A stretch of 64,000 nt of DNA from Xenophilus sp. Marseille-Q4582 (lineage in GTDB: Bacteria; Pseudomonadota; Gammaproteobacteria; Burkholderiales; Burkholderiaceae_C), in contig NZ_CAKAKO010000004.1 in the NCBI RefSeq assembly GCF_916700565.1, positions 372,001 to 436,000 of the forward strand, written 5' to 3'. This document shows, in pieces, positions 1-64,000 of this stretch. Position numbers and translations under genes: made by a program. The stretch's first letter is position 1, and every line of letters starts with the position of its first letter. The notes under the pieces were generated by a model. The model was given only the letters and a program-made list of their open reading frames with translations. It did not search any database and was not told where the DNA came from.

Positions 1-66
1 GGCGAATCGATGTGCGGGAATGGCTTCGTGCACAACAAAATTCCGTTTCTCCCTGAGCGCGCCATG

Positions 67-1035
67 TCAGCCCTTCCTGGTCCTCCTTTTCGCCACGGCC
101 ACCGGTGGGGCAGCGCTGCACGGTGCCGCCATGTGCGAGATCAGGAAATCGCGGAACACGCGCACGGGTTCGGGATGCGTGCGCTCGGGCCGCATCTGCA
201 CCTCGATGTCGCGCCCGCTGAAGGTGCGGTCGCGGATCGGCACGGCGCTGAGGCCTTCTTCGGCCAGCAGGCCGCGCACGGAAATCTCGCTGGCCAGCGT
301 GACCGCATCGCGCAGCCGCACGAAGCGCAGCAGCGCGCCCACGTAGTTGCTCGTGAACACGGTGTCCACCGACACACGCTGCTTGATGCAGGCGATATCG
401 AACAGCTGGCGCAGCGTGGTGTCGGTGCCCGGGAGCGCCATCGGGTGGCCCTGCAGTTGCGCCAGCGTGATCTGCTTGAGCGGGGCCAGCGGGTGGGTGC
501 TGCGCATCACGGCCATGCCGGGTGCCGGCTGGCGGTGCGCGACCTTCACGTCGGTGTAGCCCACGCGGCTGTAGCTGAACACCACGCCGATGTCACAGGC
601 CGCCTGGCGCACGCGCTGCGTGACCTCGGCCGGTGCGGCCACGCTGAGTTGAACCGAGACACCGCGGTGCTTGTCCAGAAACGCGTCGATCAGCGTGGGC
701 AGGAACTGCAGCGCGAAGCCTTCCGAACTGGCGATGCGCACCTGGCCACTGCCCAGGCCCTGCAGCGCCTGCATGCTGGCGACGATGCGTTCGGCGTCGG
801 CGCCGGACTTGCGCGCGTGCTCGGCCAGCAGTTCACCGGCCGGGCTCAGCGTCATGCCGCGCGGGCGGCGCTCGAACAGGGCCAGGCCCAGCGCCTCCTC
901 GAGCCCCGCGATCTGCCGGCTCACGGCCGAGCCGGACACGTTGACGCGCAGCGCGGCCTCGCTGATCGAGCCGCAGCGCACCACCTCGAGGAAGTAACGC
1001 AAGGCGGTGCTCTGCAGCCGGTGGGAAGGATCCAT
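67..1035 (-). CDS. LysR-family transcriptional regulator
   Basis: A DNA-binding regulator of 322 residues, the normal length for the LysR family. The N-terminal winged helix-turn-helix (about residues 8-65) carries the typical run GSISEAALRVNVSGSAVSRQ, and the rest resembles a periplasmic-binding-protein-like effector domain. I chose the ATG at 1035 (protein begins MDPSHRL) because it places the helix-turn-helix at the usual distance from the N-terminus; in-frame ATGs up to 1140 exist but add an unlikely extension. It is divergent from the M20 hydrolase starting at 1170, and the 134-bp gap between them is where a LysR protein would normally bind. Inference: it controls the M20-Lrp-Bug cluster. 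The effector is unknown. Confidence 0.9.
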   Translation of the reverse strand: MDPSHRLQSTALRYFLEVVRCGSISEAALRVNVSGSAVSRQIAGLEEALGLALFERRPRGMTLSPAGELLAEHARKSGADAERIVASMQALQGLGSGQVRIASSEGFALQFLPTLIDAFLDKHRGVSVQLSVAAPAEVTQRVRQAACDIGVVFSYSRVGYTDVKVAHRQPAPGMAVMRSTHPLAPLKQITLAQLQGHPMALPGTDTTLRQLFDIACIKQRVSVDTVFTSNYVGALLRFVRLRDAVTLASEISVRGLLAEEGLSAVPIRDRTFSGRDIEVQMRPERTHPEPVRVFRDFLISHMAAPCSAAPPVAVAKRRTRKG

Positions 1036-1169
1036 GGGGTTCGTCCTGGGAAGCGCGGCGATTTGCCATTTTGGCAAACGATGCATCTGAATATTCTGCT
1101 TCTCGCAAGCACCGGGGCTCCCTACCATGCGCCCGTCCACCCCCTTTCCCGCAGGCTGGAGAACCCTCG

Positions 1170-2597
1170 ATGAGCAGAGAACAGGCGCTGGCCGCTGCCG
1201 CGGCCCACTTCGACACAGGCCGCTTCCTCCACACGCTCTCGCGCCGCGTGGCGCTGCGCACTGAGAGCCAGACGCCTGAAGGCCGTCCCGTGCTGTGCGC
1301 CTACCTGGCCGAGGACATCACGCCTGAGTTGCAGGCGCTGGGTTTTTCCTGCCGCATCCTCGACAACCCGGTGGCCGGCGGCGGCCCCTTCCTGGTCGCC
1401 GAACGCATCGAGGCCGGGGCCGCATTCACCGTGCTGAGCTATGGCCATGCCGACGTGGTGCGTGGCCAGCAGGCCCAGTGGCGGGAAGGGCTGCACCCGT
1501 GGCAGCTGACGGTGGAGGGCGACCGCTGGTACGGCCGCGGCAGCGCCGACAACAAGGGCCAGCATACGATCAACCTGGCCGCACTGGCGCAGGTGCTGCG
1601 GGCACGCGGCGGCAGGCTGGGCTACAACCTCAAGCTGCTCATGGAGACCGGTGAGGAGATCGGCTCGCCCGGCCTGCATGCCTTCTGCACGTTGCACCGC
1701 GAGGCGCTGGCGGCCGACCTCTTCATCGCTTCGGACGGGCCGCGTGTGGCGGCGCCGCGGCCCACGCTCTTCCTGGGCTCGCGCGGCTTCTTCAACTTCC
1801 GCTTGAACGTGCACTTGCGTCCAGGCGGCCACCATTCGGGCAACTGGGGCGGCCTGCTGCGCAACGCGGGCACGCGCCTGGCGCACGCCATCGCCTGCCT
1901 GGTCGATGCGCAGGGCCGTGTGCGCGTGCCCGGCTTGCTCCCCGATGCGCTGCCGGACAACGTCCGCGCGGCGCTGGCGAGCATCGAGGTCGGCGGCGGG
2001 CCGACCGACCCACCGATCGACCCCGACTGGGGCGAGCCGGGCCTGACACCGACCGAGCGTGTCTACGGCTGGAACACGCTGGAGGTGCTGGCCTTCAAGA
2101 CCGGCAACCCCGAGGCGCCGGTGGGCGCCATTCCGGGCGAGGCCTTCGCGCTGTGCCAGATCCGCTTCGTGGTCGGCACCGACAGCGCGCGCTTCGTCGA
2201 CCACCTGCGCGCGCACCTGGACCAGCAGGGCTTCGATGATGTGGCCGTCGAGCCCGACGGCGAGGCCATGGCCGCCACGCGGCTGGACCCGGACGACCCT
2301 TGGGTGCACTGGGCGCTGGAGTCGCTGCGACGCAGCACCGGCAAGGCGCCCGCGCTGCTGCCCAACTTCGGCGGCTCGCTGCCCAATGACGTGTTCGCCG
2401 AGGGGCTGGGCCTGCCCACGCTGTGGGTGCCGCATTCCTACCCGGCCTGCAGCCAGCATGCGCCGAACGAGCACCTGCTGGGCAGCGTGGCCCGCGAGGG
2501 GCTGCAGACCATGGCCGGCCTGTGGTGGGACCTGGCCGAGCAGGGCCCGGCGCTGGCTGAGCAGCGGCGCGCGCGCCAGGAAGGTGTGGCCGTATGA
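1170..2597 (+). CDS. M20-family metallohydrolase (amidohydrolase/dipeptidase type)
   Basis: Zinc-dependent hydrolase of 475 residues, expected in the cytoplasm. The M20 signature is complete: SYGHADVV supplies the first metal-binding His-Asp, RGSADNKGQH the bridging Asp, METGEEIGSPG the catalytic Glu pair, and the C-terminal VPHSYP a late His ligand. A lid/dimerisation domain lies in between. The start (MSREQAL) follows a purine-rich stretch at about 1157-1164; an in-frame extension upstream to 1071 would run into the divergent LysR promoter region. Its stop overlaps the Lrp-type regulator start (ATGA), so the two are translationally coupled. Substrate not determinable; M20 enzymes of this size cleave amide bonds in peptides, carbamoyl or acyl amino acids. 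Confidence 0.9.
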   Translation: MSREQALAAAAAHFDTGRFLHTLSRRVALRTESQTPEGRPVLCAYLAEDITPELQALGFSCRILDNPVAGGGPFLVAERIEAGAAFTVLSYGHADVVRGQQAQWREGLHPWQLTVEGDRWYGRGSADNKGQHTINLAALAQVLRARGGRLGYNLKLLMETGEEIGSPGLHAFCTLHREALAADLFIASDGPRVAAPRPTLFLGSRGFFNFRLNVHLRPGGHHSGNWGGLLRNAGTRLAHAIACLVDAQGRVRVPGLLPDALPDNVRAALASIEVGGGPTDPPIDPDWGEPGLTPTERVYGWNTLEVLAFKTGNPEAPVGAIPGEAFALCQIRFVVGTDSARFVDHLRAHLDQQGFDDVAVEPDGEAMAATRLDPDDPWVHWALESLRRSTGKAPALLPNFGGSLPNDVFAEGLGLPTLWVPHSYPACSQHAPNEHLLGSVAREGLQTMAGLWWDLAEQGPALAEQRRARQEGVAV

Positions 2598-3103
2598 GCA
2601 CCAAACCCCGTCGACGCAGTGCCGCGGAAGCCGAACTGCCGCCGGCCGAGCTGGACCGCATCGACCGTGCCATCCTGCGCGCGCTGCAGCGCGATGCGTC
2701 CATCTCCAACGTGATGCTGGCGGCCAAGGTCAACCTCAGCGCGCCGGCCTGCCTGCGCCGCGTGGAGCGGCTCAAGGCCTCGGGGCTGATCAAGGGCATC
2801 GTCGCGCTGCTCAACCCCAAGCCGCTGAACGTGGGCATGCTGGTCATCATCGGCGTGGTGCTGGACCGCTCCACGCCCGAGTCCTTCACGGACTTCGAGA
2901 AGGCGGCGCAGAAGGTCTCCGGCTGCCTGGAATGCCATGTGGTCACCGGGGAGTTCGACTACATCATGATGCTGCGCACCCAGGACAACGACAGCTTCAA
3001 CCGCCTGCACGCCGAACAGCTGCTGTACCTGCCGGGCGTGCGCCAGGTGCGGACCTTCATGGTGCTCAAGCAGGTGCTGTCGACCACGCAGTTGCCGATC
3101 TGA
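2594..3103 (+). CDS. Lrp/AsnC-family transcriptional regulator
   Basis: 169 residues. An N-terminal helix-turn-helix (about residues 20-70, including LDRIDRAILRALQRD and the recognition segment SAPACLRRVERLKASGLI) is followed by a RAM/AsnC ligand-binding domain ending in the usual acidic-aromatic strands (ECHVVTGEFDYIMML). Such proteins respond to amino acids or related metabolites. It overlaps the M20 hydrolase by 4 bp and precedes a Bug-type receptor, which suggests local control of amino-acid or amide uptake and cleavage. The N-terminal 15 residues are basic and probably disordered. Confidence 0.92.
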   Translation: MSTKPRRRSAAEAELPPAELDRIDRAILRALQRDASISNVMLAAKVNLSAPACLRRVERLKASGLIKGIVALLNPKPLNVGMLVIIGVVLDRSTPESFTDFEKAAQKVSGCLECHVVTGEFDYIMMLRTQDNDSFNRLHAEQLLYLPGVRQVRTFMVLKQVLSTTQLPI

Positions 3104-3344
3104 CCACGCGGCCATAGCCCCGCTGGCCGCTGCCGGCTCCTGTGCTGCGGCGCCTGCGATTGCGGCCCATTCCCCCAGGGGCTGCGGCGCGCAGGCTTCA
3201 CCCGAAGCGCCCTCGAGGCGCCTCTGCCTTCATCCAACGACCTTGTTCCCGCCGGTTGATCGTGGCCGGCCGCGCAGGCCTGCGCCTGCGCATTTGCACG
3301 ATCCCCAGCCCCTTTTCCAACCCAAGCCCTCCAGGAGAGATCGC

Positions 3345-4319
3345 ATGAAGAAAGTGTTTGCAAACGTCGTACGGCTGCTGCTGGCCGCTGCGCTCGCGGG
3401 TCCCGCACTCGGCTGGGCCCAGAACTACCCGGCGCGGCCGGTGCAGCTGGTGATTCCCTTCCCTCCCGGCGGCGCCGTGGACGTGGTGGGCCGGCTGGTG
3501 GCCCGGCACCTGGGCGAGCGCCTGGGCCAGGCCGTGGTGGCGGACAACCGCGCCGGCGCCGGGACCGTGGTGGGTGCAGCCGTGGTCGCCAACGCCGCCC
3601 CCGACGGCTACACGCTGCTCATCAGTTCCGGCTCCACCTTCACCATCAACCCGGCGCTCAACCCCAAGCTGCCCTACGACGCCATCAAGAGCTTCGAGCC
3701 GCTGGGCATGACGGCGCGCGTGCCGCTGATCCTGCTGGCGCATCCTTCGGTGGCGGCCAACGACTTCGCGCAACTGCTCACGGCCGTGCGCGCCGCGCCC
3801 GACAAGTTCGTCTACGGCTCCTTCGGCAGCGGCACCACCGGTCACTTCGCGGGCGAAATGCTCTGGGAGCGCGCGGGCGTGAAGCTGACCCATGTGCCCT
3901 ACAAGGGCAGCGCCCCCGCGATGACCGACCTGATGGGCGGGCAGATCCCGCTGACGGTGGACACCGTGGCCGCTGCCTTGCCGCACCTGAAGGCGGGCAA
4001 GGTCAAGGCCATCGCCGTGCTGGGCGAACGCCGCGCGCCGCAGCTGCCGCAGGTGCCCACCATCGCCGAAGGCGGTTACCCCGGCTTCTCGGCCGATTCC
4101 TGGCTGGCGGTGGTGGCGCCGCGCGGGTTGCCGGCCGAGGTGCGGGCCCGGCTGCACCGCGAGATCGCGACCGTGGCGGCGGCACCCGAGGTGCATCAGG
4201 CGCTGGTCAACTCCGGCCTGCAGCCGGCCTACGAGTCGGGCGACGCGGTGGCGGCGCGCATCGAGGACGAACTGCCGCGCATGCGAGCGACGGTGCGGCG
4301 CGCAGGCATGGAGAACTGA
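3345..4319 (+). CDS. Bug-family (TctC-like) periplasmic solute receptor
   Basis: 324 residues with a clear Sec signal peptide (MKKVFANVVRLLLAAALAG, cleavage near GWA-Q). The mature protein opens with NYPARPVQLVIPFPPGG, the classic Bug/tripartite tricarboxylate receptor start, where the PFPPGG loop contributes to carboxylate binding. The start at 3345 has a strong Shine-Dalgarno (AGGAGA at about 3333). No TctA/TctB membrane subunits are nearby; orphan Bug receptors are common in Burkholderiales. Context with the M20 hydrolase suggests the ligand is a carboxylate or acyl-amino acid, but this is inference only. Confidence 0.92.
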   Translation: MKKVFANVVRLLLAAALAGPALGWAQNYPARPVQLVIPFPPGGAVDVVGRLVARHLGERLGQAVVADNRAGAGTVVGAAVVANAAPDGYTLLISSGSTFTINPALNPKLPYDAIKSFEPLGMTARVPLILLAHPSVAANDFAQLLTAVRAAPDKFVYGSFGSGTTGHFAGEMLWERAGVKLTHVPYKGSAPAMTDLMGGQIPLTVDTVAAALPHLKAGKVKAIAVLGERRAPQLPQVPTIAEGGYPGFSADSWLAVVAPRGLPAEVRARLHREIATVAAAPEVHQALVNSGLQPAYESGDAVAARIEDELPRMRATVRRAGMEN

Positions 4320-4378
4320 AGGCGGTTCATCGGGGCGCCTGCCCGGGCGGCGGGCCCGTTTCATGGCACGCTCGCCCC

Positions 4379-5362
4379 ATGCAAGCGCTTCTCGATGCCA
4401 TTCGAACCCTTCAACCCCCGGCGGACGCCCAACGCCTGTTCCATGGCCGCGGCGGCCTGCACCCCGGCTGCGAACACCTGTCGCTCGATGCCTACCCGCC
4501 GGTCTTCGTGCTCACCAGCTTCCAGCCCCTGTCCGATGACGCCCTCGCCACATTCGGCGCCGCCCTGCAGGCGCGCTGGGCGCAGGTGGCACCGGGCGAG
4601 GCCCTGAACTGGGTCTACCAGTGCCGCCATGACGGCCGCAGCGACACCCGCCTGATGGCCGGGGCGGTGCCCGAGCCACACGAGGTGAGCGAGGACGGCG
4701 CACGTTTGCGCGTGCATGTGCTCAGGGGGCAGAACCACGGGCTCTTCCTGGACATGGCCGAAGGCCGCCGCTGGGTGCGCGCGCATGTCGCCGCACGCGC
4801 GGCAGAGAGCCCCCACGCGGGGTCGGAACTGAAGGTGCTGAACCTCTTCGCCTACACCTGCGCCTTTTCGGTGGTGGCGCTGCAGGCCGGCGCCCGGGAG
4901 GTGGTGAACCTGGACATGAGCCCGGGCGCCCTCGCCATCGGCCAGCAGAACCACCGGCTCAATGGCGTGGACGAAGGCGCGCGCTTCCTGGCCCATGACC
5001 TGTTCAAGTCCTGGGGCAAGGTCACGCGCCTCGGGCCCTACGGGCTGGTGATCGTCGATCCGCCCAGCTACCAGAAGGGCAGCTTCGTGGCGACCAAGGA
5101 CTATGCGCGGCTGATCCGCCGCCTGCCCGAACTGCTGGTGCCCGGCGGCCATGCGCTGCTGTGCCTCAATGCGCCCGAGCTCGGCGCCGGCTTCCTGCAG
5201 GACCAGGTGCGCGGGCTGGCACCCGAGCTGCGCTTCGTGGAGCGCGTGCCGAATCCGGCCGTGTTCGCCGATGTGTCGCCCGAGCGGGCGCTCAAGGTGC
5301 TGGTGTACCGCAGCCCGACGCTGGAGGAAGCGGCCGCGGCGGCGAAAGGAGATGTGGCCTGA
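4379..5362 (+). CDS. Class I SAM-dependent methyltransferase, RlmI/PUA-less rRNA methylase type
   Basis: 327 residues. A Rossmann methyltransferase core begins near residue 155 with LNLFAYTCAFSVVALQAGA (motif I region), continues with NLDMSPGALAIGQQNH (motif II), and has the DPPSYQKGSF tetrapeptide region (DPPS, motif IV) typical of cytosine or guanine C5/N-methylases acting on RNA such as RlmI/RlmK. The N-terminal 130 residues are predicted substrate-recognition strands. Probable role: rRNA base methylation in the cytoplasm; the target base cannot be assigned. The gene stands alone, 60 bp after the Bug receptor, so it may be read from the same transcript. Confidence 0.85.
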   Translation: MQALLDAIRTLQPPADAQRLFHGRGGLHPGCEHLSLDAYPPVFVLTSFQPLSDDALATFGAALQARWAQVAPGEALNWVYQCRHDGRSDTRLMAGAVPEPHEVSEDGARLRVHVLRGQNHGLFLDMAEGRRWVRAHVAARAAESPHAGSELKVLNLFAYTCAFSVVALQAGAREVVNLDMSPGALAIGQQNHRLNGVDEGARFLAHDLFKSWGKVTRLGPYGLVIVDPPSYQKGSFVATKDYARLIRRLPELLVPGGHALLCLNAPELGAGFLQDQVRGLAPELRFVERVPNPAVFADVSPERALKVLVYRSPTLEEAAAAAKGDVA

Positions 5363-5455
5363 GCCGCCGGGTGCCATTCGGCAGCGCCCGCCGCGCCAGG
5401 GCGAGGCTCAGGGGGGAGCGGTGAGCCCGCGGCGCAGCGGCTGCCGCTGAATGCC

Positions 5456-5683
5456 TCAGTCGCGCGCGTCTGGCAGGCGCCGCTGCGCGCCACCCGTGTG
5501 CAGGGACTTGCGGCCCCAGGCCATAGCGCCGCGCTCCACCGCGTAGATCAGCGCCGCCACGGCGGCCATCACGGCCAGGCCGACGGCCCAGCCCTTGACG
5601 GCCCCGAGCAGCAGGCCGAGCGCGACGGCCCAGCTGTAGACGAACACGATGTCGTAGACGACATCCCACTTGAAGGCCCGCAT
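5456..5683 (-). CDS. Small two-helix membrane protein
   Basis: 75 residues. Two hydrophobic segments (about residues 10-30, FVYSWAVALGLLLGAVKGWAV, and 32-50, GLAVMAAVAALIYAVERG) are followed by a hydrophilic tail. A good Shine-Dalgarno (AAGGAG) lies just before the ATG at 5683, which supports a real gene despite the short length. It is convergent with the methyltransferase. I do not recognise a named family; it may be an inner-membrane protein of the DUF2061 or similar kind. Function unknown. Confidence 0.65.
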   Translation of the reverse strand: MRAFKWDVVYDIVFVYSWAVALGLLLGAVKGWAVGLAVMAAVAALIYAVERGAMAWGRKSLHTGGAQRRLPDARD

Positions 5684-5847
5684 GTCCGTTCTCCTTCAAG
5701 GCCCGCACGCTGGGCCTTGCGGTGCCTGGACCCCGGTGCCCGAACCGGGCAGCAGCGGCGCGCGTGCCGGTTCACTGTAGGGCAAGGCGGGGTGGCCGCC
5801 AAGAGGCGCGCGCCGACGCGCATCCGCCAGCGAGCGGACGGATCGGC

Positions 5848-7056
5848 TCAGGCGGTCGCGCACGGGCGCGCGAACCAGCGGCGCACCAGGTTCACGAACA
5901 GGCTCGCGCCCAGCGGCAGGATCTCGTCGTTGAAGTCGTAGCTGGGGTTGTGCACCACGCAGGGGCCGGCGCCGTGGCCGGGCAGGCGGTGGTCGCCGTC
6001 GCCATTGCCGATGAAGGCATAGCAGCCGGGCACCTGTTCCAGCATGAATGCGAAGTCTTCCGCCGCCATGATCGGGACCTGCGTGAGGATCTGCTCGGCC
6101 GGCAGCATCTGCGCCAGCACCTCGCGCACGAAAGCCGTCTCGGCCGTGTGGTTCACGGTCGAGGGGTAGTTGCGCTGGAAGTGGAAATCGCACTCGGCGC
6201 CGAAGACGGCGGCCGTGTGGGTGGCGATCTCGGCCATGCGGCGCTCGATGAGATCCAGCGTCTCGGCCGTGTACGCGCGCACGCTGCCCTGCACCACACA
6301 CTCATCGGGAATCACGTTGGGCACGCTACCCGCGTGGATCATGGTGACCGAGATGACGGCCGTTTCCAGCGGCTTCTTGTTGCGCGTGATGATGGTCTGG
6401 AAGGCCTGGATCATCTGCAGCGCGGCCGGGATCGGGTCCACGCCCAGTTGGGGCATGGCCGCGTGGCCGCCCTTGCCGCGGATCACGGCCTTGAACTCGT
6501 TGTTGGACGCCAGCACAGGCCCGGGCGAGGCCGCCACGCTGCCCACCGGAATGCCCGGCATGTTGTGCATGCCGAAGACGGCTTCGCAGGGGAACTTCTC
6601 GAACAGGCCCTCGCGCATCATCTCGCGCGCGCCGCCGCCGTGCTCTTCGGCGGGTTGGAAGATCAGGTGCACGGTGCCGTCGAAGTCGCGGTGCTTCGCC
6701 AGGTGCTGCGCCGCGCCCAGCAGCATCGTCGTGTGGCCGTCATGGCCGCAGGCGTGCATCTTGCCCGCATGCTTGCTGGCATGTGCGAAGGTGTTGTGCT
6801 CGGCCATCGGCAGCGCGTCCATGTCGGCGCGCAGGCCGATGGCGCGCGGGCTGCTGCCGCCCGTCCCGACGATGGTGCCGACCACGCCGGTCCTGCCCAG
6901 GCCGCGGTGGATCGGGATGCCCCAATCCGTCAGCAGCTTGGCCACCAGGTCGGAGGTGCGCGTTTCCTCGAAGGCCAGTTCAGGGTGGGCATGGATGTCG
7001 CGCCGCACCGATTGCAGGAAGGCGGCCTGGGCGCTGATGTCGTCGATGAGTTTCAT
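5848..7056 (-). CDS. M20D-family amidohydrolase (hippurate hydrolase/aminoacylase type)
   Basis: 402 residues, the normal length for M20D enzymes. All signature elements are present: ADMDALPM, the metal-binding MHACGHDGHTTML, the acidic pair QPAEEHGGG, and HNMPGIPVG. Enzymes of this group release the acyl moiety from N-acyl amino acids (hippurate, indole-acetyl or N-acetyl conjugates). The start MKLIDDIS at 7056 fits family N-termini; the frame stays open upstream but that portion overlaps the Bug receptor gene. It lies 19 bp downstream of the second Bug receptor and is probably co-transcribed with it, so uptake and hydrolysis of the same compound is a reasonable inference. Confidence 0.92.
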   Translation of the reverse strand: MKLIDDISAQAAFLQSVRRDIHAHPELAFEETRTSDLVAKLLTDWGIPIHRGLGRTGVVGTIVGTGGSSPRAIGLRADMDALPMAEHNTFAHASKHAGKMHACGHDGHTTMLLGAAQHLAKHRDFDGTVHLIFQPAEEHGGGAREMMREGLFEKFPCEAVFGMHNMPGIPVGSVAASPGPVLASNNEFKAVIRGKGGHAAMPQLGVDPIPAALQMIQAFQTIITRNKKPLETAVISVTMIHAGSVPNVIPDECVVQGSVRAYTAETLDLIERRMAEIATHTAAVFGAECDFHFQRNYPSTVNHTAETAFVREVLAQMLPAEQILTQVPIMAAEDFAFMLEQVPGCYAFIGNGDGDHRLPGHGAGPCVVHNPSYDFNDEILPLGASLFVNLVRRWFARPCATA

Positions 7057-7075
7057 GGGAAGTGCAGGAAGAGGT

Positions 7076-8068
7076 TCAGTCGGCCTTGACGCCGATGCGC
7101 TGGAGCAGGGGCGTCCACAGCGTGCGGTCGTCGGCGATGCCCTGCGCGAAGGCCGCCGGGCTGGCATGGTAGGGCAGCGAGCCGTGGCTTTCAAAAGCGG
7201 CGGCCAAAGCCGGGTCGGCCAGCGCGGCGCCGATCTCGCGGTTCAGGCGTTGGACCACGGCGTCGGGCACGCCCGGGCGCGCGACCACGCCCAGCCACAC
7301 CGCGCCTTCAAAACCCTTGTAGCCCTTGCTCTCGAAGGTGGGCTGGCCGGCGAAGGCCGCGCTCTTCACGGCCGGGCTCACGGCCAGCACCTTCAGCCGT
7401 CCATCCCTGACCATGGGCTCGATCAGCGAGGTGCCGGCCAGATAAATCTGCGTGTCGCCCGCGATGGTGGCAGTCAGCGCGTCGGGTCCGGTCTTGAAGG
7501 GCACGTGCGTGACGGCGATGCCGGCCTGCTGCTTGAACAGCTCGAACAGCACATGCGGCGGGCTGCCGTTGGAGGAGGAAGCGTAGTTGAGCTTGCCCGG
7601 CGCCTGCTTCGCCATCGTCACCAGGTCCTCGACCGTGTTCACGCCCAGCTTCGGATTCACGGCCAGCGCCATCGGAATGACCGAGATCGGACTCACGGCC
7701 TGCAGGTCCGTTTCCGGGTCGTAGGTGAGCTTGCTGAATACGTGCGGGTTCCACACCGCATGCGCGTTGGTGATGAGGGCCAGCGTGTGGCCATCGGCCG
7801 GCTGGCTCTTGAGCCACTGCATCGCCACCATGCCGCCCGCGCCGGGCTTGTTCTCGATCACCACCGGCTGCCCCAGCGCCACGCGCAGCTTGTCGGCCAG
7901 TGGGCGCGCGAAACTGTCGGGCAGGCTGCCGGCGCCGCCGTTGACGATCAGGGTGACGGTGCGGGTGGGGAAGGGGGCGGCGGCCTGCGTCGATGCCAGA
8001 GGGGTGGCCAGGGCCAGTGTGGCGAAAGGCAAGAAAGCGCGGCGGCGCAGCGTGTACGGGACGGTCAT
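7076..8068 (-). CDS. Bug-family (TctC-like) periplasmic solute receptor
   Basis: 330 residues. The signal peptide has a basic n-region with RRRAFLP, a twin-arginine-like motif, followed by a hydrophobic core ending near TQA-AAPF. The mature protein begins FPTRTVTLIVNGGAGSLPD; here the usual PFPPGG loop is replaced by NGGAGSLP, a divergent binding loop. It heads a two-gene operon with the M20D amidohydrolase. Upstream, at about 8105-8115, a minus-strand TAATAT could be a -10 element but no convincing -35 is visible. Ligand unknown. Confidence 0.9.
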   Translation of the reverse strand: MTVPYTLRRRAFLPFATLALATPLASTQAAAPFPTRTVTLIVNGGAGSLPDSFARPLADKLRVALGQPVVIENKPGAGGMVAMQWLKSQPADGHTLALITNAHAVWNPHVFSKLTYDPETDLQAVSPISVIPMALAVNPKLGVNTVEDLVTMAKQAPGKLNYASSSNGSPPHVLFELFKQQAGIAVTHVPFKTGPDALTATIAGDTQIYLAGTSLIEPMVRDGRLKVLAVSPAVKSAAFAGQPTFESKGYKGFEGAVWLGVVARPGVPDAVVQRLNREIGAALADPALAAAFESHGSLPYHASPAAFAQGIADDRTLWTPLLQRIGVKAD

Positions 8069-8281
8069 AGACTGAAGCTCTCGGACCGGGGTCGAGGTCG
8101 ATGGATGATATTAGTTCTCATCTTTTGGCAGCGGTCATGTCCATCCGGACTCGGTGAGGAGACAACAACCTGCCCGGGGGTCTTTCAGTGAGTCTGCTGC
8201 GACGTCGCCGTCCCGAGTAACTCGTGTCGGTCCTCGGGGAGTGCAGCGGCGAAGGCTTTCCCATCAAAGACGGAAGCGCCA

Positions 8282-10267
8282 TCAAGTGCGTTTGCGTCGG
8301 CGTATGGCTATCAGGAAAGCCATCAAGGGGAAGGCAATCACCATGGGCGAAGCCGGCGATGCATAGAGTACGTTGATGGACGGAATGGAGGTGGCCTCCA
8401 GATAAGCCAGCAGCACCGTGCGGACCGCGACCGCGGCGACACAGGCCAGCGCGACCGCCAGCATGAAGTCGGGGCGCGGCCGGCGCAGCCATTGCCAGGT
8501 GGCGATCAGCAGTACGACGGCCCCTGCCGCGGCCCCGAAAGGCCAGACTTGCAAGTAGGCTTTGGCAATTGGGCGAACCGCGTGCTGCAACCGGCGCTGC
8601 CGTGAGGTCACGGGATCGGTGCGATGGTCTACCCATGTGTCCACATGCATCTTGACGGTCGGAGTGTCGAGCAAGGAACCCGTGCCCATGTCGACGACGC
8701 TCGACTGTGTGCCTTGACGCGCGATCAGCCTGCATGCACCGGGTGCGCACGACGACACAAGATGGAAGCGACGCGCGGTCATGCCCGGGAACGCTTGCTC
8801 CACATCCGGTGCCTCGAGCAGCTGAAGCACCCACGGCTGGGGCGTTCCGTCCTTGGGTGCGAGCGAGAGCATCGGCAATGGGTCTGTGCCCGCGATCCAG
8901 CCCCGTAGTTCGAAGCGCTTCGCGTCCGGCAGCGCAACCGGTCCCACCATCTGCCGGAACCATTCGATGCGGTCTGGCGCACCATAGCTCGGATCGACAC
9001 CGATCCTTCCATCGCCCAACCCCAGAAGCACCGGAAGAACCTGATGTGCTGCATGGAGTGTGGGCTGCAGGTCCTGCCAGGCCCACTCGGGTTTGAGCGA
9101 GTCGCGTGCGGCATTGCAGGGGATGACTCCTTGGTCACAGGCTTCATTGATTTCGCGGGTCAGGCGGTCGTAGAAAGCCATGGCGTCGGGAGCCGAACGG
9201 TAGTGGCCGGCCAGAGCGGTCGCATCCCGGAAGGCCCACATGAACCATCCAGAGAGAATGCCTGGACAGTCGGTGAGCGAGAGTTGGTTGCAGCCGATGC
9301 GTTGCCACGATCTGCCGCTGTCGCCTTCCAGAAAGGGTTGCAGTTCCCGTGCTGCGGAGCTCACCGCATAGGCGCGCTGGCGGGCATCCGCCGGGAACAC
9401 GACATAGCGTACAGGCTGGTCATGCCGGATGCGCGCCAGAGCACCATAGGCTCGCGTGAAGCTCGGACTGTGAAACTCCGTACTTTGGAAGACGCCATAG
9501 CGCGACAGGTTGACGGCCTTGACGCCCTGGATCACGACCTGGGCAAAGACGGCCACCACCAGCATCGGAAAAAGAACTTGCGCCAGCATCGGAAGAAGGG
9601 CGGCGCGAGGCGCGGGGCAGCGCCGCCACAGCGAGCCCTGCTGCACCAGCTTCATGACCGCCAGCACAGCCAGTGCCGGCAGGATCCAGACGCCCTCTTC
9701 ACGCGTCAGCCAGAACCCGCCGAAGACCAGGCCTGTCGAGGCGGCCAGCACGAATGTCCGGTGACGGGCGCGCTTGTGCGCGGGAAAGAGGAGCAGGCCC
9801 AGGAGCACGATCAGCGCCAGCGACTGGGACAGGTAAATCCCTTCACGGATGACGCGTGCGAGTTCCGGATGCCACAGCACGGGATTGAAGGCCAAGGCCG
9901 CGAACAAGGCCACGCCTGCCCAGGGCCGACGGGTGCGCTTGGCCACTTCGCTGGCCAGCAAGCCGCATACGGCCAGGTAAAGCAGTTGCTCGGCCAGCTT
10001 CAGTGGCAGCCCCAGTGCTCCCGTAATGCGGATGAACCAGGGATAGCCCATGCCCTTGGCGAGCGTCAGGTGATCGAAGGGCCCCAGCCACTGGTGCGCG
10101 GACAGCGCATAGGCGCCGCGCACGAACAGGGCGTCGTCGTAGCTGGCATCGGCGATGGCATGGACAGGAAAGCAGGTCCGCAACCAGAGACTGATGACCG
10201 CCAGAGCGCCGCACAGTAACCACATGGCTTGGGAGCCCTTCCACCAAGGGCCGTAAGCGCGTTGCAT
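8282..10267 (-). CDS. Large polytopic membrane protein, GT-C glycosyltransferase-like
   Basis: 661 residues with about nine to eleven hydrophobic segments. The first helix (residues 14-34) is followed by a loop with acidic residues (ADASYDDALFVRG), an arrangement that resembles GT-C glycosyltransferases, whose catalytic Asp sits in the first periplasmic loop. A long soluble region (about residues 260-560) separates the N-terminal helical block from three C-terminal helices. No sugar-lipid genes flank it, so a function in glycan transfer is only a structural guess. It is flanked by non-coding stretches on both sides (8069-8281 and 10268-10439) and its codon use looks less GC-extreme than that of its neighbours, which might indicate acquisition. 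Confidence 0.7.
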   Translation of the reverse strand: MQRAYGPWWKGSQAMWLLCGALAVISLWLRTCFPVHAIADASYDDALFVRGAYALSAHQWLGPFDHLTLAKGMGYPWFIRITGALGLPLKLAEQLLYLAVCGLLASEVAKRTRRPWAGVALFAALAFNPVLWHPELARVIREGIYLSQSLALIVLLGLLLFPAHKRARHRTFVLAASTGLVFGGFWLTREEGVWILPALAVLAVMKLVQQGSLWRRCPAPRAALLPMLAQVLFPMLVVAVFAQVVIQGVKAVNLSRYGVFQSTEFHSPSFTRAYGALARIRHDQPVRYVVFPADARQRAYAVSSAARELQPFLEGDSGRSWQRIGCNQLSLTDCPGILSGWFMWAFRDATALAGHYRSAPDAMAFYDRLTREINEACDQGVIPCNAARDSLKPEWAWQDLQPTLHAAHQVLPVLLGLGDGRIGVDPSYGAPDRIEWFRQMVGPVALPDAKRFELRGWIAGTDPLPMLSLAPKDGTPQPWVLQLLEAPDVEQAFPGMTARRFHLVSSCAPGACRLIARQGTQSSVVDMGTGSLLDTPTVKMHVDTWVDHRTDPVTSRQRRLQHAVRPIAKAYLQVWPFGAAAGAVVLLIATWQWLRRPRPDFMLAVALACVAAVAVRTVLLAYLEATSIPSINVLYASPASPMVIAFPLMAFLIAIRRRKRT

Positions 10268-10354
10268 ATCTGACTTCTACAGGTAATCGTGCGAGGGGCG
10301 TCGAGGTGCCGCGGCGCGAAGTGCGGCGGCCGGCGTGCCAGGCCTTTCAGGCCC

Positions 10355-10402
10355 GAAGGATTGAAGGACTGAAGGACTGAAGGACTGAAGGACTGAAGGA
10401 CT
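10355..10402. repeat. 8-bp simple sequence repeat (GAAGGACT), six copies
   Basis: Six tandem copies of an 8-bp unit: the first is GAAGGATT, the next five are exact GAAGGACT, followed by a partial GAAG. It lies in the 171-bp space between the start of the membrane-protein gene and the stop of the FAD reductase gene, so it is upstream of the former. An 8-bp unit is not a multiple of three, which is typical of slippage-prone non-coding arrays that can alter promoter spacing. Confidence 0.9.
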
Positions 10403-10439
10403 GAAGTTTCGCCGCGTCGAAGACGCTTGGCGCAAAGCT

Positions 10440-11480
10440 TCATTCGCGGGCGGGCTTGGCCACCCCCAGCAACTCATGCAACCGCGTGCTCGTCGTCGTG
10501 TACTGCAGCGGCGGCACCTTGCCGTCGAAGACGATCTCGGCCGCCGCCCAGGCGGCCAGGGTGGCTTCGTGGAAGCCGCAGACGATGAGCTTGCGCTTGC
10601 CGGGGTAGGTGTTGATGTCGCCGACGGCGAACAGGCCGGGCTCCGCGGTCTGGAAGCGCGCGCTGTCGACGGGGATCTGCTTGCGCTCCAGCGCCAGTCC
10701 CCAGTCGGCGAGGGGGCCCAGGCGCGGCGAGATGCCCTGGCACACGACGAGCGCGTCGAGGGCCAGGCCCAGCGCCTGGTCCTCGGGGGTGGTGACGGAC
10801 AGCGTGCGGCCGTCGAAGGCGTGGGGCTGGCCGATCACCAGCCGGATCGCGCCGGCATCGATCTGGGCGCGCAGCCGGGCCACGGTGGCGTCGTCGCCGC
10901 GGAAGGCGTCGCGCCGGTGCAGCAGCAGCACCTCGTGCGCGATGCCGACCAGGCCCAGGGCCGCGTTCACCGCGGCCTCTTCACCGCCATGCACCACCAC
11001 GCGCTGCCCGGCGAAGGCCCGCAGGTCGCTCGGGTGATAGAAGAGTTGCCGCCCCTCGAAGGCGTCCATGCCCTGCAGGCTCATCTTCCTGGGCACGAAG
11101 GCGCCCACGCCCGCGGCGATGAAGACGGTTCGCGCCAGGAAGGTCTGGCCCGACGCGGCACCGGCGCGCCAGCGGCCGTCGGCCTCGCGCGCCAGGGTCT
11201 GCACTTGCGTGCCCAGATGCATCGGCACCTTGAACGGCGCGATCTGGCGCAGCAGCGAATCGGCCAGCGCGCGGCCCGTGGTGGCCGGCGTGCCCGGGAT
11301 GTCGTAGATGGGTTTGTCGCCGTACAGCTCGACGCACTGGCCGCCCGCGTGGGGCAGGGCATCGACGATGTGGCAGCCGATTTCGAGCAGGCCCAGCTGG
11401 AAGGCCTGGAACAGCCCCACGGGACCGGCGCCGATGATCAGCGCGTCCGTGGGCAGGGGGGCGGGGTTGCTGCAGTTCAC
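10440..11480 (-). CDS. Ferredoxin/flavodoxin-NADP+ reductase, thioredoxin-reductase-like type
   Basis: 346 residues. An FAD-binding Rossmann motif at the N-terminus (ALIIGAGPVGLFQAFQLG) is followed by GGQCVELYGDKPIYDIPG, a hallmark of the TrxB-like ferredoxin-NADP reductases (YumC group). A second nucleotide-binding domain covers about residues 120-240, and the C-terminal FAD motif is AVGDINTYPGKRKLI. It lacks the CxxC redox pair of true thioredoxin reductases. It sits 13 bp downstream of the ferredoxin gene, so it probably shuttles electrons between NADPH and that ferredoxin, perhaps for sulfite reduction or Fe-S assembly. Confidence 0.92.
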   Translation of the reverse strand: MNCSNPAPLPTDALIIGAGPVGLFQAFQLGLLEIGCHIVDALPHAGGQCVELYGDKPIYDIPGTPATTGRALADSLLRQIAPFKVPMHLGTQVQTLAREADGRWRAGAASGQTFLARTVFIAAGVGAFVPRKMSLQGMDAFEGRQLFYHPSDLRAFAGQRVVVHGGEEAAVNAALGLVGIAHEVLLLHRRDAFRGDDATVARLRAQIDAGAIRLVIGQPHAFDGRTLSVTTPEDQALGLALDALVVCQGISPRLGPLADWGLALERKQIPVDSARFQTAEPGLFAVGDINTYPGKRKLIVCGFHEATLAAWAAAEIVFDGKVPPLQYTTTSTRLHELLGVAKPARE

Positions 11481-11493
11481 CGCCGCCGCCGGG

Positions 11494-11823
11494 TCACTTC
11501 ACCAGTTCGGCGATCTTGCCCGGCTTGTCCTTCCACTCGTCGGCGTCGGGCAAGGGGGACTTGCGCTTGGTGATGCTCTTCCAGCCATCGGCGCGGGCCA
11601 GCTCGGCATTGAGCTGGATGAACGCCAGCTGGTCGGCCGGCAGGTCTTCCTCGGCGAAGATGGCGTTGGCCGGGCATTCGGGAATGCACACGGCGCAATC
11701 GATGCACTCGTCGGGGTCGATCACCAGCATGTTCGGCCCTTCGCGGAAGCAGTCCACCGGGCACACGTCGACGCAATCGGTGTATTTGCAGCGGATGCAG
11801 TTCTCGGAAACGACGTGAGTCAT
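11494..11823 (-). CDS. fdxA: 7Fe ferredoxin FdxA
   Basis: 109 residues, the standard length for FdxA. Two cluster-binding regions are visible: [19 protein letters not shown] near the N-terminus (3Fe-4S plus one cysteine for the second cluster) and [12 protein letters not shown] (4Fe-4S). The C-terminal extension ([14 protein letters not shown]) is also typical. I chose the ATG at 11823 (MTHVVSENC), matching family N-termini, rather than an upstream in-frame start. It is followed at 13 bp by the NADP reductase, forming a plausible electron-transfer pair. Confidence 0.95.
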
Positions 11824-11904
11824 GGTGGTTTCGCTGGTTCTGAGGCGTTCCTCACGGCCCGTGAAGAACATCCGGAGTTGGCTCGGGAAAACCCGGCATT
11901 GTAG

Positions 11905-13368
11905 TTAAGTGTTTGCCGAACGAGCCGGCGCGGCGCGAACCAGCGCTGCCGCCGCGGTCTTGTGGCTCGCGGTGTCGACCAGCACCAGCGAGCCCAGGGC
12001 CCGCGCCTCGGCAAAGGGCCGCACGGCCAGCGGCTGCTGCAGGGCCAGCACCACCTCGCCGATGGTGTTGGCTTCCAGCTGCTGCGCCTCCTCGGCTTCC
12101 AGCGTGTGGATGTTCAGCCGGTGCGCGATGCGCGCCACCTTGGCCTTGACCCAGCGGTGGCCGTGCAGCGCCCAGTACACCCGGCCGGCCACCAGCGGCT
12201 CGTCGTCGAGCCAGGCGACCGTGGCGTGGATCTCGCGCTGGGGCTCGAAGGCCTCCGGTTCCAGCAGCCAGTCGCCGCGCGACACGTCCACCTCGCGGTC
12301 CAGCACGATGCCGGCGCTGTGGCCGGCCGGCACGGCCGCTTCAGCCCGCGTGTGCGTGAGCACGCGCGCCACCGTGGCGTGCTGGTTGCTCGGCAGGATC
12401 GCGATGCGCTGGCCAGGCTCGATGCGGCCGCTGGCGACGCGGCCCCAGAAGATGCGGCGGCCCTGCGAGGTGTCGGCCGAGCCGGAGATCGGCCGCGGCG
12501 CCGGGCCGCTCCCAAGCGCGGCCGGCGCCCCCTCGGGGGGCAGCGCAGCACGCGAAGCGGCAAGCGTGGGGGCGGAAGGTTTTTCGACCCATTGGACGGG
12601 AAATGCGAAGGGCTGCTGTGTGTCAGCCGGCGTCACGGGCAGCTGTTCCAGCAGTTCCAGCAGCGCGGGGCCGTCGTAGCCGGCCCAGCCCGAAGCCTGG
12701 CCCGGGCCGTTCGGGTGGCGTGTGGTCACGTTCCAGCCCTTGAGGGCCGACACCGGCACCACGGCCTTGAGCGCGATGCCGGCCGCCTCGGCAAAGTCGC
12801 GCAGCGCGCCGCCGATGCGTTCGAAGGCCAGCGCCGCCTCGTCGATGGCGTCGAGCTTGTTGATGGCCACCACCAGCGAGGGCACGCGCAGCAGGTGCGC
12901 CAGCAGCAGATGGCGGCGCGTCTGTGGCAGCAGCGTGCGGGCCACGACCTCTCCGTCACTCACCTCCGCAGCCCACGGCAGCTTGGTCGCATCGACCAGC
13001 ACCACGGCGGCATCGGCGCTCGAGGCGGCCGTGACCATGTTGCGCGTGTACTGCTCGTGGCCCGGCGCGTCGCCGATGATGAACTTGCGCGCGGGCGTCG
13101 AGAAGTAGCGGTACGCCACGTCGATGGTGATGCCCTGCTCGCGCTCGGCCGACAGACCGTCGGTCAGCAGCGCCAGGTCGGTCTCGCCATTGCGCTGCAC
13201 GCCGGCCAGCTGGTCGGCCAGCACGGCGCGGCTGTCCACCAGCAGGCGGCCGATCAGCGTGCTCTTGCCGTCGTCGACCGAGCCGCAGGTGATGAAGCGC
13301 AGCGCGGTGCCGGTGTCGGCAGCACTGGGAGCGGGGGTTTTAACTTCCGAGGAGGCAACGGTCGTCAT
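11905..13368 (-). CDS. cysN: Sulfate adenylyltransferase subunit 1 (GTPase)
   Basis: 487 residues. GTP-binding motifs: GSVDDGKST (P-loop, residues 29-37), DAPGHEQY (G3, 100-107) and NKLD (G4, 170-173), then elongation-factor-like beta-barrels. With CysD it activates sulfate to APS in assimilation. There is no fused APS kinase domain. Odd: between the GTPase domain (QPFAFPVQWVEKP) and the next strand (GRRIFWGRVASG), where E. coli CysN has only a few residues, there are about 35 extra residues (about 265-300), rich in Ala, Pro and Gly and including ALPPEGAPA. They are encoded by a palindromic repeat, given as a separate entry. The reading frame is intact. Confidence 0.95.
   Translation of the reverse strand: MTTVASSEVKTPAPSAADTGTALRFITCGSVDDGKSTLIGRLLVDSRAVLADQLAGVQRNGETDLALLTDGLSAEREQGITIDVAYRYFSTPARKFIIGDAPGHEQYTRNMVTAASSADAAVVLVDATKLPWAAEVSDGEVVARTLLPQTRRHLLLAHLLRVPSLVVAINKLDAIDEAALAFERIGGALRDFAEAAGIALKAVVPVSALKGWNVTTRHPNGPGQASGWAGYDGPALLELLEQLPVTPADTQQPFAFPVQWVEKPSAPTLAASRAALPPEGAPAALGSGPAPRPISGSADTSQGRRIFWGRVASGRIEPGQRIAILPSNQHATVARVLTHTRAEAAVPAGHSAGIVLDREVDVSRGDWLLEPEAFEPQREIHATVAWLDDEPLVAGRVYWALHGHRWVKAKVARIAHRLNIHTLEAEEAQQLEANTIGEVVLALQQPLAVRPFAEARALGSLVLVDTASHKTAAAALVRAAPARSANT
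12503..12573 (-). repeat. Palindromic REP-like element inserted in frame in cysN
   Basis: About 71 bp, with the core GCGCCCCCTCGGGGGGCAG and flanking GGGCCGC and GCGTGGGGGC. It is closely similar, in the same orientation relative to the coding strand and of equal length, to 45428-45498 inside the FtsX-type permease, and is related to the intergenic copy at 13427-13503. Within CysN it encodes a low-complexity linker containing LPPEGA. Boundaries are judged by eye from the shared sequence. Confidence 0.8.
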
Positions 13369-13426
13369 GGCGTGTTGTGTACGTAGGGATGGCGGGTTCA
13401 GAGCACTCGTGGAACCGGCTCTGCCG

Positions 13427-13503
13427 GGCCACTGAGTGCGCCCCCTTGAGGGGGGGAGGCGAGCGACACGAAGTGCGCGATGCCCGTGTGTTTCGGGGGT
13501 GGG
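13427..13503 (-). repeat. Palindromic REP-like element between cysN and cysD
   Basis: About 77 bp filling much of the 135-bp cysD-cysN spacer. It begins GGGCC, has the core GCGCCCCCTTGAGGGGGG, continues AGGCGAGCGACACGAAGTG and ends near CGGGGGTGGG. The layout is the same as in the copies inside cysN and the FtsX-type permease, with a diverged core. The C-rich/G-rich core forms a strong hairpin and may act as an mRNA processing or attenuation structure between the two subunit genes. Confidence 0.7.
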
Positions 13504-14451
13504 CTAGAAGTACCCGTCCTTCTTGCGCTTCTCCATCGACGCGTCCGAAGTCTTGTCGTCCATGCGCGTGGCGCCGCGCTCGCTGATGTCGGTGGACAGC
13601 GTCTCCACCACCACGTCGGCGGCGTTGGCCGCCAGGCTTTCCACCGGCGCCGTGCAGGTGATGTCGCCCACCGTGCGGAAGCGCACGTCGCGCACCTGCA
13701 CCGTCTCGCCCTCGCGCGGCGGCGTGAGTTCGGTCACGGGCATCAGGAGGCCCTTGCGCTCCACCACCTCGCGCTTGTGCGTGTAGTAGAGGGAGGGCAG
13801 CTCGACCGATTCGCGGGCGATGTACTGCCACACGTCCAGCTCGGTCCAGTTGCTGATCGGGAACACGCGGAAGTGCTCGCCCGGCGCCAGGCGGGTGTTG
13901 AACAGCGTCCACAGCTCGGGACGCTGGTCCTTGGGCTGCCACTGGCCGAAGGCGTCGCGGTGCGAAAAGATGCGCTCCTTGGCGCGCGCCTTTTCCTCGT
14001 CGCGGCGCGCGCCACCGATCAGCGCGTCGAAACGGAATTCCTCGATGGCTTCGAGCAGCGTGACCGACTGGTGCACGTTGCGCGACTCGCCCGGGTGCGC
14101 CAGGCGCACCGTGCCGCGCGCCATCGAATCCTCCACGCTGCGCACGATCAGCTCGGCGCCCAGCTCCTTCGCGCGGTGGTCGCGGAAGGCCGTCACTTCG
14201 GGGAAGTTGTGGCCGGTGTCGATCATCAGCAGCGGATAGGGCAGGCGGCCGGCGCCGAAGGCCTTCTCGGCGCACTTGAGCAGCACCAGTGAATCCTTGC
14301 CGCCCGAGAACAGCAGCGTCGGCCGCTCGAAGGCCGCGGCCACCTCGCGCAGGATGAAGATGGTCTCTTCCTCCAGCGCGTCCAGGTGCGCATTGGACAG
14401 GTGCACGGGTGGGTGCGGCAGCAGCAATTCGGTGTCGGTGCGGGCGTTCAT
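13504..14451 (-). CDS. cysD: Sulfate adenylyltransferase subunit 2
   Basis: 315 residues. The PP-loop motif LFSGGKDSLVLL (about residues 47-58) is the ATP pyrophosphatase signature of CysD, and later blocks (ISNWTELDVWQYI, YYTHKREVVERKG) match the family. It catalyses ATP + sulfate to APS with CysN. The order is cysH-cysD-cysN on one strand, with 61 bp between cysH and cysD and a repeat-containing 135 bp before cysN. Confidence 0.96.
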   Translation of the reverse strand: MNARTDTELLLPHPPVHLSNAHLDALEEETIFILREVAAAFERPTLLFSGGKDSLVLLKCAEKAFGAGRLPYPLLMIDTGHNFPEVTAFRDHRAKELGAELIVRSVEDSMARGTVRLAHPGESRNVHQSVTLLEAIEEFRFDALIGGARRDEEKARAKERIFSHRDAFGQWQPKDQRPELWTLFNTRLAPGEHFRVFPISNWTELDVWQYIARESVELPSLYYTHKREVVERKGLLMPVTELTPPREGETVQVRDVRFRTVGDITCTAPVESLAANAADVVVETLSTDISERGATRMDDKTSDASMEKRKKDGYF

Positions 14452-14512
14452 CGGCAGGTCCGGGTCGGGGCAGGGGCGGATCGTGGGAGCGGGTGCGGCC
14501 GGGCGGGCCGGC

Positions 14513-15133
14513 TCAGTGCGACAGGTGCAGGCCGCACTCGCGGTGGTCCTCGCCCTTGGTCGGGTCCACGTAGTCGAAGTTGTTGGGCAGGCCGTGCTTC
14601 TCGCAGTATTCGTACAGGTCCTTGGACGACCAGTGCAGCAGCGGCGCGACCTTGATCAGGCCGTCGGGGTTGAGGCTCACCGGCGCCATCTGCGCGCGCA
14701 CGGCCGTGTCGGTGGCGCGCAGGGCCGTGAACCAGACCTTGGGCGCGGTCTCGCGCAGCGCGCGGGCGAAAGGTTCCAGCTTCACCTCTTCGGTGAAGGC
14801 CGCGTGGCGCGGATCGTCGAGCGCGGGCGCCGGGCCCTCCACGGCCTCGCGGTGCGCGCGCGAGCGGCGCGGCAGGTAGATCTTCAGGTTCAGCTTCAGC
14901 CGCTGCGTCACTTCGTCGGCGAAGCGGTAGGTGGCTTCGGTGTTGTAGCCGTTGTCCATCCAGATCACCGGCACGTCGGGCTGGGCCTGCGTGACCAGAT
15001 GCAGGATCACCGCTTCGAAGGGGCGGAAGTTGGTCGTGACGATGGCCGGCTCATTCAGGCCCAGGGCCCAGTCCACCAGGGCCGGCGCGTTGCGGCCCAG
15101 ATCGGCGTTGACTTGTGCGAGGTCGAAACTCAT
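14513..15133 (-). CDS. cysH: PAPS/APS reductase family protein CysH (short form)
   Basis: 206 residues, short compared with about 240 in E. coli. The fold is recognisable: TNFRPFEAVILHL near the start, WMDNGYNTEATYRFADEV, WFTALRATDTAVRAQ, LLHWSSKDLYEYCEKHGLP, and the catalytic C-terminal ECGLH. The two cysteine pairs that hold the 4Fe-4S cluster in APS reductases are absent, so by motif it resembles the cluster-free PAPS reductase type. No cysC (APS kinase) is seen in the window and CysN is not fused to one. The ATG at 15133 is preferred over 15178. The 250 bp upstream contains an A+T-rich stretch suited to a CysB-controlled promoter. Confidence 0.88.
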   Translation of the reverse strand: MSFDLAQVNADLGRNAPALVDWALGLNEPAIVTTNFRPFEAVILHLVTQAQPDVPVIWMDNGYNTEATYRFADEVTQRLKLNLKIYLPRRSRAHREAVEGPAPALDDPRHAAFTEEVKLEPFARALRETAPKVWFTALRATDTAVRAQMAPVSLNPDGLIKVAPLLHWSSKDLYEYCEKHGLPNNFDYVDPTKGEDHRECGLHLSH

Positions 15134-15221
15134 GGGGAGCGGTTCAGGTGGGGCGCATGGCGGGTCGCGTCGCATCACGGGCGCGGCCGCTTCGCCATCG
15201 CAGGGCCCGAACTGTAGGCAG

Positions 15222-15275
15222 GGGGCTTATGAAAGCAAACGATTGTTTAGTTCGCGCCTTATGCGGATAAGCAAA
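15222..15275 (-). promoter_or_regulatory. Probable cysH promoter/CysB control region
   Basis: The only A+T-rich tract near the cys operon lies 90-140 bp upstream of the cysH start. On the minus strand it reads through ATAAGGCG, GAACTAAACAATCG and TTTCATAAG, with the outer blocks GCTTAT and ATAAGC forming an inverted repeat. CysB sites are A+T-rich and poorly conserved. No clean -35/-10 pair could be fixed, so this is a region call and not a mapped site. Confidence 0.35.
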
Positions 15276-15276
15276 T

Positions 15277-15302
15277 GCGCCAGCATCCATGCGGGCTGGC
15301 GC
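15277..15302 (-). terminator. Possible terminator of the DUF3348-DUF2894 operon
   Basis: An 8-bp perfect stem, GCGCCAGC/GCTGGCGC, with a 10-nt loop, followed on the minus strand by ATTTGCTT, which is only moderately T-rich. It lies 84 bp past the stop of the last operon gene and just before the cysH promoter region. Confidence 0.4.
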
Positions 15303-15385
15303 GGGGTTGCTGGCTGTTTCCGGATAAGGGCGGCGCGATGCGGCTGCGCCCGACGGCGCCGGTGGGCGCGGCCGGAGTTCCGCCC

Positions 15386-16207
15386 TCAGCGTGTGCGGCT
15401 GCTGCGCTTGACGATCAGCTTCTTGGCCGGCGCCTTGCCGCCTTTGCCACCCTTGCCGGCGCTGCGGGCGGGCGCGGCCTCGTCGGGCCGCGCGGACTGC
15501 GCGCGTTCCAGCCACATCAGCGTGTCCGCATAGTCCAGGAAGTGGTTCAGGTAGCCCGGCGAGAGCGCGCGCATGGCGGCCAGGGTCTGGTGCACCAGGT
15601 GCTGTGCGTTGAGCGGACCGGCCTGGTCGGGCACGCGCGCCAGCGACTGGGTGAGGCGGCGCTCGGCGCTCAGGCGGCTCCAGGTGCTGCGGAAGTAGCC
15701 CATGGCCTTGAGGTCCGGCGGGCCGCCCAGGCTGGCCAGCGCCTCGTCGGTGGCCGAGGGGCGGTCGGCGCTCGCCGGCAGCGTGCCGGGGCGCGCCAGC
15801 TGCTCCAGCTGGGCCAGCAGCCCGGCCAGCGCGGTGCGGGGCGTGCGCGCCGCGCGCGCCGGCGCGGCCGATGCCCGGGTTTCGACGCGCGCCGTGCGCG
15901 GCACCGGCCGGGCATCGGCGGCTGCCGGCACCCCGGCCGCCGGCGCGCGCGCGTCGTGCGCCGCGATGAGTTCGGCCAGCCGCGCGTGCAGCCGGTCCCG
16001 CACGGCGCCCCGGCGCGTCTCGGCCTGGCGCGCCAGGGCATGGATGAAGAGGGTGTCGAGCCGGCCCTCGCCGCCCGCCTGCGCGGGCACCGGATGCCGG
16101 CGGCGCCAGTCGGCGAGCAGCTGCGCGAGGGCGTCCGCGTGCTGCGGCGCAGCGCCGTCCGCGGGAAGCGGCTCGTCGCCGTGGGCAGGCGCTGGCGGGG
16201 TGTTCAT
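15386..16207 (-). CDS. DUF2894-type protein, last gene of the motor-like operon
   Basis: 273 residues, hydrophilic, no membrane segment. The N-terminal half is Ala/Arg/Pro-rich and probably helical (ALAQLLADWRRRHP, DTLFIHALARQAETRRG). The conserved-looking C-terminal block (about residues 160-245) contains MGYFRSTWSRLSAERRL, GPLNAQHLVHQTLAAMR and YLNHFLDYADTLMWLE, which match my recollection of the DUF2894 family. The tail is basic and Gly/Lys-rich (GKGGKGGKAPAKK). The start at 16207 overlaps the stop of the OmpA/MotB-like gene (ATGA), so translation is coupled. Function unknown; a cytoplasmic partner of the upstream motor is the simplest inference. The tail could bind nucleic acid. Confidence 0.8.
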   Translation of the reverse strand: MNTPPAPAHGDEPLPADGAAPQHADALAQLLADWRRRHPVPAQAGGEGRLDTLFIHALARQAETRRGAVRDRLHARLAELIAAHDARAPAAGVPAAADARPVPRTARVETRASAAPARAARTPRTALAGLLAQLEQLARPGTLPASADRPSATDEALASLGGPPDLKAMGYFRSTWSRLSAERRLTQSLARVPDQAGPLNAQHLVHQTLAAMRALSPGYLNHFLDYADTLMWLERAQSARPDEAAPARSAGKGGKGGKAPAKKLIVKRSSRTR

Positions 16208-16920
16208 CGCACGGCTTTCTCCGCCCCGGCAGCGCGCGCGCCCGCGGCCGCGGCCGGCACTGGCGCGGTGGCCGGCGTGGCGCCCTGGGAGGGCCGGGGC
16301 ATCGGGGCCATTTCCACGCGGCGGTTGCGCGCGCGGCCTTCGGCGTCGGCATTGGAGGCCACGGCCTGCTGCGCGCCGAAGGCGGCCGCGAACACGTCCT
16401 CGGCCGGCAGGCCCTCGTCGATCAGCGCGCGCGTCACCGTCAGCGCGCGCTGGGCCGACAGCTCCCAGTTGTCCGCGAAGCGGCGCGCGTCCTCGCGCAT
16501 GGGCCGGTCGTCGGTGAAGCCGCTCACCATCAGGATCTCGCGGCGCTCGGCCAGGTAGCGTGCCAGCGGCGCGGCCAGGGTCTTGAGCAGCTGCCGCCCC
16601 TCGGGCTGCAGCTCGGCCGAATTGAAGGCGAAGAGCACGCTGCCGCTGATGCCGATGCGTCCGTCCACCAAGGTCACGCGGCCGCTGGCCAGCGGGCCGG
16701 CCAGCACCTGTTCCAGCGCCTGGCGGCGCTGCGCTTCCTGCTGGCGCTGCTGCACCTCGGTTTGCAGCCTGGCGCTCAGGTCGGCCTGAAGGCCCAGCGC
16801 ATAGACCAGCAGCAGCACGAAGGCGCCCAGCAGCCCGGCCATCAGGTCGCCGAACACGGCCCACACGGGCGCGGTCTGGTCGCCCGTGCCGTCGCCGTCG
16901 AAATCTTCCTCGTGCGTCAT
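16204..16920 (-). CDS. MotB/ZorB-like OmpA-domain membrane protein
   Basis: 238 residues. A short acidic cytoplasmic N-terminus leads into one transmembrane helix (about residues 18-42) containing FGDLMAGLLGAFVLLLVY. Asp25 sits where MotB and ZorB carry the ion-binding Asp of the channel. A short linker helix (about 45-75, Gln/Arg-rich) precedes an OmpA-like peptidoglycan-binding domain (about 95-210) with SVLFAFNSAELQPEG, SGFTDDRP, NWELSAQRAL and ARNRRVEM. The Pro/Ala-rich C-terminus is disordered. It overlaps the upstream MotA-like gene and the downstream DUF2894 gene by ATGA. This is the stator B subunit architecture, not a plain outer-membrane OmpA. Confidence 0.88.
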   Translation of the reverse strand: MTHEEDFDGDGTGDQTAPVWAVFGDLMAGLLGAFVLLLVYALGLQADLSARLQTEVQQRQQEAQRRQALEQVLAGPLASGRVTLVDGRIGISGSVLFAFNSAELQPEGRQLLKTLAAPLARYLAERREILMVSGFTDDRPMREDARRFADNWELSAQRALTVTRALIDEGLPAEDVFAAAFGAQQAVASNADAEGRARNRRVEMAPMPRPSQGATPATAPVPAAAAGARAAGAEKAVR

Positions 16921-19577
16921 GCGCCGGCCTGCACGGCGCGCGCCTGCCGCGAGGCGATCTGCTGCAGGTCCTCGATGATCTGCTTTTGCGACATCACGCT
17001 CAGGTCGATCACCTCGCGCGCCTGCGCCACGTAATAGGCCAGCTGTTCGTCACTGCGCGCCAGGGACGCATCCAGCGCCTCCTCGATGCGCGCGAGCTGC
17101 GCCACCAGCTTCTCGCTGCCCTGGCCGAAGTGCTGCAGCGCGCCGCCGAAGGCTTCGCCCAGGCTCGCGATCTCCACCGTGCCGGCCTGCAGCTGCGCCG
17201 CGGCGTCCTGCAGGTGGCCGGCCTGCGCCTGCACCTGTTCGCCGAAGCGCGCGCCCACGCGCTCCATCAGCTGGGCCGAGGTGCTGACCAGCGCGTCGAT
17301 GGCGCCGCGCTGTTCGGTGCTCGCGTGGTTCACGGCGTCGAGCAGCGTGGAGAGGGTGTCGAGGATGCGCGTGCGCTCTTCCAGCATGGCGTTGTCGCGC
17401 ACCATGCTGTCCGACAGCTTCTGGCGCAGCTCGGCCACCACGTCGGCGGCGGCGCGCGGCGCTTCGGCCGCGGCCTGCACCAGCTGGCCGATCTGTTCGA
17501 TGGTGCTGCGCGCATGGGCCTCGCTCTGGGCCGTGATCTCGCGCGCGGTGGCGGCCAGGGTGTCGCAGATCTGCGCTTGGCGCGCGGCGTTCTCGGCGCC
17601 GGCCTGCGCCCATTGCTGCTGCAGGCTGTCGCGCATCTGCGCCAGCGAAGCGGTCCAGGCCGCGAGGCGCTGCGCGTCCTGATCGGCGGCCTGGGCCCGG
17701 TCTTGCGCCTGCGCCTGCTGCAGGCTGTGCAGCAGGGCGGCGCCCTGCTGGCCGAAGCCCTCGCTGGCCGCCTGCAAGGCGCTGCGGGTCTGTTCGCCGA
17801 GCTGCGCGCCTGCTTCGGTCTGGCGGGCCAGCGCCTGGTCCCACTGCGCCGCGACCCGGGCCACGGCGCCTTCCAGCCGCGCGCCCACGCCTTCGACCAG
17901 GGCCGTGGCACCTTGCTCGAAGCGCTGCGTCAGGGCATCGAAGCGCACGCTCGCGGCTGCCAGCGCGGCCTCGGTGCGTTCGCCCATCGCCGCGCTGCTC
18001 TGCGCGTGCTGCGCCAGCGCCTGCTCCCACTGCTGCGCCACGGCCGCGACCGAGGCCTGCAGGCGCGTGTCCACGCCCTCGAAGAGCTGGCCGGCCTGCG
18101 CGCCGAACTGCTGCGCCACGGCCTCGAAGCGCTGCGAGGCGGCTTCCAGCGTGGCCCCGCTGCGCTGCTGCAGCGCCTCGCTCTGGCGGGCCTGTTCGGC
18201 CAGCGCGCCTTGCCACTGTCCGGCCAGTTGGCCGGTGAGCTTGTGCAGTTGCGCATCGACGCCATCGACCAGTTGCTGCGTGCCGGCGCCGAACTGCTGC
18301 GCCACGGCATCGAAGCGTGCCGCGGCGGCTTCCAGCGCGGCCTGCGCCTGGCCGCTCAGGGCCTCGCCCTGGCGCTGCTGCAGCGCGAGCGCGTCCTGCC
18401 ACTGGCGGCTTTGGCGCTCGGCGCTCGCGTCCAGCCTGGCCTGCAGCGCATCGATCAGCGTGGCATGGCGTTCGGCCTGCTGCTGCGCGGCTTGCGCGTG
18501 GGTGTGCTGCAGCGACTGCGACAGCGCCTCGGTGCTGCGCTGGTGCTCGGCCAGCGCCGCCTGCCAGCTCTGCGCGACGGCGGCGCTGGTGGCCTCGAAG
18601 CGGCCGCCCAGGCGGTCGAGCTGTTCGTGCACGCGCGCCGCCAGCGCCTGCTGCAGCTGCCCGCTTTCCTGCGCCAGGCCGGCCAGCGTGGCCTGCACCA
18701 CGGGCTGCAGCGCTTCGGCCGCCACGCGGGCGCTGTGGTCCAGGCTCTTTTGCAGCGACTGGTCCACCGACGCGGCCAGCGCGCGGTAGGTGTTCTGCGC
18801 TTCCTCATGGAAGCGCGACTGGCCGCTGCCCAGGCGCTCGTTGAGCGTTTCCTGCTGGCGCGCGAGCGTCTGCATCAGCGCCTGCACCTGCTCGACCAGC
18901 GCGGGCATGGCGCCGGCCTGCTGCTGCAGCAAGGCCAGCGCGGCTTCCTGCTGGCGCGCGGGCGAGAAGGCGCGCAGCGTGGTGGCGGCCTGCGCGTCGA
19001 GCTGCTGCACGGCCTGTGCGCGCTCCCGCCGCAGCAGGGCCGCGAGCAGCCCCAGCATGGCCGAGGCCGCGACCCCCGCCACCGAGGTGCCGAACGCCAG
19101 CCCCAGCCCCTGCACCGGCGCCACCAGCGACTGGCGGATGCTGTCGATGTTCTGCGCCGCCCCCAGCGCGCTGCCCGTGCCCTGCAAGGTGACCACCATG
19201 CCGATGAAGGTGCCCAGCATGCCCAGCAGCACCAGCAGGCCCGACAGGTAGGGCGCCAGCGCCGGGCCGGGCAGGGCCGCACGTTCGCCTTCCACGCGGC
19301 GGCGCGCGGCGGCGCGCAGCGACGCGGGGAGCTGGCGCAGCCAGTCGTCCAGTGCGGCCGGCGGCGCGGCGGCGCCCGCCAGCGCGTCCAGCGCGGCCTG
19401 GAGCGACGCCGTGGCCGTCCGGAAGCGCCACAGTTCGGCCACGCCGATGACGTAGAAGGCGGCGATGAGCAGCGTCATCGCCAGCGCGAGCGGGTTGGCG
19501 CCGAGGTAGCCCGCACCCACCCAGCCCACGGCCACGAGGCCGGCGAGGAAGATGGCGAGATGGAGGAGTCGAGTCAT
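16917..19577 (-). CDS. MotA/ZorA-like membrane protein with long coiled-coil tail (DUF802)
   Basis: 886 residues. Four hydrophobic segments: about 5-24, 30-50, 110-132 (LSGLLVLLGMLGTFIGMVV) and 152-183 (APVQGLGLAFGTSVAGVAAS), the last two resembling the TM3-TM4 pair of the MotA/TolQ/ExbB fold. The remaining 700 residues are Ala/Gln-rich and strongly helical, a predicted long cytoplasmic coiled coil. Within it three near-identical 62-residue repeats begin at 421, 483 and 545. The C-terminus (residues 840-880) has a conserved-looking QLAYYVAQAREVIDLSVMSQKQ. ZorA of Zorya also combines a motor base with a long tail. I recall this family as DUF802. Coupled by ATGA to the genes on both sides. Confidence 0.85.
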   Translation of the reverse strand: MTRLLHLAIFLAGLVAVGWVGAGYLGANPLALAMTLLIAAFYVIGVAELWRFRTATASLQAALDALAGAAAPPAALDDWLRQLPASLRAAARRRVEGERAALPGPALAPYLSGLLVLLGMLGTFIGMVVTLQGTGSALGAAQNIDSIRQSLVAPVQGLGLAFGTSVAGVAASAMLGLLAALLRRERAQAVQQLDAQAATTLRAFSPARQQEAALALLQQQAGAMPALVEQVQALMQTLARQQETLNERLGSGQSRFHEEAQNTYRALAASVDQSLQKSLDHSARVAAEALQPVVQATLAGLAQESGQLQQALAARVHEQLDRLGGRFEATSAAVAQSWQAALAEHQRSTEALSQSLQHTHAQAAQQQAERHATLIDALQARLDASAERQSRQWQDALALQQRQGEALSGQAQAALEAAAARFDAVAQQFGAGTQQLVDGVDAQLHKLTGQLAGQWQGALAEQARQSEALQQRSGATLEAASQRFEAVAQQFGAQAGQLFEGVDTRLQASVAAVAQQWEQALAQHAQSSAAMGERTEAALAAASVRFDALTQRFEQGATALVEGVGARLEGAVARVAAQWDQALARQTEAGAQLGEQTRSALQAASEGFGQQGAALLHSLQQAQAQDRAQAADQDAQRLAAWTASLAQMRDSLQQQWAQAGAENAARQAQICDTLAATAREITAQSEAHARSTIEQIGQLVQAAAEAPRAAADVVAELRQKLSDSMVRDNAMLEERTRILDTLSTLLDAVNHASTEQRGAIDALVSTSAQLMERVGARFGEQVQAQAGHLQDAAAQLQAGTVEIASLGEAFGGALQHFGQGSEKLVAQLARIEEALDASLARSDEQLAYYVAQAREVIDLSVMSQKQIIEDLQQIASRQARAVQAGA
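17760..18317 (-). repeat. Three tandem 186-bp coding repeats in the DUF802 tail
   Basis: The coding segments for residues 421-482, 483-544 and 545-606 are direct repeats with a period of 62 codons. Each begins RF(D/E)A(V/L) and continues with a Val/Phe-Glu/Asp-Gly-Val motif about 18 residues later and a Q-W core after about 35. A fourth, partial copy begins near residue 607 (EGFGQQGAALL). The constant period fits a coiled-coil rod that has grown by internal duplication. Confidence 0.85.
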
Positions 19578-20344
19578 GGGTTCGGTTCTTCTTGGGGCGC
19601 CGCGTCGGCACGGGCACCGTTGTCACTGCCATCGAGGGCCGCCAGCAGCCCGTCGATGGGCCGCCACCGGAATTCCAGCTCGGCACGCAGCAGGTGCTGC
19701 ATGTCCTGCACGAAGCGGCGCACCCAGGGCGGTTCGTCGGCGCCGGCTGGCACCGGCGGCGCGCCCGCCGGGTGGGCGTCTTCGGCCTGCTGGAGCTTTT
19801 CGTAGTGCTTTTCGAGCAGGCCCGGCACGCCGGCCAGCCATTGCCGCTCCTGCAGTGCCAGCACGCGTTCCATCACCTGGTCCACGGCGGCGAGCTTCGC
19901 GCCTTCGGGCGACGCCGCCGCCAGCACCTGGCGCAGCTGCGCGCGCAGCGGGGCGATCGCGTTGTCGAAGGACTGCTGCCGAGTCTGGTAGCGGCGGCGC
20001 CAGGTGCCGAAGTCGGGCACCGGCGGCGGCAGCGGCACGCCGTGCAGCGTGGGCTGGCGCCCGCGCCGCACCGGTGGCAGCGCCTCGTCGGCGATCTCGC
20101 GTTCCAGCTGCGCATGCACGCGCGCGGCATGGGCCGCGTCGGCGCGCCAGACGCCGTCTTCCATCGGCTGCACCGCGCCCGCCGCGCCCAGCGCCGCCGA
20201 CAACGGAATGGCCTCGGCCCAGCCGATCCACTGACCGAGCTGTTCCGTGAAGACTTGAGGGGATTCGGCGGCATCGACCTGCGTGAGCCGGGCGAGCAAG
20301 CGCACGAGCGTCGAGCCGGTGATCGCCGTGCGCTGAGACACCAT
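19574..20344 (-). CDS. DUF3348-type protein, first gene of the motor-like operon
   Basis: 256 residues, soluble. It begins MVSQRTAITGSTLVRLLARLT and includes QLGQWIGWAEAIPLSAALG, which match what I recall of the DUF3348 family. A central helical region has FDNAIAPLRAQLRQVLAAAS, and near the C-terminus is PPWVRRFVQDMQHLLRAELEFRWRPI. I start it at 20344, not 20386, because the shorter form gives the family N-terminus. It is the promoter-proximal gene of four linked by ATGA overlaps; 203 bp separate it from the divergent NTF2-like gene. No enzymatic motif is visible. Function unknown. Confidence 0.82.
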   Translation of the reverse strand: MVSQRTAITGSTLVRLLARLTQVDAAESPQVFTEQLGQWIGWAEAIPLSAALGAAGAVQPMEDGVWRADAAHAARVHAQLEREIADEALPPVRRGRQPTLHGVPLPPPVPDFGTWRRRYQTRQQSFDNAIAPLRAQLRQVLAAASPEGAKLAAVDQVMERVLALQERQWLAGVPGLLEKHYEKLQQAEDAHPAGAPPVPAGADEPPWVRRFVQDMQHLLRAELEFRWRPIDGLLAALDGSDNGARADAAPQEEPNP

Positions 20345-20547
20345 GCGGCCAGATCGAAAAACCCGGCAGTCTACACCGCAGGGCATGTAACAAATAAGCG
20401 CGTGCTCACGCGTCGCGCAGCGCCCGTGAAAGGATTCACGGGGCCCAGTCGCGCACTGGACTGCCCCGGCCGTGCGCGTCGCGGGCTTGGGCTACCGTGC
20501 CGCTGCGGCTTCCCCATCCATCCATCCCCTTTCGGAGAGAGACACGC

Positions 20548-20958
20548 ATGAGCACGCAGCAACCCGCCCCCCTGCAGGCCTGGCACGCGCTGGTGGCCGA
20601 GCGCAGCATGCAGGGCCTGAACGCCCTGCTGGCCGAGGACGTCGTCTTCCATTCGCCCGTGGTGCACACGCCGCAGGCGGGCAAGGCCCTCACGGCGCAG
20701 TACCTGTACGCGGCCTTCCAGGTCTTCTTCAACGACAGCTTCCGCTACGTGCGCGAAACCGTCGGTGCCGACCACGCGATCCTGGAGTTCGAAGTGCAGA
20801 TCGAAGGCATCCACGTCAACGGCATCGACATGATCACGTGGAATGCCGAGGGCAGGATCCGCGAGTTCAAGGTCATGGTGCGGCCGCTGAAGGCCATCCA
20901 GCTGATCCACCAGAAGATGGCGGCGATGCTGGAGGCGCAGAAAGCCCGGGCCGGCTGA
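20548..20958 (+). CDS. NTF2-like (SnoaL-type) protein
   Basis: 136 residues, the expected size for a single NTF2-like cone fold. Features include an N-terminal helix (LQAWHALVAERSM), LLAEDVVFHSPVVH, the hydrophobic pocket strands DHAILEFEVQIEGI and the dimer strand IDMITWNAEGRIREFKVMVRP. A strong Shine-Dalgarno (GGAGAGA) precedes the ATG. Such folds bind or isomerise small hydrophobic ligands; several members are annotated as steroid isomerase-like without proof. It is divergent from the DUF3348 operon and stands alone. Confidence 0.85.
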   Translation: MSTQQPAPLQAWHALVAERSMQGLNALLAEDVVFHSPVVHTPQAGKALTAQYLYAAFQVFFNDSFRYVRETVGADHAILEFEVQIEGIHVNGIDMITWNAEGRIREFKVMVRPLKAIQLIHQKMAAMLEAQKARAG

Positions 20959-21176
20959 CCCGCCGCCGAACGCTCTCGCCCGGGCCCTCCCGGCGGGCAC
21001 AGGTCCTCTTGTCCGACAGGCGCAGCGTGCGGGCCTGCCTAGCATCGGTCCCGAGTCAAGGGAGATGAACGAAGCGGGCGCCGTCGAAGACCAGAACAAC
21101 GCAAGCGCGGCCTGAAGCAGCGGCACTCGCGCCACGCTCCGGCGGCGCGTGCGTGCCGTGCCAACCGGGACTGGCC

Positions 21177-23642
21177 ATGAGCACGCATGCGTCACCGCCG
21201 CGCCGAAGCCTCGGCGTGCGGCTTTTTCTTCTTTTCCAGGGCTTGCTGGGCCTGGCGGGCCTGGCGATCGCCCTGCTGGGCGGCTGGCTGCTCACGCTGG
21301 GCGGCTCGCCCTACTACGTGCTGGCCGGCGCGGGGCTGGTGCTGGCCGCGCTGCTGATGGCCGCGGGCCGGCGCGCGGGCGTGCTGGTGTTCGGCGCGCT
21401 GCTGGCCTTCACGCTGGTGTGGGCCCTGTACGAAGTGGGCCTGGACGGCTGGGCGCTGGTGCCGCGGCTGGCCTGGATCGGCGTGCTGGGCCTGGTGCTG
21501 CTGGCCTTCTGGCCCGTGGCGCGGGCCTGGATGCCGGGCCTGCGCCCCTCGGCCTTGGGCGTGTGCGCAGGCCTGCTGCCCGTGCTGGCCGCCATGGCCA
21601 TCCTGGTGCCGCTGCTGCGCTCGCCGCATGTGGAGCTGGCGAATCCCTCTGCGAAGCAGCAGCGTCCGCCCGAGGCCTTCAGCCGCGGCACGGTGCAGTC
21701 GCCCGACGCGAACGTCGCCGCCACGCATGATGCGGGCAGCTGGACGGCCTACGGCGGCTCCAACCTGTCGAACCGCTTCACACCTGCGGCGCAGATCACG
21801 CCGCAGAACGTGGGCCAGCTGCAGGAGGCCTGGCACTTTCGCACCGGCGACGTGAAGCCCGACGATGCCGACTACAACTACGCCTTCCAGAACACGCCGA
21901 TCCTGGTGGACGGCACGCTGTACGTGTGCACGCCGAGCCAGATCGTGATCGCGCTCGACGCCGCGCAGGGCACCGAGAAGTGGCGCTTCGATCCGCAGGC
22001 CGACCGCCAGGCGATGGCCAACATCGCGGCCAGCACCTGCCGCGGCGTGGCGTACTTCGAGTCGCCCGCTGCCGACGCCGCGCCCGAATGCCGCCGCCGC
22101 GTCTTCGTGCCCGTCGTCGACGGCCGCGTGGGCGCCCTCGACGCCGACACCGGCCGCCTGTGCACGGGCTTCGGCAACGCGGGCTATGTCGACCTGAACG
22201 AAGGCACGGGCAACACCTTCCCGGGCTTCGTCGCACCCACCTCGCCGCCGCTGGTGATGCGCGGCACCGTGATCATCGGCACCGGCCAGGTGGCCGACGG
22301 CGAGGAGCGCGACGCGCCTTCGGGCGTGGTGCGCGGCTATGACGCTGTGACCGGCCAGCAGCGCTGGGCTTGGGACCTGGGCCGCCCCGGCGTGCACACG
22401 CCGCCGCCGCCCGGCCAGACCTACACGCGCAGCACGCCCAACGTCTGGTCGATCCTGTCGGGCGACGACGAGTTGGGCCTGGTCTACCTGCCCACGGGCA
22501 ACCCGGCCAGCGACTTCTGGGGCGCCGACCGCACCGAACTCGAAGACGAATTCACCGCCGCGCTCGTGGCGCTGGACGCCGCCACGGGCGAGCGGCGCTG
22601 GCACTTCCGCACCGTCAACCGCGACCTGTGGGACTTCGACCTGAGCCCCGCGCCCAACCTGGTGGACTGGCCCACGCCGCAGGGGCCGCGTCCCGCCGTC
22701 GTGCAGGCCAGCAAGAACGGCCAGGTCTACGTGCTGGACCGCGCCACCGGCGCGCCGATCCTGCCCGTGGTGCAGATGCCGGTGCCGCAATACGTGGACA
22801 CCGAGGAGCGCATCGCGCCCACGCAGCCCATCTCGCCTGGCATGCCCAACACCGTGGGGCCGCCGGGCAAGGAGATGGAGCGGCTGCGCGAGCGCCACGC
22901 CTGGGGCATCACGCCCATCGACCAGCTCCTGTGCCGCATCCGGTTCAAGCAGCTGCGCTACGACGGCCCCTACACGCCGCCCACGCTGCAGGGCTCCATC
23001 GCCTACGCGGGCAACCACGGCGGCATCAACTGGGGCGGCGTCGCCATCGACGTGCAGCGCGGCATCATGGTCATGAACAGCAACCGCCTGCCCTACACCG
23101 AGCATGTGTACCCGCGCGAGGAGATCGAGCGCATGGGGGTGAAGTCGGTCTTTCGCGGCGAGAGCGCGCAGCCCGACTACATGCCGCAGGTGGGCTCGAC
23201 CCATGGCGCCAAGAAGGAGCCCTGGATGTCGCCGCTGAAGGTGCCGTGCATCGCGCCGCCCTGGGGCTACCTCTCGGGCACCGACCTGCGCACGCAGGAG
23301 ATCCTGTGGCGCCGGCCGCTGGGCACCGGCTACGACCACGGGCCGCTGGGCATCCCCTCGCGCCTGAAGCTGGAGATGGGCACGCCCAACAACAGCGGCT
23401 CGGTCACCACCGGCGGCGGCCTGACCTTCATCGGCGCGGCGCTGGACCGCTTCATGCGCGCCTTCGACACGGAAACGGGCGAGCTGCTGTGGGAGGCGCG
23501 CCTGCCCGCCGGCAACCAGGCCGGCCCGATGAGCTACGAGATCGATGGCCGCCAGTACGTGGTGGCGGCCGTGGGCGGCCACGACCGCATGGACACGAAG
23601 CTCGGCGACAGCGTGATCGCCTGGGCACTGCCTTCGCGATGA
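21177..23642 (+). CDS. Membrane-bound PQQ-dependent dehydrogenase (glucose/quinate/shikimate type)
   Basis: 821 residues. The N-terminus has five predicted transmembrane helices (about residues 12-150), as in Gcd and QuiA, followed by an eight-bladed propeller dehydrogenase domain starting near SWTAYGGSNLSNRFTPAAQIT. Typical blocks are present: DGTLYVCTPSQIVIALDA, GVVRGYDAVTGQQRWAWDLG, and the C-terminal TTGGGLTFIGAALDRFMRAFD. It oxidises polyhydroxy substrates in the periplasm and passes electrons to ubiquinone in the inner membrane. It needs PQQ; no pqq genes are in the window. The sugar versus quinate specificity cannot be told from the sequence alone. The respiratory oxidase cluster follows directly. 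Confidence 0.92.
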   Translation: MSTHASPPRRSLGVRLFLLFQGLLGLAGLAIALLGGWLLTLGGSPYYVLAGAGLVLAALLMAAGRRAGVLVFGALLAFTLVWALYEVGLDGWALVPRLAWIGVLGLVLLAFWPVARAWMPGLRPSALGVCAGLLPVLAAMAILVPLLRSPHVELANPSAKQQRPPEAFSRGTVQSPDANVAATHDAGSWTAYGGSNLSNRFTPAAQITPQNVGQLQEAWHFRTGDVKPDDADYNYAFQNTPILVDGTLYVCTPSQIVIALDAAQGTEKWRFDPQADRQAMANIAASTCRGVAYFESPAADAAPECRRRVFVPVVDGRVGALDADTGRLCTGFGNAGYVDLNEGTGNTFPGFVAPTSPPLVMRGTVIIGTGQVADGEERDAPSGVVRGYDAVTGQQRWAWDLGRPGVHTPPPPGQTYTRSTPNVWSILSGDDELGLVYLPTGNPASDFWGADRTELEDEFTAALVALDAATGERRWHFRTVNRDLWDFDLSPAPNLVDWPTPQGPRPAVVQASKNGQVYVLDRATGAPILPVVQMPVPQYVDTEERIAPTQPISPGMPNTVGPPGKEMERLRERHAWGITPIDQLLCRIRFKQLRYDGPYTPPTLQGSIAYAGNHGGINWGGVAIDVQRGIMVMNSNRLPYTEHVYPREEIERMGVKSVFRGESAQPDYMPQVGSTHGAKKEPWMSPLKVPCIAPPWGYLSGTDLRTQEILWRRPLGTGYDHGPLGIPSRLKLEMGTPNNSGSVTTGGGLTFIGAALDRFMRAFDTETGELLWEARLPAGNQAGPMSYEIDGRQYVVAAVGGHDRMDTKLGDSVIAWALPSR

Positions 23643-23691
23643 CGCCGTCCTTGCGCCGCCTCATCCATCCCGCCTTGACCCGGAGGACGCC

Positions 23692-23982
23692 ATGAGCCCC
23701 AGCCGCCCGCCCAGGACCCGTGCCAATCCCTCGCCCGCCGCCGAGCCTGCGCAACAGGGCCGCGAAGTCAGCCGCAAGAAGGAAGAGGAAGGCCGCCTGC
23801 CGCCGGACGGCCGGCGCCGAAAGGCCGCGCAGGCGCAGGACGCCGCGCTCAAGCGCCCGGACCGCCCGGAGCGCGAGGAGGCGCTGGACCCGAAGGACGC
23901 GCAGAAGGTGCCCGAACACCGCGAGCCCGGCGCGGCCGACCCGGCCGCACGGGGGCGCGACGCGCCGGTGGACGTGCGTTGA
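23692..23982 (+). CDS. Small hydrophilic Lys/Arg/Glu/Pro-rich protein
   Basis: 96 residues, with no hydrophobic segment and about half the residues charged or proline (for example SRKKEEEGRLPPDGRRRK, then RPDRPEREEALDPKDAQK). Probably intrinsically disordered. It lies between the PQQ dehydrogenase and a CopD-like membrane gene on the same strand with short gaps, so it may be part of that transcript. I do not recognise a family. Composition could also fit a spurious open frame, though it is colinear and starts with ATG after GGAGG. Confidence 0.5.
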   Translation: MSPSRPPRTRANPSPAAEPAQQGREVSRKKEEEGRLPPDGRRRKAAQAQDAALKRPDRPEREEALDPKDAQKVPEHREPGAADPAARGRDAPVDVR

Positions 23983-24013
23983 GCGGGCGCGGCCTGCATC
24001 GAAGGGATCGCCC

Positions 24014-24445
24014 GTGCCGTGGCTGAAGCTGCTGCACATCAGCGCCGTGGTCGTCTGGTGCGGGGCGCTGCTGTACCTGCCGCTGGCCGTGGCCGCCGCA
24101 GGCGGGCGCGCGCGCCGGCCGGTGGCGCTGGGCGCGCCCGACGACGAGATCCTGCGCGCGCTGTTCATCTGGCTGGCGACACCGGCCGCGCTGCTGGCCA
24201 TCGGCTCGGGCACCTGGATCTTCGTGTGGCAAGGCACGCTGGGCGCGTGGCTGCTGGCCAAGCTGGCGCTGGTGGCGCTGCTGGTGCTGGGCCATGCCAG
24301 CTTCGGCCTGTTCATCCTGCGCCTGGAGCGCCGGGAGGGCGCGCGCCGCGCCGCGCTGGCGGTGGGCGCGCTGCTGTTGCCGCTGCTGCTAGGCATCGCC
24401 TGGCTGGTGCTCGCCAAGCCGGGCCTGAATGGAGCCTTCCCTTGA
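24014..24445 (+). CDS. CopD/HemJ-like four-helix membrane protein
   Basis: 143 residues with four transmembrane helices. The start VPWLKLLHISAVVVWCG (GTG at 24014) has the conserved His in helix 1 typical of the CopD/HemJ membrane family, where histidines bind heme or copper. TPAALLAIGSGTWIF forms helix 2, and two more helices follow. It lies beside cytochrome oxidase genes, which suggests a role in copper or heme supply to the oxidase, but no activity can be assigned. The frame extends upstream to 23720, overlapping the preceding small gene; the GTG start was chosen from the family N-terminus. Confidence 0.75.
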   Translation: MPWLKLLHISAVVVWCGALLYLPLAVAAAGGRARRPVALGAPDDEILRALFIWLATPAALLAIGSGTWIFVWQGTLGAWLLAKLALVALLVLGHASFGLFILRLERREGARRAALAVGALLLPLLLGIAWLVLAKPGLNGAFP

Positions 24446-24456
24446 GTGAGTTCTTG

Positions 24457-24978
24457 TCAGTCCGGCGCCAGGTCCACGGCCACGCCCTTCTCGTAGACCA
24501 GGCGCCCGCCCAGGTAGGCGGCCAGCGCGATGAACAGCGCCGTCAGCCCCGTGATGGCCGCGCCCCAGGGCCACAGCCACTGCGCCGGGTCGTCGGCGCG
24601 CCAGCGCAGCGACCAGTTGAGCGAGGCCAGCGACAGCATCATCACGGCCAGCAGCGCATGGCCCCAGGCGGTGACCAGCCGGCGGATGCGGGCCACGCTC
24701 AGCAGATCGACCAGCCCGGCGATGCTGGCGATCCAGCCGCCCGCCGCGCCCACGCCCGCCAGCCACAGGCCGGCGCGCGCCCAGAACGGGTCCTGGGTCC
24801 ACATCCAGGCCGCGTCGGTGCCCAGCAGGCCGATCAGCGCCGCCACCGGGAAGTGGATCAGCATCGGATGCAGCGGATGGCCGGCGATGGCTGCGCGGCT
24901 GAGGATGGGCTCGATGGCGGCGGGCGCCGGCGCGGCGTGGTGGGCAGCGGTGGAAGAGGGCGGGGGCGCAGGAGGCAT
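24457..24978 (-). CDS. DUF2231-type membrane protein
   Basis: 173 residues, with an Ala/Pro-rich N-terminus followed by GHPLHPMLIHFPVAALIG, the defining His-rich motif of DUF2231 membrane proteins, and four predicted transmembrane helices. Homologues often neighbour cytochrome oxidase or heme genes and are suspected to bind heme through these histidines. It is divergent from coxB with only about 6 bp between starts, so coxB's ribosome-binding site lies within its first codons. Confidence 0.8.
   Translation of the reverse strand: MPPAPPPSSTAAHHAAPAPAAIEPILSRAAIAGHPLHPMLIHFPVAALIGLLGTDAAWMWTQDPFWARAGLWLAGVGAAGGWIASIAGLVDLLSVARIRRLVTAWGHALLAVMMLSLASLNWSLRWRADDPAQWLWPWGAAITGLTALFIALAAYLGGRLVYEKGVAVDLAPD
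24970..24975 (+). promoter_or_regulatory. Ribosome-binding site deciding the coxB start
   Basis: A perfect AGGAGG, 9 nt ahead of a GTG codon at 24985. It supports that start for subunit II although the resulting signal peptide is very short. It overlaps the first codons of the divergent DUF2231 gene. Confidence 0.6.
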
Positions 24979-24984
24979 GCCGCA

Positions 24985-25794
24985 GTGTGTGCGCTGGCGC
25001 TGCTTCCCGGCCTCGGTGCATGCCGCGGCCCCTTGTCGGCCTTGGACCCGGCCGGCCCCTCGGCCGGTGCCATCGCGCAGGTCTGGTGGTGGATGTTCGG
25101 CGTGGCCGCGCTGGTCTGGCTGGGCGTGTGCGTGGCGGGCGCACTGGCGATGCGCCGACGCGCGGCGCTGACGCCGGCCCAGCACCGCCGCACGGCCCGG
25201 CGCTGGCTGATCGGCGGCGGGCTGCTGCTGCCCGGCACGGCCATCACGGCGCTGCTGGTCTTCGGATCGCCCGCGGGGCTGCATCAGCTGCCCTGGCCTG
25301 GCGCGCGCGATGCGGGCGGCGCGCCCTTGCGTGTGGAAGCCATCGGCCACCAGTGGTGGTGGGAGGTCCATTACCCCGACAGCGGCCTGCGCCTGCGCAA
25401 CGAGATGCGCATCCCGGCCGGCCGGGCGATCGACGTGCACACCATGAGCCGTGACGTGATCCATTCCTTCTGGGTGCCGCGCCTGGGTGGCAAGCTCGAT
25501 GCCGTGCCGGGCCGCACGCTGGTCGTGCGCCTGCAGGCCGACCGGCCCGGCGCCTACCGCGGCGTGTGCGCCGAGTTCTGCGGCACCGGCCATGCGCACA
25601 TGGGGCTGGTGGTGCAGGCGATGCCGGCCGGCGACTTCGAGGCGTGGATGCAGCAGGCACAGAAAGCGCAGCAGTCGCAACAAGCGCCGCAGCAGGCGCA
25701 GGAGACCGGTCCGTCGGGTCCGCCGCACGCCGGCGCCGCACCCGCTGCACCCACTGCACCCGCTGCAGCGTCCGCCACCGGGGGCGCGCGATGA
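24985..25794 (+). CDS. coxB: Cytochrome c oxidase subunit II
   Basis: 269 residues from the GTG at 24985. A lipoprotein-type signal ends in LLPGLGAC; two transmembrane helices follow (about residues 30-55 and 75-95). The periplasmic cupredoxin domain starts near VEAIGHQWWWEVHYPD, and the CuA site is complete: CAEFCGTGHAHM provides both Cys, His and Met ligands, with the other His in DVIHSFWVP. No cytochrome c domain is attached; the C-terminus is a Gln/Ala/Pro-rich tail of about 50 residues. An alternative GTG at 24937-24940 would add an Arg-rich n-region (GRGRRRH), making a more normal signal peptide but lacking a clear ribosome site. Overlaps the subunit I gene by ATGA. Confidence 0.9.
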   Translation: MCALALLPGLGACRGPLSALDPAGPSAGAIAQVWWWMFGVAALVWLGVCVAGALAMRRRAALTPAQHRRTARRWLIGGGLLLPGTAITALLVFGSPAGLHQLPWPGARDAGGAPLRVEAIGHQWWWEVHYPDSGLRLRNEMRIPAGRAIDVHTMSRDVIHSFWVPRLGGKLDAVPGRTLVVRLQADRPGAYRGVCAEFCGTGHAHMGLVVQAMPAGDFEAWMQQAQKAQQSQQAPQQAQETGPSGPPHAGAAPAAPTAPAAASATGGAR

Positions 25795-28328
25795 GCGGCC
25801 CCACCCCTTCCACCCCCGACGCCCGCGCGCTGCACGAGGGCCTGCTGGCCGTCTGGCGCAACCCGCCGGGCTGGCGCGCGCTGGCGGCAGTCAACCACGG
25901 CACCATTGCGCTGCGCTTCATGCTCACGGGCGCATTCTTCTTCCTGGTGGCCGGCGTGCTCGCCATGCTGCTGCGCGCGCAGCTGGCGCTGCCGCAGCAC
26001 GACTTCATGGGCGCCGAGGCTTACCACCAGGCCTTCACCATGCACGGCACGCTGATGATGTTCCTGTTCGCCGTGCCGGTGCTGCAGGGGCTGGCGGCCT
26101 ACCTGCTGCCCAAGATGATCGGCGCGCGCGACCTGGTGTTCCCGCGCCTGTCGGCCTTCGGCTACTGGTGCTACCTGTTCGGCGGGCTGATTTTCACGAG
26201 CAGCCTGGTGTTCGAGCTGGCGCCCGACGCCGGCTGGTTCATGTACACGCCCCTGTCCAGCCACCGCTATTCGCCGGGCATCAACGCCGACTTCTGGCTC
26301 ATCGGCATCACCTTCGTCGAGATCGCCACGCTGGCCGCCGGCATCGAGCTGGCGGTGTCCATCCTGCGCACGCGCGCGGCCGGCCTGTCGCTGCAGAAGA
26401 TGCCCATCTTCGCGTGGTCGATGCTGGTCACCTCGCTCATGATCGTGATCGGCTTTCCGCCGCTGATCCTGGGTTCGCTGCTGCTGGAGCTGGAGCGCGC
26501 GGCCGGCTGGGCCTTCTTCGACCCGACGCGCGGCGGCGATCCGCTCTTGTGGGCGCACCTGTTCTGGCTCTTCGGCCACCCGGAGGTCTACATCATCTTC
26601 CTGCCCGCCGCGGGCGTGATCTCCACGCTGGTGCCGGTCTTCGCGCAGCGGCCGCTGGTGGGCTACGCCTGGGTGGTGGCCTCGCTGATCGGCGTGGGCT
26701 TCATCAGCTTCGGCCTGTGGGTGCACCACATGTTCACGCTGGGCATCCCGGCGCTGGCGCAGGCCTTCTTCTCGGCCGCGAGCATGCTGGTGGGGGTGCC
26801 CACTGCGGTGCAGCTTTTCGCCTGGATCGCGACGCTGTGGACCGGGCGCCCGCGCTGGGAGGTGCCCATGCTGTGGATAGCCGCCTTCCTGCTGGTCTTC
26901 GTGGCCGGCGGGCTCACGGGGATCATGCTCGCGCTGGTGCCCTTCAACTGGCAGGTGCACGACACGCATTTCGTGGTGGCGCACTTCCACTATGTATTGG
27001 TGGGCGGCATGCTGTTCCCGCTGCTGGCCGGGCTGTACTACTGGCTGCCGCACGTCAGCGGGCGCATGCCCTCGCGGCGGCTCGCGCGCGCGGGCTTCTG
27101 GCTCACCTTCATCGGTTTCAACGGCACCTTCCTGGTCATGCACTGGACCGGCCTGCTGGGCATGCCGCGCCGCGTCTACACCTACGAGGCGGGCCTGGGC
27201 TGGGAGCTGCCCAACCTGGTCTCCTCGGTGTTCGGCTTCGTCATGGCCTTCGGCATCGTGACGGTGCTGATCGACCTGGCGCTGCACGGGCGGCTGGGCA
27301 AGCGCGCGCCCGTGAATCCCTGGGGCGCCGACACGCTGGAATGGGCCACCGCCACGCCGCCCGAACCGTACAACTTCGCTAGCCAGCCGCCGCTGCGCTC
27401 GCGCCATCCGCTGTGGTCGCGGCCCGCGCTGCCGCAGGAGATCGCGGACGGCACGCACGCCCTCGCGCGCCACGGGGCGGGCCGCGAGACGCTGGGCAGC
27501 AGCGCCGTGTCGGCGCGGCCCACGGAGCTGATCGTGCTGCCCGGCAACAGCTGGCTGCCGCTGCAGGCGGCCCTGCTGCTGGCGCTGCTGTGCGTGCTGC
27601 TGCTGCTCAAGCAGTACGTGGCCGCAGCCGGGGTGGCCGTGGCCACGGCGGCGCAACTGCTGCGCTGGTCGTGGATCAACGGCGAGCACCCGGGCTACGG
27701 CGCCGCGCATGGCGGCGGCACGGCCGAAGCCGTGGTCCATGGCCGCACCGTGCGGCCGCACACCCACGGCCTGGACGGGCCCGGCCACTGGGGCATGAAC
27801 CTGACGCTGCTGGCCGACGCGGCGCTGTATGGCGCACTGCTGTTCGGCTGGTTCTTCCTGTGGACCGTGGCGCCGCAATGGCAGGCGCCGGCGGCGCCGA
27901 TGCTGGGCCATCTGCCGATGCTGGGCGTCGTGGCGCTGCTCGGGGCGGGCGTGCTGCTGTTGCGGCGGGTGCGAAGCGGCCTGCGGGCCGGCCACGCGCA
28001 CGGCATGGCCGCGCGCATGGCGGTCGCGGGCATCCTGGGCCTGGCGGCCGCAGGCGTGCTGGGCGCGCTGCTGTGGCAGCTGCCGCTGCGCCCGCGCGAC
28101 ACGGCGCACGATGCGGTGCTCAGCGTGGTGCTGATCTACCTGCTGCTGCACAGCGCGCTGGCGGGCGTGCTGGCGCTGATGCAGGCCGCGCGCGCGCGCC
28201 GCGGCTGGGTCGGCGTGCACCGGCCCTACGAGCCGCGCGTGGTGGCGGCCTGGTGGCACTACTGCGCCGGCGCGGCGGCGGCGGCCTGGCTGGCCTTCGT
28301 GCTGGCGCCTCAGGGGTTCCTGCGATGA
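25791..28328 (+). CDS. ctaD: Cytochrome c oxidase subunit I-III fusion
   Basis: 845 residues, about 300 more than subunit I alone. Residues 1-570 are a heme-copper oxidase subunit I: the heme a ligand in AFTMHGTLMMF, the CuB/Tyr loop WLFGHPEVYIIFLPA (A1-type Glu and cross-linked His-Tyr), VHHMFTLG, and the late His pair THFVVAHFHYVLVGG. After a linker (about 590-640) come helices matching subunit III, including TEAVVHGRTVRPHTHGL-like and GHWGMNLTLLADAALYGALLFGWFF. A single-gene I-III fusion is known from some aa3/caa3-type enzymes. It works in the inner membrane with CoxB, reducing O2 and pumping protons. Confidence 0.93.
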   Translation: MSGPTPSTPDARALHEGLLAVWRNPPGWRALAAVNHGTIALRFMLTGAFFFLVAGVLAMLLRAQLALPQHDFMGAEAYHQAFTMHGTLMMFLFAVPVLQGLAAYLLPKMIGARDLVFPRLSAFGYWCYLFGGLIFTSSLVFELAPDAGWFMYTPLSSHRYSPGINADFWLIGITFVEIATLAAGIELAVSILRTRAAGLSLQKMPIFAWSMLVTSLMIVIGFPPLILGSLLLELERAAGWAFFDPTRGGDPLLWAHLFWLFGHPEVYIIFLPAAGVISTLVPVFAQRPLVGYAWVVASLIGVGFISFGLWVHHMFTLGIPALAQAFFSAASMLVGVPTAVQLFAWIATLWTGRPRWEVPMLWIAAFLLVFVAGGLTGIMLALVPFNWQVHDTHFVVAHFHYVLVGGMLFPLLAGLYYWLPHVSGRMPSRRLARAGFWLTFIGFNGTFLVMHWTGLLGMPRRVYTYEAGLGWELPNLVSSVFGFVMAFGIVTVLIDLALHGRLGKRAPVNPWGADTLEWATATPPEPYNFASQPPLRSRHPLWSRPALPQEIADGTHALARHGAGRETLGSSAVSARPTELIVLPGNSWLPLQAALLLALLCVLLLLKQYVAAAGVAVATAAQLLRWSWINGEHPGYGAAHGGGTAEAVVHGRTVRPHTHGLDGPGHWGMNLTLLADAALYGALLFGWFFLWTVAPQWQAPAAPMLGHLPMLGVVALLGAGVLLLRRVRSGLRAGHAHGMAARMAVAGILGLAAAGVLGALLWQLPLRPRDTAHDAVLSVVLIYLLLHSALAGVLALMQAARARRGWVGVHRPYEPRVVAAWWHYCAGAAAAAWLAFVLAPQGFLR

Positions 28329-28717
28329 GCGGCGCGCGCGCCCTGTGCTGGCCCGCGCCCCACAGCCCCTGGCAGCTGGCGCTGGGCTTCAGCGTCTGGT
28401 CGCTCTGGTTCGTGGTGGCCTACGTCGGCCTGTCGCTGGGCTGCGCGATGGCGCCGCCGCCAGCCGGGCCGGGCGCCTTCACGGCACTGAACCTGGGCCT
28501 GAGCTTGTGGACCGTGGCGACCGTCGGCATGCTGCTGGCCGCGGCCTGGGTCTGCCTGCGCGCCTGGCGCGCGGCGCGCGCACCCGGGCCGCACGGCCCG
28601 GCCGGCGCGGCCCGGCGCCGGTTCATGGCGGGCCTGTCGGCCCTGCTGCACCTGGCGGCCGCCGGAGCGACCGTTTTCGTGGGCCTGCCGCTCGTGTGGC
28701 TGCCGCCCTGTCTTTGA
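28325..28717 (+). CDS. Small membrane protein of the oxidase cluster
   Basis: 130 residues with three predicted transmembrane helices (about 18-40, 60-82, 103-125). It overlaps the subunit I-III stop by ATGA and is followed after 32 bp by ctaG, so it belongs to the oxidase operon. I do not recognise a family; position and size would fit a subunit IV-like or assembly protein. Confidence 0.7.
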   Translation: MSGARALCWPAPHSPWQLALGFSVWSLWFVVAYVGLSLGCAMAPPPAGPGAFTALNLGLSLWTVATVGMLLAAAWVCLRAWRAARAPGPHGPAGAARRRFMAGLSALLHLAAAGATVFVGLPLVWLPPCL

Positions 28718-28749
28718 CCGACCGGTGAAGCCCTGGTGAGGAGAAAGCC

Positions 28750-29529
28750 ATGTTCGCCCCGCTCATGACCTTGTGCACCGTGGATGCCTGGCCGGCCCTG
28801 CCGCAGGACTGGTGGCGCGCCTGGAGCCTGGCGCCGGCGTTGCTGCTGCCCTGGCTGGCGCTGGCGGCCTGGTCGGGGGCGTCCGCGTCGCGCAGCGGCC
28901 TGCCCGCGGGCTCCGCGCGGCGATGGCGCATGGCGGGGCTCGCGCTGCTGGGGGTGGCGCTGATCTCGCCGCTGTGCCGGCTCGGCGCGACCCTGGCGGG
29001 CGCGCACATGGCGCAACTGATGGTGCTGGTGGCCGGCTGCGCGCTGCTCGCCGCGGGCTGGCGCGCGCCGCAGCGCCTGGGCGGCGCGGCTTTGCATGGG
29101 GCCGCGGTTGCGCACGGCCTGCTGCTGTGGGTCTGGCACCTGCCCGCGGTGTATGAAGCGGCGCTGGTTTCGGGCGTCGTGCATGTGGGCATGACGGCGG
29201 CGCTGGCGCTGGCGTCCTTCGCCTTCTGGCGGCAGGTGTTCCATGCCGAGGCGCCGCACCGCGGGGCGGTGCTGGTGGCGCTGCTGCTGACTCTGGCGCA
29301 CACGGGCCTGCTGGGCGCGCTGCTGACTTTCGCGGGCACGCCGCTGTATGCCGTGCAGGCCGCGGGGGCACGGGCCTGGGGCCTGGAGCCGCTGGTGGAC
29401 CAGCAGGTGGCCGGCCTGCTGATGTGGGTGCCCGGAGGCCTGGGCTACATGGGCGTGGCCCTGGGGCTGGCCGTGCGATGGGCAGGGCGGGCGGTTCGGC
29501 GGACGCGGGCCACAGGGGCTTCGTTCTGA
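28750..29529 (+). CDS. ctaG: Cytochrome c oxidase assembly protein, caa3-type CtaG
   Basis: 259 residues with about seven transmembrane helices. It resembles the caa3-CtaG family (unrelated to Cox11): WRMAGLALLGVALISPLCRLG, AHMAQLMVLVAGCALLAAGW, WVWHLPAVYEAAL and the late DQQVAGLLMWVPGG, a conserved loop of this family. The His-rich helices suggest copper delivery to the CuA/CuB sites. It closes the coxB-ctaD-orf-ctaG operon; a start with AGGAGA just upstream (28738) is well placed. Confidence 0.85.
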   Translation: MFAPLMTLCTVDAWPALPQDWWRAWSLAPALLLPWLALAAWSGASASRSGLPAGSARRWRMAGLALLGVALISPLCRLGATLAGAHMAQLMVLVAGCALLAAGWRAPQRLGGAALHGAAVAHGLLLWVWHLPAVYEAALVSGVVHVGMTAALALASFAFWRQVFHAEAPHRGAVLVALLLTLAHTGLLGALLTFAGTPLYAVQAAGARAWGLEPLVDQQVAGLLMWVPGGLGYMGVALGLAVRWAGRAVRRTRATGASF

Positions 29530-29609
29530 GTTTTCCTTCGCACCGCAGACCGCCACGCGAGGGGCAGAGCGCCCCGGGGCGCGCCCCGCACGGAGCCTGC
29601 CTTTCGGAG

Positions 29610-30833
29610 TCAGCCGCCCCACCCCATGAACGCGCACACCGCCTCCTTCTGGCGCAGCGTGTCTGCCCGCCCCAGCGCCATCAGTTCCCGCGTGAACCCC
29701 GCATCGAACAGCAGGTAGCTCGCCAGCGCCGAGGACTTGACCGCGTGCGTGGCCGCATCGCCGTTCGCGGCGCGGCCGCGGAACATGCGCCGCACCACGC
29801 CCGGCAGCGCGTCCACATGCCGGGCCGCCAGCGCGTCGATGCGCTCCGAGGGCGTGATCACCAGCAGCTCGATGGGCCGCAGCCGCGTGTTCGCACGCGC
29901 CTCGGGCGGGATCAGCGCCAGGGTCTGGTTGATGCGCTCCAGCCGCTCCACGTCCACCGCCAGCGCGTCCAGGAAGATGCTGGACATCGCATGGCCCGCG
30001 ATCTGCGCGATGCTGGGATAGCCGCTGTGCGTGTTGGGCCCGGGGGCCTCGCGCGGCTCATGCAGCCGGCCGGCGCCCACCACCAGGATGCGCTCGGCGC
30101 CCAGGTGAATGGCGGGCGCGATGGGCGCCGTCTGGCGCATGGAGCCGTCGCCGAAGTACTCGGTATGGCCGGCATGCGCGATGGGCGTGGCCGGGAACAC
30201 GAAGGGAATGGCCGCAGAGGCCAGCAGGTGCGCGTGGGTCAGCGGCCCCGGGACGGCCTGGCGCTGCGAGCGCACCCACGGGGGCATGGGCGCCCGGCCC
30301 TGGGCGCATTGGTAGAAGGTGAAGTGCTCGCCCGAGCTGTAGCTGGAGGCCGTGACGGCCAGTGCGTGCAGGTGGCCGGCCTCCAGCAGCGCGGGCAAGC
30401 GCTCCAGCGGCACGAGGCGCTCCAGCAACTGCGCGAGCGGCGTGTTGTCGAGCAGGGCGCGCGGCTGTTCGCGCCGCCAGCGCGCCATCAGCCGGGCCAG
30501 GCCCCACAGCATGCGCCAGCGGCCCGCCACGTCCAGGCTGGCGAGCGCATCGGTGCGGTACACCTGGTGGGGCCTGAACTGCCGCCACACGCGCGCGATG
30601 CGGCGCACCGCACGGTCGAAATCATGCGCGCCGCAAGCCAGCGCGGCGGCGTTGATGGCGCCCGCCGAAGTGCCCGTGATGACCCCGAAGGGGCTGCCGG
30701 CGTGCCGCTCGCCCGATTCGCGGCGCAGCCGCGCGAGGGCCTGCAGCACGCCCACCTGATAGGCTGCGCGGGCGCCGCCGCCGGTCAGCAGCAGGCCGGT
30801 GGCGGCGGAGGGCGGAGCGGGCGCGTCAGTCAT
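29610..30833 (-). CDS. Patatin-like phospholipase
   Basis: 407 residues. The patatin catalytic features are complete: oxyanion glycine loop LLTGGGARAAYQVGVL near residue 20, nucleophile elbow GTSAG (about residue 50), and the dyad Asp in YFGDGSMRQ (about residue 210). The C-terminal 150 residues (after AERILVVGAG) are helical and resemble the extension in bacterial patatins with DUF3336/3734-type tails. It probably hydrolyses lipid acyl esters in the cytoplasm or at the membrane. The ATG at 30833 (MTDAPAP) is preferred to 30857. Divergent from the 5'-nucleotidase. Confidence 0.9.
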   Translation of the reverse strand: MTDAPAPPSAATGLLLTGGGARAAYQVGVLQALARLRRESGERHAGSPFGVITGTSAGAINAAALACGAHDFDRAVRRIARVWRQFRPHQVYRTDALASLDVAGRWRMLWGLARLMARWRREQPRALLDNTPLAQLLERLVPLERLPALLEAGHLHALAVTASSYSSGEHFTFYQCAQGRAPMPPWVRSQRQAVPGPLTHAHLLASAAIPFVFPATPIAHAGHTEYFGDGSMRQTAPIAPAIHLGAERILVVGAGRLHEPREAPGPNTHSGYPSIAQIAGHAMSSIFLDALAVDVERLERINQTLALIPPEARANTRLRPIELLVITPSERIDALAARHVDALPGVVRRMFRGRAANGDAATHAVKSSALASYLLFDAGFTRELMALGRADTLRQKEAVCAFMGWGG

Positions 30834-30929
30834 CGCGCGCCGATTGTGGCCTGCCATGTCTCTCCTCTTTCATGAAACCGACATGCCCGGCCGCGAGCAT
30901 CGCCGCTTCTGCAATCGAAGGAGAAGTGT

Positions 30930-32951
30930 GTGCCTTTCCATCCAGCGCCGGGCCGTTCCCCGCTTTCTTGCGCCCCTCGGGAGGCGGACCGGGCGCATCC
31001 CGGACCGGCAGGCGCGCTGAAGCAAGGCGCCAGGCTCGGATTGATCTTCGCGGTCACTGCGCTGGTCGCGGCCTGTGGCGGTGGCGGCGGGGGCGGCTTC
31101 GCGCTGCCCATCCTGCCCCCCGCCCCGGAGCCCGAGCCGGCCAAGCCCTACGAGCTGACGATCCTGCACATCAACGACCACCATTCCACGTTGGACAGCA
31201 AGAGCCGCACGCTCAAGCTCAGGACCGGCGCGGGCGATGCGACCAGCGACGTGACGGTCGATGCCGCCGGCTTCGCCCGCGTGACCACCGCCTTCCGGGA
31301 ACTGGCCAAGGACAAGCCCCACGTGCTGAAGCTGCACGCCGGCGATGCCACCACCGGCACGCTGTACTTCAACCGCGCCGGCGCCGACGGCGAGGCCGAT
31401 GCCGCGATGATGAACACCGTGTGCTTCGACGCCTTCACCTTGGGCAACCACGAATTCGACAAGGGCGATTCGGGCCTCAAGGGCTTCCTGGACCGCCTGC
31501 GCACCGCCAGCTGCAGCACGCCGGTGCTCAGTGCCAACGTGAAGTTCGGTGCCAGCTCGGCCCTCAACCCCGGCACGGCGCCGGGCTACGTCAGGCCTTC
31601 CATCGTGGTGGAACGCGGCGGCCAGAAGATCGGCATCGTCGGGCTGACCATCGCGGCCAAGACCAAGGCGTCGTCGAGCCCCGATGCGGACACCACCTTC
31701 GAGGACGAAACCGCGGCCGCCCAGCGCGAGATCGACGCGCTGCGTGCCCAGGGCGTGAACAAGATCATCGTGCAGAGCCACATCGGCTACGAGTACGACC
31801 AGACCGTGGCCAAGGCCCTGTCGGGCGTGGACGTGGTGGTGGGCGGCGACTCGCACACCCTGGTCGGCCCGGCCGCCCTGACGCGCTACGGCGTGGGCTC
31901 GCCCGCGGGTGCCTACCCCACGCTGGTGCAGGACAAGGACGGCAAGCGCGTGTGCGTGGTGCAGGCCTGGGAATACAGCCAGATCGTGGGCGAGCTGAAG
32001 GTCACTTTCGACGACAAGGGCGAGGTGCAGGCATGCGCGGGCACGCCGCACGTGCTGATCGGCGACAACTTCAAGATCGCCGGCGCCGACCCCACCGAAG
32101 CCCAGCGCACCGCGCTGCTGGCCGACGTGAAGGCCAGCGGCTTCCTGCGCGTGACGGCGCCCGACAGCGCGGCGCTGGCCGTGCTGGCGCCCTTCAAGGC
32201 CAAGGTCGAGACCTTCAACAAGACCGTGGTCGCCACCGCCACCGAAGAAATCTGCTCGCGCCGCGTGCCGGGCGGCCCCGGCACGTCCGACTACTCGCGC
32301 TCCAGCGCCAGCTGCAACGCGCTGGGCAGCGTCTCGCTGCGCGGTGGCGACATCCAGCAGATCGCGGCCCAGGCCTTCCTGGACATCGGCGCGCAGAAGT
32401 ACGGCGGCGCCGACATCTCGCTGCAAAGCGGCGGCGGCGCGCGCGTGCCGCTGCTGCCCGGCCCCGTCACGGCCGCCCAGCTGATCGAAGTGCTGCCCTT
32501 CGGCAACATGCTCTACCGCCTGGAAGTGACCGGCGCGGAAGTCAAGGGCATGCTGGAAGACGGCCTGGACAGCACCTTCAAGACCGGCGGCAGCACCGGC
32601 CCCTACCCGTACACGGGCGGCCTGCGCTTCGACGTGAACGCCAACGCGGCCAAGGGCCAGCGCGCCACCGGCATCGAGGTGCATGACCGGGCCAGCGGCC
32701 AATGGCAGCCCCTGGACCTGAGCCGCAGCTACAAGCTGTTCGTGCTGAGCTTCAACGCCACCGGCGGCGACGGCTATGCCACGCTGGCCGCCGTGCCCGC
32801 TGCGCGCCGCCTCGACATCGGCGTGCTGGACGCCGACGTGTTCCTGGACTGGGTGCAGGCCCGCCCGAAGGCGGACTCCGGCCTGCCGGGCCTCGCCCGC
32901 CTGCCAGTCGAGCTCTACAGCACCAAGACCTACCAGCAGCCGGCCCGGTAA
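30930..32951 (+). CDS. 5'-nucleotidase/metallophosphatase, surface lipoprotein
   Basis: 673 residues, with a GTG start at 30930 supported by AAGGAG six bases upstream. After about 30 polar residues comes a hydrophobic segment ending in a lipobox (ALVAAC) and a Gly-run (CGGGGGGGF), suggesting a lipoprotein anchored in a membrane facing the periplasm. The metallophosphatase domain has ILHINDHHS, LGNHEFDKG and GGDSHT; the C-terminal 5'-nucleotidase domain includes LRGGDIQQIAAQA and SGGGARVPLLPG. It likely removes phosphate from nucleotides for scavenging, like UshA. The 30-residue N-terminal region before the signal is unusual; a shorter start downstream cannot be excluded. Confidence 0.9.
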   Translation: MPFHPAPGRSPLSCAPREADRAHPGPAGALKQGARLGLIFAVTALVAACGGGGGGGFALPILPPAPEPEPAKPYELTILHINDHHSTLDSKSRTLKLRTGAGDATSDVTVDAAGFARVTTAFRELAKDKPHVLKLHAGDATTGTLYFNRAGADGEADAAMMNTVCFDAFTLGNHEFDKGDSGLKGFLDRLRTASCSTPVLSANVKFGASSALNPGTAPGYVRPSIVVERGGQKIGIVGLTIAAKTKASSSPDADTTFEDETAAAQREIDALRAQGVNKIIVQSHIGYEYDQTVAKALSGVDVVVGGDSHTLVGPAALTRYGVGSPAGAYPTLVQDKDGKRVCVVQAWEYSQIVGELKVTFDDKGEVQACAGTPHVLIGDNFKIAGADPTEAQRTALLADVKASGFLRVTAPDSAALAVLAPFKAKVETFNKTVVATATEEICSRRVPGGPGTSDYSRSSASCNALGSVSLRGGDIQQIAAQAFLDIGAQKYGGADISLQSGGGARVPLLPGPVTAAQLIEVLPFGNMLYRLEVTGAEVKGMLEDGLDSTFKTGGSTGPYPYTGGLRFDVNANAAKGQRATGIEVHDRASGQWQPLDLSRSYKLFVLSFNATGGDGYATLAAVPAARRLDIGVLDADVFLDWVQARPKADSGLPGLARLPVELYSTKTYQQPAR

Positions 32952-33143
32952 GCCGACGCTGAGTCCGTCTCACCCGCAGGGCGCCCGTGCGGGGCGGCCG
33001 TCACGACCGTGGCGGCTGCCCGGCCGGGTGCCCTTTGCCCTTGGGCCTGGGGGGCAAGAAGGCAGACGCCACCGCAAAGTCCTTGCGGCAGCGGTCCCGT
33101 GGCGCCACCCCGTAGACTCGCGGCCATTGAGGAGCTTTCAGCC

Positions 33144-34235
33144 ATGCCAGTGACCCCCGAGGCCCTGCTCGACGCGCTCAAGGGCGTCGAGGACCCGAAC
33201 ACCCAGCAATCCTTCGTGGCCGCCAAGGCCGTGCGCAACATCCAGGTGGACGGCGACGACGTCGCCTTCGACCTCGTGCTGGGCTATCCCGCGCAGAGCC
33301 AGCACGCCGACTTCCGCAAGCGCCTGGTCGCCGCGGCGCGCGCCGTGCCCGGCGTGGGCAACGTGTCCGTCCACATCCGCACCGAGGTCGTGAGCCATGC
33401 CGTGCAGCGCGGCGTGCAGCTGCTGCCGGGCGTGAAGAACATCGTGGCCGTCGCCTCGGGCAAGGGCGGCGTGGGCAAGAGCACCACGGCCGCCAACCTG
33501 GCGCTGGCGCTGGCCGCCGAAGGCGCCACCGTGGGCCTGCTCGACGCCGACATCTACGGCCCCAGCCAGACCCTGATGATGGGCGCCAGCGGCAAGCCCG
33601 AGAGCACCGACGGCAAGAGCATGGAGCCGATCCGCGCGCACGGGCTGCAGCTGATGTCCATCGGCTTCCTGATCGAAGGCGACCAGGCCATGATCTGGCG
33701 CGGCCCCATGGCCACGCAGGCGCTGGAGCAGATGCTGCGCCAGACCAACTGGAAAGACCTGGACTACCTGGTGGTCGACATGCCGCCCGGCACCGGCGAC
33801 GTCCAGCTCACGCTGAGCCAGCGCGTGCCCGTGACCGGCGCCGTGATCGTCACCACGCCGCAGGACATCGCGCTGCTGGACGCGCGCAAGGGCATCAAGA
33901 TGTTCGAGAAGGTGGGCGTGCCCATCCTCGGCATCGTCGAGAACATGGCCGTGCACGTGTGCACGAACTGCGGCCATGCCGAGCACATCTTCGGCGCCGA
34001 AGGCGGCAAGAAGCTGGCGGCCGAATACCGCATGGATTACCTCGGCGCGCTGCCGCTGGCGCTGTCGATCCGCGAGCAGGCCGACAGCGGCCGGCCGACC
34101 GTGGTGGCCGCGCCCGACAGTGACGTGGCCGGCATCTACCGCGGCATCGCGCGCCAGGTGGCCGTGAGCGTGGCGCAGAAGGCCAAGGACTTCTCGGCCA
34201 AGTTCCCGACCATCACCATCAGCAAGAACACCTGA
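33144..34235 (+). CDS. apbC: Iron-sulfur cluster carrier protein (Mrp/ApbC)
   Basis: 363 residues, the usual length. A DUF59/MIP18-like N-terminal domain (about 1-80) is followed by a deviant Walker A, VASGKGGVGKSTT (about 107), Switch I DADIYGPSQ, DMPPGTGDVQ and the CxxC in VCTNCGHAEHIFG that binds the transient 4Fe-4S cluster at the dimer interface. It transfers clusters to apo-proteins in the cytoplasm. The ATG follows GAGGAG (33126). Monocistronic; a GC-rich hairpin lies 16 bp past the stop. Confidence 0.95.
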   Translation: MPVTPEALLDALKGVEDPNTQQSFVAAKAVRNIQVDGDDVAFDLVLGYPAQSQHADFRKRLVAAARAVPGVGNVSVHIRTEVVSHAVQRGVQLLPGVKNIVAVASGKGGVGKSTTAANLALALAAEGATVGLLDADIYGPSQTLMMGASGKPESTDGKSMEPIRAHGLQLMSIGFLIEGDQAMIWRGPMATQALEQMLRQTNWKDLDYLVVDMPPGTGDVQLTLSQRVPVTGAVIVTTPQDIALLDARKGIKMFEKVGVPILGIVENMAVHVCTNCGHAEHIFGAEGGKKLAAEYRMDYLGALPLALSIREQADSGRPTVVAAPDSDVAGIYRGIARQVAVSVAQKAKDFSAKFPTITISKNT

Positions 34236-34250
34236 GCGGTTGCGGCGTCC

Positions 34251-34271
34251 CGCAGGCCGACGCAGCCTGCG
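34251..34271 (+). terminator. Hairpin downstream of apbC
   Basis: Stem CGCAGGC/GCCTGCG with a 7-nt loop, 16 bp after the apbC stop. No T-run follows, so intrinsic termination is uncertain. Confidence 0.35.
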
Positions 34272-34289
34272 CGACCGGTGGTGCTGCGT

Positions 34290-34640
34290 CGGCTCAGCCC
34301 GGCAGCGGAATCGCCCCACACCGCCAGCTCGTTGCCGCCGGGCTCCGCGAAGTGGAAGCGCCGCCCGCCCGGAAAGTCGAAGATGGGCTGCTCGATGCGC
34401 CCGCCGCAGGCCCGCACGCGGTCCAGGCAGCCTTCCAGGTCGCGGCGGTAGAGCACCACCAGCGCGGCGCCGCTGCGCGTGCTGGACGCGCGGTCGGAGC
34501 GGAAGAAGCCGCCGTCCAGCCCCGCCTGCGCCGCCGCGAAGGCCTGGTACGCGGGGCCATGGGCCGTGAAGCGCCAGCCGACGGCCTGCTCGAAGAAGGC
34601 GCGGGTCGCCAGGTGCTTGAGCTGCTCAGGAGGGCCTGCG
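34290..34640 (-). pseudogene. Remnant of a VOC/glyoxalase-family protein
   Basis: The minus-strand frame contains a recognisable vicinal-oxygen-chelate half: AFFEQAVGWRFTAHGPAYQA, GGFFRSD, GAALVVLYRRDLEGCLDRVRACGG, IFDFPGGRRFHFAEPGGNELAVW. The first strand that should carry the N-terminal metal ligand and a start codon is missing; upstream is low-complexity Pro/Ala sequence with a perfect CCTGCG-GT-CGCAGG hairpin. Downstream the frame runs on past the expected end (GNELAVWGD) into the antisense of apbC. The 5' end therefore looks damaged. It could still be expressed from an upstream ATG at 34756 as a fused protein, but I consider that unlikely. Confidence 0.6.
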
Positions 34641-34656
34641 GTCGCAGGCGTAGGCC

Positions 34657-36846
34657 GTGCCGCACAGCGCGGCGCGGGCGCTGCCGACCGGGCAGCGGCC
34701 GGCGGCAGGGCTAGGCTGCGATCATCGCGTCGGCCTATCGGCTGGGCCGGCTGCAAGGGCAGCCGCGCTGACTTCGCGCCTCCGGCCTTGGCCCGCCCAC
34801 CATGCAGATTGCCCCTCCCTGCCCCCGCCCCAGCCCCAGCCCGCGCGACGCTGGCTGCGTGCCACGCTGCTGGTGCTGGCGGGCCTGCTGGTCGCGCTGG
34901 CGCTGCTGGTGCTGTTCTTCCCGTGGGACCTGCTGCGCGGACCGGTCAACCGCTTCGTGAGCGAGAAGACGGGGCGCACTTTCGAGATCACGCGTCGGCT
35001 GGACGTGAAGCCCGGCCTGCGGCAGGCCACGGTCTACCTGGACGGCGTGGAGTTCTCCAACCCGCCGTGGGCGCGCGCCTCGCACCTGGTCAAGGCCGAG
35101 CGCGCCGAGATCGACATCCGCCTGTGGCCGCTGCTCGGCGGGCAGGTGGTGCTGCCGCGCATCCGGCTCACGGGCCCCGAACTGGGCCTGCAGATGGAAG
35201 CCGACGGCCGCCGCACCTGGGCGCTGGGCAAGTCCGACGAAGGCGAGGGCGGCAAGGGCACCGTGCCGCAGATCGGCCTGCTGCAGGTGGACCGCGGCAG
35301 CCTGGACTTCCTGGCGCCGCCCTACGGCGTGGACATGCAGGGCGAGTTCGACATGGACCCGGCGCGCGGCCCCCTGCCGCTGCACTACCGGCTGAAGGGG
35401 CGCTACCAGGGCCAGGCGCTGCAGGCCGAAGGGCGCGCAGGCGAGGTGCTGCAGATCGACGCCGTGGGCGCGCCGCCGTTCCCGATGGAGATCCGCGCCC
35501 GCGCCGGCGCCACGCGGCTGCAGGCCGAGGGCAGCATCGGCTCGCTCGCGCAGCTCGACGGCATCGATGCGCGCTTCGACCTGCGCGGCCGCACGCTAGG
35601 CGACCTCTTCACGCTGCTGGGCGTGGCGCTGCCCGAAACCCCGCCCTATGCGATCAAGGGCCAGTTGCGCAAGAACGGCATGCGCTGGGACGCGGTGGCG
35701 CTGGAAGGCCGGCTGGGCCTGTCGGACATCGCGGGCGAGCTGGGTTTCGAGCAGGGCGGCGACCGTCCGCGGCTGGTCGGCCAGTTGCAGTCCAAGCTGC
35801 TGGACATGGACGACCTGGGCCCGCTGATCGGCCTGCAGCCCAGTGCGCGTTCGGCGCGTGCCGTCAAGCTCGAAGACATCGCGCCGCCCGTGACGCAGGA
35901 GCAGGCCCAGCGCCGCCGCACCGACGGCAAGGTGCTGCCCACGGCGCCGCTGGACTTCGCGCGCCTGCGCGCCATGAATGCCGACGTGCGCTACACGGCG
36001 CAGCGCATCCGCAACGTGCGCGACGTGCCGCTTGAAAAGGGGGCCGTGCATGTCAAGCTGCAGGACGCCGTGCTCACGCTGGACCCGCTGGACCTGGGCG
36101 TGGCCGGCGGCGGCGTCAAGGGCGCCATCCGCATCGACGGCGCCCGGCGGCCGGCCGACATCCGCGCCTCGCTCGACGCGCGCGCGCTGCAGCTGGCGCG
36201 CCTGGTGCCGGCGCTGGAGACGACGGGCAACAGCGTGGGCCGCATCGACGGGCGCATCAACATCGCGGGGGCCGGCGAATCGGTGGCCACCTGGCTGGGC
36301 GCCTCCTCGGGCGACGTGGCGCTGCTGATGGGCAGCGGCCAGTTCGGCAACCTGCTGCCGGTGTTCGCGACGCTGGTGGGCGGCGACATCATCAAGTTCA
36401 TCGCGCGCGGCGAAAAGGACGTGCAGCTGCGCTGCGCGGCCGTGGCCTTCGACATCGACAAGGGCCTGATGACCGGCCGCACGCTGGTGCTGGACACCAG
36501 CAATGCCGTGTTCAACGCCGAAGGCCGCATCAACCTGGCCAACGAGCGGCTGGACCTGGTGATCCACCCCGAGCCCAAGGCGCCGAGCATCCTCTCGGTG
36601 CGCACGCCGCTCACCGTGGGCGGCACGCTGGGCGATCCGAGCCCGGGCGTGGAGGCCGGGCCGCTGATCGCGCGCGCGGCCGCCGTGGTGGCCGGGGCCA
36701 CCCTCAACCCGCTGCTGGGCCTGGCGGCCACGCTGGAAACCGGCCCCGGCAAGGACGCGGACTGCGCTGCGGTGCTGAACGAGGCGCGCGCGCCCGACAG
36801 CCGCGCGGCGCGCCGGGCCGCGGAGCGCGCCAAGGCGATCCGCTGA
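34657..36846 (+). CDS. AsmA-family protein
   Basis: Large envelope protein: one N-terminal transmembrane helix (ATLLVLAGLLVALALLVLFF) is followed by GRTFEITRRLDVKPG, a typical AsmA start, then repetitive beta-rich sequence and a C-terminal AsmA-type domain (GNSVGRIDGRINIAGAGESV, GDIIKFIARGEKDVQLRC, LVIHPEPKAPSILSVRTPL). Such proteins bridge the envelope and move lipids. The start is a problem: no ATG/GTG/TTG lies just ahead of the helix in this frame. The first in-frame ATG (34657) would add about 65 Pro/Ala-rich residues and overlap the VOC remnant, while a natural-looking ATG at 34802 is in another frame just before C-runs. A 1-nt indel there, real or a sequencing error, is likely. Confidence 0.82.
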   Translation: MPHSAARALPTGQRPAAGLGCDHRVGLSAGPAARAAALTSRLRPWPAHHADCPSLPPPQPQPARRWLRATLLVLAGLLVALALLVLFFPWDLLRGPVNRFVSEKTGRTFEITRRLDVKPGLRQATVYLDGVEFSNPPWARASHLVKAERAEIDIRLWPLLGGQVVLPRIRLTGPELGLQMEADGRRTWALGKSDEGEGGKGTVPQIGLLQVDRGSLDFLAPPYGVDMQGEFDMDPARGPLPLHYRLKGRYQGQALQAEGRAGEVLQIDAVGAPPFPMEIRARAGATRLQAEGSIGSLAQLDGIDARFDLRGRTLGDLFTLLGVALPETPPYAIKGQLRKNGMRWDAVALEGRLGLSDIAGELGFEQGGDRPRLVGQLQSKLLDMDDLGPLIGLQPSARSARAVKLEDIAPPVTQEQAQRRRTDGKVLPTAPLDFARLRAMNADVRYTAQRIRNVRDVPLEKGAVHVKLQDAVLTLDPLDLGVAGGGVKGAIRIDGARRPADIRASLDARALQLARLVPALETTGNSVGRIDGRINIAGAGESVATWLGASSGDVALLMGSGQFGNLLPVFATLVGGDIIKFIARGEKDVQLRCAAVAFDIDKGLMTGRTLVLDTSNAVFNAEGRINLANERLDLVIHPEPKAPSILSVRTPLTVGGTLGDPSPGVEAGPLIARAAAVVAGATLNPLLGLAATLETGPGKDADCAAVLNEARAPDSRAARRAAERAKAIR

Positions 36847-36903
36847 GGTCGGCGCGCGGCCCGGATGTGCGATGCTGCCGGCCTCGCACCCCGCGCCGCT
36901 TCC

Positions 36904-37857
36904 ATGAATCTCCTGGCTTCGATGCGCTACCTGGTGGCGCTCAATGAACACCGCCACTTCGGCCGCGCCGCGCTGGCCAGCCACATCACGCAGCCCGCGC
37001 TGTCGAACGCGCTTCGCGCGCTGGAGCGCGAATTCGGCGTGCTCATCGTCCAGCGGGGCCGCAGCTTCGAAGGCTTCACGGCCGAAGGCCAGCTCGTGCT
37101 GGCCACCGCGCAGCGCATGCTGCACGAGCAGGAACTGCTGCGCCAGCGCCTGCGCAGCGACGCCGACCGGCCCCAGGGGGCGCTGCGGCTGGCCGCGGTG
37201 CCCACGGCCCAGCCCCTCCTGGCGGCGTTCGCCATCTCGCTGCGGCAGCGCCACCCGGGGATCACGCCCACCGTCGTCTCGATGAGCTCGCAGGAGATCG
37301 AGACCGCGCTGGACAGCATGGCCGTCGACATGGCGCTGGGCTACACCGACCGCACGCGGGTGCGCGAAGTGAGCCTCAGCGTGTGGCCGCAGTTCGTGGA
37401 GCGCTACCACTTCGTGCGGCGGCTGCCCGAGCCTGCGCCGCCCGCGGCCGACGGCCTGCAGGCGGGGCCGCCCCTGCCCTGGGCCGAGGCCGCCGGGCAG
37501 GCGCTGTGCCTGCTGAGTTCGGACATGCACAACCGCGCCATCGTCGAGGGCGCATTCCGCGAAGCCGGCCTGGCCGTGAAGCCGGCGCTGGACACCAACT
37601 CCATCCACACCCTGGCCAGCGCGGTCGCGGCCGGCGCGCTGGCGGGCGTGATGCCCGATGGGGCGCTGAGCCTGCTGCAGGGCGGTGCCTTCGAGGTGCG
37701 GGCCCTGGTCGAGCCGACGGTGCAGGCGCGCGTGGGCTTCATGAGCCACCGCAGCGACCGCCTGTCGCGGGCGCTGGAAGCCGCGCTGGCCTGGGCGCAG
37801 GACGACCGCTGGCGCGCGCAGCTGCACGCGCTGACGGGCAGGGCCCAGGCGTTCTGA
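36904..37857 (+). CDS. LysR-family transcriptional regulator
   Basis: 317 residues. N-terminal helix-turn-helix: YLVALNEHRHFGRAALASHITQ, then PALSNALRALEREFG; the effector domain follows from about residue 90. It precedes the formate-dehydrogenase-like gene on the same strand with 185 bp between, which contain two inverted repeats suitable as LysR sites. Probably it regulates the molybdoenzyme-fdhD cluster. The usual divergent LysR arrangement is not used here. Confidence 0.9.
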   Translation: MNLLASMRYLVALNEHRHFGRAALASHITQPALSNALRALEREFGVLIVQRGRSFEGFTAEGQLVLATAQRMLHEQELLRQRLRSDADRPQGALRLAAVPTAQPLLAAFAISLRQRHPGITPTVVSMSSQEIETALDSMAVDMALGYTDRTRVREVSLSVWPQFVERYHFVRRLPEPAPPAADGLQAGPPLPWAEAAGQALCLLSSDMHNRAIVEGAFREAGLAVKPALDTNSIHTLASAVAAGALAGVMPDGALSLLQGGAFEVRALVEPTVQARVGFMSHRSDRLSRALEAALAWAQDDRWRAQLHALTGRAQAF

Positions 37858-37884
37858 AGCGCGGGCGGCGATGGTGGCGCATGC

Positions 37885-37935
37885 CTTTCATTCGCCGGCT
37901 GAATGGTGCCATGCGCCGGTTCAATTGGCGCGATG
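37885..37935 (+). promoter_or_regulatory. Candidate LysR operator upstream of the molybdoenzyme gene
   Basis: Two adjacent palindromes: CATTC-GCCGGCT-GAATG (37889-37905) and GCGCC-GGTTCAATT-GGCGC (37913-37931). Both share a GCCGG(C/T)T(G/C)AAT-like core. They lie 27-46 bp after the LysR stop and about 110-150 bp before the TTG start of the oxidoreductase. No promoter boxes could be fixed nearby with confidence. Confidence 0.35.
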
Positions 37936-38042
37936 CCCCTGGTCTGCCTAGACTGGCGGCGGCCGTTCGCGGGGGCCTCGGGCCCGGGGCGCGGCCGGCA
38001 AGGTGGGGCGGCGAGCCGACCCCCAGGGAAAGGAGACCCGCA

Positions 38043-40409
<2,367 letters not shown>

Positions 40410-40412
40410 GCG

Positions 40413-40754
40413 ATGGCCGGCGAAGCGCCACCCCCGCAGGATGCGTCCGACGCGTCCCTTGCGCCTCTGCCGCCCCTGCCGCCCCTGCCGCCCCTGCGGG
40501 CCGCGCTGCTGTGCGCACTGGCGCAGGAGGACGGCGAACACGGCGTCTCGCTGCCGCGCCTGGTCAAGCGGCTGGGGCTGGGCGCGAGCGCGTTGATGCG
40601 CGAGCTGACCCTTATGGGCGATGCCGTGCTGGGCGGCGTGCAGGGGCCCGGCTGGGTGCGCGTGGCGCAGCAGGACGGGCGCTGGGTGGCGCAGCTCACC
40701 GACGCCGGGCGCGAGGCGGCCCGGGCCTTGCCGCCGGCGGCTCCGCTGCATTGA
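40413..40754 (+). CDS. Small winged-helix-like protein between fdhF-like gene and fdhD
   Basis: 113 residues. After a Pro/Leu repeat (PLPPLPPLPPLR) there is a compact helical domain, RAALLCALAQEDGEHGVSLPRLVKRLGLG and SALMRELTLMGDAV, with a C-terminal strand pair GWVRVAQQDGRWVAQLTDAGREAAR that looks like a winged-helix wing. It begins three bases after the oxidoreductase stop and precedes fdhD by 64 bp, so it is in the same operon. DNA-binding is plausible; function unknown. Confidence 0.72.
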   Translation: MAGEAPPPQDASDASLAPLPPLPPLPPLRAALLCALAQEDGEHGVSLPRLVKRLGLGASALMRELTLMGDAVLGGVQGPGWVRVAQQDGRWVAQLTDAGREAARALPPAAPLH

Positions 40755-40818
40755 GGGCGTGGACGGAATGCGTGCCGCCGCCAGAATGGAGGCCGCGCCT
40801 GCCGGGCGCGCCCGCACC

Positions 40819-41691
40819 ATGTCCATCGAGCCTTCTTCCACCGATTCCCCCATCCCCGCGCTGGCCCGCCTGCCCGTGCAGGTGTTCGGCGAGGCCGGCC
40901 TGCCGCCCGACGGCCGGTTGCGCGAGGACACGCTGGCCGCCGAAGTGGCGGTCGCCCTGGTGTTCAACGGCATCTCGCACGCCGTGATGATGGCCACGCC
41001 GCGGGACATCGAGGACTTCGCGCTGGGTTTTGCGCTCAGCGAAGGCATCCTCGATTCGGCGGCCGACTGCCGCGGCATCGAGGCCACGGTGCTCGATGCC
41101 GCCACCGCCGGCCTGCCCGACGGCATGCCGGGCATCGAGGTGCAGCTGGAGATCTCGCCGCGCACCTTCGAGCGCCTCAAGGGCCGGCGCCGCAGCCTGG
41201 CCGGCCGCACCGGCTGCGGCGTGTGCGGGGTCGAGAGCTTTGCCGCGCTGGACCTGTCGCCGCCGCGCGTGCCGGCCCGCCCCGGGGCCGCGCAGATCGG
41301 CCTGGCCGAGGTGCTGCGCGCCGTGGAAGGGCTGCGCGCGCAGCAGGCGCTCAACGCCCAGGCCGGCGCCCTGCACGCGGCCGGCTGGGCGGGCGTGGAC
41401 GGCACGTTGACCGACGTGCTGGAGGACGTGGGCCGCCACAACGCGCTGGACAAGCTGCTGGGCCGGCTGGCGCGCGCCGGCCGCCTGGGCGGCGAAGCTG
41501 CGGCGCCGGGCTTCGTCGTCATGACCAGCCGCGGCAGCCATGAGCTGGTGCGCAAGTGTGCGCAGCTGGGCGTGCCGGCCCTGGCCACCGTGTCAGCGCC
41601 CACCGCCATGGGGGTGCAGATGGCACGGCTGTGCGGCATCGCCCTCTGGGGGCTGGTGCGGCCGCCGCGCGCCTTGCGCTACACGGCCTGA
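40819..41691 (+). CDS. fdhD: Formate dehydrogenase accessory sulfurtransferase FdhD
   Basis: 290 residues. It delivers sulfur from a cysteine desulfurase to the molybdenum cofactor of formate dehydrogenases. The redox CxxC is present (RTGCGVCGVESFAAL), as are ISHAVMMATPRDIEDFALGFALSEGI, EDVGRHNALDKLLG and the C-terminal TSRGSHELVRKCAQLGVPALATVSAPTAM (the nucleotide-like binding region). The ATG at 40819 (MSIEPS) fits best; in-frame ATGs at 40768 and 40786 are alternatives. Its position implies it matures the upstream molybdoenzyme. Confidence 0.93.
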   Translation: MSIEPSSTDSPIPALARLPVQVFGEAGLPPDGRLREDTLAAEVAVALVFNGISHAVMMATPRDIEDFALGFALSEGILDSAADCRGIEATVLDAATAGLPDGMPGIEVQLEISPRTFERLKGRRRSLAGRTGCGVCGVESFAALDLSPPRVPARPGAAQIGLAEVLRAVEGLRAQQALNAQAGALHAAGWAGVDGTLTDVLEDVGRHNALDKLLGRLARAGRLGGEAAAPGFVVMTSRGSHELVRKCAQLGVPALATVSAPTAMGVQMARLCGIALWGLVRPPRALRYTA

Positions 41692-41825
41692 CGGGCCCGC
41701 GCGGGTGAGCGGGCGCTCGCCCATCCGTGCCGGCCGGCCGCCCGCCCCCCCCGGCCGCCCGGATGCGCAAAAAGTGTTACAAGCTATATCTAAATGATTC
41801 TTGCGGAGACACAATTCCGGGCACG

Positions 41826-43295
41826 ATGACGCCTTCCCGCCAGACCGATTTCGAGCAGATGTTCGACCGGGCCCCGATTTCCCTGTGGCTCGAAGACTTC
41901 AGCGCCCTGAAGGCGCTGTTCGACGGCTGGCGGGCCACGGGTGTGACCGACCTGCAGGCCCATCTGGAGGCGCACCCGTCGCGCGTTCAGCAATGCGCCG
42001 CCTGCCTGCGGCTGATCAAGGTCAATGCTCAGACACTCAAGCTATTCGCGGCGCGCAGCCAAGAGGAGCTGGAGCAGAACCTGCATGACGTGTTCCGCGG
42101 CGACATGCTCACGCGCATGCTGCCGGAGATGCTGTCGCTGTGGAACGGCCGGCTCGACTATTCCAACCAGACCGTCAACTACGCGCTGGACGGCCGCCGC
42201 ATCGAGGCCCAGATCCACGTGCGCGTGCTGCAGGGCCACGAGGCGAACTGGGACCGCGTGCTGATCTCGCTGGAGGACGTGACCGAGACCGTGGTCGCGC
42301 GCCAGCAGCTGGCGGCCAGCGAACGCCACGCGCGCAACCTGTTCGACTACTCGCCCGTGTCGCTGTGGGTGGAGGACTTCAGCGGCGTCAAGCGCCTGCT
42401 GGACGAGGCACGCGCCCAGGGTATCCAGGACTTCCGCGTTTTCCTGAGCGTGCATCCGGAGTTCGTGAGCCGCTGCATGCAGGAGATCCGCGTGCTCGAG
42501 GTGAACCGCCAGACGCTGCAGATGTTCGGCGCCCAGAGCCAGGAAGAACTGCTGGCCAACCTGAGCCAGGTGTTCCGCGACGAGATGCACGATACCTTCG
42601 CCGAGCAGCTCGTCGACCTGTGGAACGGCAAGACCGAGCAGACGCGCGAAGTCATCAATTACAGCCTGGGCGGCTCGCTGATCAACATCCACATGCAGTT
42701 CTCGGTGATGCCCGAGCACCTGCAGAACTGGGACCTGGTGCTGCTGTCATTGGTGGACATCACGGCGCGCAAGAAGGCCGAGGCCTACCTCGAGTACCTG
42801 GGCAAGCACGATTCGCTCACGCGCCTGCGCAACCGCGCCTTCTACGTGGACGAGCTCAACCGCATCTCGCGCAAGGGGCCTTGGCCGCTGAGCGCGCTGG
42901 TGATGGACCTCAACGGGCTCAAGCGCATCAACGACAGCGAAGGCCATGTGGCCGGCGATGCGCTGCTGCGCCGCGCGGGCGAGGTGCTGTCCAACGCCAC
43001 CGCGGGCCAGCCCTGGTGCGTGGCGCGCGTGGGCGGCGACGAGTTCGTCGCGCTGCTGCCCGGCGCGGACGAGCGCATGGCGCAGGAGATCCGCGCGCGC
43101 ATCGAGTCGCTGATCGACGTGAACAACCAGTTCTACCCCGGCCACCCGCTGAGCATGGCCATCGGCGTGGCCAGCGCCCAGCAGGCCGGCGAGGTGGAAG
43201 CCGCCCTGCATGCGGCCGACCAGGCCATGTTCGAGGCCAAGGCGCTGCACTACGAGGCCCTGGCGGCGCAGCCGCCCCGGCGCGCGGCGGCCTGA
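41826..43295 (+). CDS. Diguanylate cyclase with two tandem PAS-type sensor modules
   Basis: 489 residues, no membrane helix. Two homologous sensor modules (about residues 8-165 and 175-325): each starts F(D)xxPxSLW(L/V)EDFS, has an EL-x-NL-x-xVFR segment and a LWNG(R/K) motif, and ends with a PAS-C-type VLISLEDVT/VLLSLVDIT strand. A GGDEF domain follows (LEYLGKHDSLTRLRNRAFY; catalytic RVGGDEF near residue 403). No inhibitory RxxD lies just upstream of GGDEF. It probably makes c-di-GMP in response to a cytoplasmic cue. An AT-rich stretch at 41766-41815 upstream is the likely promoter region. Confidence 0.93.
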   Translation: MTPSRQTDFEQMFDRAPISLWLEDFSALKALFDGWRATGVTDLQAHLEAHPSRVQQCAACLRLIKVNAQTLKLFAARSQEELEQNLHDVFRGDMLTRMLPEMLSLWNGRLDYSNQTVNYALDGRRIEAQIHVRVLQGHEANWDRVLISLEDVTETVVARQQLAASERHARNLFDYSPVSLWVEDFSGVKRLLDEARAQGIQDFRVFLSVHPEFVSRCMQEIRVLEVNRQTLQMFGAQSQEELLANLSQVFRDEMHDTFAEQLVDLWNGKTEQTREVINYSLGGSLINIHMQFSVMPEHLQNWDLVLLSLVDITARKKAEAYLEYLGKHDSLTRLRNRAFYVDELNRISRKGPWPLSALVMDLNGLKRINDSEGHVAGDALLRRAGEVLSNATAGQPWCVARVGGDEFVALLPGADERMAQEIRARIESLIDVNNQFYPGHPLSMAIGVASAQQAGEVEAALHAADQAMFEAKALHYEALAAQPPRRAAA

Positions 43296-43392
43296 GCGCG
43301 GGCGGCCGGCACCCGGGCAAATCCCTACGCCCGGCCGGCCGGGCCGCCGCGAAAGCGGCTCGCACGGGGCTTCTGGGCTATCGTCGCGCCCC

Positions 43393-45999
43393 ATGACCGC
43401 TTCCCTCCGCCTGGGTGGGCGCATGCTCTGGCGCGACCTGCGCGCCGGCGAGCTGCGCCTGATCGTCGTCGCCGTGCTGCTGGCCGTGGCCGCGCTCACG
43501 GCCGTGGGCTTCTTCGCCGATCGCCTGAAGGGCGGCCTGCAGCGCGATGCGCGCCAGCTGCTGGGCGGCGATGCCGTGCTGCGCACCGACAACCCGCCGC
43601 CGCCCGAGATCCTGGAGCGCGCCCGCGCGCAGGGCCTGCAGGCCACGCTGAGCTACGACTTCCCGACCATGGCGCGTGCGCCCGACGACAAGGGCGGCGA
43701 CAGCCGGCTGGTGGCGTTCAAGGCGGTGGATGCCGGCTATCCGCTGCGCGGCAGCCTGCAACTGGCGGACGAAGTGGGCGGCCCGACGCGAGCGGTGCGC
43801 GAGATCCCCGCGCCGGGCCAGGTCTGGGCCGACGCGCCGCTGCTCGATGCGCTGGGCCTGCAGGTGGGCGATGCGCTGCTGCTGGGCGATGCCGCGCTCA
43901 CCATCGCGCGCGTGATCGTCATCGAGCCCGACCGCGGCAGCGGCTTCATGAGCTTCGCGCCGCGCGTGATGGTCAACGTGGCCGACGTGCCGCGCACGGG
44001 CCTGGTCCAGCCGGCCAGCCGCATCCGCTACCGCCTGGCCGTGGCCAGCGACGACGCGGCCGCCGTGCAGCGCTTCAGCGAGCAGACCCAGGCCGCGCTG
44101 GACGCGGGCCAGCTGCGCGGAGCGCGCCTCGAATCGCTGGAAAGCGGCCGGCCCGAGATGCAGCAGACCCTGGGCCGGGCCGAGAAATTCCTGAATTTGG
44201 TGGCGCTGCTGGCGGCCCTGCTGTCGGCGGTGGCCGTGGCGCTGGCGGCGCGCGGCTTCGCCGCCAGCCACCTGGACGATTGCGCCATGCTGCGCGTGCT
44301 GGGCCAGAGCCAGCGCCGCATCGCCGCCGCCTACGCGCTGGAGTTCGGGGTCGTGGGCGTGGCGGCCAGCGTGCTGGGCGTGGCCATCGGCTGGGGCGTG
44401 CACCACGGGTTCGTGCTGCTGCTGGCGGGCCTGGTGCAAAGCTCGCTGCCCGCGCCTTCGCTGTGGCCGGCGGCCTTCGGTATCGGCATGGGCCTGACCC
44501 TGCTGCTGGCCTTCGGGCTGCCGCCCGTGCTGCAACTGGCCAAGGTGCCGCCGCTGCGCGTGATCCGGCGCAACGTGGGCGGGCTCAAGCCGGCCTCGGC
44601 CGCCGTGCTGGGCGTGGGCGTGCTGGGCTTCGCGGCCCTGCTGCTGGCGGCCAGCAGCGACCTCACGCTGGGACTGATCGCGGTCGGCGGCTTCGCGGGC
44701 GCGGTGCTGCTTTTCGCCGCATTGGCCTGGGTGGCCGTCAAGCTGCTGCGCCGCGCCGTCAACGAAAGCACGGCCCCGCGCTGGCTGGTGCTGGCCACGC
44801 GCCAGATCTCGGCCCGGCCGGTGTACGCCGTGGTGCAGGTCAGCAGCCTGGCCGTGGGCCTGCTGGCGCTGGTGCTGCTGGTGCTGCTGCGCACCGACCT
44901 GGTCTCGAGTTGGCGCCAGGCCACCCCGCCCGATGCGCCCAACCGCTTCGTGCTCAACGTCATGCCCGATCAGGAGCAGGCCTTCCAGCAGGCGCTGCGC
45001 GACGCGGGCGTGCAGACTTTCGACTGGTACCCCATGTTCCGCGGCCGCCTGGTCGCCATCAACGACAAACCGGTCTCGCCCGACGACTACACCGAGGAGC
45101 GCGCCAAGCGCCTGGTGGACCGCGAGTTCAACCTGAGCAACGCGGCCGAGGCGCCGGCGCACAACCGGGTGCTGAGCGGCGCGTGGACCGCGGGCGAGGC
45201 CGGCGCGGTGAGCGTGGAAGACGGCCTGATGGCCGAGCTGGGCCTGAAGCTGGGCGACCGCCTGCGCTTCGACATCGGCGGGGTGCAGAGCGAGGCGCGC
45301 ATCACCTCCACGCGCGAGGTGGACTGGGGTTCGCTGCATGCCAACTTCTTCGTCATGTACCCGCTGGCGCAGATGCCGGCCGAGGTGCCCGTCACCTACC
45401 TGGGCGCTTTCCGCGCCCCGGAAGCAGGGCCCCCACGCTCCCCCGCTGCGCGAGCTCCGCTGCCCCCCGAGGGGGCGCTTTCCCTCTCGGGGCGGCCCAG
45501 CGATGGAAGGGCCGGCTTCGACAACGCCCTGGTGCACCAATTCCCCAACATCACGCTGGTGGACATGAGCGCCACCATCGCCCAGGTGCAGCGCGTGCTG
45601 GACCAGGTGATCCGCGCGGTGGAATTCCTGTTCGGCTTCACGCTCGCGGCCGGGCTGGTGGTGCTGTTCGCGGCCGTCACGGCCACGCGCGAGGAACGCG
45701 CCAAGGAGTTCGCCGTAATGCGCGCCGTGGGCGCGCGCGCCGCGCTGCTGCGCCAGGTGCAGCGCGCCGAACTGGCCGGCGTGGGCCTGCTCGCAGGCCT
45801 GCTGGCCTCGCTGGTGGCCTCGGTGATCGGCTGGGGCCTGGCGCGCTACGTGTTCCAGTTCACCTGGACCGGCTCCCTGTGGGTGCCGCTGGGTGGGGCG
45901 CTGGCCGGCGCCGCGCTCGCACTGATGGCTGGCTGGTGGGGGCTGCGAGAGGTGCTGCGCCGGCCCGTGGTGGCCACGCTGCGCCAGGCGGCGCAGTAG
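43393..45999 (+). CDS. FtsX-type ABC transporter permease (YbbP-like)
   Basis: 868 residues. The first helix (AGELRLIVVAVLLAVAALTAVGF) is followed by a large periplasmic MacB-like domain, then FtsX helices (FLNLVALLAALLSAVAVALAARGFAASH; AMLRVLGQSQRRIAAAYALEF), a second periplasmic domain (about 500-710), and a second FtsX block (FTLAAGLVVLFAAVTATREERAKEFAVMRAVGA). This is the YbbP/LolE-like layout, normally partnered with an ATPase not found in this window. Odd: about 24 residues around 679-702 (GPPRSPAARAPLPPEGALS and following) are encoded by a palindromic repeat inserted in frame in the second periplasmic domain. Confidence 0.9.
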   Translation: MTASLRLGGRMLWRDLRAGELRLIVVAVLLAVAALTAVGFFADRLKGGLQRDARQLLGGDAVLRTDNPPPPEILERARAQGLQATLSYDFPTMARAPDDKGGDSRLVAFKAVDAGYPLRGSLQLADEVGGPTRAVREIPAPGQVWADAPLLDALGLQVGDALLLGDAALTIARVIVIEPDRGSGFMSFAPRVMVNVADVPRTGLVQPASRIRYRLAVASDDAAAVQRFSEQTQAALDAGQLRGARLESLESGRPEMQQTLGRAEKFLNLVALLAALLSAVAVALAARGFAASHLDDCAMLRVLGQSQRRIAAAYALEFGVVGVAASVLGVAIGWGVHHGFVLLLAGLVQSSLPAPSLWPAAFGIGMGLTLLLAFGLPPVLQLAKVPPLRVIRRNVGGLKPASAAVLGVGVLGFAALLLAASSDLTLGLIAVGGFAGAVLLFAALAWVAVKLLRRAVNESTAPRWLVLATRQISARPVYAVVQVSSLAVGLLALVLLVLLRTDLVSSWRQATPPDAPNRFVLNVMPDQEQAFQQALRDAGVQTFDWYPMFRGRLVAINDKPVSPDDYTEERAKRLVDREFNLSNAAEAPAHNRVLSGAWTAGEAGAVSVEDGLMAELGLKLGDRLRFDIGGVQSEARITSTREVDWGSLHANFFVMYPLAQMPAEVPVTYLGAFRAPEAGPPRSPAARAPLPPEGALSLSGRPSDGRAGFDNALVHQFPNITLVDMSATIAQVQRVLDQVIRAVEFLFGFTLAAGLVVLFAAVTATREERAKEFAVMRAVGARAALLRQVQRAELAGVGLLAGLLASLVASVIGWGLARYVFQFTWTGSLWVPLGGALAGAALALMAGWWGLREVLRRPVVATLRQAAQ
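45428..45498 (+). repeat. Palindromic REP-like element inserted in frame in the FtsX-type permease
   Basis: About 71 bp, in the same orientation relative to coding as the copy within cysN (12503-12573). Shared blocks: GCCCCCACGCT at the start, then GCTGCGCGAGCTCCGCTG, core CCCCCCGAGGGGGCGC, and a GGGGCGGCCC end. In this gene the second half is read in the same frame as in cysN, giving LPPEGA in both proteins. Confidence 0.8.
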
Positions 46000-46073
46000 G
46001 GCCACCGCCGGCGGTGCCAGGACGAATCGCCCCAGTCCCGGCCCGGCCGGCCGCAGCCACGGACAATCGGGGC

Positions 46074-46478
46074 ATGCAGATTCAGGAAAAGCCGCCCTTC
46101 GACACCCCCTTCGAATGGATCGGGGGCGAAGCCAAGGTGCATGCGCTGGTGGAGCGCTTCTACGACCTGATGGACCTGGAGCCGGGCTATGCCGCCCTGC
46201 GCGCGGCGCACGGCCCCAGCCTCGACAACGCGCGCCAGCGCCTGTTCTGGTTCCTGTGCGGCTGGCTGGGCGGGCCCGACCACTACGTGGAGCGCTTCGG
46301 CCATCCGCGGCTGCGCGCGCGGCACCTGCCTTTCGCCATCGGCATCGCCGAGCGCGACCAGTGGCTGGCCTGCATGGAGCAGGCCATGATCGAGACCGAG
46401 GTGCCCGAGCCGCTGCGCCACCGGCTCCACGCGTCCTTCTTCCAGACCGCGGACTGGATGCGCAACAAGGGCGGCTGA
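46074..46478 (+). CDS. Group II truncated hemoglobin
   Basis: 134 residues. Features of trHbII: FEWIGGEAKVHALVERFYDLM at the A/B helices, the CD/E region, RLFWFLCGWLGGPDHYVERFG and the proximal His region GHPRLRARHLPFAIG followed by RDQWLACMEQAM. It binds heme and probably O2 or NO in the cytoplasm. Start selected at 46074 (MQIQEKPP); it lies 74 bp after the permease stop. Confidence 0.92.
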   Translation: MQIQEKPPFDTPFEWIGGEAKVHALVERFYDLMDLEPGYAALRAAHGPSLDNARQRLFWFLCGWLGGPDHYVERFGHPRLRARHLPFAIGIAERDQWLACMEQAMIETEVPEPLRHRLHASFFQTADWMRNKGG

Positions 46479-46521
46479 GCGGCGCGGTGCGCGCGCCAGC
46501 GCAAACCGCCGATGCGATCCT

Positions 46522-46650
46522 TCAGTCCAGCCGGATGTTCTTGGCCTTGATGACGGCGCCCCGGCGGGCGTACTCGGCGTCAATGGTCTTGGCCATGTCC
46601 TCGGAACTGCCGCCCACGGGCGCGGAGGCTGCCGCGAAGCCGGTCCCGGG
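46522..46650 (-). pseudogene. 3' remnant of a Bug/TctC receptor gene
   Basis: On the minus strand this codes SAPVGGSSEDMAKTID, then EYARRGAVIKAKNIRLD and a stop at 46522. The terminal (V/P)VIKAxNIRLD is the characteristic C-terminus of Bug receptors. Only about 40 residues remain; upstream the sequence changes and the next gene (46674-46862) is unrelated. No start is visible. The call rests on a short match. Confidence 0.5.
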
Positions 46651-46673
46651 CAGCCGGCAGCGGCATCAGCGGC

Positions 46674-46862
46674 TCAGGCCACGCGGGCGCGCGCCCGGCC
46701 CGGCAGCCCGAGCCAGGAGGCCGTGCGCATGATGCTCATCATGCGCACGGCGCCGAAGCGGCGCCACACGGCCTGTTCCGCGCTGCGGCTGTCCGCGCAC
46801 AATTGGATGTACCGGTGAAAGCCGCCGGCCGCATCGATCACTTTGACGGTGTAGGCACGCAT
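46674..46862 (-). CDS. Small conserved-looking protein
   Basis: 62 residues: MRAYTVKVIDAAGGFHRYIQ at the N-terminus, then CADSRSAEQAVWRRFGAVR and a basic hydrophobic C-terminus. Start at 46862 by the ATG and its tidy N-terminal beta strand; the frame continues upstream only as an antisense shadow. The pattern (beta strand, helix with Cys/Ala, beta) hints at a small alpha/beta domain. No function can be given. Confidence 0.5.
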   Translation of the reverse strand: MRAYTVKVIDAAGGFHRYIQLCADSRSAEQAVWRRFGAVRMMSIMRTASWLGLPGRARARVA

Positions 46863-46915
46863 CGATTCACTCCTGGCTGAGGGTGTGCAGCGCACGCGCA
46901 GCAGCAGCCGCGCGC

Positions 46916-47485
46916 TCAGCGGCCTGCGGCGTCGGCCGCGGTGGCCTGGCCGAACACGCGGACCATCTCGCGGTTGAAGGCCGGGATGTCGCCGGGATTG
47001 CGGCTGGTGACGAGCAGGCCATCGACGACGACGGTTTCGTCCACCCAGTTCGCGCCGGCGTTGGACAGGTCGGACTTCAGCGAGGGCCACGAGGTCATGC
47101 GCTTGCCCGCGGCCACGCCCGCTTCGATCAGCGTCCAGGGTCCGTGGCAGATCGCGGCGATGGGCTTGCCCGCCTGCTCGAAGGCGCGCACGAAGGCGAC
47201 GGCCTGTTCGTCGATGCGCAGCGCATCGGGGTTGACCACGCCGCCGGGCAGCAGCAGGGCGTCGAAGTCTTCGGCCCGCGCGCGGGCCAGGGGTTGGTCG
47301 ACGGCAAAGGCATCGGCCGGGTCGTGGTGGTTCCAGCCGCGGACCTGGTCCTGCTGGGGCGAGACCAGCGTGGTCGCGGCGCCGGCCTCTTCGAGCGCGG
47401 CCTTCGGCTTCACGAGTTCGACCTGTTCGAAGCCATCCGCAACGAGGATGGCCACCTTGATGCCATGGAGGGTCTGGGCAGTCAT
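46916..47485 (-). CDS. PfpI/DJ-1 family protein (YhbO-like)
   Basis: 189 residues, full length for the family. The flavodoxin-like fold begins VAILVADGFEQVELVKPK, and the nucleophile elbow is PIAAICHGPWTLIEAG (Cys in ACHG-like CHGP). Substrate-side features: LLLPGGVVNPDALR and VTSRNPGDIPAFNREMV. Members act as protein/glyoxal deglycases, hydratases or proteases in stress. A strong AAGGAG precedes the ATG at 47485. Monocistronic, convergent with nothing; lies beside the antiporter on the same strand. Confidence 0.93.
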   Translation of the reverse strand: MTAQTLHGIKVAILVADGFEQVELVKPKAALEEAGAATTLVSPQQDQVRGWNHHDPADAFAVDQPLARARAEDFDALLLPGGVVNPDALRIDEQAVAFVRAFEQAGKPIAAICHGPWTLIEAGVAAGKRMTSWPSLKSDLSNAGANWVDETVVVDGLLVTSRNPGDIPAFNREMVRVFGQATAADAAGR

Positions 47486-47649
47486 GCGATGAGGCTCCTT
47501 GGATGAGGCTTCCTGTGGAGCACTCAACTTAGGAGCAGCGCCGCTTCCCGCATGATCGGCATGCGCCGGCGCGGCCTGTCGGACGGCGGCGGGCCGCCTG
47601 TCAGGAGAGCGGCTGCCTCCTTGCCGGTCCGCCGAATCCATGCGGGCGT

Positions 47650-48903
47650 TCAGCCCGCGGACGGCACCCCGGCCCCGCCGCGCACGCGCACGGCGAAATT
47701 GAACAGCGGCGTGGCCAGCAGCGTGGTCAGGATCGCCATCAGCACGAGGATCGAGAACAGGCCGGGCAGGATCACGCCCGCCTGCAAACCGATGTTGATG
47801 ATGATGAGCTCCATGAGGCCGCGGGCGTTCATCAGCGCGCCGATGGCCATCGCGTCGCGGTGGTTCTCGCCGGTCAGGCGCGCCGCGCCCCAGCAGGCCA
47901 ACCCCTTGCCGCAGAAGGACGCCAGCAGGATGGCCACCGCCGCCAGGAAGATGCCCGGGTCGAAGAGCACCGACAGCCGCGTGTTCAGGCCCGAGTAGGT
48001 GAAGAAGATGGGCAGCAGGAACACGACGACGAAGGGCTGCAGCTGCTCGCGCAGCTTCTCCGTGAGCGGCCCGCGCGGCAGGCAGGCGCCCAGGATGAAG
48101 CCGCCGAAGACGGCGTGGATGCCGATCATGTCCATGGTGAAGGCGCTGAGCGCGAACAGCACCAGCACGGTCGCGAGCATGGTGCTGCTCAGCGGGCGGG
48201 CGGGGCTCACGTGATCGGCCAGGCGACGCAGCGCGCGCGAGCCGATGAAGATCATGAACAGCGCGAAGGCCGCGCCGCCGAAGATGGCCGCGTAGGCCCC
48301 GCTCCAGGAGCCCGAGAAGCTCGCCAGCACCACGGCCAGGATGCACCAGGCCACCGCGTCGTCGACCGCGCCGGCCGTGAGCGCCAGCGTGCCCAGCGAG
48401 GTGCCCGACAGCCCGCGCTCGGAGATGATGCGGGCCAGCATCGGGAAGGCCGTGATGGCGATCGCCGCGCCAAGGAACAGCGAGGCTTCGAGCGGCTTCA
48501 CCGTCGCGGCGAAAAGGCCCGGTACCTGCAGCAGCTGCGGCGCCAGCAGGAAGGCCAGCACGAAGGGCACGAGGATGCCGGCCAGCGATACGCTGGCGGC
48601 GCTTTTGGCCCGGCTGCGGAAATGGTCGGCGCGGAATTCGGTGCCGACCAGGAACATGTACAGGCCCACGCCCAACTGGGCAGCCACGTACAGCATGCCC
48701 AGCGTCTCCTTGGGGAAGAGGACGCGCTGCAGTTCGGGCAGCAGCAGGCCGAACAGCGAGGGCCCCAGCAGCACGCCCGCGATCATCTCGCCTACCACCT
48801 GGGGTTGCCCCAGGCGCTGCGCCAGCCGGCCGACCAGCTGGGAGGCAGTGATGATCACCGCAACCTGAATGAAAAAGTAGACGGAGAGCTGCGCGGTGGG
48901 CAT
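47650..48903 (-). CDS. CPA2-type cation:proton antiporter
   Basis: 417 residues with about 12 transmembrane helices and no C-terminal TrkA-N domain. The motif QVVGEMIAGVLLGPSLFG in helices 1-2, LYMFLVGTEFRADHFR, GLSGTSLGTLALTAGAVDDAVAWCIL (the paired Asp of the ion site) and FILGACLPRG are typical of the KefB/GerN/NapA group. It exchanges monovalent cations for protons across the inner membrane. The start at 48903 fits the family (short N-terminus before helix 1). Confidence 0.92.
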   Translation of the reverse strand: MPTAQLSVYFFIQVAVIITASQLVGRLAQRLGQPQVVGEMIAGVLLGPSLFGLLLPELQRVLFPKETLGMLYVAAQLGVGLYMFLVGTEFRADHFRSRAKSAASVSLAGILVPFVLAFLLAPQLLQVPGLFAATVKPLEASLFLGAAIAITAFPMLARIISERGLSGTSLGTLALTAGAVDDAVAWCILAVVLASFSGSWSGAYAAIFGGAAFALFMIFIGSRALRRLADHVSPARPLSSTMLATVLVLFALSAFTMDMIGIHAVFGGFILGACLPRGPLTEKLREQLQPFVVVFLLPIFFTYSGLNTRLSVLFDPGIFLAAVAILLASFCGKGLACWGAARLTGENHRDAMAIGALMNARGLMELIIINIGLQAGVILPGLFSILVLMAILTTLLATPLFNFAVRVRGGAGVPSAG

Positions 48904-48998
48904 CGGAAGCCTTGGGATCGCCGGGAGGCGCGCACGTTATCACGCGGCCCGGGCCCCAGAAAGACCCATCGCTCAGCCCTCTGAGGCCGTGCGCCCAA

Positions 48999-49032
48999 GA
49001 AAAAAGCACCTGGCGTTTCCGCACAGGTGCTT
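48999..49032 (-). terminator. Intrinsic terminator of tRNA-Lys
   Basis: On the minus strand: stem AAGCACCTG/CAGGTGCTT (9 bp) with an 11-nt loop, followed by a T-run (TTTTTT, then CTT). It starts 16 bp past the end of the tRNA 3' CCA. Clear, strong structure. Confidence 0.9.
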
Positions 49033-49047
49033 GATCCGTTGGATGTC

Positions 49048-49123
49048 TGGTGGGCCCTGAGTGACTCGAACACTCGACCTACGGATTAAGAGTCCGCTGC
49101 TCTACCAACTGAGCTAAGAGCCC
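49048..49123 (-). tRNA. tRNA-Lys(CTT)
   Basis: 76 nt including an encoded CCA. The minus strand reads GGGCTCTTAGCTCAGTTGG at the 5' end; the D-arm, anticodon stem GCGGA/TCCGT with loop CTCTTAA (anticodon CTT, lysine), variable loop and T-arm (GTTCGAGTC) all fold, and the 7-bp acceptor pairs with one G:T. The discriminator is A. Confidence 0.95.
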
Positions 49124-49284
49124 TTGTCTGCTTGGCATTCCTTGAAGGTCTGCGCTATCAGGCAAGACAGAAAGTATAGCGCATTTTTTCGGCTGTGTGC
49201 AAATGCGCTGCCGTGGCACTGGCGGCGGGTAGCATCCGCCACCTCGGCGCCGTGTGCGCCTTCCTCATTGCAATGGAGCTACAG

Positions 49285-49983
49285 ATGATCGATGGGACCC
49301 GCCACGTGGTGGTCACGGGCGCTGCGGGTGCGCTGGGCCGCGCCGTCACGCAGCAGTTTCTGGACGCGGGCGCGCGCCTGGCCTTGGTGGAGCACAGTGG
49401 CGACCGGCTGCACCAGAGCTTTCCGGGCCTGGCGCATTCGCAGCATCTTCTGCTGCAGGCCGACGTGACGTCCGCTGAATCTGTTCGCACGCTGGCCGAG
49501 CAGGTGCTGCAGGCTTTCGGCCACGTGGACGCGCTGGTGCACATTGCAGGCGGCTTCGAGATGGGCCCCGCCGTGCACGAGCTGGACCGCGCCGCGTGGG
49601 ACCGCATGATGAACCTCAATGCCTGGTCCTTCGTGGCGCTGGCGCAGGGCTTCGCCCCGGCGATGGCGCAACGCGGCAGCGGCAGCATCATCGCCGTCAG
49701 CGCCAAGTCCGCCGCGCGCGGCGTGGCGAACATGGCCGCCTACTGCGCGTCCAAGAGCGCGCTGCAGCGACTGGTCGAGAGCATGGCGAGCGAACTCGCG
49801 CCGCAGGGCGTGCAGGTCAACAGCATCGCGCCGAACGTGCTGGACACGCCGGCCAACCGCCAGGCCATGCCCGACGCGAACCCGGCGGATTGGGTGTCCA
49901 CGGCGGTGGCCGCGCAGACCATCGCCTACCTCGCCAGTCCCGGCGCGGCGGCGCTGCATGGACAGCACCTGGTGCTCGATTGA
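49285..49983 (+). CDS. Short-chain dehydrogenase/reductase
   Basis: 232 residues. Nucleotide-binding TGAAGALGRAV (GxxxGxG-like), HIAGGFEMGP, active-site AVSAKSAARG and YCASKSALQRLV with the Ser, Tyr and Lys in place, then NSIAPNVLDTPAN. The C-terminus is short and ends HGQHLVLD. I start at 49285 (MIDGTRH), where GGAG lies 5 nt upstream; in-frame ATG at 49273 is an alternative. Substrate unknown. Confidence 0.9.
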   Translation: MIDGTRHVVVTGAAGALGRAVTQQFLDAGARLALVEHSGDRLHQSFPGLAHSQHLLLQADVTSAESVRTLAEQVLQAFGHVDALVHIAGGFEMGPAVHELDRAAWDRMMNLNAWSFVALAQGFAPAMAQRGSGSIIAVSAKSAARGVANMAAYCASKSALQRLVESMASELAPQGVQVNSIAPNVLDTPANRQAMPDANPADWVSTAVAAQTIAYLASPGAAALHGQHLVLD

Positions 49984-50023
49984 GCGGGGCCGGCGCGGGT
50001 GCAGCGGCGGTGGCCGCGCCACG

Positions 50024-50052
50024 AAAAAGCCCCGACGCATGCGCATCGGGGC
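50024..50052 (-). terminator. Intrinsic terminator closing the island minus-strand operon
   Basis: Stem GCCCCGA/TCGGGGC enclosing the palindrome CGCATGCG, followed on the minus strand by TTTTT. On the plus strand there is no T-run, so it serves leftward transcripts such as the TOTE-RhuM operon. It sits 41 bp from the SDR stop on the opposite strand. Confidence 0.75.
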
Positions 50053-50109
50053 CAGGGTTCCGGTGGTGGCGGACGGCGCCGCCACCGAATAGACGTGCAT
50101 TGAAGCAAA

Positions 50110-50879
50110 TGGCAATGGCGCGGGTTGCCGGGGAATGCCCGGTGATTCACTTCCGCTTCTTCCCACGTTCTGCCGGGCTTGGCTAGCGCCTTGGCGGCGT
50201 CCTCCAGCGCCCGCACGCTGGCGTCCGCACCCTCGGCCTCCAACACGTTGCCGGACTCCCATGTCGTCAGGCCCATGTTGGGGCGGCGGCTGTCGGCGCG
50301 CTCGGCGATCAGTTCGGCGGCGGTCTTGCCAGTGACGGCGAATGCAGTTTGTTCTGGATGAAACGGAAGAATTGGGTGGTTTCCGGCAGTGTGGGGGAGT
50401 AGTCCGCCGCTATCGAAATATCTGGCGCACGCGCAGGTACATCCGGCGTTCACTGGTGCGGATGCGTTCGAGCAGTTCGTCGAAGCGGTCGGGCACGGCA
50501 GAACCGGCCACGGGCGGGTTCTTCAGGCGCTCGTCATCCAGCGTGAAGCCCTTGACCAAATACTCGGTCAGGCGCTCCGTGGCCCAGCGGCGGAACTGCG
50601 TGCCGCGCGGCGAGCGCACCCGGTAGCCGACCGCCAGAATGGCCTCCAGGCTGTAGTAGGCCACCCGGTAGTTCTTGCCGTCGGCGGCAGTTGTCAACCA
50701 TTGGTTGATAACTGCCTCTGGCTGCAATTCGCCCTCGGCGAAGATCGATTTCAGGTGCTTGGCGATGTTCTGCTTGCTGGTCAGGAACAGCTCGGCCATG
50801 CCTGCCTGCGGCAGCCACAGCGTGTCAGCCACGCGTAGAGCAGGAACTCGCCGGGCAATGGTTGAAGTTGGTCAGTCAT
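50110..50879 (-). pseudogene. RhuM-family (virulence RhuM-like) gene, frameshifted
   Basis: Starts MTDQLQPLPGEFLLYA at 50879, overlapping the TOTE stop (ATGA). Next comes ADTLWLPQAGMAELFLTSKQNI and EGELQPEAVINQW, then SLEAILAVGYRVRSPRGTQFRRWATERLTEYLVKG, all in another frame: a deletion joins LLYA to ADTLW. Around 50408 one base is missing before AADYSPTLPETTQFFRFIQNKL, and near 50345 another before FAVTGKTAAELIAERAD and RRPNMGLTTWES. The C-terminus fades near 50110. RhuM proteins are small proteins of mobile islands, some linked to toxin-antitoxin or phage-defence loci. At least three lesions make this a clear pseudogene. Confidence 0.85.
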
Positions 50880-52391
50880 ATCTTCCCCTCGATTCGATAC
50901 CCCATCGCCCGGTAGCCGCGCTGGCGCTTGTCCCACATCCGCAGCAGGGCTGGATGCCCGGTGTCCACGAAGTCGACGATCCGCACATCGGTCTTGCTGG
51001 CGTGCTCCCGGTGCAGGCGACCCGCGTACTGCTGGAGCGTGCCTCTCCACGACACGGGCATCGCCAGCACCAGCGTGTCCAGCGGTGGATGGTCGAAACC
51101 CTCGCCGACGAGCTTGCCGGTGGCCAGCAACACGCGCGGCGCGTCGGGCGGCAGGGCATCGAGCGCCGCGATCAGCACGGTGCGTTGCTTCTTCGACATC
51201 CGCCCGTGCAACACGAACGGCTCCGGAATTTCGTCGGCCAGAGCGGCCCGGATGGCATCGATGTGCTCGGTGCGTTCGGTCAATGCCAGCACCTTGCGGC
51301 CTTGCCGGAAGGCACCGATGACCGCGCGGGCGATGGCACCAGCTCGCGCCGGGGCCTGGACGAGATACCGAAACACGTCCTGAATACCCGCGTCTGTCGG
51401 CAAATCGATAGTCGATTCGACGAACTGCGGTGTCACCGCCAGATCGTGCGGCGCTTCGGCAGGCTGCGCCGCCTTGTGCCGGATCGGCCCGCACTGCATG
51501 AAGATGATGGGCTGCTGGCCGTCGCGGCGGATCGGCGTCGCCGTCAGGCCGAGCACGTATTTCGCCTTCGCGTGCCGCAGGATGGCATCGAAGGACGCCG
51601 CGCCGATGTGGTGGCATTCGTCCACGATCACCTGACCGTAGCTTTCGACCAGCGGATCGACCTCGCCTTGACGCGAGAGGGACTGCATCACGGCGATGTC
51701 GATCTTGCCGGTGGGCTTGGACTTGCCGCCGCCGATGACGCCGACCACACCCTTGCCTGCGCCCAGGAATGCGGCGAGGCGTTCCTGCCATTGCTTGAGC
51801 AGCTCGGTGCGATGCACCAGCACCAAGGTGTTCACGCCGCGCCGGGCGATCATCGCTGCCGCCGTCACCGTCTTGCCGAAGGCCGTCGGCGCGCACAGCA
51901 CGCCGGCATCGTGTTTCAGCATCGCCGCAACGGCGCCTTCCTGATCCGGGCGTAAGCTGCCGACGAAATCGCCAGCGATGGGCTCTCCGGCGTGGCGTTC
52001 GTCGTGCAGGTCGAGGCGAATGCCGTTGTCCGCCAGCAGTTCGGAGGCCGCATCGAAGCAACCGCGCGGCAGGGCGATGTGCTGCGGGTAGTTGTTGGCG
52101 CAGCCGATCACGCGAGGTTTGTCCCACACCGACATCCGCATTGCCTGCGCCCGGTAGAACTCGGGATTCTGGAAGGCGGCCAGCCGGATCAGGCGGTTCG
52201 CCAGCGCCTGCGGCAGTTGCGCCTTCTCGAAATAGACCTGATTGGCCAGCGTCACGGTCAAGGCCGAAGGCATATCGCCCGCCAGCCGCCCGTCAGGCGC
52301 GCTGTGCCGCTTCCACGGCGCGGCCAAATCCTCGTCGTCGATGAAGGTCACGTCCAGCGGATGCACGCCGCCCGTTGCCCGCAGGATGGCT
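50876..52391 (-). pseudogene. TOTE-type conflict protein, 3' part (helicase), cut off by IS
   Basis: Intact frame of about 505 codons up to the IS junction. It begins AILRATGGVHPLDVTF, a linker seen after TOTE primase domains, then a superfamily II helicase: Q-motif-like GSLRPDQEGAV, Walker A APTAFGKT, DECHH (DEAH variant), GLTATPIRRDG, LHGRMSKKQR and the C-terminal QYAGRLHREHASKT. The 5' half, with the primase domain, lies on the other side of the IS at 53220-54078. In TOTE systems the archaeo-eukaryotic primase fused to a restriction-type helicase is thought to act in genome conflict. Without its start this part may still be made from an internal GTG at 52366. Confidence 0.88.
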
Positions 52392-53219
52392 AGGGCGTGT
52401 TAACACAAACTGCGAAGTCCATCGGCCACCAGCACAAAGCTGAGGAAGCCGAGGAACATCACGTCGAGCTTCTCGAATCGGGAGAAGATGCGTCGATAAC
52501 CCTTGAGCCGCCTGAACAGACGCTCCACTTCGTTGCGGCGTTTGTACATAGCCCGGTCGTACTCCCATGGATCCAGCCTCTTCCTTGAGGGTGGAACGAC
52601 GGGAATGAAACCCAAGTCCAGCGCCAGTTGGCGCGTCTCGTTGCCCTCGTAGGCGCGATCCATGAGCAAGTGCACGGGTCTGCTGGTCTTTCCCAGACTT
52701 TCGATCAGGCGTCGACCTGCAGGCGCATCGTGCGCCTGACCTGGTGACAAACAGAATGTCACGGCCGTTCGAGCATCCGCGGCAACCATAGGAATCTTGG
52801 TGTTCCATCCGCCTCGAGACTTGCCGATGGATTGCGGCCCGTTTTTTTTAAAGCGCCAGCGCCATCGGGATGCACTTTGATGCTGGTGCTGTCGAGCGAG
52901 ACTGCCTCAATCTTGATGCGAATGACCTGCTCGCGCTGTAGCTCTTCAAACATCTTGTCCAGCACGCCAGCCTTGGTCCAGCGGCGCATGCGCGTGTAGA
53001 TGGTGTGCCAGTTTCCAAACCGCTTGGGCAATCCACGCCACTTGCAGCCGTGCTCGGCAACATACAACATGGCGTTGACCACTTGCAAATTGGTCAGGCT
53101 GACATTGCCGCGCTGCAGAGGCAGGCAATGCTCAATGCGCGAGAACTGTTCAGGGGTGATTTCCATACTCGCAGTTTCTTGGAAAACTGCCAGTCTGGAA
53201 ATTAGTGTTAAGACGCCCT
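52392..53219 (-). mobile_element. IS5-family insertion sequence (IS427-like), 828 bp
   Basis: Imperfect terminal inverted repeats: AGGGCGTGTTAACACAAA at the left and AGGGCGTCTTAACACTAA at the right end, flanked by the 4-bp direct repeat GGCT (52388-52391 and 53220-53223). Length and the two-frame transposase fit the IS427 group of the IS5 family. It interrupts the TOTE gene. Confidence 0.92.
52400..53166 (-). CDS. IS5-family transposase (two overlapping frames)
   Basis: First frame starts at 53166 (MEITPEQFSRIEHCLPLQRG), runs through CKWRGLPKRFGNWHTIYTRM and the first catalytic Asp in SLDSTSIKVHPDG, and closes past an A-run. The second frame carries GKSRGGWNTKIP, MVAADARTAVTF, the second Asp (LLMDRAYEGN) and the Glu (VERLFRRLKGYRRIFSRFEK), ending at 52400. 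The frames meet at an (A)8 slippery run (about 52845-52855, minus strand GCTTTAAAAAAAACGG), which fits programmed frameshifting as in the IS427 group. The DDE triad is complete, so the element may be active. Confidence 0.88.
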
Positions 53220-54078
53220 GGCTCGATGTCGTGGGCAGGCATCGACACGATGGATGCGAGAAATGCCCACTGATCGGGATGCGGTCGCAGGTCAGCATCG
53301 ACAAACACGCTGAACCCGTCCTCACGCGGCTTCTTCTGCAAGGGCAAGGCGATCAGGTTGCCGAAACCGCCCTTGGGCATCGTGTCCTGATTCGGGAACA
53401 ACCGATCGTAGGAAGTCAGCTTCAGTTGCCGGGTGCGCGTGCAGGTGTGGCTGATGATGGCCGTGCCCAGACGACGGGCGTCGCGCGCCGATACCGCACC
53501 GGCGAAGAAAATCCAGGCGTGTGCACCTTGACCGGAACGGGAAATCTCCAGCGCCGCCGGTGCGCCCAGTTCATCGCAGGACTGGACGAAGGCGCGGGCG
53601 TCGTCTCGCCATTCGGCCTCGTCGAAATCGACGGCGAGGAAATGGCAGGTGTCGCCGTCCAGCAAGGGATAGACGCCGACCGTGTGGTCTCCGGCCAGAT
53701 GGCCGTAGATCACACCATCGGACAGGGGGATCAACAGGCGGTTGCTGCAATCGCGCACTTGATGCGCGGCTTCTCGCAAACGCCAGCGCGCCATTCGTTG
53801 GCACAAGCAGGTGCGTAGCCGGACTTGCCGCTGGTCTTGCCTTCCCATCGGATGGGGTACACATCCGTGCGGCCGCGAAACAGCTTGCGGAACAGCGCGA
53901 CCTTTTCGTCGGTCGTGAGGCGTGATGGTTCGGCGACTGGCTGCGGAACGGGTTCTTGCGGCAATCGCCATGCGATACCGTGCGCATCGAGTAAGGCAGC
54001 CAGACGGGCGTTTTCGGCGCGCACAGAAGCCAATTCATCGGCGCCCTTGCCCATTTCAACTCCACAGGTACCAGTCAC
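53220..54078 (-). pseudogene. TOTE-type conflict protein, 5' part (primase), frameshifted
   Basis: The start at 54078 overlaps the stop of the upstream gene (ATGA). An N-terminal coiled coil (ELASVRAENARLAALLDAHG) leads to LTTDEKVALFRKLFRGRTDVYP, the GKTSGKSGYAPACANEW block and EKPRIKC. Here a 1-nt deletion (about 53748) shifts the frame; the continuation CSNRLLIPLSDGVIYGHL, HFLAVDFDEAEWRDDAR (primase acidic motif), ALEISRSGQGAHAWIFF and YDRLFPNQDTMPKGG, then FGNLIALPLQ, is in the next frame up to the IS at 53219. These are TOTE archaeo-eukaryotic primase features. Frameshift and IS both inactivate it. Confidence 0.88.
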
Positions 54079-54536
54079 GAAGACTCATCCAGCGGCCGAA
54101 TGACCTGATCCAGAAAGTGGTGAAAGCGCGCTGCGTCATGGCCGTACCAGCCAAGTAGGCGCTGGCGCTCCAGCACCCGCTCCCTGTCGCGGAAGTCCTG
54201 CAGTACCTGCGTGAACCAAGGCTCATAGGTGTCGCAGGCCAGCGCCGCGTCGATCCACATTGACCAGATGCAGTTCTCGTCCGGAACACCATACATCTCA
54301 CCCCCGCCCTGCCCGGCAATGAGGCGCTTGACCTCGTCGTCAGGGGAGCCAATGGTGAACCCCCAGCAGTCGGGCCGAACGAAAGGCTGCGGAGCTTCCA
54401 TCGGGCGCCACAACACGAAAGCCCATTGCTCCGGGTAACGCTCGATCTCGGCTTCAGTCTCCAACAGACGAACGTCGCAAACCTTGCGCAGGGCAATGCT
54501 CCAGCACCCGGGTTTCCAATGCTTACGCAGCCACAT
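54075..54536 (-). CDS. Uncharacterised protein linked to the TOTE operon
   Basis: 153 residues beginning MWLRKHWKPGCWSIALRKVCDVR. Rich in Trp and aromatic residues, with YPEQWAFVLWRPMEAPQPFV, CWGFTIGSPDDEVKRLIAGQGGG, ENCIWSMWIDAAL, then a helical C-terminus. Overlaps the metallophosphatase stop (ATGA at 54536) and the TOTE start (ATGA at 54075), so it is coupled on both sides. I do not recognise a family. Possibly a partner of the phosphatase. Confidence 0.75.
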   Translation of the reverse strand: MWLRKHWKPGCWSIALRKVCDVRLLETEAEIERYPEQWAFVLWRPMEAPQPFVRPDCWGFTIGSPDDEVKRLIAGQGGGEMYGVPDENCIWSMWIDAALACDTYEPWFTQVLQDFRDRERVLERQRLLGWYGHDAARFHHFLDQVIRPLDESS

Positions 54537-55630
54537 CAGGCAGTTCCTGTATCGGCCCGAAGGAATCCGGTGGTCGGCACCTCCTCGCCATCCTCCAGGA
54601 TCAGCACGTTTTCCGGCCAGCGCAAGGCTGCCAACCGCGTCCGCCAATCGGAGGGTGAACGGCCGCGCTCCTTATAGCGGCCGCCTACCGAGTAATCGAC
54701 ACAGAAGACCAGGCCCCGGTCTCCCAGCCAGTGGGTTGCCGCAATCCCTTTGAACAGATCAGGATCGCCCTTGCCCAACTCGGCACGATCCAGAGGCAGA
54801 TACTGGCGCCAGTAGTGTCCAACCACTACCGGCACGGGATCGCCGTAGGCATCCCACCACCGCTCCCGCACCGCGAAACGCCACTCTTGACTGGCAAAGA
54901 ACGGCGCCTGAGCGCAACGCTCCACCCCCGAAGTGAGGACGCGCAAGGGGTTGAGCATCTGCTGCAACTCGGCTTGGCGGCCTACGGCGTGCAGCATAGG
55001 AACCGGCGCGGCGGGATTGCCCAACTGGCCTTTCCATGCGGCAAGCTCACGCTCTGCTGCCGCGGCGATGCCCTGACGCTCCAGTTCGTTGCGGGCCTCG
55101 CCTTCGAATCGCTCGAACAATGCGGCCAAGCCTTCGCTCTTCACGAAGCCGATAGTCCTCAGGCGATCGATCGATGGTGCATCCCACACTGCATGCACAA
55201 CGCGCAAATCCGCGCGCTCAAGGGCCAATGGCAGGGATCGAAAAAAAGCGAGCATATCCGGATCCTGTGCAGGATCGGTTCGCTGAAACGGCTCGTAAGC
55301 TTGGTCCCCGGGCCTGTGCTCGCCCCAGAACCAGTCATTACCGGCCTTGCGCTGCCCGCGCAGTATGTTCAGCTCATGGTTCCCGAGAATGGCCGATGCA
55401 CGACCGCTGTCGACCAACTGCTTGACACGCCAAACAACACCGGGACTGTCCGGGCCCCGATCCACCAGATCGCCAACGATCACCAGATGGCGGCCATCCG
55501 GATGATGGCCATCCGCGTCGTAGCCGGCGGCGGCCAACAAGGACTCAAGTGCGGCGAGTTCGCCATGCACGTCACCCACCAGGTCCAGGGGCCCCCCGGG
55601 GAGGGCGGCGACGAGAGACGAGGAATTCAT
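54536..55630 (-). CDS. Metallophosphatase (PrpA/ApaH-like)
   Basis: 364 residues. All calcineurin-type motifs: DLVGDVHGELAALE, VIVGDLVDRGPDS, AILGNHELNILRG, RVVHAVWD and the late VVVGHYWRQ and FCVDYSVGG. It resembles the serine/threonine phosphatase and diadenosine tetraphosphatase branch. It carries about 80 extra residues between the two metal-binding halves (QGIAAAAERELAAWKGQLG). First complete gene of the minus-strand island operon, coupled downstream to the unknown protein and TOTE gene. It may dephosphorylate a protein or nucleotide signal within the conflict system; inference only. Confidence 0.9.
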   Translation of the reverse strand: MNSSSLVAALPGGPLDLVGDVHGELAALESLLAAAGYDADGHHPDGRHLVIVGDLVDRGPDSPGVVWRVKQLVDSGRASAILGNHELNILRGQRKAGNDWFWGEHRPGDQAYEPFQRTDPAQDPDMLAFFRSLPLALERADLRVVHAVWDAPSIDRLRTIGFVKSEGLAALFERFEGEARNELERQGIAAAAERELAAWKGQLGNPAAPVPMLHAVGRQAELQQMLNPLRVLTSGVERCAQAPFFASQEWRFAVRERWWDAYGDPVPVVVGHYWRQYLPLDRAELGKGDPDLFKGIAATHWLGDRGLVFCVDYSVGGRYKERGRSPSDWRTRLAALRWPENVLILEDGEEVPTTGFLRADTGTA

Positions 55631-55660
55631 AGCATATCAATCTGGTAAATCGGACCTTCC

Positions 55661-55893
55661 CTAGAACGGTATTTCATCGTCAGATGCACCGCTTTCGACC
55701 GAAGGGGGCAGCGCGCCCTTGGGAAGTGGCAGGTTCGTGACTACGAACAGGTTGAGAATGTCGTCCCTGTCCATGAACATGATCTGCGACCGTTTGGCCG
55801 CATCCAACTTGTTGCCAATCCAGTTGCGCGCCTGTTTCGTGATTTCGCCGCCCGCGACGATGAAGGCGTGGTCAACCAACACGCGCCGATTTA
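55661..55893 (-). pseudogene. C-terminal fragment of a nuclease-like (Mrr/restriction-type) protein
   Basis: About 77 codons, open from the IS edge to the stop at 55661: VLVDHAFIVAGGEITKQARN, then WIGNKLDAAKRSQIMFMDRDD and ILNLFVVTNLPLPKG. The HAFIVAGGEITKQARNW and RSQIMFMDRDD blocks recall C-terminal strands of Mrr-like restriction endonucleases. The start and catalytic core are lost at the IS at 55894. It lies 30 bp upstream of the metallophosphatase, so it was probably the first gene of the same operon. Family placement is tentative. Confidence 0.55.
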
Positions 55894-56766
55894 GAGCGGC
55901 TAACAAAACGGTGGGAGATGGCGAATGCAGATAACGCAGCAGGCCAGCGAGAGCAACGCGACATGAATGTCGATGCGGCGCTCGAAACGAGTACGCAGCT
56001 TGCCGAAGGCGGCCAGCCAGGCGTGCGTGCGCTCGACCACCCAGCGATGACGCCCGAGCCGGTCGTTGCGTTCGATGCCGCGCCGGGCAATACGCGAGGT
56101 GATCCCCAGCTTGCGCAGGTGAAAGCGGCAGCGAGCATAGTCATAGCCCTTGTCGGCATGCAGTTTGTGCGGCCAGCGCCTGGGCCGACCGCGACAGCCA
56201 CGTACCGCTGGCAACGCGTCGACCAGTTGCTCGAAAACCACCGAGTCATGCCGGTTGGCGCCCGTGACGCAGAAGATCAGTGGGATGCCTTGGCGGTCCG
56301 TGATGATGTGGCGCTTGCTTGCGAGTTTGCCCCTGTCCGTGGGGTTGGGGCCGGTGTAGTGGCCCCCCGGGGGCTGGCCACACTGGCCGCATCCATGCTC
56401 GCACGGCTGAAGTCCAGTTTGCCGGCGCCGCGCAATTCACCGAGCAACAACAGATGCAGGCGATGCCACACGCCCGCAGCCTGCCAATCACGCAGACGCC
56501 GCCAACAGGTCATGCCACTGCCGAAGCCCAGTTCCTGGGGCAACTCCTCCCAGGGAATGCCGGTGCGCAGCACGAACAGAATGCCGTTCAGGGCCATCTC
56601 GTCGCTCACTCGTGGGCGACCGCCTTTGGCCGAGGCAACGACTACCGGCAACAGCGGGGCAACCTTCTTGAACAGCGCGGCGCTGATTTCTCTATTCCTG
56701 TTTCGACCCATGCCTCATCAAACACCAATCAAGCGCTCGATGATGACATGGTTTTGTTAGTAGCTC
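55894..56766 (-). mobile_element. IS5-family insertion sequence, 873 bp
   Basis: Ends share an inverted repeat: left GAGCGGCTAACAAAAC, right (complement) GAGCTACTAACAAAAC. A 2-bp direct repeat TA may flank it (55892-55893, 56767-56768). It separates the nuclease-like fragment from the DUF3489 remnant. Unrelated in sequence to the 828-bp IS. Confidence 0.88.
55900..56711 (-). CDS. IS5-family transposase (two frames)
   Basis: Frame one from 56711: MGRNRNREISAALFKKVAPL, GGRPRVSDEMALNGILFVLR, WEELPQELGFGSGMTCWRRLRDW and the first Asp in DFSRASMDAASV. At a CCCCCGGGGGG run the frame changes to continue HYTGPNPTDRGK, then VFEQLVDALPAVRG, the Asp in HADKGYDYA and Glu in WVVERTHAWLAAF, ending at 55900. 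A -1 slip would fuse the halves; a mutation is the other explanation. DDE residues are present. Confidence 0.82.
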
Positions 56767-57221
56767 TAAGGTGCTGGATGGCCTCGCCAAGCGTGAGTTC
56801 ATCCGGCAGGTTGGCAAGCGGTGGCGGGTCACTGCTGAAGGCTACGATGCACTTGGCGTCCGCGCCCCAGCTTCAGCAAGAAGCGCATCGGCAAGTTCGA
56901 GGCCAAGCTCGACCAGATCATCGCCAATGCCGACGGTGCACCGCCCGCGTCGAACGACGCGGAACTGGAGACCGCCGTCACTGCCGCCGAAGCGACGTGG
57001 GCCAAGCCACGCACGCGGACAAGACAGCAAGCAGGCCGAGGTCATGCGGATGCTGCAACGGCCGGAAGACGCGACCCCCGTCCGGCAGATTTGCGCCGCC
57101 ACTGGTTGGCAGGTGCATACACCGTGCGCGGCACCTTCACTGGGGCGTTCAAGAAGAAGCTGGGCCTGGCCCTGGTGTCCGGCAAGCAGCCCGGCGGCGA
57201 GCGCATCTACCGCGTGGCCTG
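56767..57221 (+). pseudogene. DUF3489-type gene, frameshifted and truncated
   Basis: Begins at the IS edge without a start: VLDGLAKREFIRQVGKRWRV, TAEGYDALG. Next KRIGKFEAKLDQIIANADGAPP in another frame, then DSKQAEVMRMLQRPEDATPV and RQICAATGWQVHT, and after a further shift VRGTFTGAFKKKLGLAL, VSGKQPGGERIYRVA and the stop. The C-terminal winged-helix block is typical of DUF3489 proteins found on integrative elements. At least two frameshifts. Confidence 0.78.
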
Positions 57222-57312
57222 AAGAAGGACGGAGCCGGAGGCCAGAAAGAGCTTGGCTTCCGGCTCCGTCAGCGCGTTGCTTCAATCATCGCCACACGCC
57301 ACGGAGAACGCC

Positions 57313-57660
57313 ATGAGCAACACCATCATCCCCGCTATCCGCAATGAGGCCTGGGGATTCTGGGCAGGAAGAACGAACACGCCGCACGGCGTGGCCGATG
57401 GCGATGACCGCCATCGCCGACGCCACGGGCGAGGACTTCGACATCGTTCGAGCCTTCCTCAATAGCCGGCACGGACGCCATCTCGTGGACGAAGTCCACA
57501 ACGGCCTCTACGGCGGCGTGCCCCTCAAGGACGCCATCGACGCCGCTACGCAGAGGTGGAATGGACTGGACGCAGGGAATACGGCATCCCGCGCGGGCTG
57601 CCGTCCCTCACGGGCTTCGTGATCCACTGCGGGATCATCGAGCAACAGGAAGCCGCCTGA
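57313..57660 (+). pseudogene. Island-associated small protein gene, frameshifted
   Basis: Starts MSNTIIPAIRNEAWGFW at 57313 with GGAG upstream. After a break the next frame reads AWPMAMTAIADATGEDFDIV, RAFLNSRHGRHLVDEVHNGL, GGVPLKDAIDAATQRWNG; then a second shift gives YGIPRGLPSLTGFVIHCGII before the stop at 57660. The pieces together form a compact protein of about 115 residues often carried by proteobacterial integrative elements. Two indels; function unknown. Confidence 0.65.
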
Positions 57661-58204
57661 CCAACTGCTGATGGCGCTGCCGGGGTGTCCAGTTTCTGGA
57701 TATCCTTTCGGCGCTGGCGGCAGCACGTTCACCCATCCGGCGTAATTGGGCGCTGAAATGGCCGCAACCGCTCGCCGATGCTGCGTTTCCGCCCATCACC
57801 GTGGGGTCGGCCCGCGGCCCCGATCACGAGCGCGAACCTGCCGGGGTGCGAACCGCAAACCCTGCGAACCTCGGTTCGCACCCTGACGGTAGCGAAGCGC
57901 TGCGCTCGCGCCCCCATATTGCCTGTTCCGCAGGAAGGACCCGTTTCGCCTCGGGCGCTGCTGCGCACGTCGCCCGCGCCGAACCCCTTCTATGAAATCC
58001 CACTCGCGCTTGCGAAATCTGCGAATCTTGCGAAACCCCTTGCCGGCATTGGCGTTTTCGGATTCGAAGCCCCCGTGCGAAGCCTGCGAGTCGGTCGCCG
58101 CGTGTTTCGCAGCTTTCGCATGGCGTGCGCAAGCGGGAAGCCTTGGCCCACAAGGGCTTTCGCGGCATTCGCGCGATTTGCAAGGGCAGGAACGAAAACT
58201 CGCA
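57661..58204. other. Non-coding stretch with TGCGAA motif cluster
   Basis: No supportable gene in about 540 bp. From 57845 to 58120 there are nine copies of TGCGAA or its complement TTCGCA, with further near-copies up to 58170. They occur as spaced direct and inverted repeats (for example TTGCGAAATCTGCGAATC, then TTGCGAAACC). See findings. Confidence 0.6.
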
Positions 58205-59035
58205 ATGGCAGAGCACGACCCGCCCTTCAATCCGCTGCTGCTGGCTGTGGGGCGAGGTCAGCGTCGAGATGCAGGCGCTGGCGACGCTGATTGGTCGTGC
58301 CGGGGAACTGCTAGAGTCGCTGCATCAGCCCACGGTCGCGGACTGGGCGAGCAATGCCGCCATCGGCATCGTGCGCACGATGCTTTCGATCCCCAATACG
58401 CCGAACGCTACGGCAACTTCGCCGATGTCACGCGCCGCGTCCCAGGCAGCGACCGTGACAGATGTGCAGATCTACGCGCTGCTGGCCATCGCCGAAGCCC
58501 GCACTTCGGCGGAAGGCTACTGCGACCTCGCCACCGGCATCGAGGATGAACTGGCACGCAACGCCATCGGCCCGGACGAAGCCGGCGAGATTGCGTGGTT
58601 GCGCCGCGAAATCGCCCAGTGGGAGCGCGAGCAATGGCGCTGGTCGGAGGACATCGCCCGGCTGGCGGGCACGTTCGCGGTGTTCGACGGCGATGCGCAA
58701 ATCGGCGAGGAGCACATCGAACGCGCCGCTGCGCTGATGCGGCACTACCTCGACGAAGCCCTGCGGCTGTGGGGCGCGGGTCAAGTATCCGCCGAACTGA
58801 GGCTGGCGCAGGAAGTCCTGAACTGGCTGCGCGAGCGGGTGGGGCCTGGCCGAATCATCCCGATGGCCGCCATCTACCGCTTGGGGCCGTCGGCGACCCG
58901 CAGCGCCAGCGCCGCGCGCAAGGGCTTGCAGGTGCTGGTGCAGCACGGCTGGGTCGAGGTCGCCAAGCAGCCCAAGGCGCGAAGCCTCCCAACTGGTGGG
59001 CGGTGTGGAAAGCGGGGTGGTTCTGGACGCCCCCC
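58205..59035 (+). pseudogene. Chimeric island gene: unknown N-part joined to DUF3987 C-terminus
   Basis: Starts MAEHDPPFNPLLLAVG (58205), shifts by one base in a G-run to EVSVEMQALATLIGRAGELL, then ADWASNAAIGIVRTMLSIP, TDVQIYALLAIAEARTSAEG, YCDLATGIEDELARNAIGPD, and IAWLRREIAQWERE. At about 58630 it turns without a stop into DIARLAGTFAVFDGDAQIG, EEHIERAAALMRHYLDEALR, LWGAGQVSAELRLAQEVLNW, which is the C-terminal end of a DUF3987 primase/helicase-like protein. The normal DUF3987 body is absent, so a large deletion probably fused two genes. The end is unclear beyond AKQPKARS. Confidence 0.7.
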
Positions 59036-59088
59036 GCCACCGTACCCCGGCCCGGAACTCCGCGAATACTGGCGATTCGGCCAAGAAC

Positions 59089-59115
59089 AAGGCCAACCCA
59101 GCAGAGTTGGCCTTG
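59089..59115 (-). terminator. Hairpin downstream of tRNA-Ala
   Basis: Stem AAGGCCAAC/GTTGGCCTT with a loop of about 9 nt, 7 bp past the tRNA 3' end on the minus strand. The following bases (GTTCTTGGCC) hold only a short T-run, so termination is probable but modest. Confidence 0.55.
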
Positions 59116-59121
59116 AATGTG

Positions 59122-59197
<76 letters not shown>

Positions 59198-59258
59198 ACG
59201 CGGTGCCGCAAATTCTACCGCTCGCCCGCACACGGGAGAAGTGCCGGGCGCGGCGGCC

Positions 59259-60236
59259 TCACATCAGCAGGTGTTCGCCCGCGTTGTCGCCGCCCAGGAT
59301 CACGTAGTTGACCTTGCGGATGTCCATCAGCTTCCTGCCGCCGGCATAGCTGATGGAGGACTGCACGTCCTGCTCCATCTCGATCAGCGTGTGCGCCAGC
59401 GGGCCCTTGATGGGCTCGAGGATGCGCTTGCCTTCGACATGCTTGTACTCGCCCTTGTTGAAGTCGCTGGCCGAGCCGTAGTACTCCTTGAAGCGCTGGC
59501 CGTCCACTTCCACGGTCTGGCCGGGCGACTCCTCGTGGCCCGCGAAGAGCGAGCCGATCATCACCATGCTGGCGCCGAAGCGGATGCTCTTGGCGATGTC
59601 GCCATGGCTGCGGATGCCGCCGTCGGCGATGATGGGCTTGGTGGCCACGCGCGCGCACCACTTGAGCGCGGACAGCTGCCAGCCCCCGGTGCCGAAGCCG
59701 GTCTTGAGCTTGGTGATGCACACCTTGCCGGGGCCCACGCCCACCTTGGTCGCGTCCGCGCCCCAGTTCTCGAGGTCGATCACGGCTTCAGGCGTGGCCA
59801 CGTTGCCGGCGATCACGAAAGCCTTGGGCAGCTTGCTCTTGAGGTACGCGATCATGTTCTTCACGCTGTCGGCATGGCCGTGCGCGATGTCGATGGTCAC
59901 GTACTCGGGGCTCAGGCCCTTGGCCAGCAGGCGGTCCACGGTGTCGTAGTCGGGCTGCTTCACGCCCAGCGAGATGGAGGCGAACACGCCGGCCTTCTGC
60001 ATCCGTTCGACAAAGGCGACGTTGTCCAGGTCGAAGCGGTGCATCACGTAGAAGTAGCCGTTCTGCGCGAGCCACAGGCAGATGGATTCGTCCACCACCG
60101 TCTTCATGTTGGCGGGCACCACCGGCAGGCGGAAGTGCCGGCCGCCCAGTTCCACACCGGCGTCGCACTCGGAGCGGCTTTCCACGCGGCACTTGCGCGG
60201 CAGCAGCAGGACGTTGTCGTAGTCGAAGATTTCCAT
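59259..60236 (-). CDS. guaC: GMP reductase
   Basis: 325 residues, the size of the B. subtilis-type enzyme. It converts GMP to IMP with NADPH and releases ammonia. TIM-barrel motifs: [67 protein letters not shown] (catalytic Cys loop), [44 protein letters not shown]. Start MEIFDYDN at 60236 with AAGGAG ten bases upstream. The leader holds a strong terminator-like hairpin 90 nt before the start. Confidence 0.96.
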
Positions 60237-60326
60237 GACCAGGCTCTCCTTGGAAGAAGGTCGTTGATGAACGAATGAGCGCTTGGCTTGGCCGGTCCGT
60301 CTGCGCGCTGCCGCGGGGGCAGGCAC

Positions 60327-60360
60327 AAAAAAACCGGGCGCAAGAAAACTTGGGCCCGGT
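60327..60360 (-). terminator. Terminator-like hairpin in the guaC leader (possible attenuator)
   Basis: On the minus strand: ACCGGGC-C-CAAG-TTTT-CTTG-C-GCCCGGT followed by TTTTTTT. Two stacked stems (7 and 4 bp) with one mismatch, a TTTT loop and a T7 tract. It is followed by 90 nt and then guaC on the same strand, with no minus-strand gene upstream. A TAGAAT lies right before it (60366-60371), so transcripts might begin at the hairpin. Confidence 0.8.
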
Positions 60361-60406
60361 GACCGATTCTAGGCGGGCGCCCGACCTGGCGGCATCCAAG
60401 GGGCGA

Positions 60407-60419
60407 CATAGACCCTATG
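60407..60419. promoter_or_regulatory. Small palindrome upstream of guaC
   Basis: CATAG-ACC-CTATG, a perfect 5+3+5 inverted repeat in GC-rich surroundings, about 35 bp upstream of TAGAAT in the guaC leader. Possible regulator binding site; regulator unknown. Confidence 0.35.
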
Positions 60420-60678
60420 CACTTTGCGTGATGCCGCCGCGGCCGCTCCCATCCGGCCCGCCAGCGGCAGGCCAGGTCCATGCCGAAAAGCCAGGGGCCC
60501 ACGCGCACCTTCGACGCCGCCTGCGCCCTCCAGCTTCATGCTGCGGCGAGCAACACGCCGGGGAAAGGACCTGCCGATTCCGGCGGCGGCGAGGCCTGCG
60601 GGCCGTGCGGGCCGGCGTGTTGTCCTGCACCTTCGCGCGCCGCAAGCGCATGGGCTGATCTGCGGAGGGGGGCCATGT

Positions 60679-60692
60679 TTGACGCAGGTCAT
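60679..60692 (+). promoter_or_regulatory. FNR/Anr-type box upstream of azurin
   Basis: TTGAC-GCAG-GTCAT, close to the FNR-type consensus TTGAT-N4-ATCAA (8 or 9 of 10 positions when the common Anr variant is allowed). It is 102 bp before the azurin ATG, a reasonable distance. In pseudomonads azurin is under Anr control. Candidate only. Confidence 0.4.
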
Positions 60693-60793
60693 GCACGGGC
60701 CCCGTGCCGCGTTCCACAATGACACGTGCCGGCCGGGGGCGGGCCCGGGCGGCACCGCAGTTCTTCGTTGTTCCCGCCGATCAGAGACCGATC

Positions 60794-61258
60794 ATGATGT
60801 TGCGCCTTCTCGCCGCCACCGCCGCCTTCGCGCTGGCCACGCCTTTCCAGGCCGCTTCAGCCGCGTCACCCCCGGACTGCAAAGTGCAGATCGAAGGCAA
60901 CGATGCCATGCAGTTCAACCGGAAGGAAATCGTGGTGCCCAAGAGCTGCCAGCGCTTCACGGTGGAGCTCCGGCACGCGGGCAAGCTGCCCAAGCAGGCC
61001 ATGGGCCACAACTGGGTGCTCAGCAAGACCACCGACGCCGCCAACGTGGCCAGGGACGGCATCCCTGCCGGCCTGGACAAGCAGTACGTCAAGCCGGGCG
61101 ATGCGCGCGTGATCGCCTTCACCCGGGTGCTGGGCCCGGGCGAGACCGACGCCACGACCTTCGACGTGAGCAAGCTGTCGGCCGGCGAGTCCTACACCTT
61201 CTTCTGTTCCTTCCCCGGCCATTCGGCGGTGATGAAGGGCGTGCTCAGGCTGGGCTGA
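60794..61258 (+). CDS. azu: Azurin
   Basis: 154 residues: signal peptide [18 protein letters not shown] ending ASA, mature protein of about 130 residues starting [19 protein letters not shown]. Type-1 copper ligands are present: His in [10 protein letters not shown], then Cys, His and Met in [14 protein letters not shown]; the mature Cys3-Cys26-like disulfide pair is DCKVQ and KSCQRF. A periplasmic electron carrier, perhaps for denitrification or oxidases. Confidence 0.95.
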
Positions 61259-61313
61259 ACGCCGCCGGCCTTGCCAGGCGGCTGAAAAGGGGCCGCTTCA
61301 TACAATCGGGAGC

Positions 61314-63782
61314 ATGTCGTTCCCGGGTCCAGATGCCGCACCGCCGGCTTCCTCGCTGCCGCTTTTCGATGCAGCGCCATCCTCCGCCTCTCCCCTGTTG
61401 GGCAGCCTCAACGAGGAGCAGCTCGCGGCCGTCACGCTGCCCGCAGGGCATGCGCTGATCCTGGCGGGAGCGGGCTCGGGCAAGACGCGCGTGCTCACCA
61501 CGCGCATCGCCTGGCTGCTGTCCACCGGGCAGGTGTCGCCGGGCGGCGTGATGGCCGTCACCTTCACCAACAAGGCGGCCAAGGAGATGATGACGCGCCT
61601 GACGGCGATGCTGCCCGTCAACGTGCGCGGCATGTGGATTGGCACCTTCCACGGTCTGTGCAACCGCTTCCTGCGCGCGCACTGGAAGCTGGCCGGTTTG
61701 CCGCAGAGCTTCCAGATCCTGGACACGCAGGACCAGCTCTCGGCCATCAAGCGGCTGATGAAGCAGTTCAACGTGGACGACGAGCGCTTCCCGGCCAAGC
61801 AGACACAGTGGTTCATCGCCGGCGCCAAGGAAGACGGCTTGCGCCCCGGCGACATCGAGCCCAAGGGCGAGGACGAGCGCAAGAAGGTCGAGCTGTACCA
61901 GCTCTACGAGGCGCAGTGCCAGCGCGAAGGCGTGGTCGACTTCGGCGAGCTGATGCTGCGCAGCTACGAGCTGCTGCGCGACAACGACGCGGTGCGCGAG
62001 CACTACCAGCGCCGTTTCCGCCACATCCTGATCGACGAGTTCCAGGACACCAACCGCCTGCAGTACGCGTGGATCAAGATGCTGTCGGGCCACACCGACG
62101 CACAGGGCCGCTTCACGCCGGCGCCGCACAGCAGCGTGCTGGCCGTGGGCGACGACGACCAGAGCATCTACGCCTTCCGCGGCGCCCGCGTGGGCAACAT
62201 GCAGGACTTCGTGCGCGAGTTCGACGTGCAGCGCCAGATCAAGCTGGAACAGAACTACCGCAGCTACAGCAACATCCTCGATTCGGCCAACGCGCTCATC
62301 AGCCACAACAAGAAGCGGCTGGGCAAGAACCTGCGCACCGACCAGGGCCCCGGCGAGCCCGTGCGCGTGAACGAGGCCACCAGCGATTTCGCCGAGGCCC
62401 AGTGGATGGTGGAGGAGATCCGTCACCTGGTGCGCGAGGGCATCCCGCGCAAGGAAGTGGCGGTGCTCTACCGCAGCAACGCGCAGAGCCGCGTGATCGA
62501 GACCGCGCTGTTCAACGCCAGCGTGCCCTACCGCGTGTATGGCGGCCTGCGCTTCTTCGAGCGGGCCGAGATCAAGCATGCGCTGGCCTACCTGCGCCTG
62601 CTGGAGAACAAGGACGACGACACCAGCTTCCTTCGGGTGGTGAACTTCCCGCCGCGCGGCATCGGCGCGCGCAGCATCGAGCAGCTGCAGGACGCCGCGC
62701 GTGCGCGCGGCATCTCGCTGTACGGCGCCATCGCGGGATTGCCGGGCAAGGCGGGCGCCAACCTGTCGGCCTTCGCCGCCAAGATCGACGTGATGCGCGA
62801 GCAGACGCAGGGTCTGTCGCTCAAGGAGATCATTGAGCTGGTGCTGGACGCCAGCGGGCTCGAGGAGCACTACAAGGCCGACCGCGAAGGCGCGGACCGG
62901 CTGGAGAACCTGGCCGAACTGGTGAACGCGGCCGAGAGCTTCGTGACGCAGGAAGGTTTTGGCCGCGACGCGGTGGCGCTGCCGGTGGACGAGCTGCGCC
63001 AGTCGCTGGTCAGCCAGGGCATCGACCCCTCACGCGCGGTGCTCGACGAGCCGCTGGCGCCCGATGCCGAGACTGGCGAGACGCTGAGTCCGCTGGCGGC
63101 CTTTCTCACGCATGCGGCGCTGGAAGCCGGCGACAACCAGGCGCAGGCCGGGCAGGACGCCGTCCAGCTGATGACCGTGCATGCGGCCAAGGGCCTGGAG
63201 TTCGACGCCGTGTTCATCACGGGGCTGGAAGAGGGGCTGTTCCCGCACGAGAACTCGATGAGCGACGTCGAGAGCCTGGAGGAAGAGCGGCGCCTGATGT
63301 ATGTCGCCATCACGCGCGCGCGCCAGCGCCTGTACCTGAGTTTCTCGCAGACGCGCCTGCTGCATGGCCAGACGCGCTACCACCTGCGCAGCCGCTTCTT
63401 CGACGAACTGCCCGAGGAGGCGCTCAAGTGGCTCACGCCCAAGCAGGCCGGCTTTGGCCAGTTCGGCGTGGCGGGCGGCGGGCGCGGTGCGGGCGCGTTG
63501 GGTGGCGGCTATGGCAGCAGCAGTGGTTACAGCGGCGGGTACGGGGGCCGCGGCCCGGGCTTCGGCGGCGGCGCAGCGGCCGTGCCCAGTGCGCCGGTGG
63601 TGCGCAAGTCCGAACCCTCGCACGGCCTGCGCGTGGGCATGCAGGTCTTCCACAACAAGTTCGGCGAGGGGGCCGTGCTGGCGCTCGAAGGCAGTGGCGA
63701 GGACGCGCGCGCGCAGGTGAAGTTCGGGCGCCACGGCGTCAAGTGGCTGGCGCTGAGCGTGGCAAAGCTGACGCCGGTTTGA
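61314..63782 (+). CDS. uvrD: UvrD/Rep-family DNA helicase
   Basis: 822 residues. Superfamily I motifs in order: GSLNEEQLAAVTLPAG, AGAGSGKTRVLTTRI (Walker A), TFTNKAAKEM, IDEFQDTNRLQY (DExx), VGDDDQSIYAFRGAR, LEQNYRSYSNIL, VMTVHAAKGLEFDAVF and YVAITRARQRLY. It unwinds DNA 3' to 5' in excision and mismatch repair. The C-terminus has a Gly-rich stretch (about 720-755, GGGRGAGALGGGYGSSSGY) followed by the usual final fold (GMQVFHNKFGEGAVLALEG), so the glycine linker separates the motor from the C-terminal Tudor-like domain. Confidence 0.95.
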   Translation: MSFPGPDAAPPASSLPLFDAAPSSASPLLGSLNEEQLAAVTLPAGHALILAGAGSGKTRVLTTRIAWLLSTGQVSPGGVMAVTFTNKAAKEMMTRLTAMLPVNVRGMWIGTFHGLCNRFLRAHWKLAGLPQSFQILDTQDQLSAIKRLMKQFNVDDERFPAKQTQWFIAGAKEDGLRPGDIEPKGEDERKKVELYQLYEAQCQREGVVDFGELMLRSYELLRDNDAVREHYQRRFRHILIDEFQDTNRLQYAWIKMLSGHTDAQGRFTPAPHSSVLAVGDDDQSIYAFRGARVGNMQDFVREFDVQRQIKLEQNYRSYSNILDSANALISHNKKRLGKNLRTDQGPGEPVRVNEATSDFAEAQWMVEEIRHLVREGIPRKEVAVLYRSNAQSRVIETALFNASVPYRVYGGLRFFERAEIKHALAYLRLLENKDDDTSFLRVVNFPPRGIGARSIEQLQDAARARGISLYGAIAGLPGKAGANLSAFAAKIDVMREQTQGLSLKEIIELVLDASGLEEHYKADREGADRLENLAELVNAAESFVTQEGFGRDAVALPVDELRQSLVSQGIDPSRAVLDEPLAPDAETGETLSPLAAFLTHAALEAGDNQAQAGQDAVQLMTVHAAKGLEFDAVFITGLEEGLFPHENSMSDVESLEEERRLMYVAITRARQRLYLSFSQTRLLHGQTRYHLRSRFFDELPEEALKWLTPKQAGFGQFGVAGGGRGAGALGGGYGSSSGYSGGYGGRGPGFGGGAAAVPSAPVVRKSEPSHGLRVGMQVFHNKFGEGAVLALEGSGEDARAQVKFGRHGVKWLALSVAKLTPV

Positions 63783-63849
63783 GCCAGGCAAAAGAAGCGG
63801 CCCTGAACCGCTTCATCTTCATGAGGCGAGGCGCCAGCGCGCCGGTGCG

Positions 63850-64000
63850 TCAATCTGCTTGAAAGCAGTCGCGGAAGCTGAACCAGGCCGAGGCGAAGAA
63901 CATCGCCGACAGCAGGAAGGTGCCGCCCACCATCACGCCCGCGCCCATGGGCCCGGCCACCGAAGCCAGCAACGAGCCCACCAGGGCCAGAGCCAGGCTG
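63850..64000 (-). CDS. Partial membrane protein, BPSS1780-type (C-terminus)
   Basis: Only the last 49 codons are in the window: SLALALVGSLLASVAGPMG, AGVMVGGTFLLSAMFFASAW, FSFRDCFQAD, stop at 63850. The final (Y/W)FSFRDCF segment and hydrophobic pattern match the BPSS1780 family of beta-proteobacterial polytopic membrane proteins. Function unknown. Confidence 0.6.
   Translation of the reverse strand, partial: SLALALVGSLLASVAGPMGAGVMVGGTFLLSAMFFASAWFSFRDCFQAD

Follow-up and report, generated by a model that had tools for sequence, protein, structure and literature searches.

The minus strand of the window (the whole 64,000-nucleotide stretch of DNA analysed here) carries a four-gene operon at positions 15386 to 20344, in which neighbouring genes overlap by ATGA at all three junctions (Table 1). 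The four genes and three overlaps had been listed in a preliminary description of this DNA, and both their coordinates and the overlaps were confirmed in the sequence. For the DUF3348 gene, an in-frame ATG is also present further upstream at 20386, which would give an alternative product of 270 aa. No sigma-70-type promoter was found by scanning, and the same scan gave five terminator-like sites.

Table 1. Genes and features of the operon in the window
Feature	Position	Strand	Description and evidence
DUF3348 gene	19574..20344	-	256 aa; Pfam DUF3348 2.8e-63; PADLOC ZorG3 2e-71
zorA	16917..19577	-	886 aa, MotA/ExbB-like membrane base and long DUF802 tail; PADLOC ZorA3 E=0, 1042.7 bits
ZorA motor part, aa 1-210	18948..19577	-	four TM-like helices (hydropathy); alignment to 8vvn_C
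ZorA tail, four consecutive in-register 62-aa stretches, aa 397-644	17646..18389	-	autocorrelation
ZorA conserved distal tip motif, aa 841-859 RSDEQLAYYVAQAREVIDL	17001..17057	-	alignment of 41 tips
zorB	16204..16920	-	238 aa, N-terminal helix with Asp25, OmpA-like C-terminal domain; PADLOC ZorB3 3.7e-109; Pfam OmpA 3e-20
ZorB Asp25 codon	16846..16848	-	within FGDLMAGLL
DUF2894 gene	15386..16207	-	273 aa; Pfam DUF2894 9.2e-42; PADLOC ZorF3 6.4e-51
ATGA overlap, DUF3348 gene/zorA	19574..19577	-	sequence
ATGA overlap, zorA/zorB	16917..16920	-	sequence
ATGA overlap, zorB/DUF2894 gene	16204..16207	-	sequence

Zorya type III and the co-occurrence of its four genes

The best PADLOC match of each of the four proteins was the Zorya type III model (E from 0 to 6.4e-51). 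Judged by its sequence, the operon is a complete and well-formed Zorya type III system, a known kind from which we found no difference of kind. Zorya type III was defined in 2021 in a study that found 6,401 flanked gene pairs (Payne et al., 2021; PMC8565338). The type III operon that was taken from Stenotrophomonas nitritireducens and cloned in E. coli BL21-AI is described there as protecting against phage; it is one of three new systems, each reported to reduce plaquing of at least one phage. In the text of that paper the DUF3348 protein is named ZorF and the DUF2894 protein ZorG, and the labels in PADLOC-DB are reversed. Type III and its distribution also appear under the Payne naming in a later study, the structures of which are from types I and II (Mariano et al., 2025; PMC11890865). 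Among the literature matches listed (including the best 30 of 42,826), none was a mechanistic study of this type. The literature on type III appears to be sparse, with DUF3348 and DUF2894 named together in two of the papers found.

With Zorya type I (ZorABCD; PDB 8VVN) the operon shares the MotA/MotB-like motor, the Asp and Ser/Thr positions, the OmpA-type domain and the long tail, and with type II (ZorABE) the motor and tail (Mariano et al., 2025; PMC11890865). It differs from both in its partners: ZorC and ZorD belong to type I and ZorE to type II, and none of them is present beside ZorAB, where the partner genes matched type III models only (PADLOC). The tail-tip profile of type III also failed to match ZorA of 8VVN at E<=10, and the window ZorA scored far below the cut-offs of the NCBIfam models for ZorA types 1, 2 and 4. 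The preliminary description had proposed that DUF3348 and DUF2894 replace ZorC, ZorD or ZorE as novel partners; the absence of the latter was borne out, whereas the novelty was not, as the set corresponds to the named ZorF and ZorG of Zorya type III (PADLOC; PMC8565338).

All four components are co-located in the window, as in Zorya type III elsewhere. Among loci retrieved with DUF3348, all four genes were found in the shared order and strand at 12/12 loci of the same genus and at 58 of 60 loci outside it (a set that leaves out matches in G071, G150, G209, G220, G351, G425 and G483); the other two (L170 and L223) end at a contig end before zorB. Recurrence in 70 of these 72 loci implies that the four-gene arrangement is not due to chance, and the failure to co-occur that had been named earlier as grounds for refutation was not observed. 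When the 80 best of 446 ZorB matches were taken together with the window, all four genes were present at 74 of the 81 loci. Contig ends truncate five of the seven incomplete ones (L094, L098, L125, L136 and L155), and the two uncut loci are L153, without a DUF3348 match, and L097 (the G005 record), without DUF3348 and zorA. In the measured gene pairs of the 81 loci, the 4-base overlap was the commonest layout at the first junction and one among several at the other two; ATGA overlaps at the junctions are not universal among relatives.

Distances of the components were correlated with one another (Spearman 0.63-0.79). Over 133 loci plus the window, pairwise identity averaged 0.71 in ZorB and 0.60 in the ZorA N-terminus, against 0.44 in DUF3348 and 0.40 in DUF2894; the motor is conserved while its partners change faster. 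The DUF3348 protein of the window is itself diverged from its type III relatives, with 31-49% identity to 58 of the 59 aligned others and 77% to L033.

The ZorA/ZorB motor and the ZorA tail

Hydropathy analysis of ZorA revealed four TM-like stretches (aa 4-22, 29-47, 113-131 and 164-182) followed by a tail of about 700 residues, in agreement with the four-TM base and long tail noted earlier. In Pfam, DUF802 matched within the tail (1.3e-26), and MotA_ExbB gave 0.0088 and 16.2 bits, under the Pfam cut-off of 22.9. As a single sequence the window ZorA had no PDB match. We used a profile of the ZorA N-terminus (58 sequences), for which the sole PDB match at E<=0.1 was the ZorA of 8VVN (6e-6), with no flagellar MotA chain at that threshold. 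The ZorB profile had MotB chains as its top PDB matches, followed by the weaker 8vvn_B (2.2e-5) and 8qyd_F (4.4e-4); we take 8QYD to be a Zorya entry. These profile matches and the PADLOC models agree with the Zorya/stator-like motor proposed in the preliminary description. The likeness to the flagellar stator lies in the MotB chains matched by the OmpA domain of ZorB, whereas ZorA differs from MotA in the profile search, in its sub-threshold MotA_ExbB match and in its very long tail.

The ZorB aspartate was seen at the codon listed in Table 1, within the helix motif reported before, and was present in all 58 zorB-bearing loci of the 60 retrieved with DUF3348, in each case within F(G/A)DLM; loss of conservation at this position, which would have spoken against the motor, was thus not found. 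Among the loci retrieved with ZorB, window included, FGDLM was found in 80 of 81 and FADLM in one (L138), in a set selected in part by an FGDLM-type motif. By analogy with D24 and D21 of types I and II, Asp25 is probably the ion-binding position. Thr123 (GTF) and Ser165 (TS) of ZorA are invariant in 58/58 sequences and are aligned to the Thr/Ser of type I ZorA (8vvn_C); by the same analogy they may face the ZorB aspartate. The OmpA-type domain of ZorB is a putative peptidoglycan-binding domain. For types I and II, it has been shown elsewhere that the 5:2 motor, the ion aspartate, peptidoglycan binding and the tail all matter.

In the window, the autocorrelation of the tail peaked at 62 aa (0.36, versus -0.04 as the highest of 60 shuffles), with 0.15 at 124. 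Of 144 relatives whose tails have 250 residues or more, 108 showed a periodicity above that of 20 shuffles, and the mean autocorrelation across the 144 was highest at 22, 11, 18, 7, 33 and 55 residues. These spacings point to a probable coiled coil in which hendecads are frequent between heptads. Growth of the tail in fixed 62-aa steps was rejected, as the best periods vary by lineage (55, 69, 84, 87, 73, 62 and others). Of the 145 lengths recorded, 143 fell within 572-1,103 aa. The two shorter ones, L174 (222) and L135 (473), could stem from broken frames, and a frameshift might account for the 1,103 aa of L024 and L109, which overlaps zorB deeply.

Conservation along ZorA was uneven (56 relatives retrieved with DUF3348 plus the window). 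Mean identity decreased from 0.57 (aa 1-210) to 0.40 (aa 211-330) and 0.25 at the tail midpoint, and was 0.47 between 180 and 60 residues from the end and 0.59 in the last 60. The middle of the tail drifts, whereas the last 60 residues match the motor in conservation. The distal tip contains the motif RSDEQLxYYVAQAR, all positions of which except x are nearly or fully invariant in the 41 tips aligned of the 59 available; in aligned-segment numbering, R45, S46, Q49, L50, Y52, V54-R58 and L63 are invariant in 41/41. The tip profile had no convincing match in PDB, type I ZorA included (best E 0.059), and no publication on the Zorya tail tip was found among the best 8 of 45 literature matches. This conservation pattern suggests that the tip may be a docking site of the soluble partners. 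A conserved tip against a drifting tail also provides a specific place to seek communication between motor and partners, and the tip motif, together with the one-copy, many-sites pattern described below, is a useful addition to what is known of type III.

Distribution and genomic sites

The preliminary description had offered a housekeeping role in Burkholderiales as one possible interpretation. In such a case the operon would encode an envelope motor of some Burkholderiales, similar to Tol/Ton, and the phage protection observed in E. coli would be a side effect of over-expression. DUF3348 was found in 13 of the 15 genomes of the genus and ZorB3 also in the remaining two, so that ZorB is present in 15/15, which suits this role. 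At E<=1e-40, however, ZorB3 was detected in just 56 of the 200 genomes searched in the family and in 16 of 300 in the order, with a single match per genome, and was absent from the other 144 and 284. DUF3348 was present in 56/200 family and 18/300 order genomes, three of which are weak matches without ZorB3 (G209, G220 and G351). Both occurred together in 55 family genomes, with each alone in one genome, and in 16 order genomes, with two more containing a weak DUF3348 only. No match was found in E. coli genomes by megablast.

Wherever searched (E<=1e-20 or below), each genome with ZorB3 had a single match, which would also suit a housekeeping gene. If copies were independent (Poisson), about 8.7 of the 56 family genomes would be expected to have at least two copies, and none was observed (P 8e-5). 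This departure from independence is only suggestive because the genomes are related; the baseline for order genomes (0.4 expected) is uninformative. An absence of the operon from G005 and G014, as read from DUF3348, was rejected: both hold ZorB3. In G014, zorA-zorB-zorF are present and the contig stops within the operon; in G005, zorB and zorF follow unrelated sequence, neither zorG nor zorA was matched in the vicinity, and this partial operon is possibly an assembly join.

The window operon is flanked by a PAPS-reductase gene (cysH) and a SnoaL-like gene, and no flagellar family was found among the six neighbours scanned (one without any match). We observed cysH in 15/15 genus genomes, with 84-89% identity in the 14 others. 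A core gene at a fixed genus locus was rejected: the operon adjoins cysH only in the window genome and G002, and in the remaining 13 genomes cysH, cysD and cysN are retained but the operon is missing from the 19-19.5 kb examined. A clean empty site was not found, the relatives carrying other genes upstream of cysH. These genes are putatively sulphite-reductase-like.

Four sites were identified within the genus, namely cysH (window and G002), a radical-SAM gene (six genomes), an efflux/kinase site (four genomes) and one in G003 alone; G014 and the partial G005 copy also match the efflux/kinase site. The radical-SAM gene is kept in 15/15 genomes, and a TfoX gene adjoins it in five of the seven genomes examined; of the other two, one has the TfoX gene at a distance of about 3 kb and one lacks it. 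DUF3348 identity to the window protein was 82% in G002 and 37-41% in eleven other genus loci. The 13 genus copies were spread over four places in a 104-row tree, which correspond to the four sites, with the starred branches forcing at least three changes; placing the 13 copies in one clade was marginally rejected (p-AU 0.049, from a quick tree). Grouping of loci by flanks (45% identity over 90 residues on one flank within 4 kb, a criterion by which diverged flanks inflate the count) gave 4 groups for the 13 genus copies, 16 for 41 Variovorax-titled loci and 46 for 58 loci retrieved with DUF3348 outside the genus. Considering these many sites and tree places, the operon moves or is replaced, which speaks against a housekeeping gene.

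We also examined the neighbourhood for defence genes. Among the 104 nearest neighbour ORFs of 53 loci, a choice that favoured GC-rich genes and extended to a single gene at either side, defence models were limited to four PADLOC families with one member each (HEC-05 twice, BrxL and mad1). The neighbour Pfam families (best 25 of 139) were mostly metabolic, signalling and regulatory, with no integrase or transposase among them, and tRNAs were found in 3/58 loci. In the window, ten further ORFs compared with PADLOC gave helicase and primase matches only, about 30 kb distant. GC content was 0.709 in the operon and 0.67 in the flanks (53 loci). Of the two alternatives raised earlier, core genome or defence island, the first is countered by the four sites in the genus, and for the second the few defence matches lean against residence in defence islands, within a nearest-gene scan with GC-biased ORF choice. 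The metabolic neighbours, the high GC content and the scarcity of defence models are also consistent with a housekeeping role; weighed with the patchy distribution and multiple sites, we consider that role improbable.

Carriage by phages or small plasmids was also rejected, with matches in 0 of 50,697 phage records (E<=1e-20) and in 27 of 72,556 plasmid records (E<=1e-40), 25 rows of which, among the matches listed, are replicons of 0.37-3.5 Mb. Should a single copy at many sites, apart from defence genes, prove to be the rule in a wider survey of neighbourhoods, systems of this kind would often escape screens that depend on defence islands.

Soluble partners and a possible mode of action

No enzyme family was recognised in the DUF3348 or DUF2894 protein by Pfam, NCBIfam and PDB profile searches, and neither profile had a relative in PDB (best E 0.04 and 0.087, respectively). 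A relationship between the two as paralogues was not supported (hhalign probability 0.6%). In DUF3348 (60 sequences), W39, L48, Q123, R138, L151, A152, L177, L219, A221, E222, R226 and L233 are invariant, and D155 and E166 are kept at >=90%. The invariant residues of DUF2894 (61 sequences) are Gly, Pro and Leu only (G197, P198, L199, P217 and L230), with D228 kept at >=90%. No invariant or near-invariant His or Lys was present in either alignment.

It has to be considered whether one soluble protein has an unrecognised fold and acts as a nuclease or binds DNA, in which case type III would work like types I and II. The conserved acidic residues of both partners leave room for a hidden enzyme, and the Lys/Arg-rich stretch at the C-terminal end of the DUF2894 protein would fit DNA binding; however, the absence of conserved His and Lys, the Gly/Pro/Leu composition of the invariant DUF2894 columns and the poor Pfam and PDB results argue against it, and we regard such an activity as unlikely. 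That the opening of the motor is itself the weapon, with ion leak through ZorAB depolarising the infected cell and the soluble proteins serving as mere gates, would agree with the lack of a recognised nuclease in the operon and with the proposal of Payne et al. (2021; PMC8565338), who cite a proton-channel model of this type, that both soluble proteins regulate ZorAB, but it appears the least likely because the soluble protein of type II is described as an effector, ZorE being a nickase (PMC11890865).

The explanation that we favour, with moderate confidence and by analogy with types I and II, is that the operon encodes a type III anti-phage system in which an ion-driven motor relays via the tail tip to the DUF3348 and DUF2894 proteins. 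Five ZorA and two ZorB subunits would form the motor in the inner membrane, as suggested by homology to types I and II, with the OmpA domain of ZorB gripping peptidoglycan and ions passing at Asp25 of ZorB and the Ser/Thr ring of ZorA. Disturbance of the envelope by phage injection would presumably release the motor, upon which the bundled ZorA tails would move within the cytoplasm and the motion would be relayed along the tail to the conserved tip. There it may dock or switch the soluble DUF3348 and DUF2894 proteins, which in turn might bind to the phage as it enters and block it, or bring in a host factor, probably in a non-nuclease role. Stoichiometry, movement, trigger, tip docking and the role of the partners are all inferred.

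The sub-threshold MotA_ExbB and NCBIfam ZorA scores count against this explanation, and so does one published result: in B. cenocepacia under phage, a significant transcription change is described for Zorya I and Zorya III only in one or two genes at the start of each (PMC12584637).

The favoured motor-relay explanation could be extended to a nuclease-free Zorya, although we regard this extension as unlikely. The defence output would be mechanical or by capture. Motor and tip would be fixed, the tail separating them would be a spacer free to lengthen, and motion would pass from the tip to two non-enzymatic proteins. In addition, mixing of ZorA subunits between variants would forbid two systems per cell, so that variants would replace each other at new sites, one per genome.

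Gene names and incomplete loci

The ZorF and ZorG labels are interchanged between PADLOC-DB, in which the DUF3348 protein is ZorG, and the text of PMC8565338, in which DUF3348 is ZorF. Here zorF denotes the DUF2894 gene, as in PADLOC-DB. In Alcaligenaceae bacterium SAGV5 (locus L153), zorA, zorB and zorF were present, and a DUF3348 match was not found at this locus.

A partial copy was identified in G005, a genome of the same genus as the window (locus L250; L097 is the same record), with DNA identities to locus L029 of ~95% for zorB and ~85% for the partial zorF. These two genes are preceded by unrelated sequence, presumably purL-like, and the arrangement represents either an operon that has been disrupted or two sequences wrongly joined during assembly.

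Surroundings of the operon and a possible mobile-island remnant

The zor operon ends immediately ahead of the stretch separating the DUF2894 gene from cysH, which is perhaps a cys promoter. By eye, this stretch resembles that upstream of cysH at locus L076.

Elsewhere in the window, a cluster including an AEP-TOTE primase (match at 6.5e-74) may comprise remnants of a TOTE conflict system or another mobile island. GC3 is lowered in this region, and a tRNA-Ala accompanies the cluster.

In genome G198, the operon is flanked by two identical, inverted 102-bp copies, each with a tRNA-Gly(ccc), which are a possible trace of its mode of movement.

Coordinates of the features discussed
Feature	Location
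DUF2894 gene–cysH stretch	window 15178-15386
RhuM-like fragment, ResIII/DEAD helicase, DDE transposase fragment, AEP-TOTE primase	window 50410-53971
Region of lowered GC3 around this cluster	window, extending to about 59186
tRNA-Ala	window 59122
Partial copy (L250)	G005:C67:14000-24986
G198 operon between inverted copies	L185:689-5161
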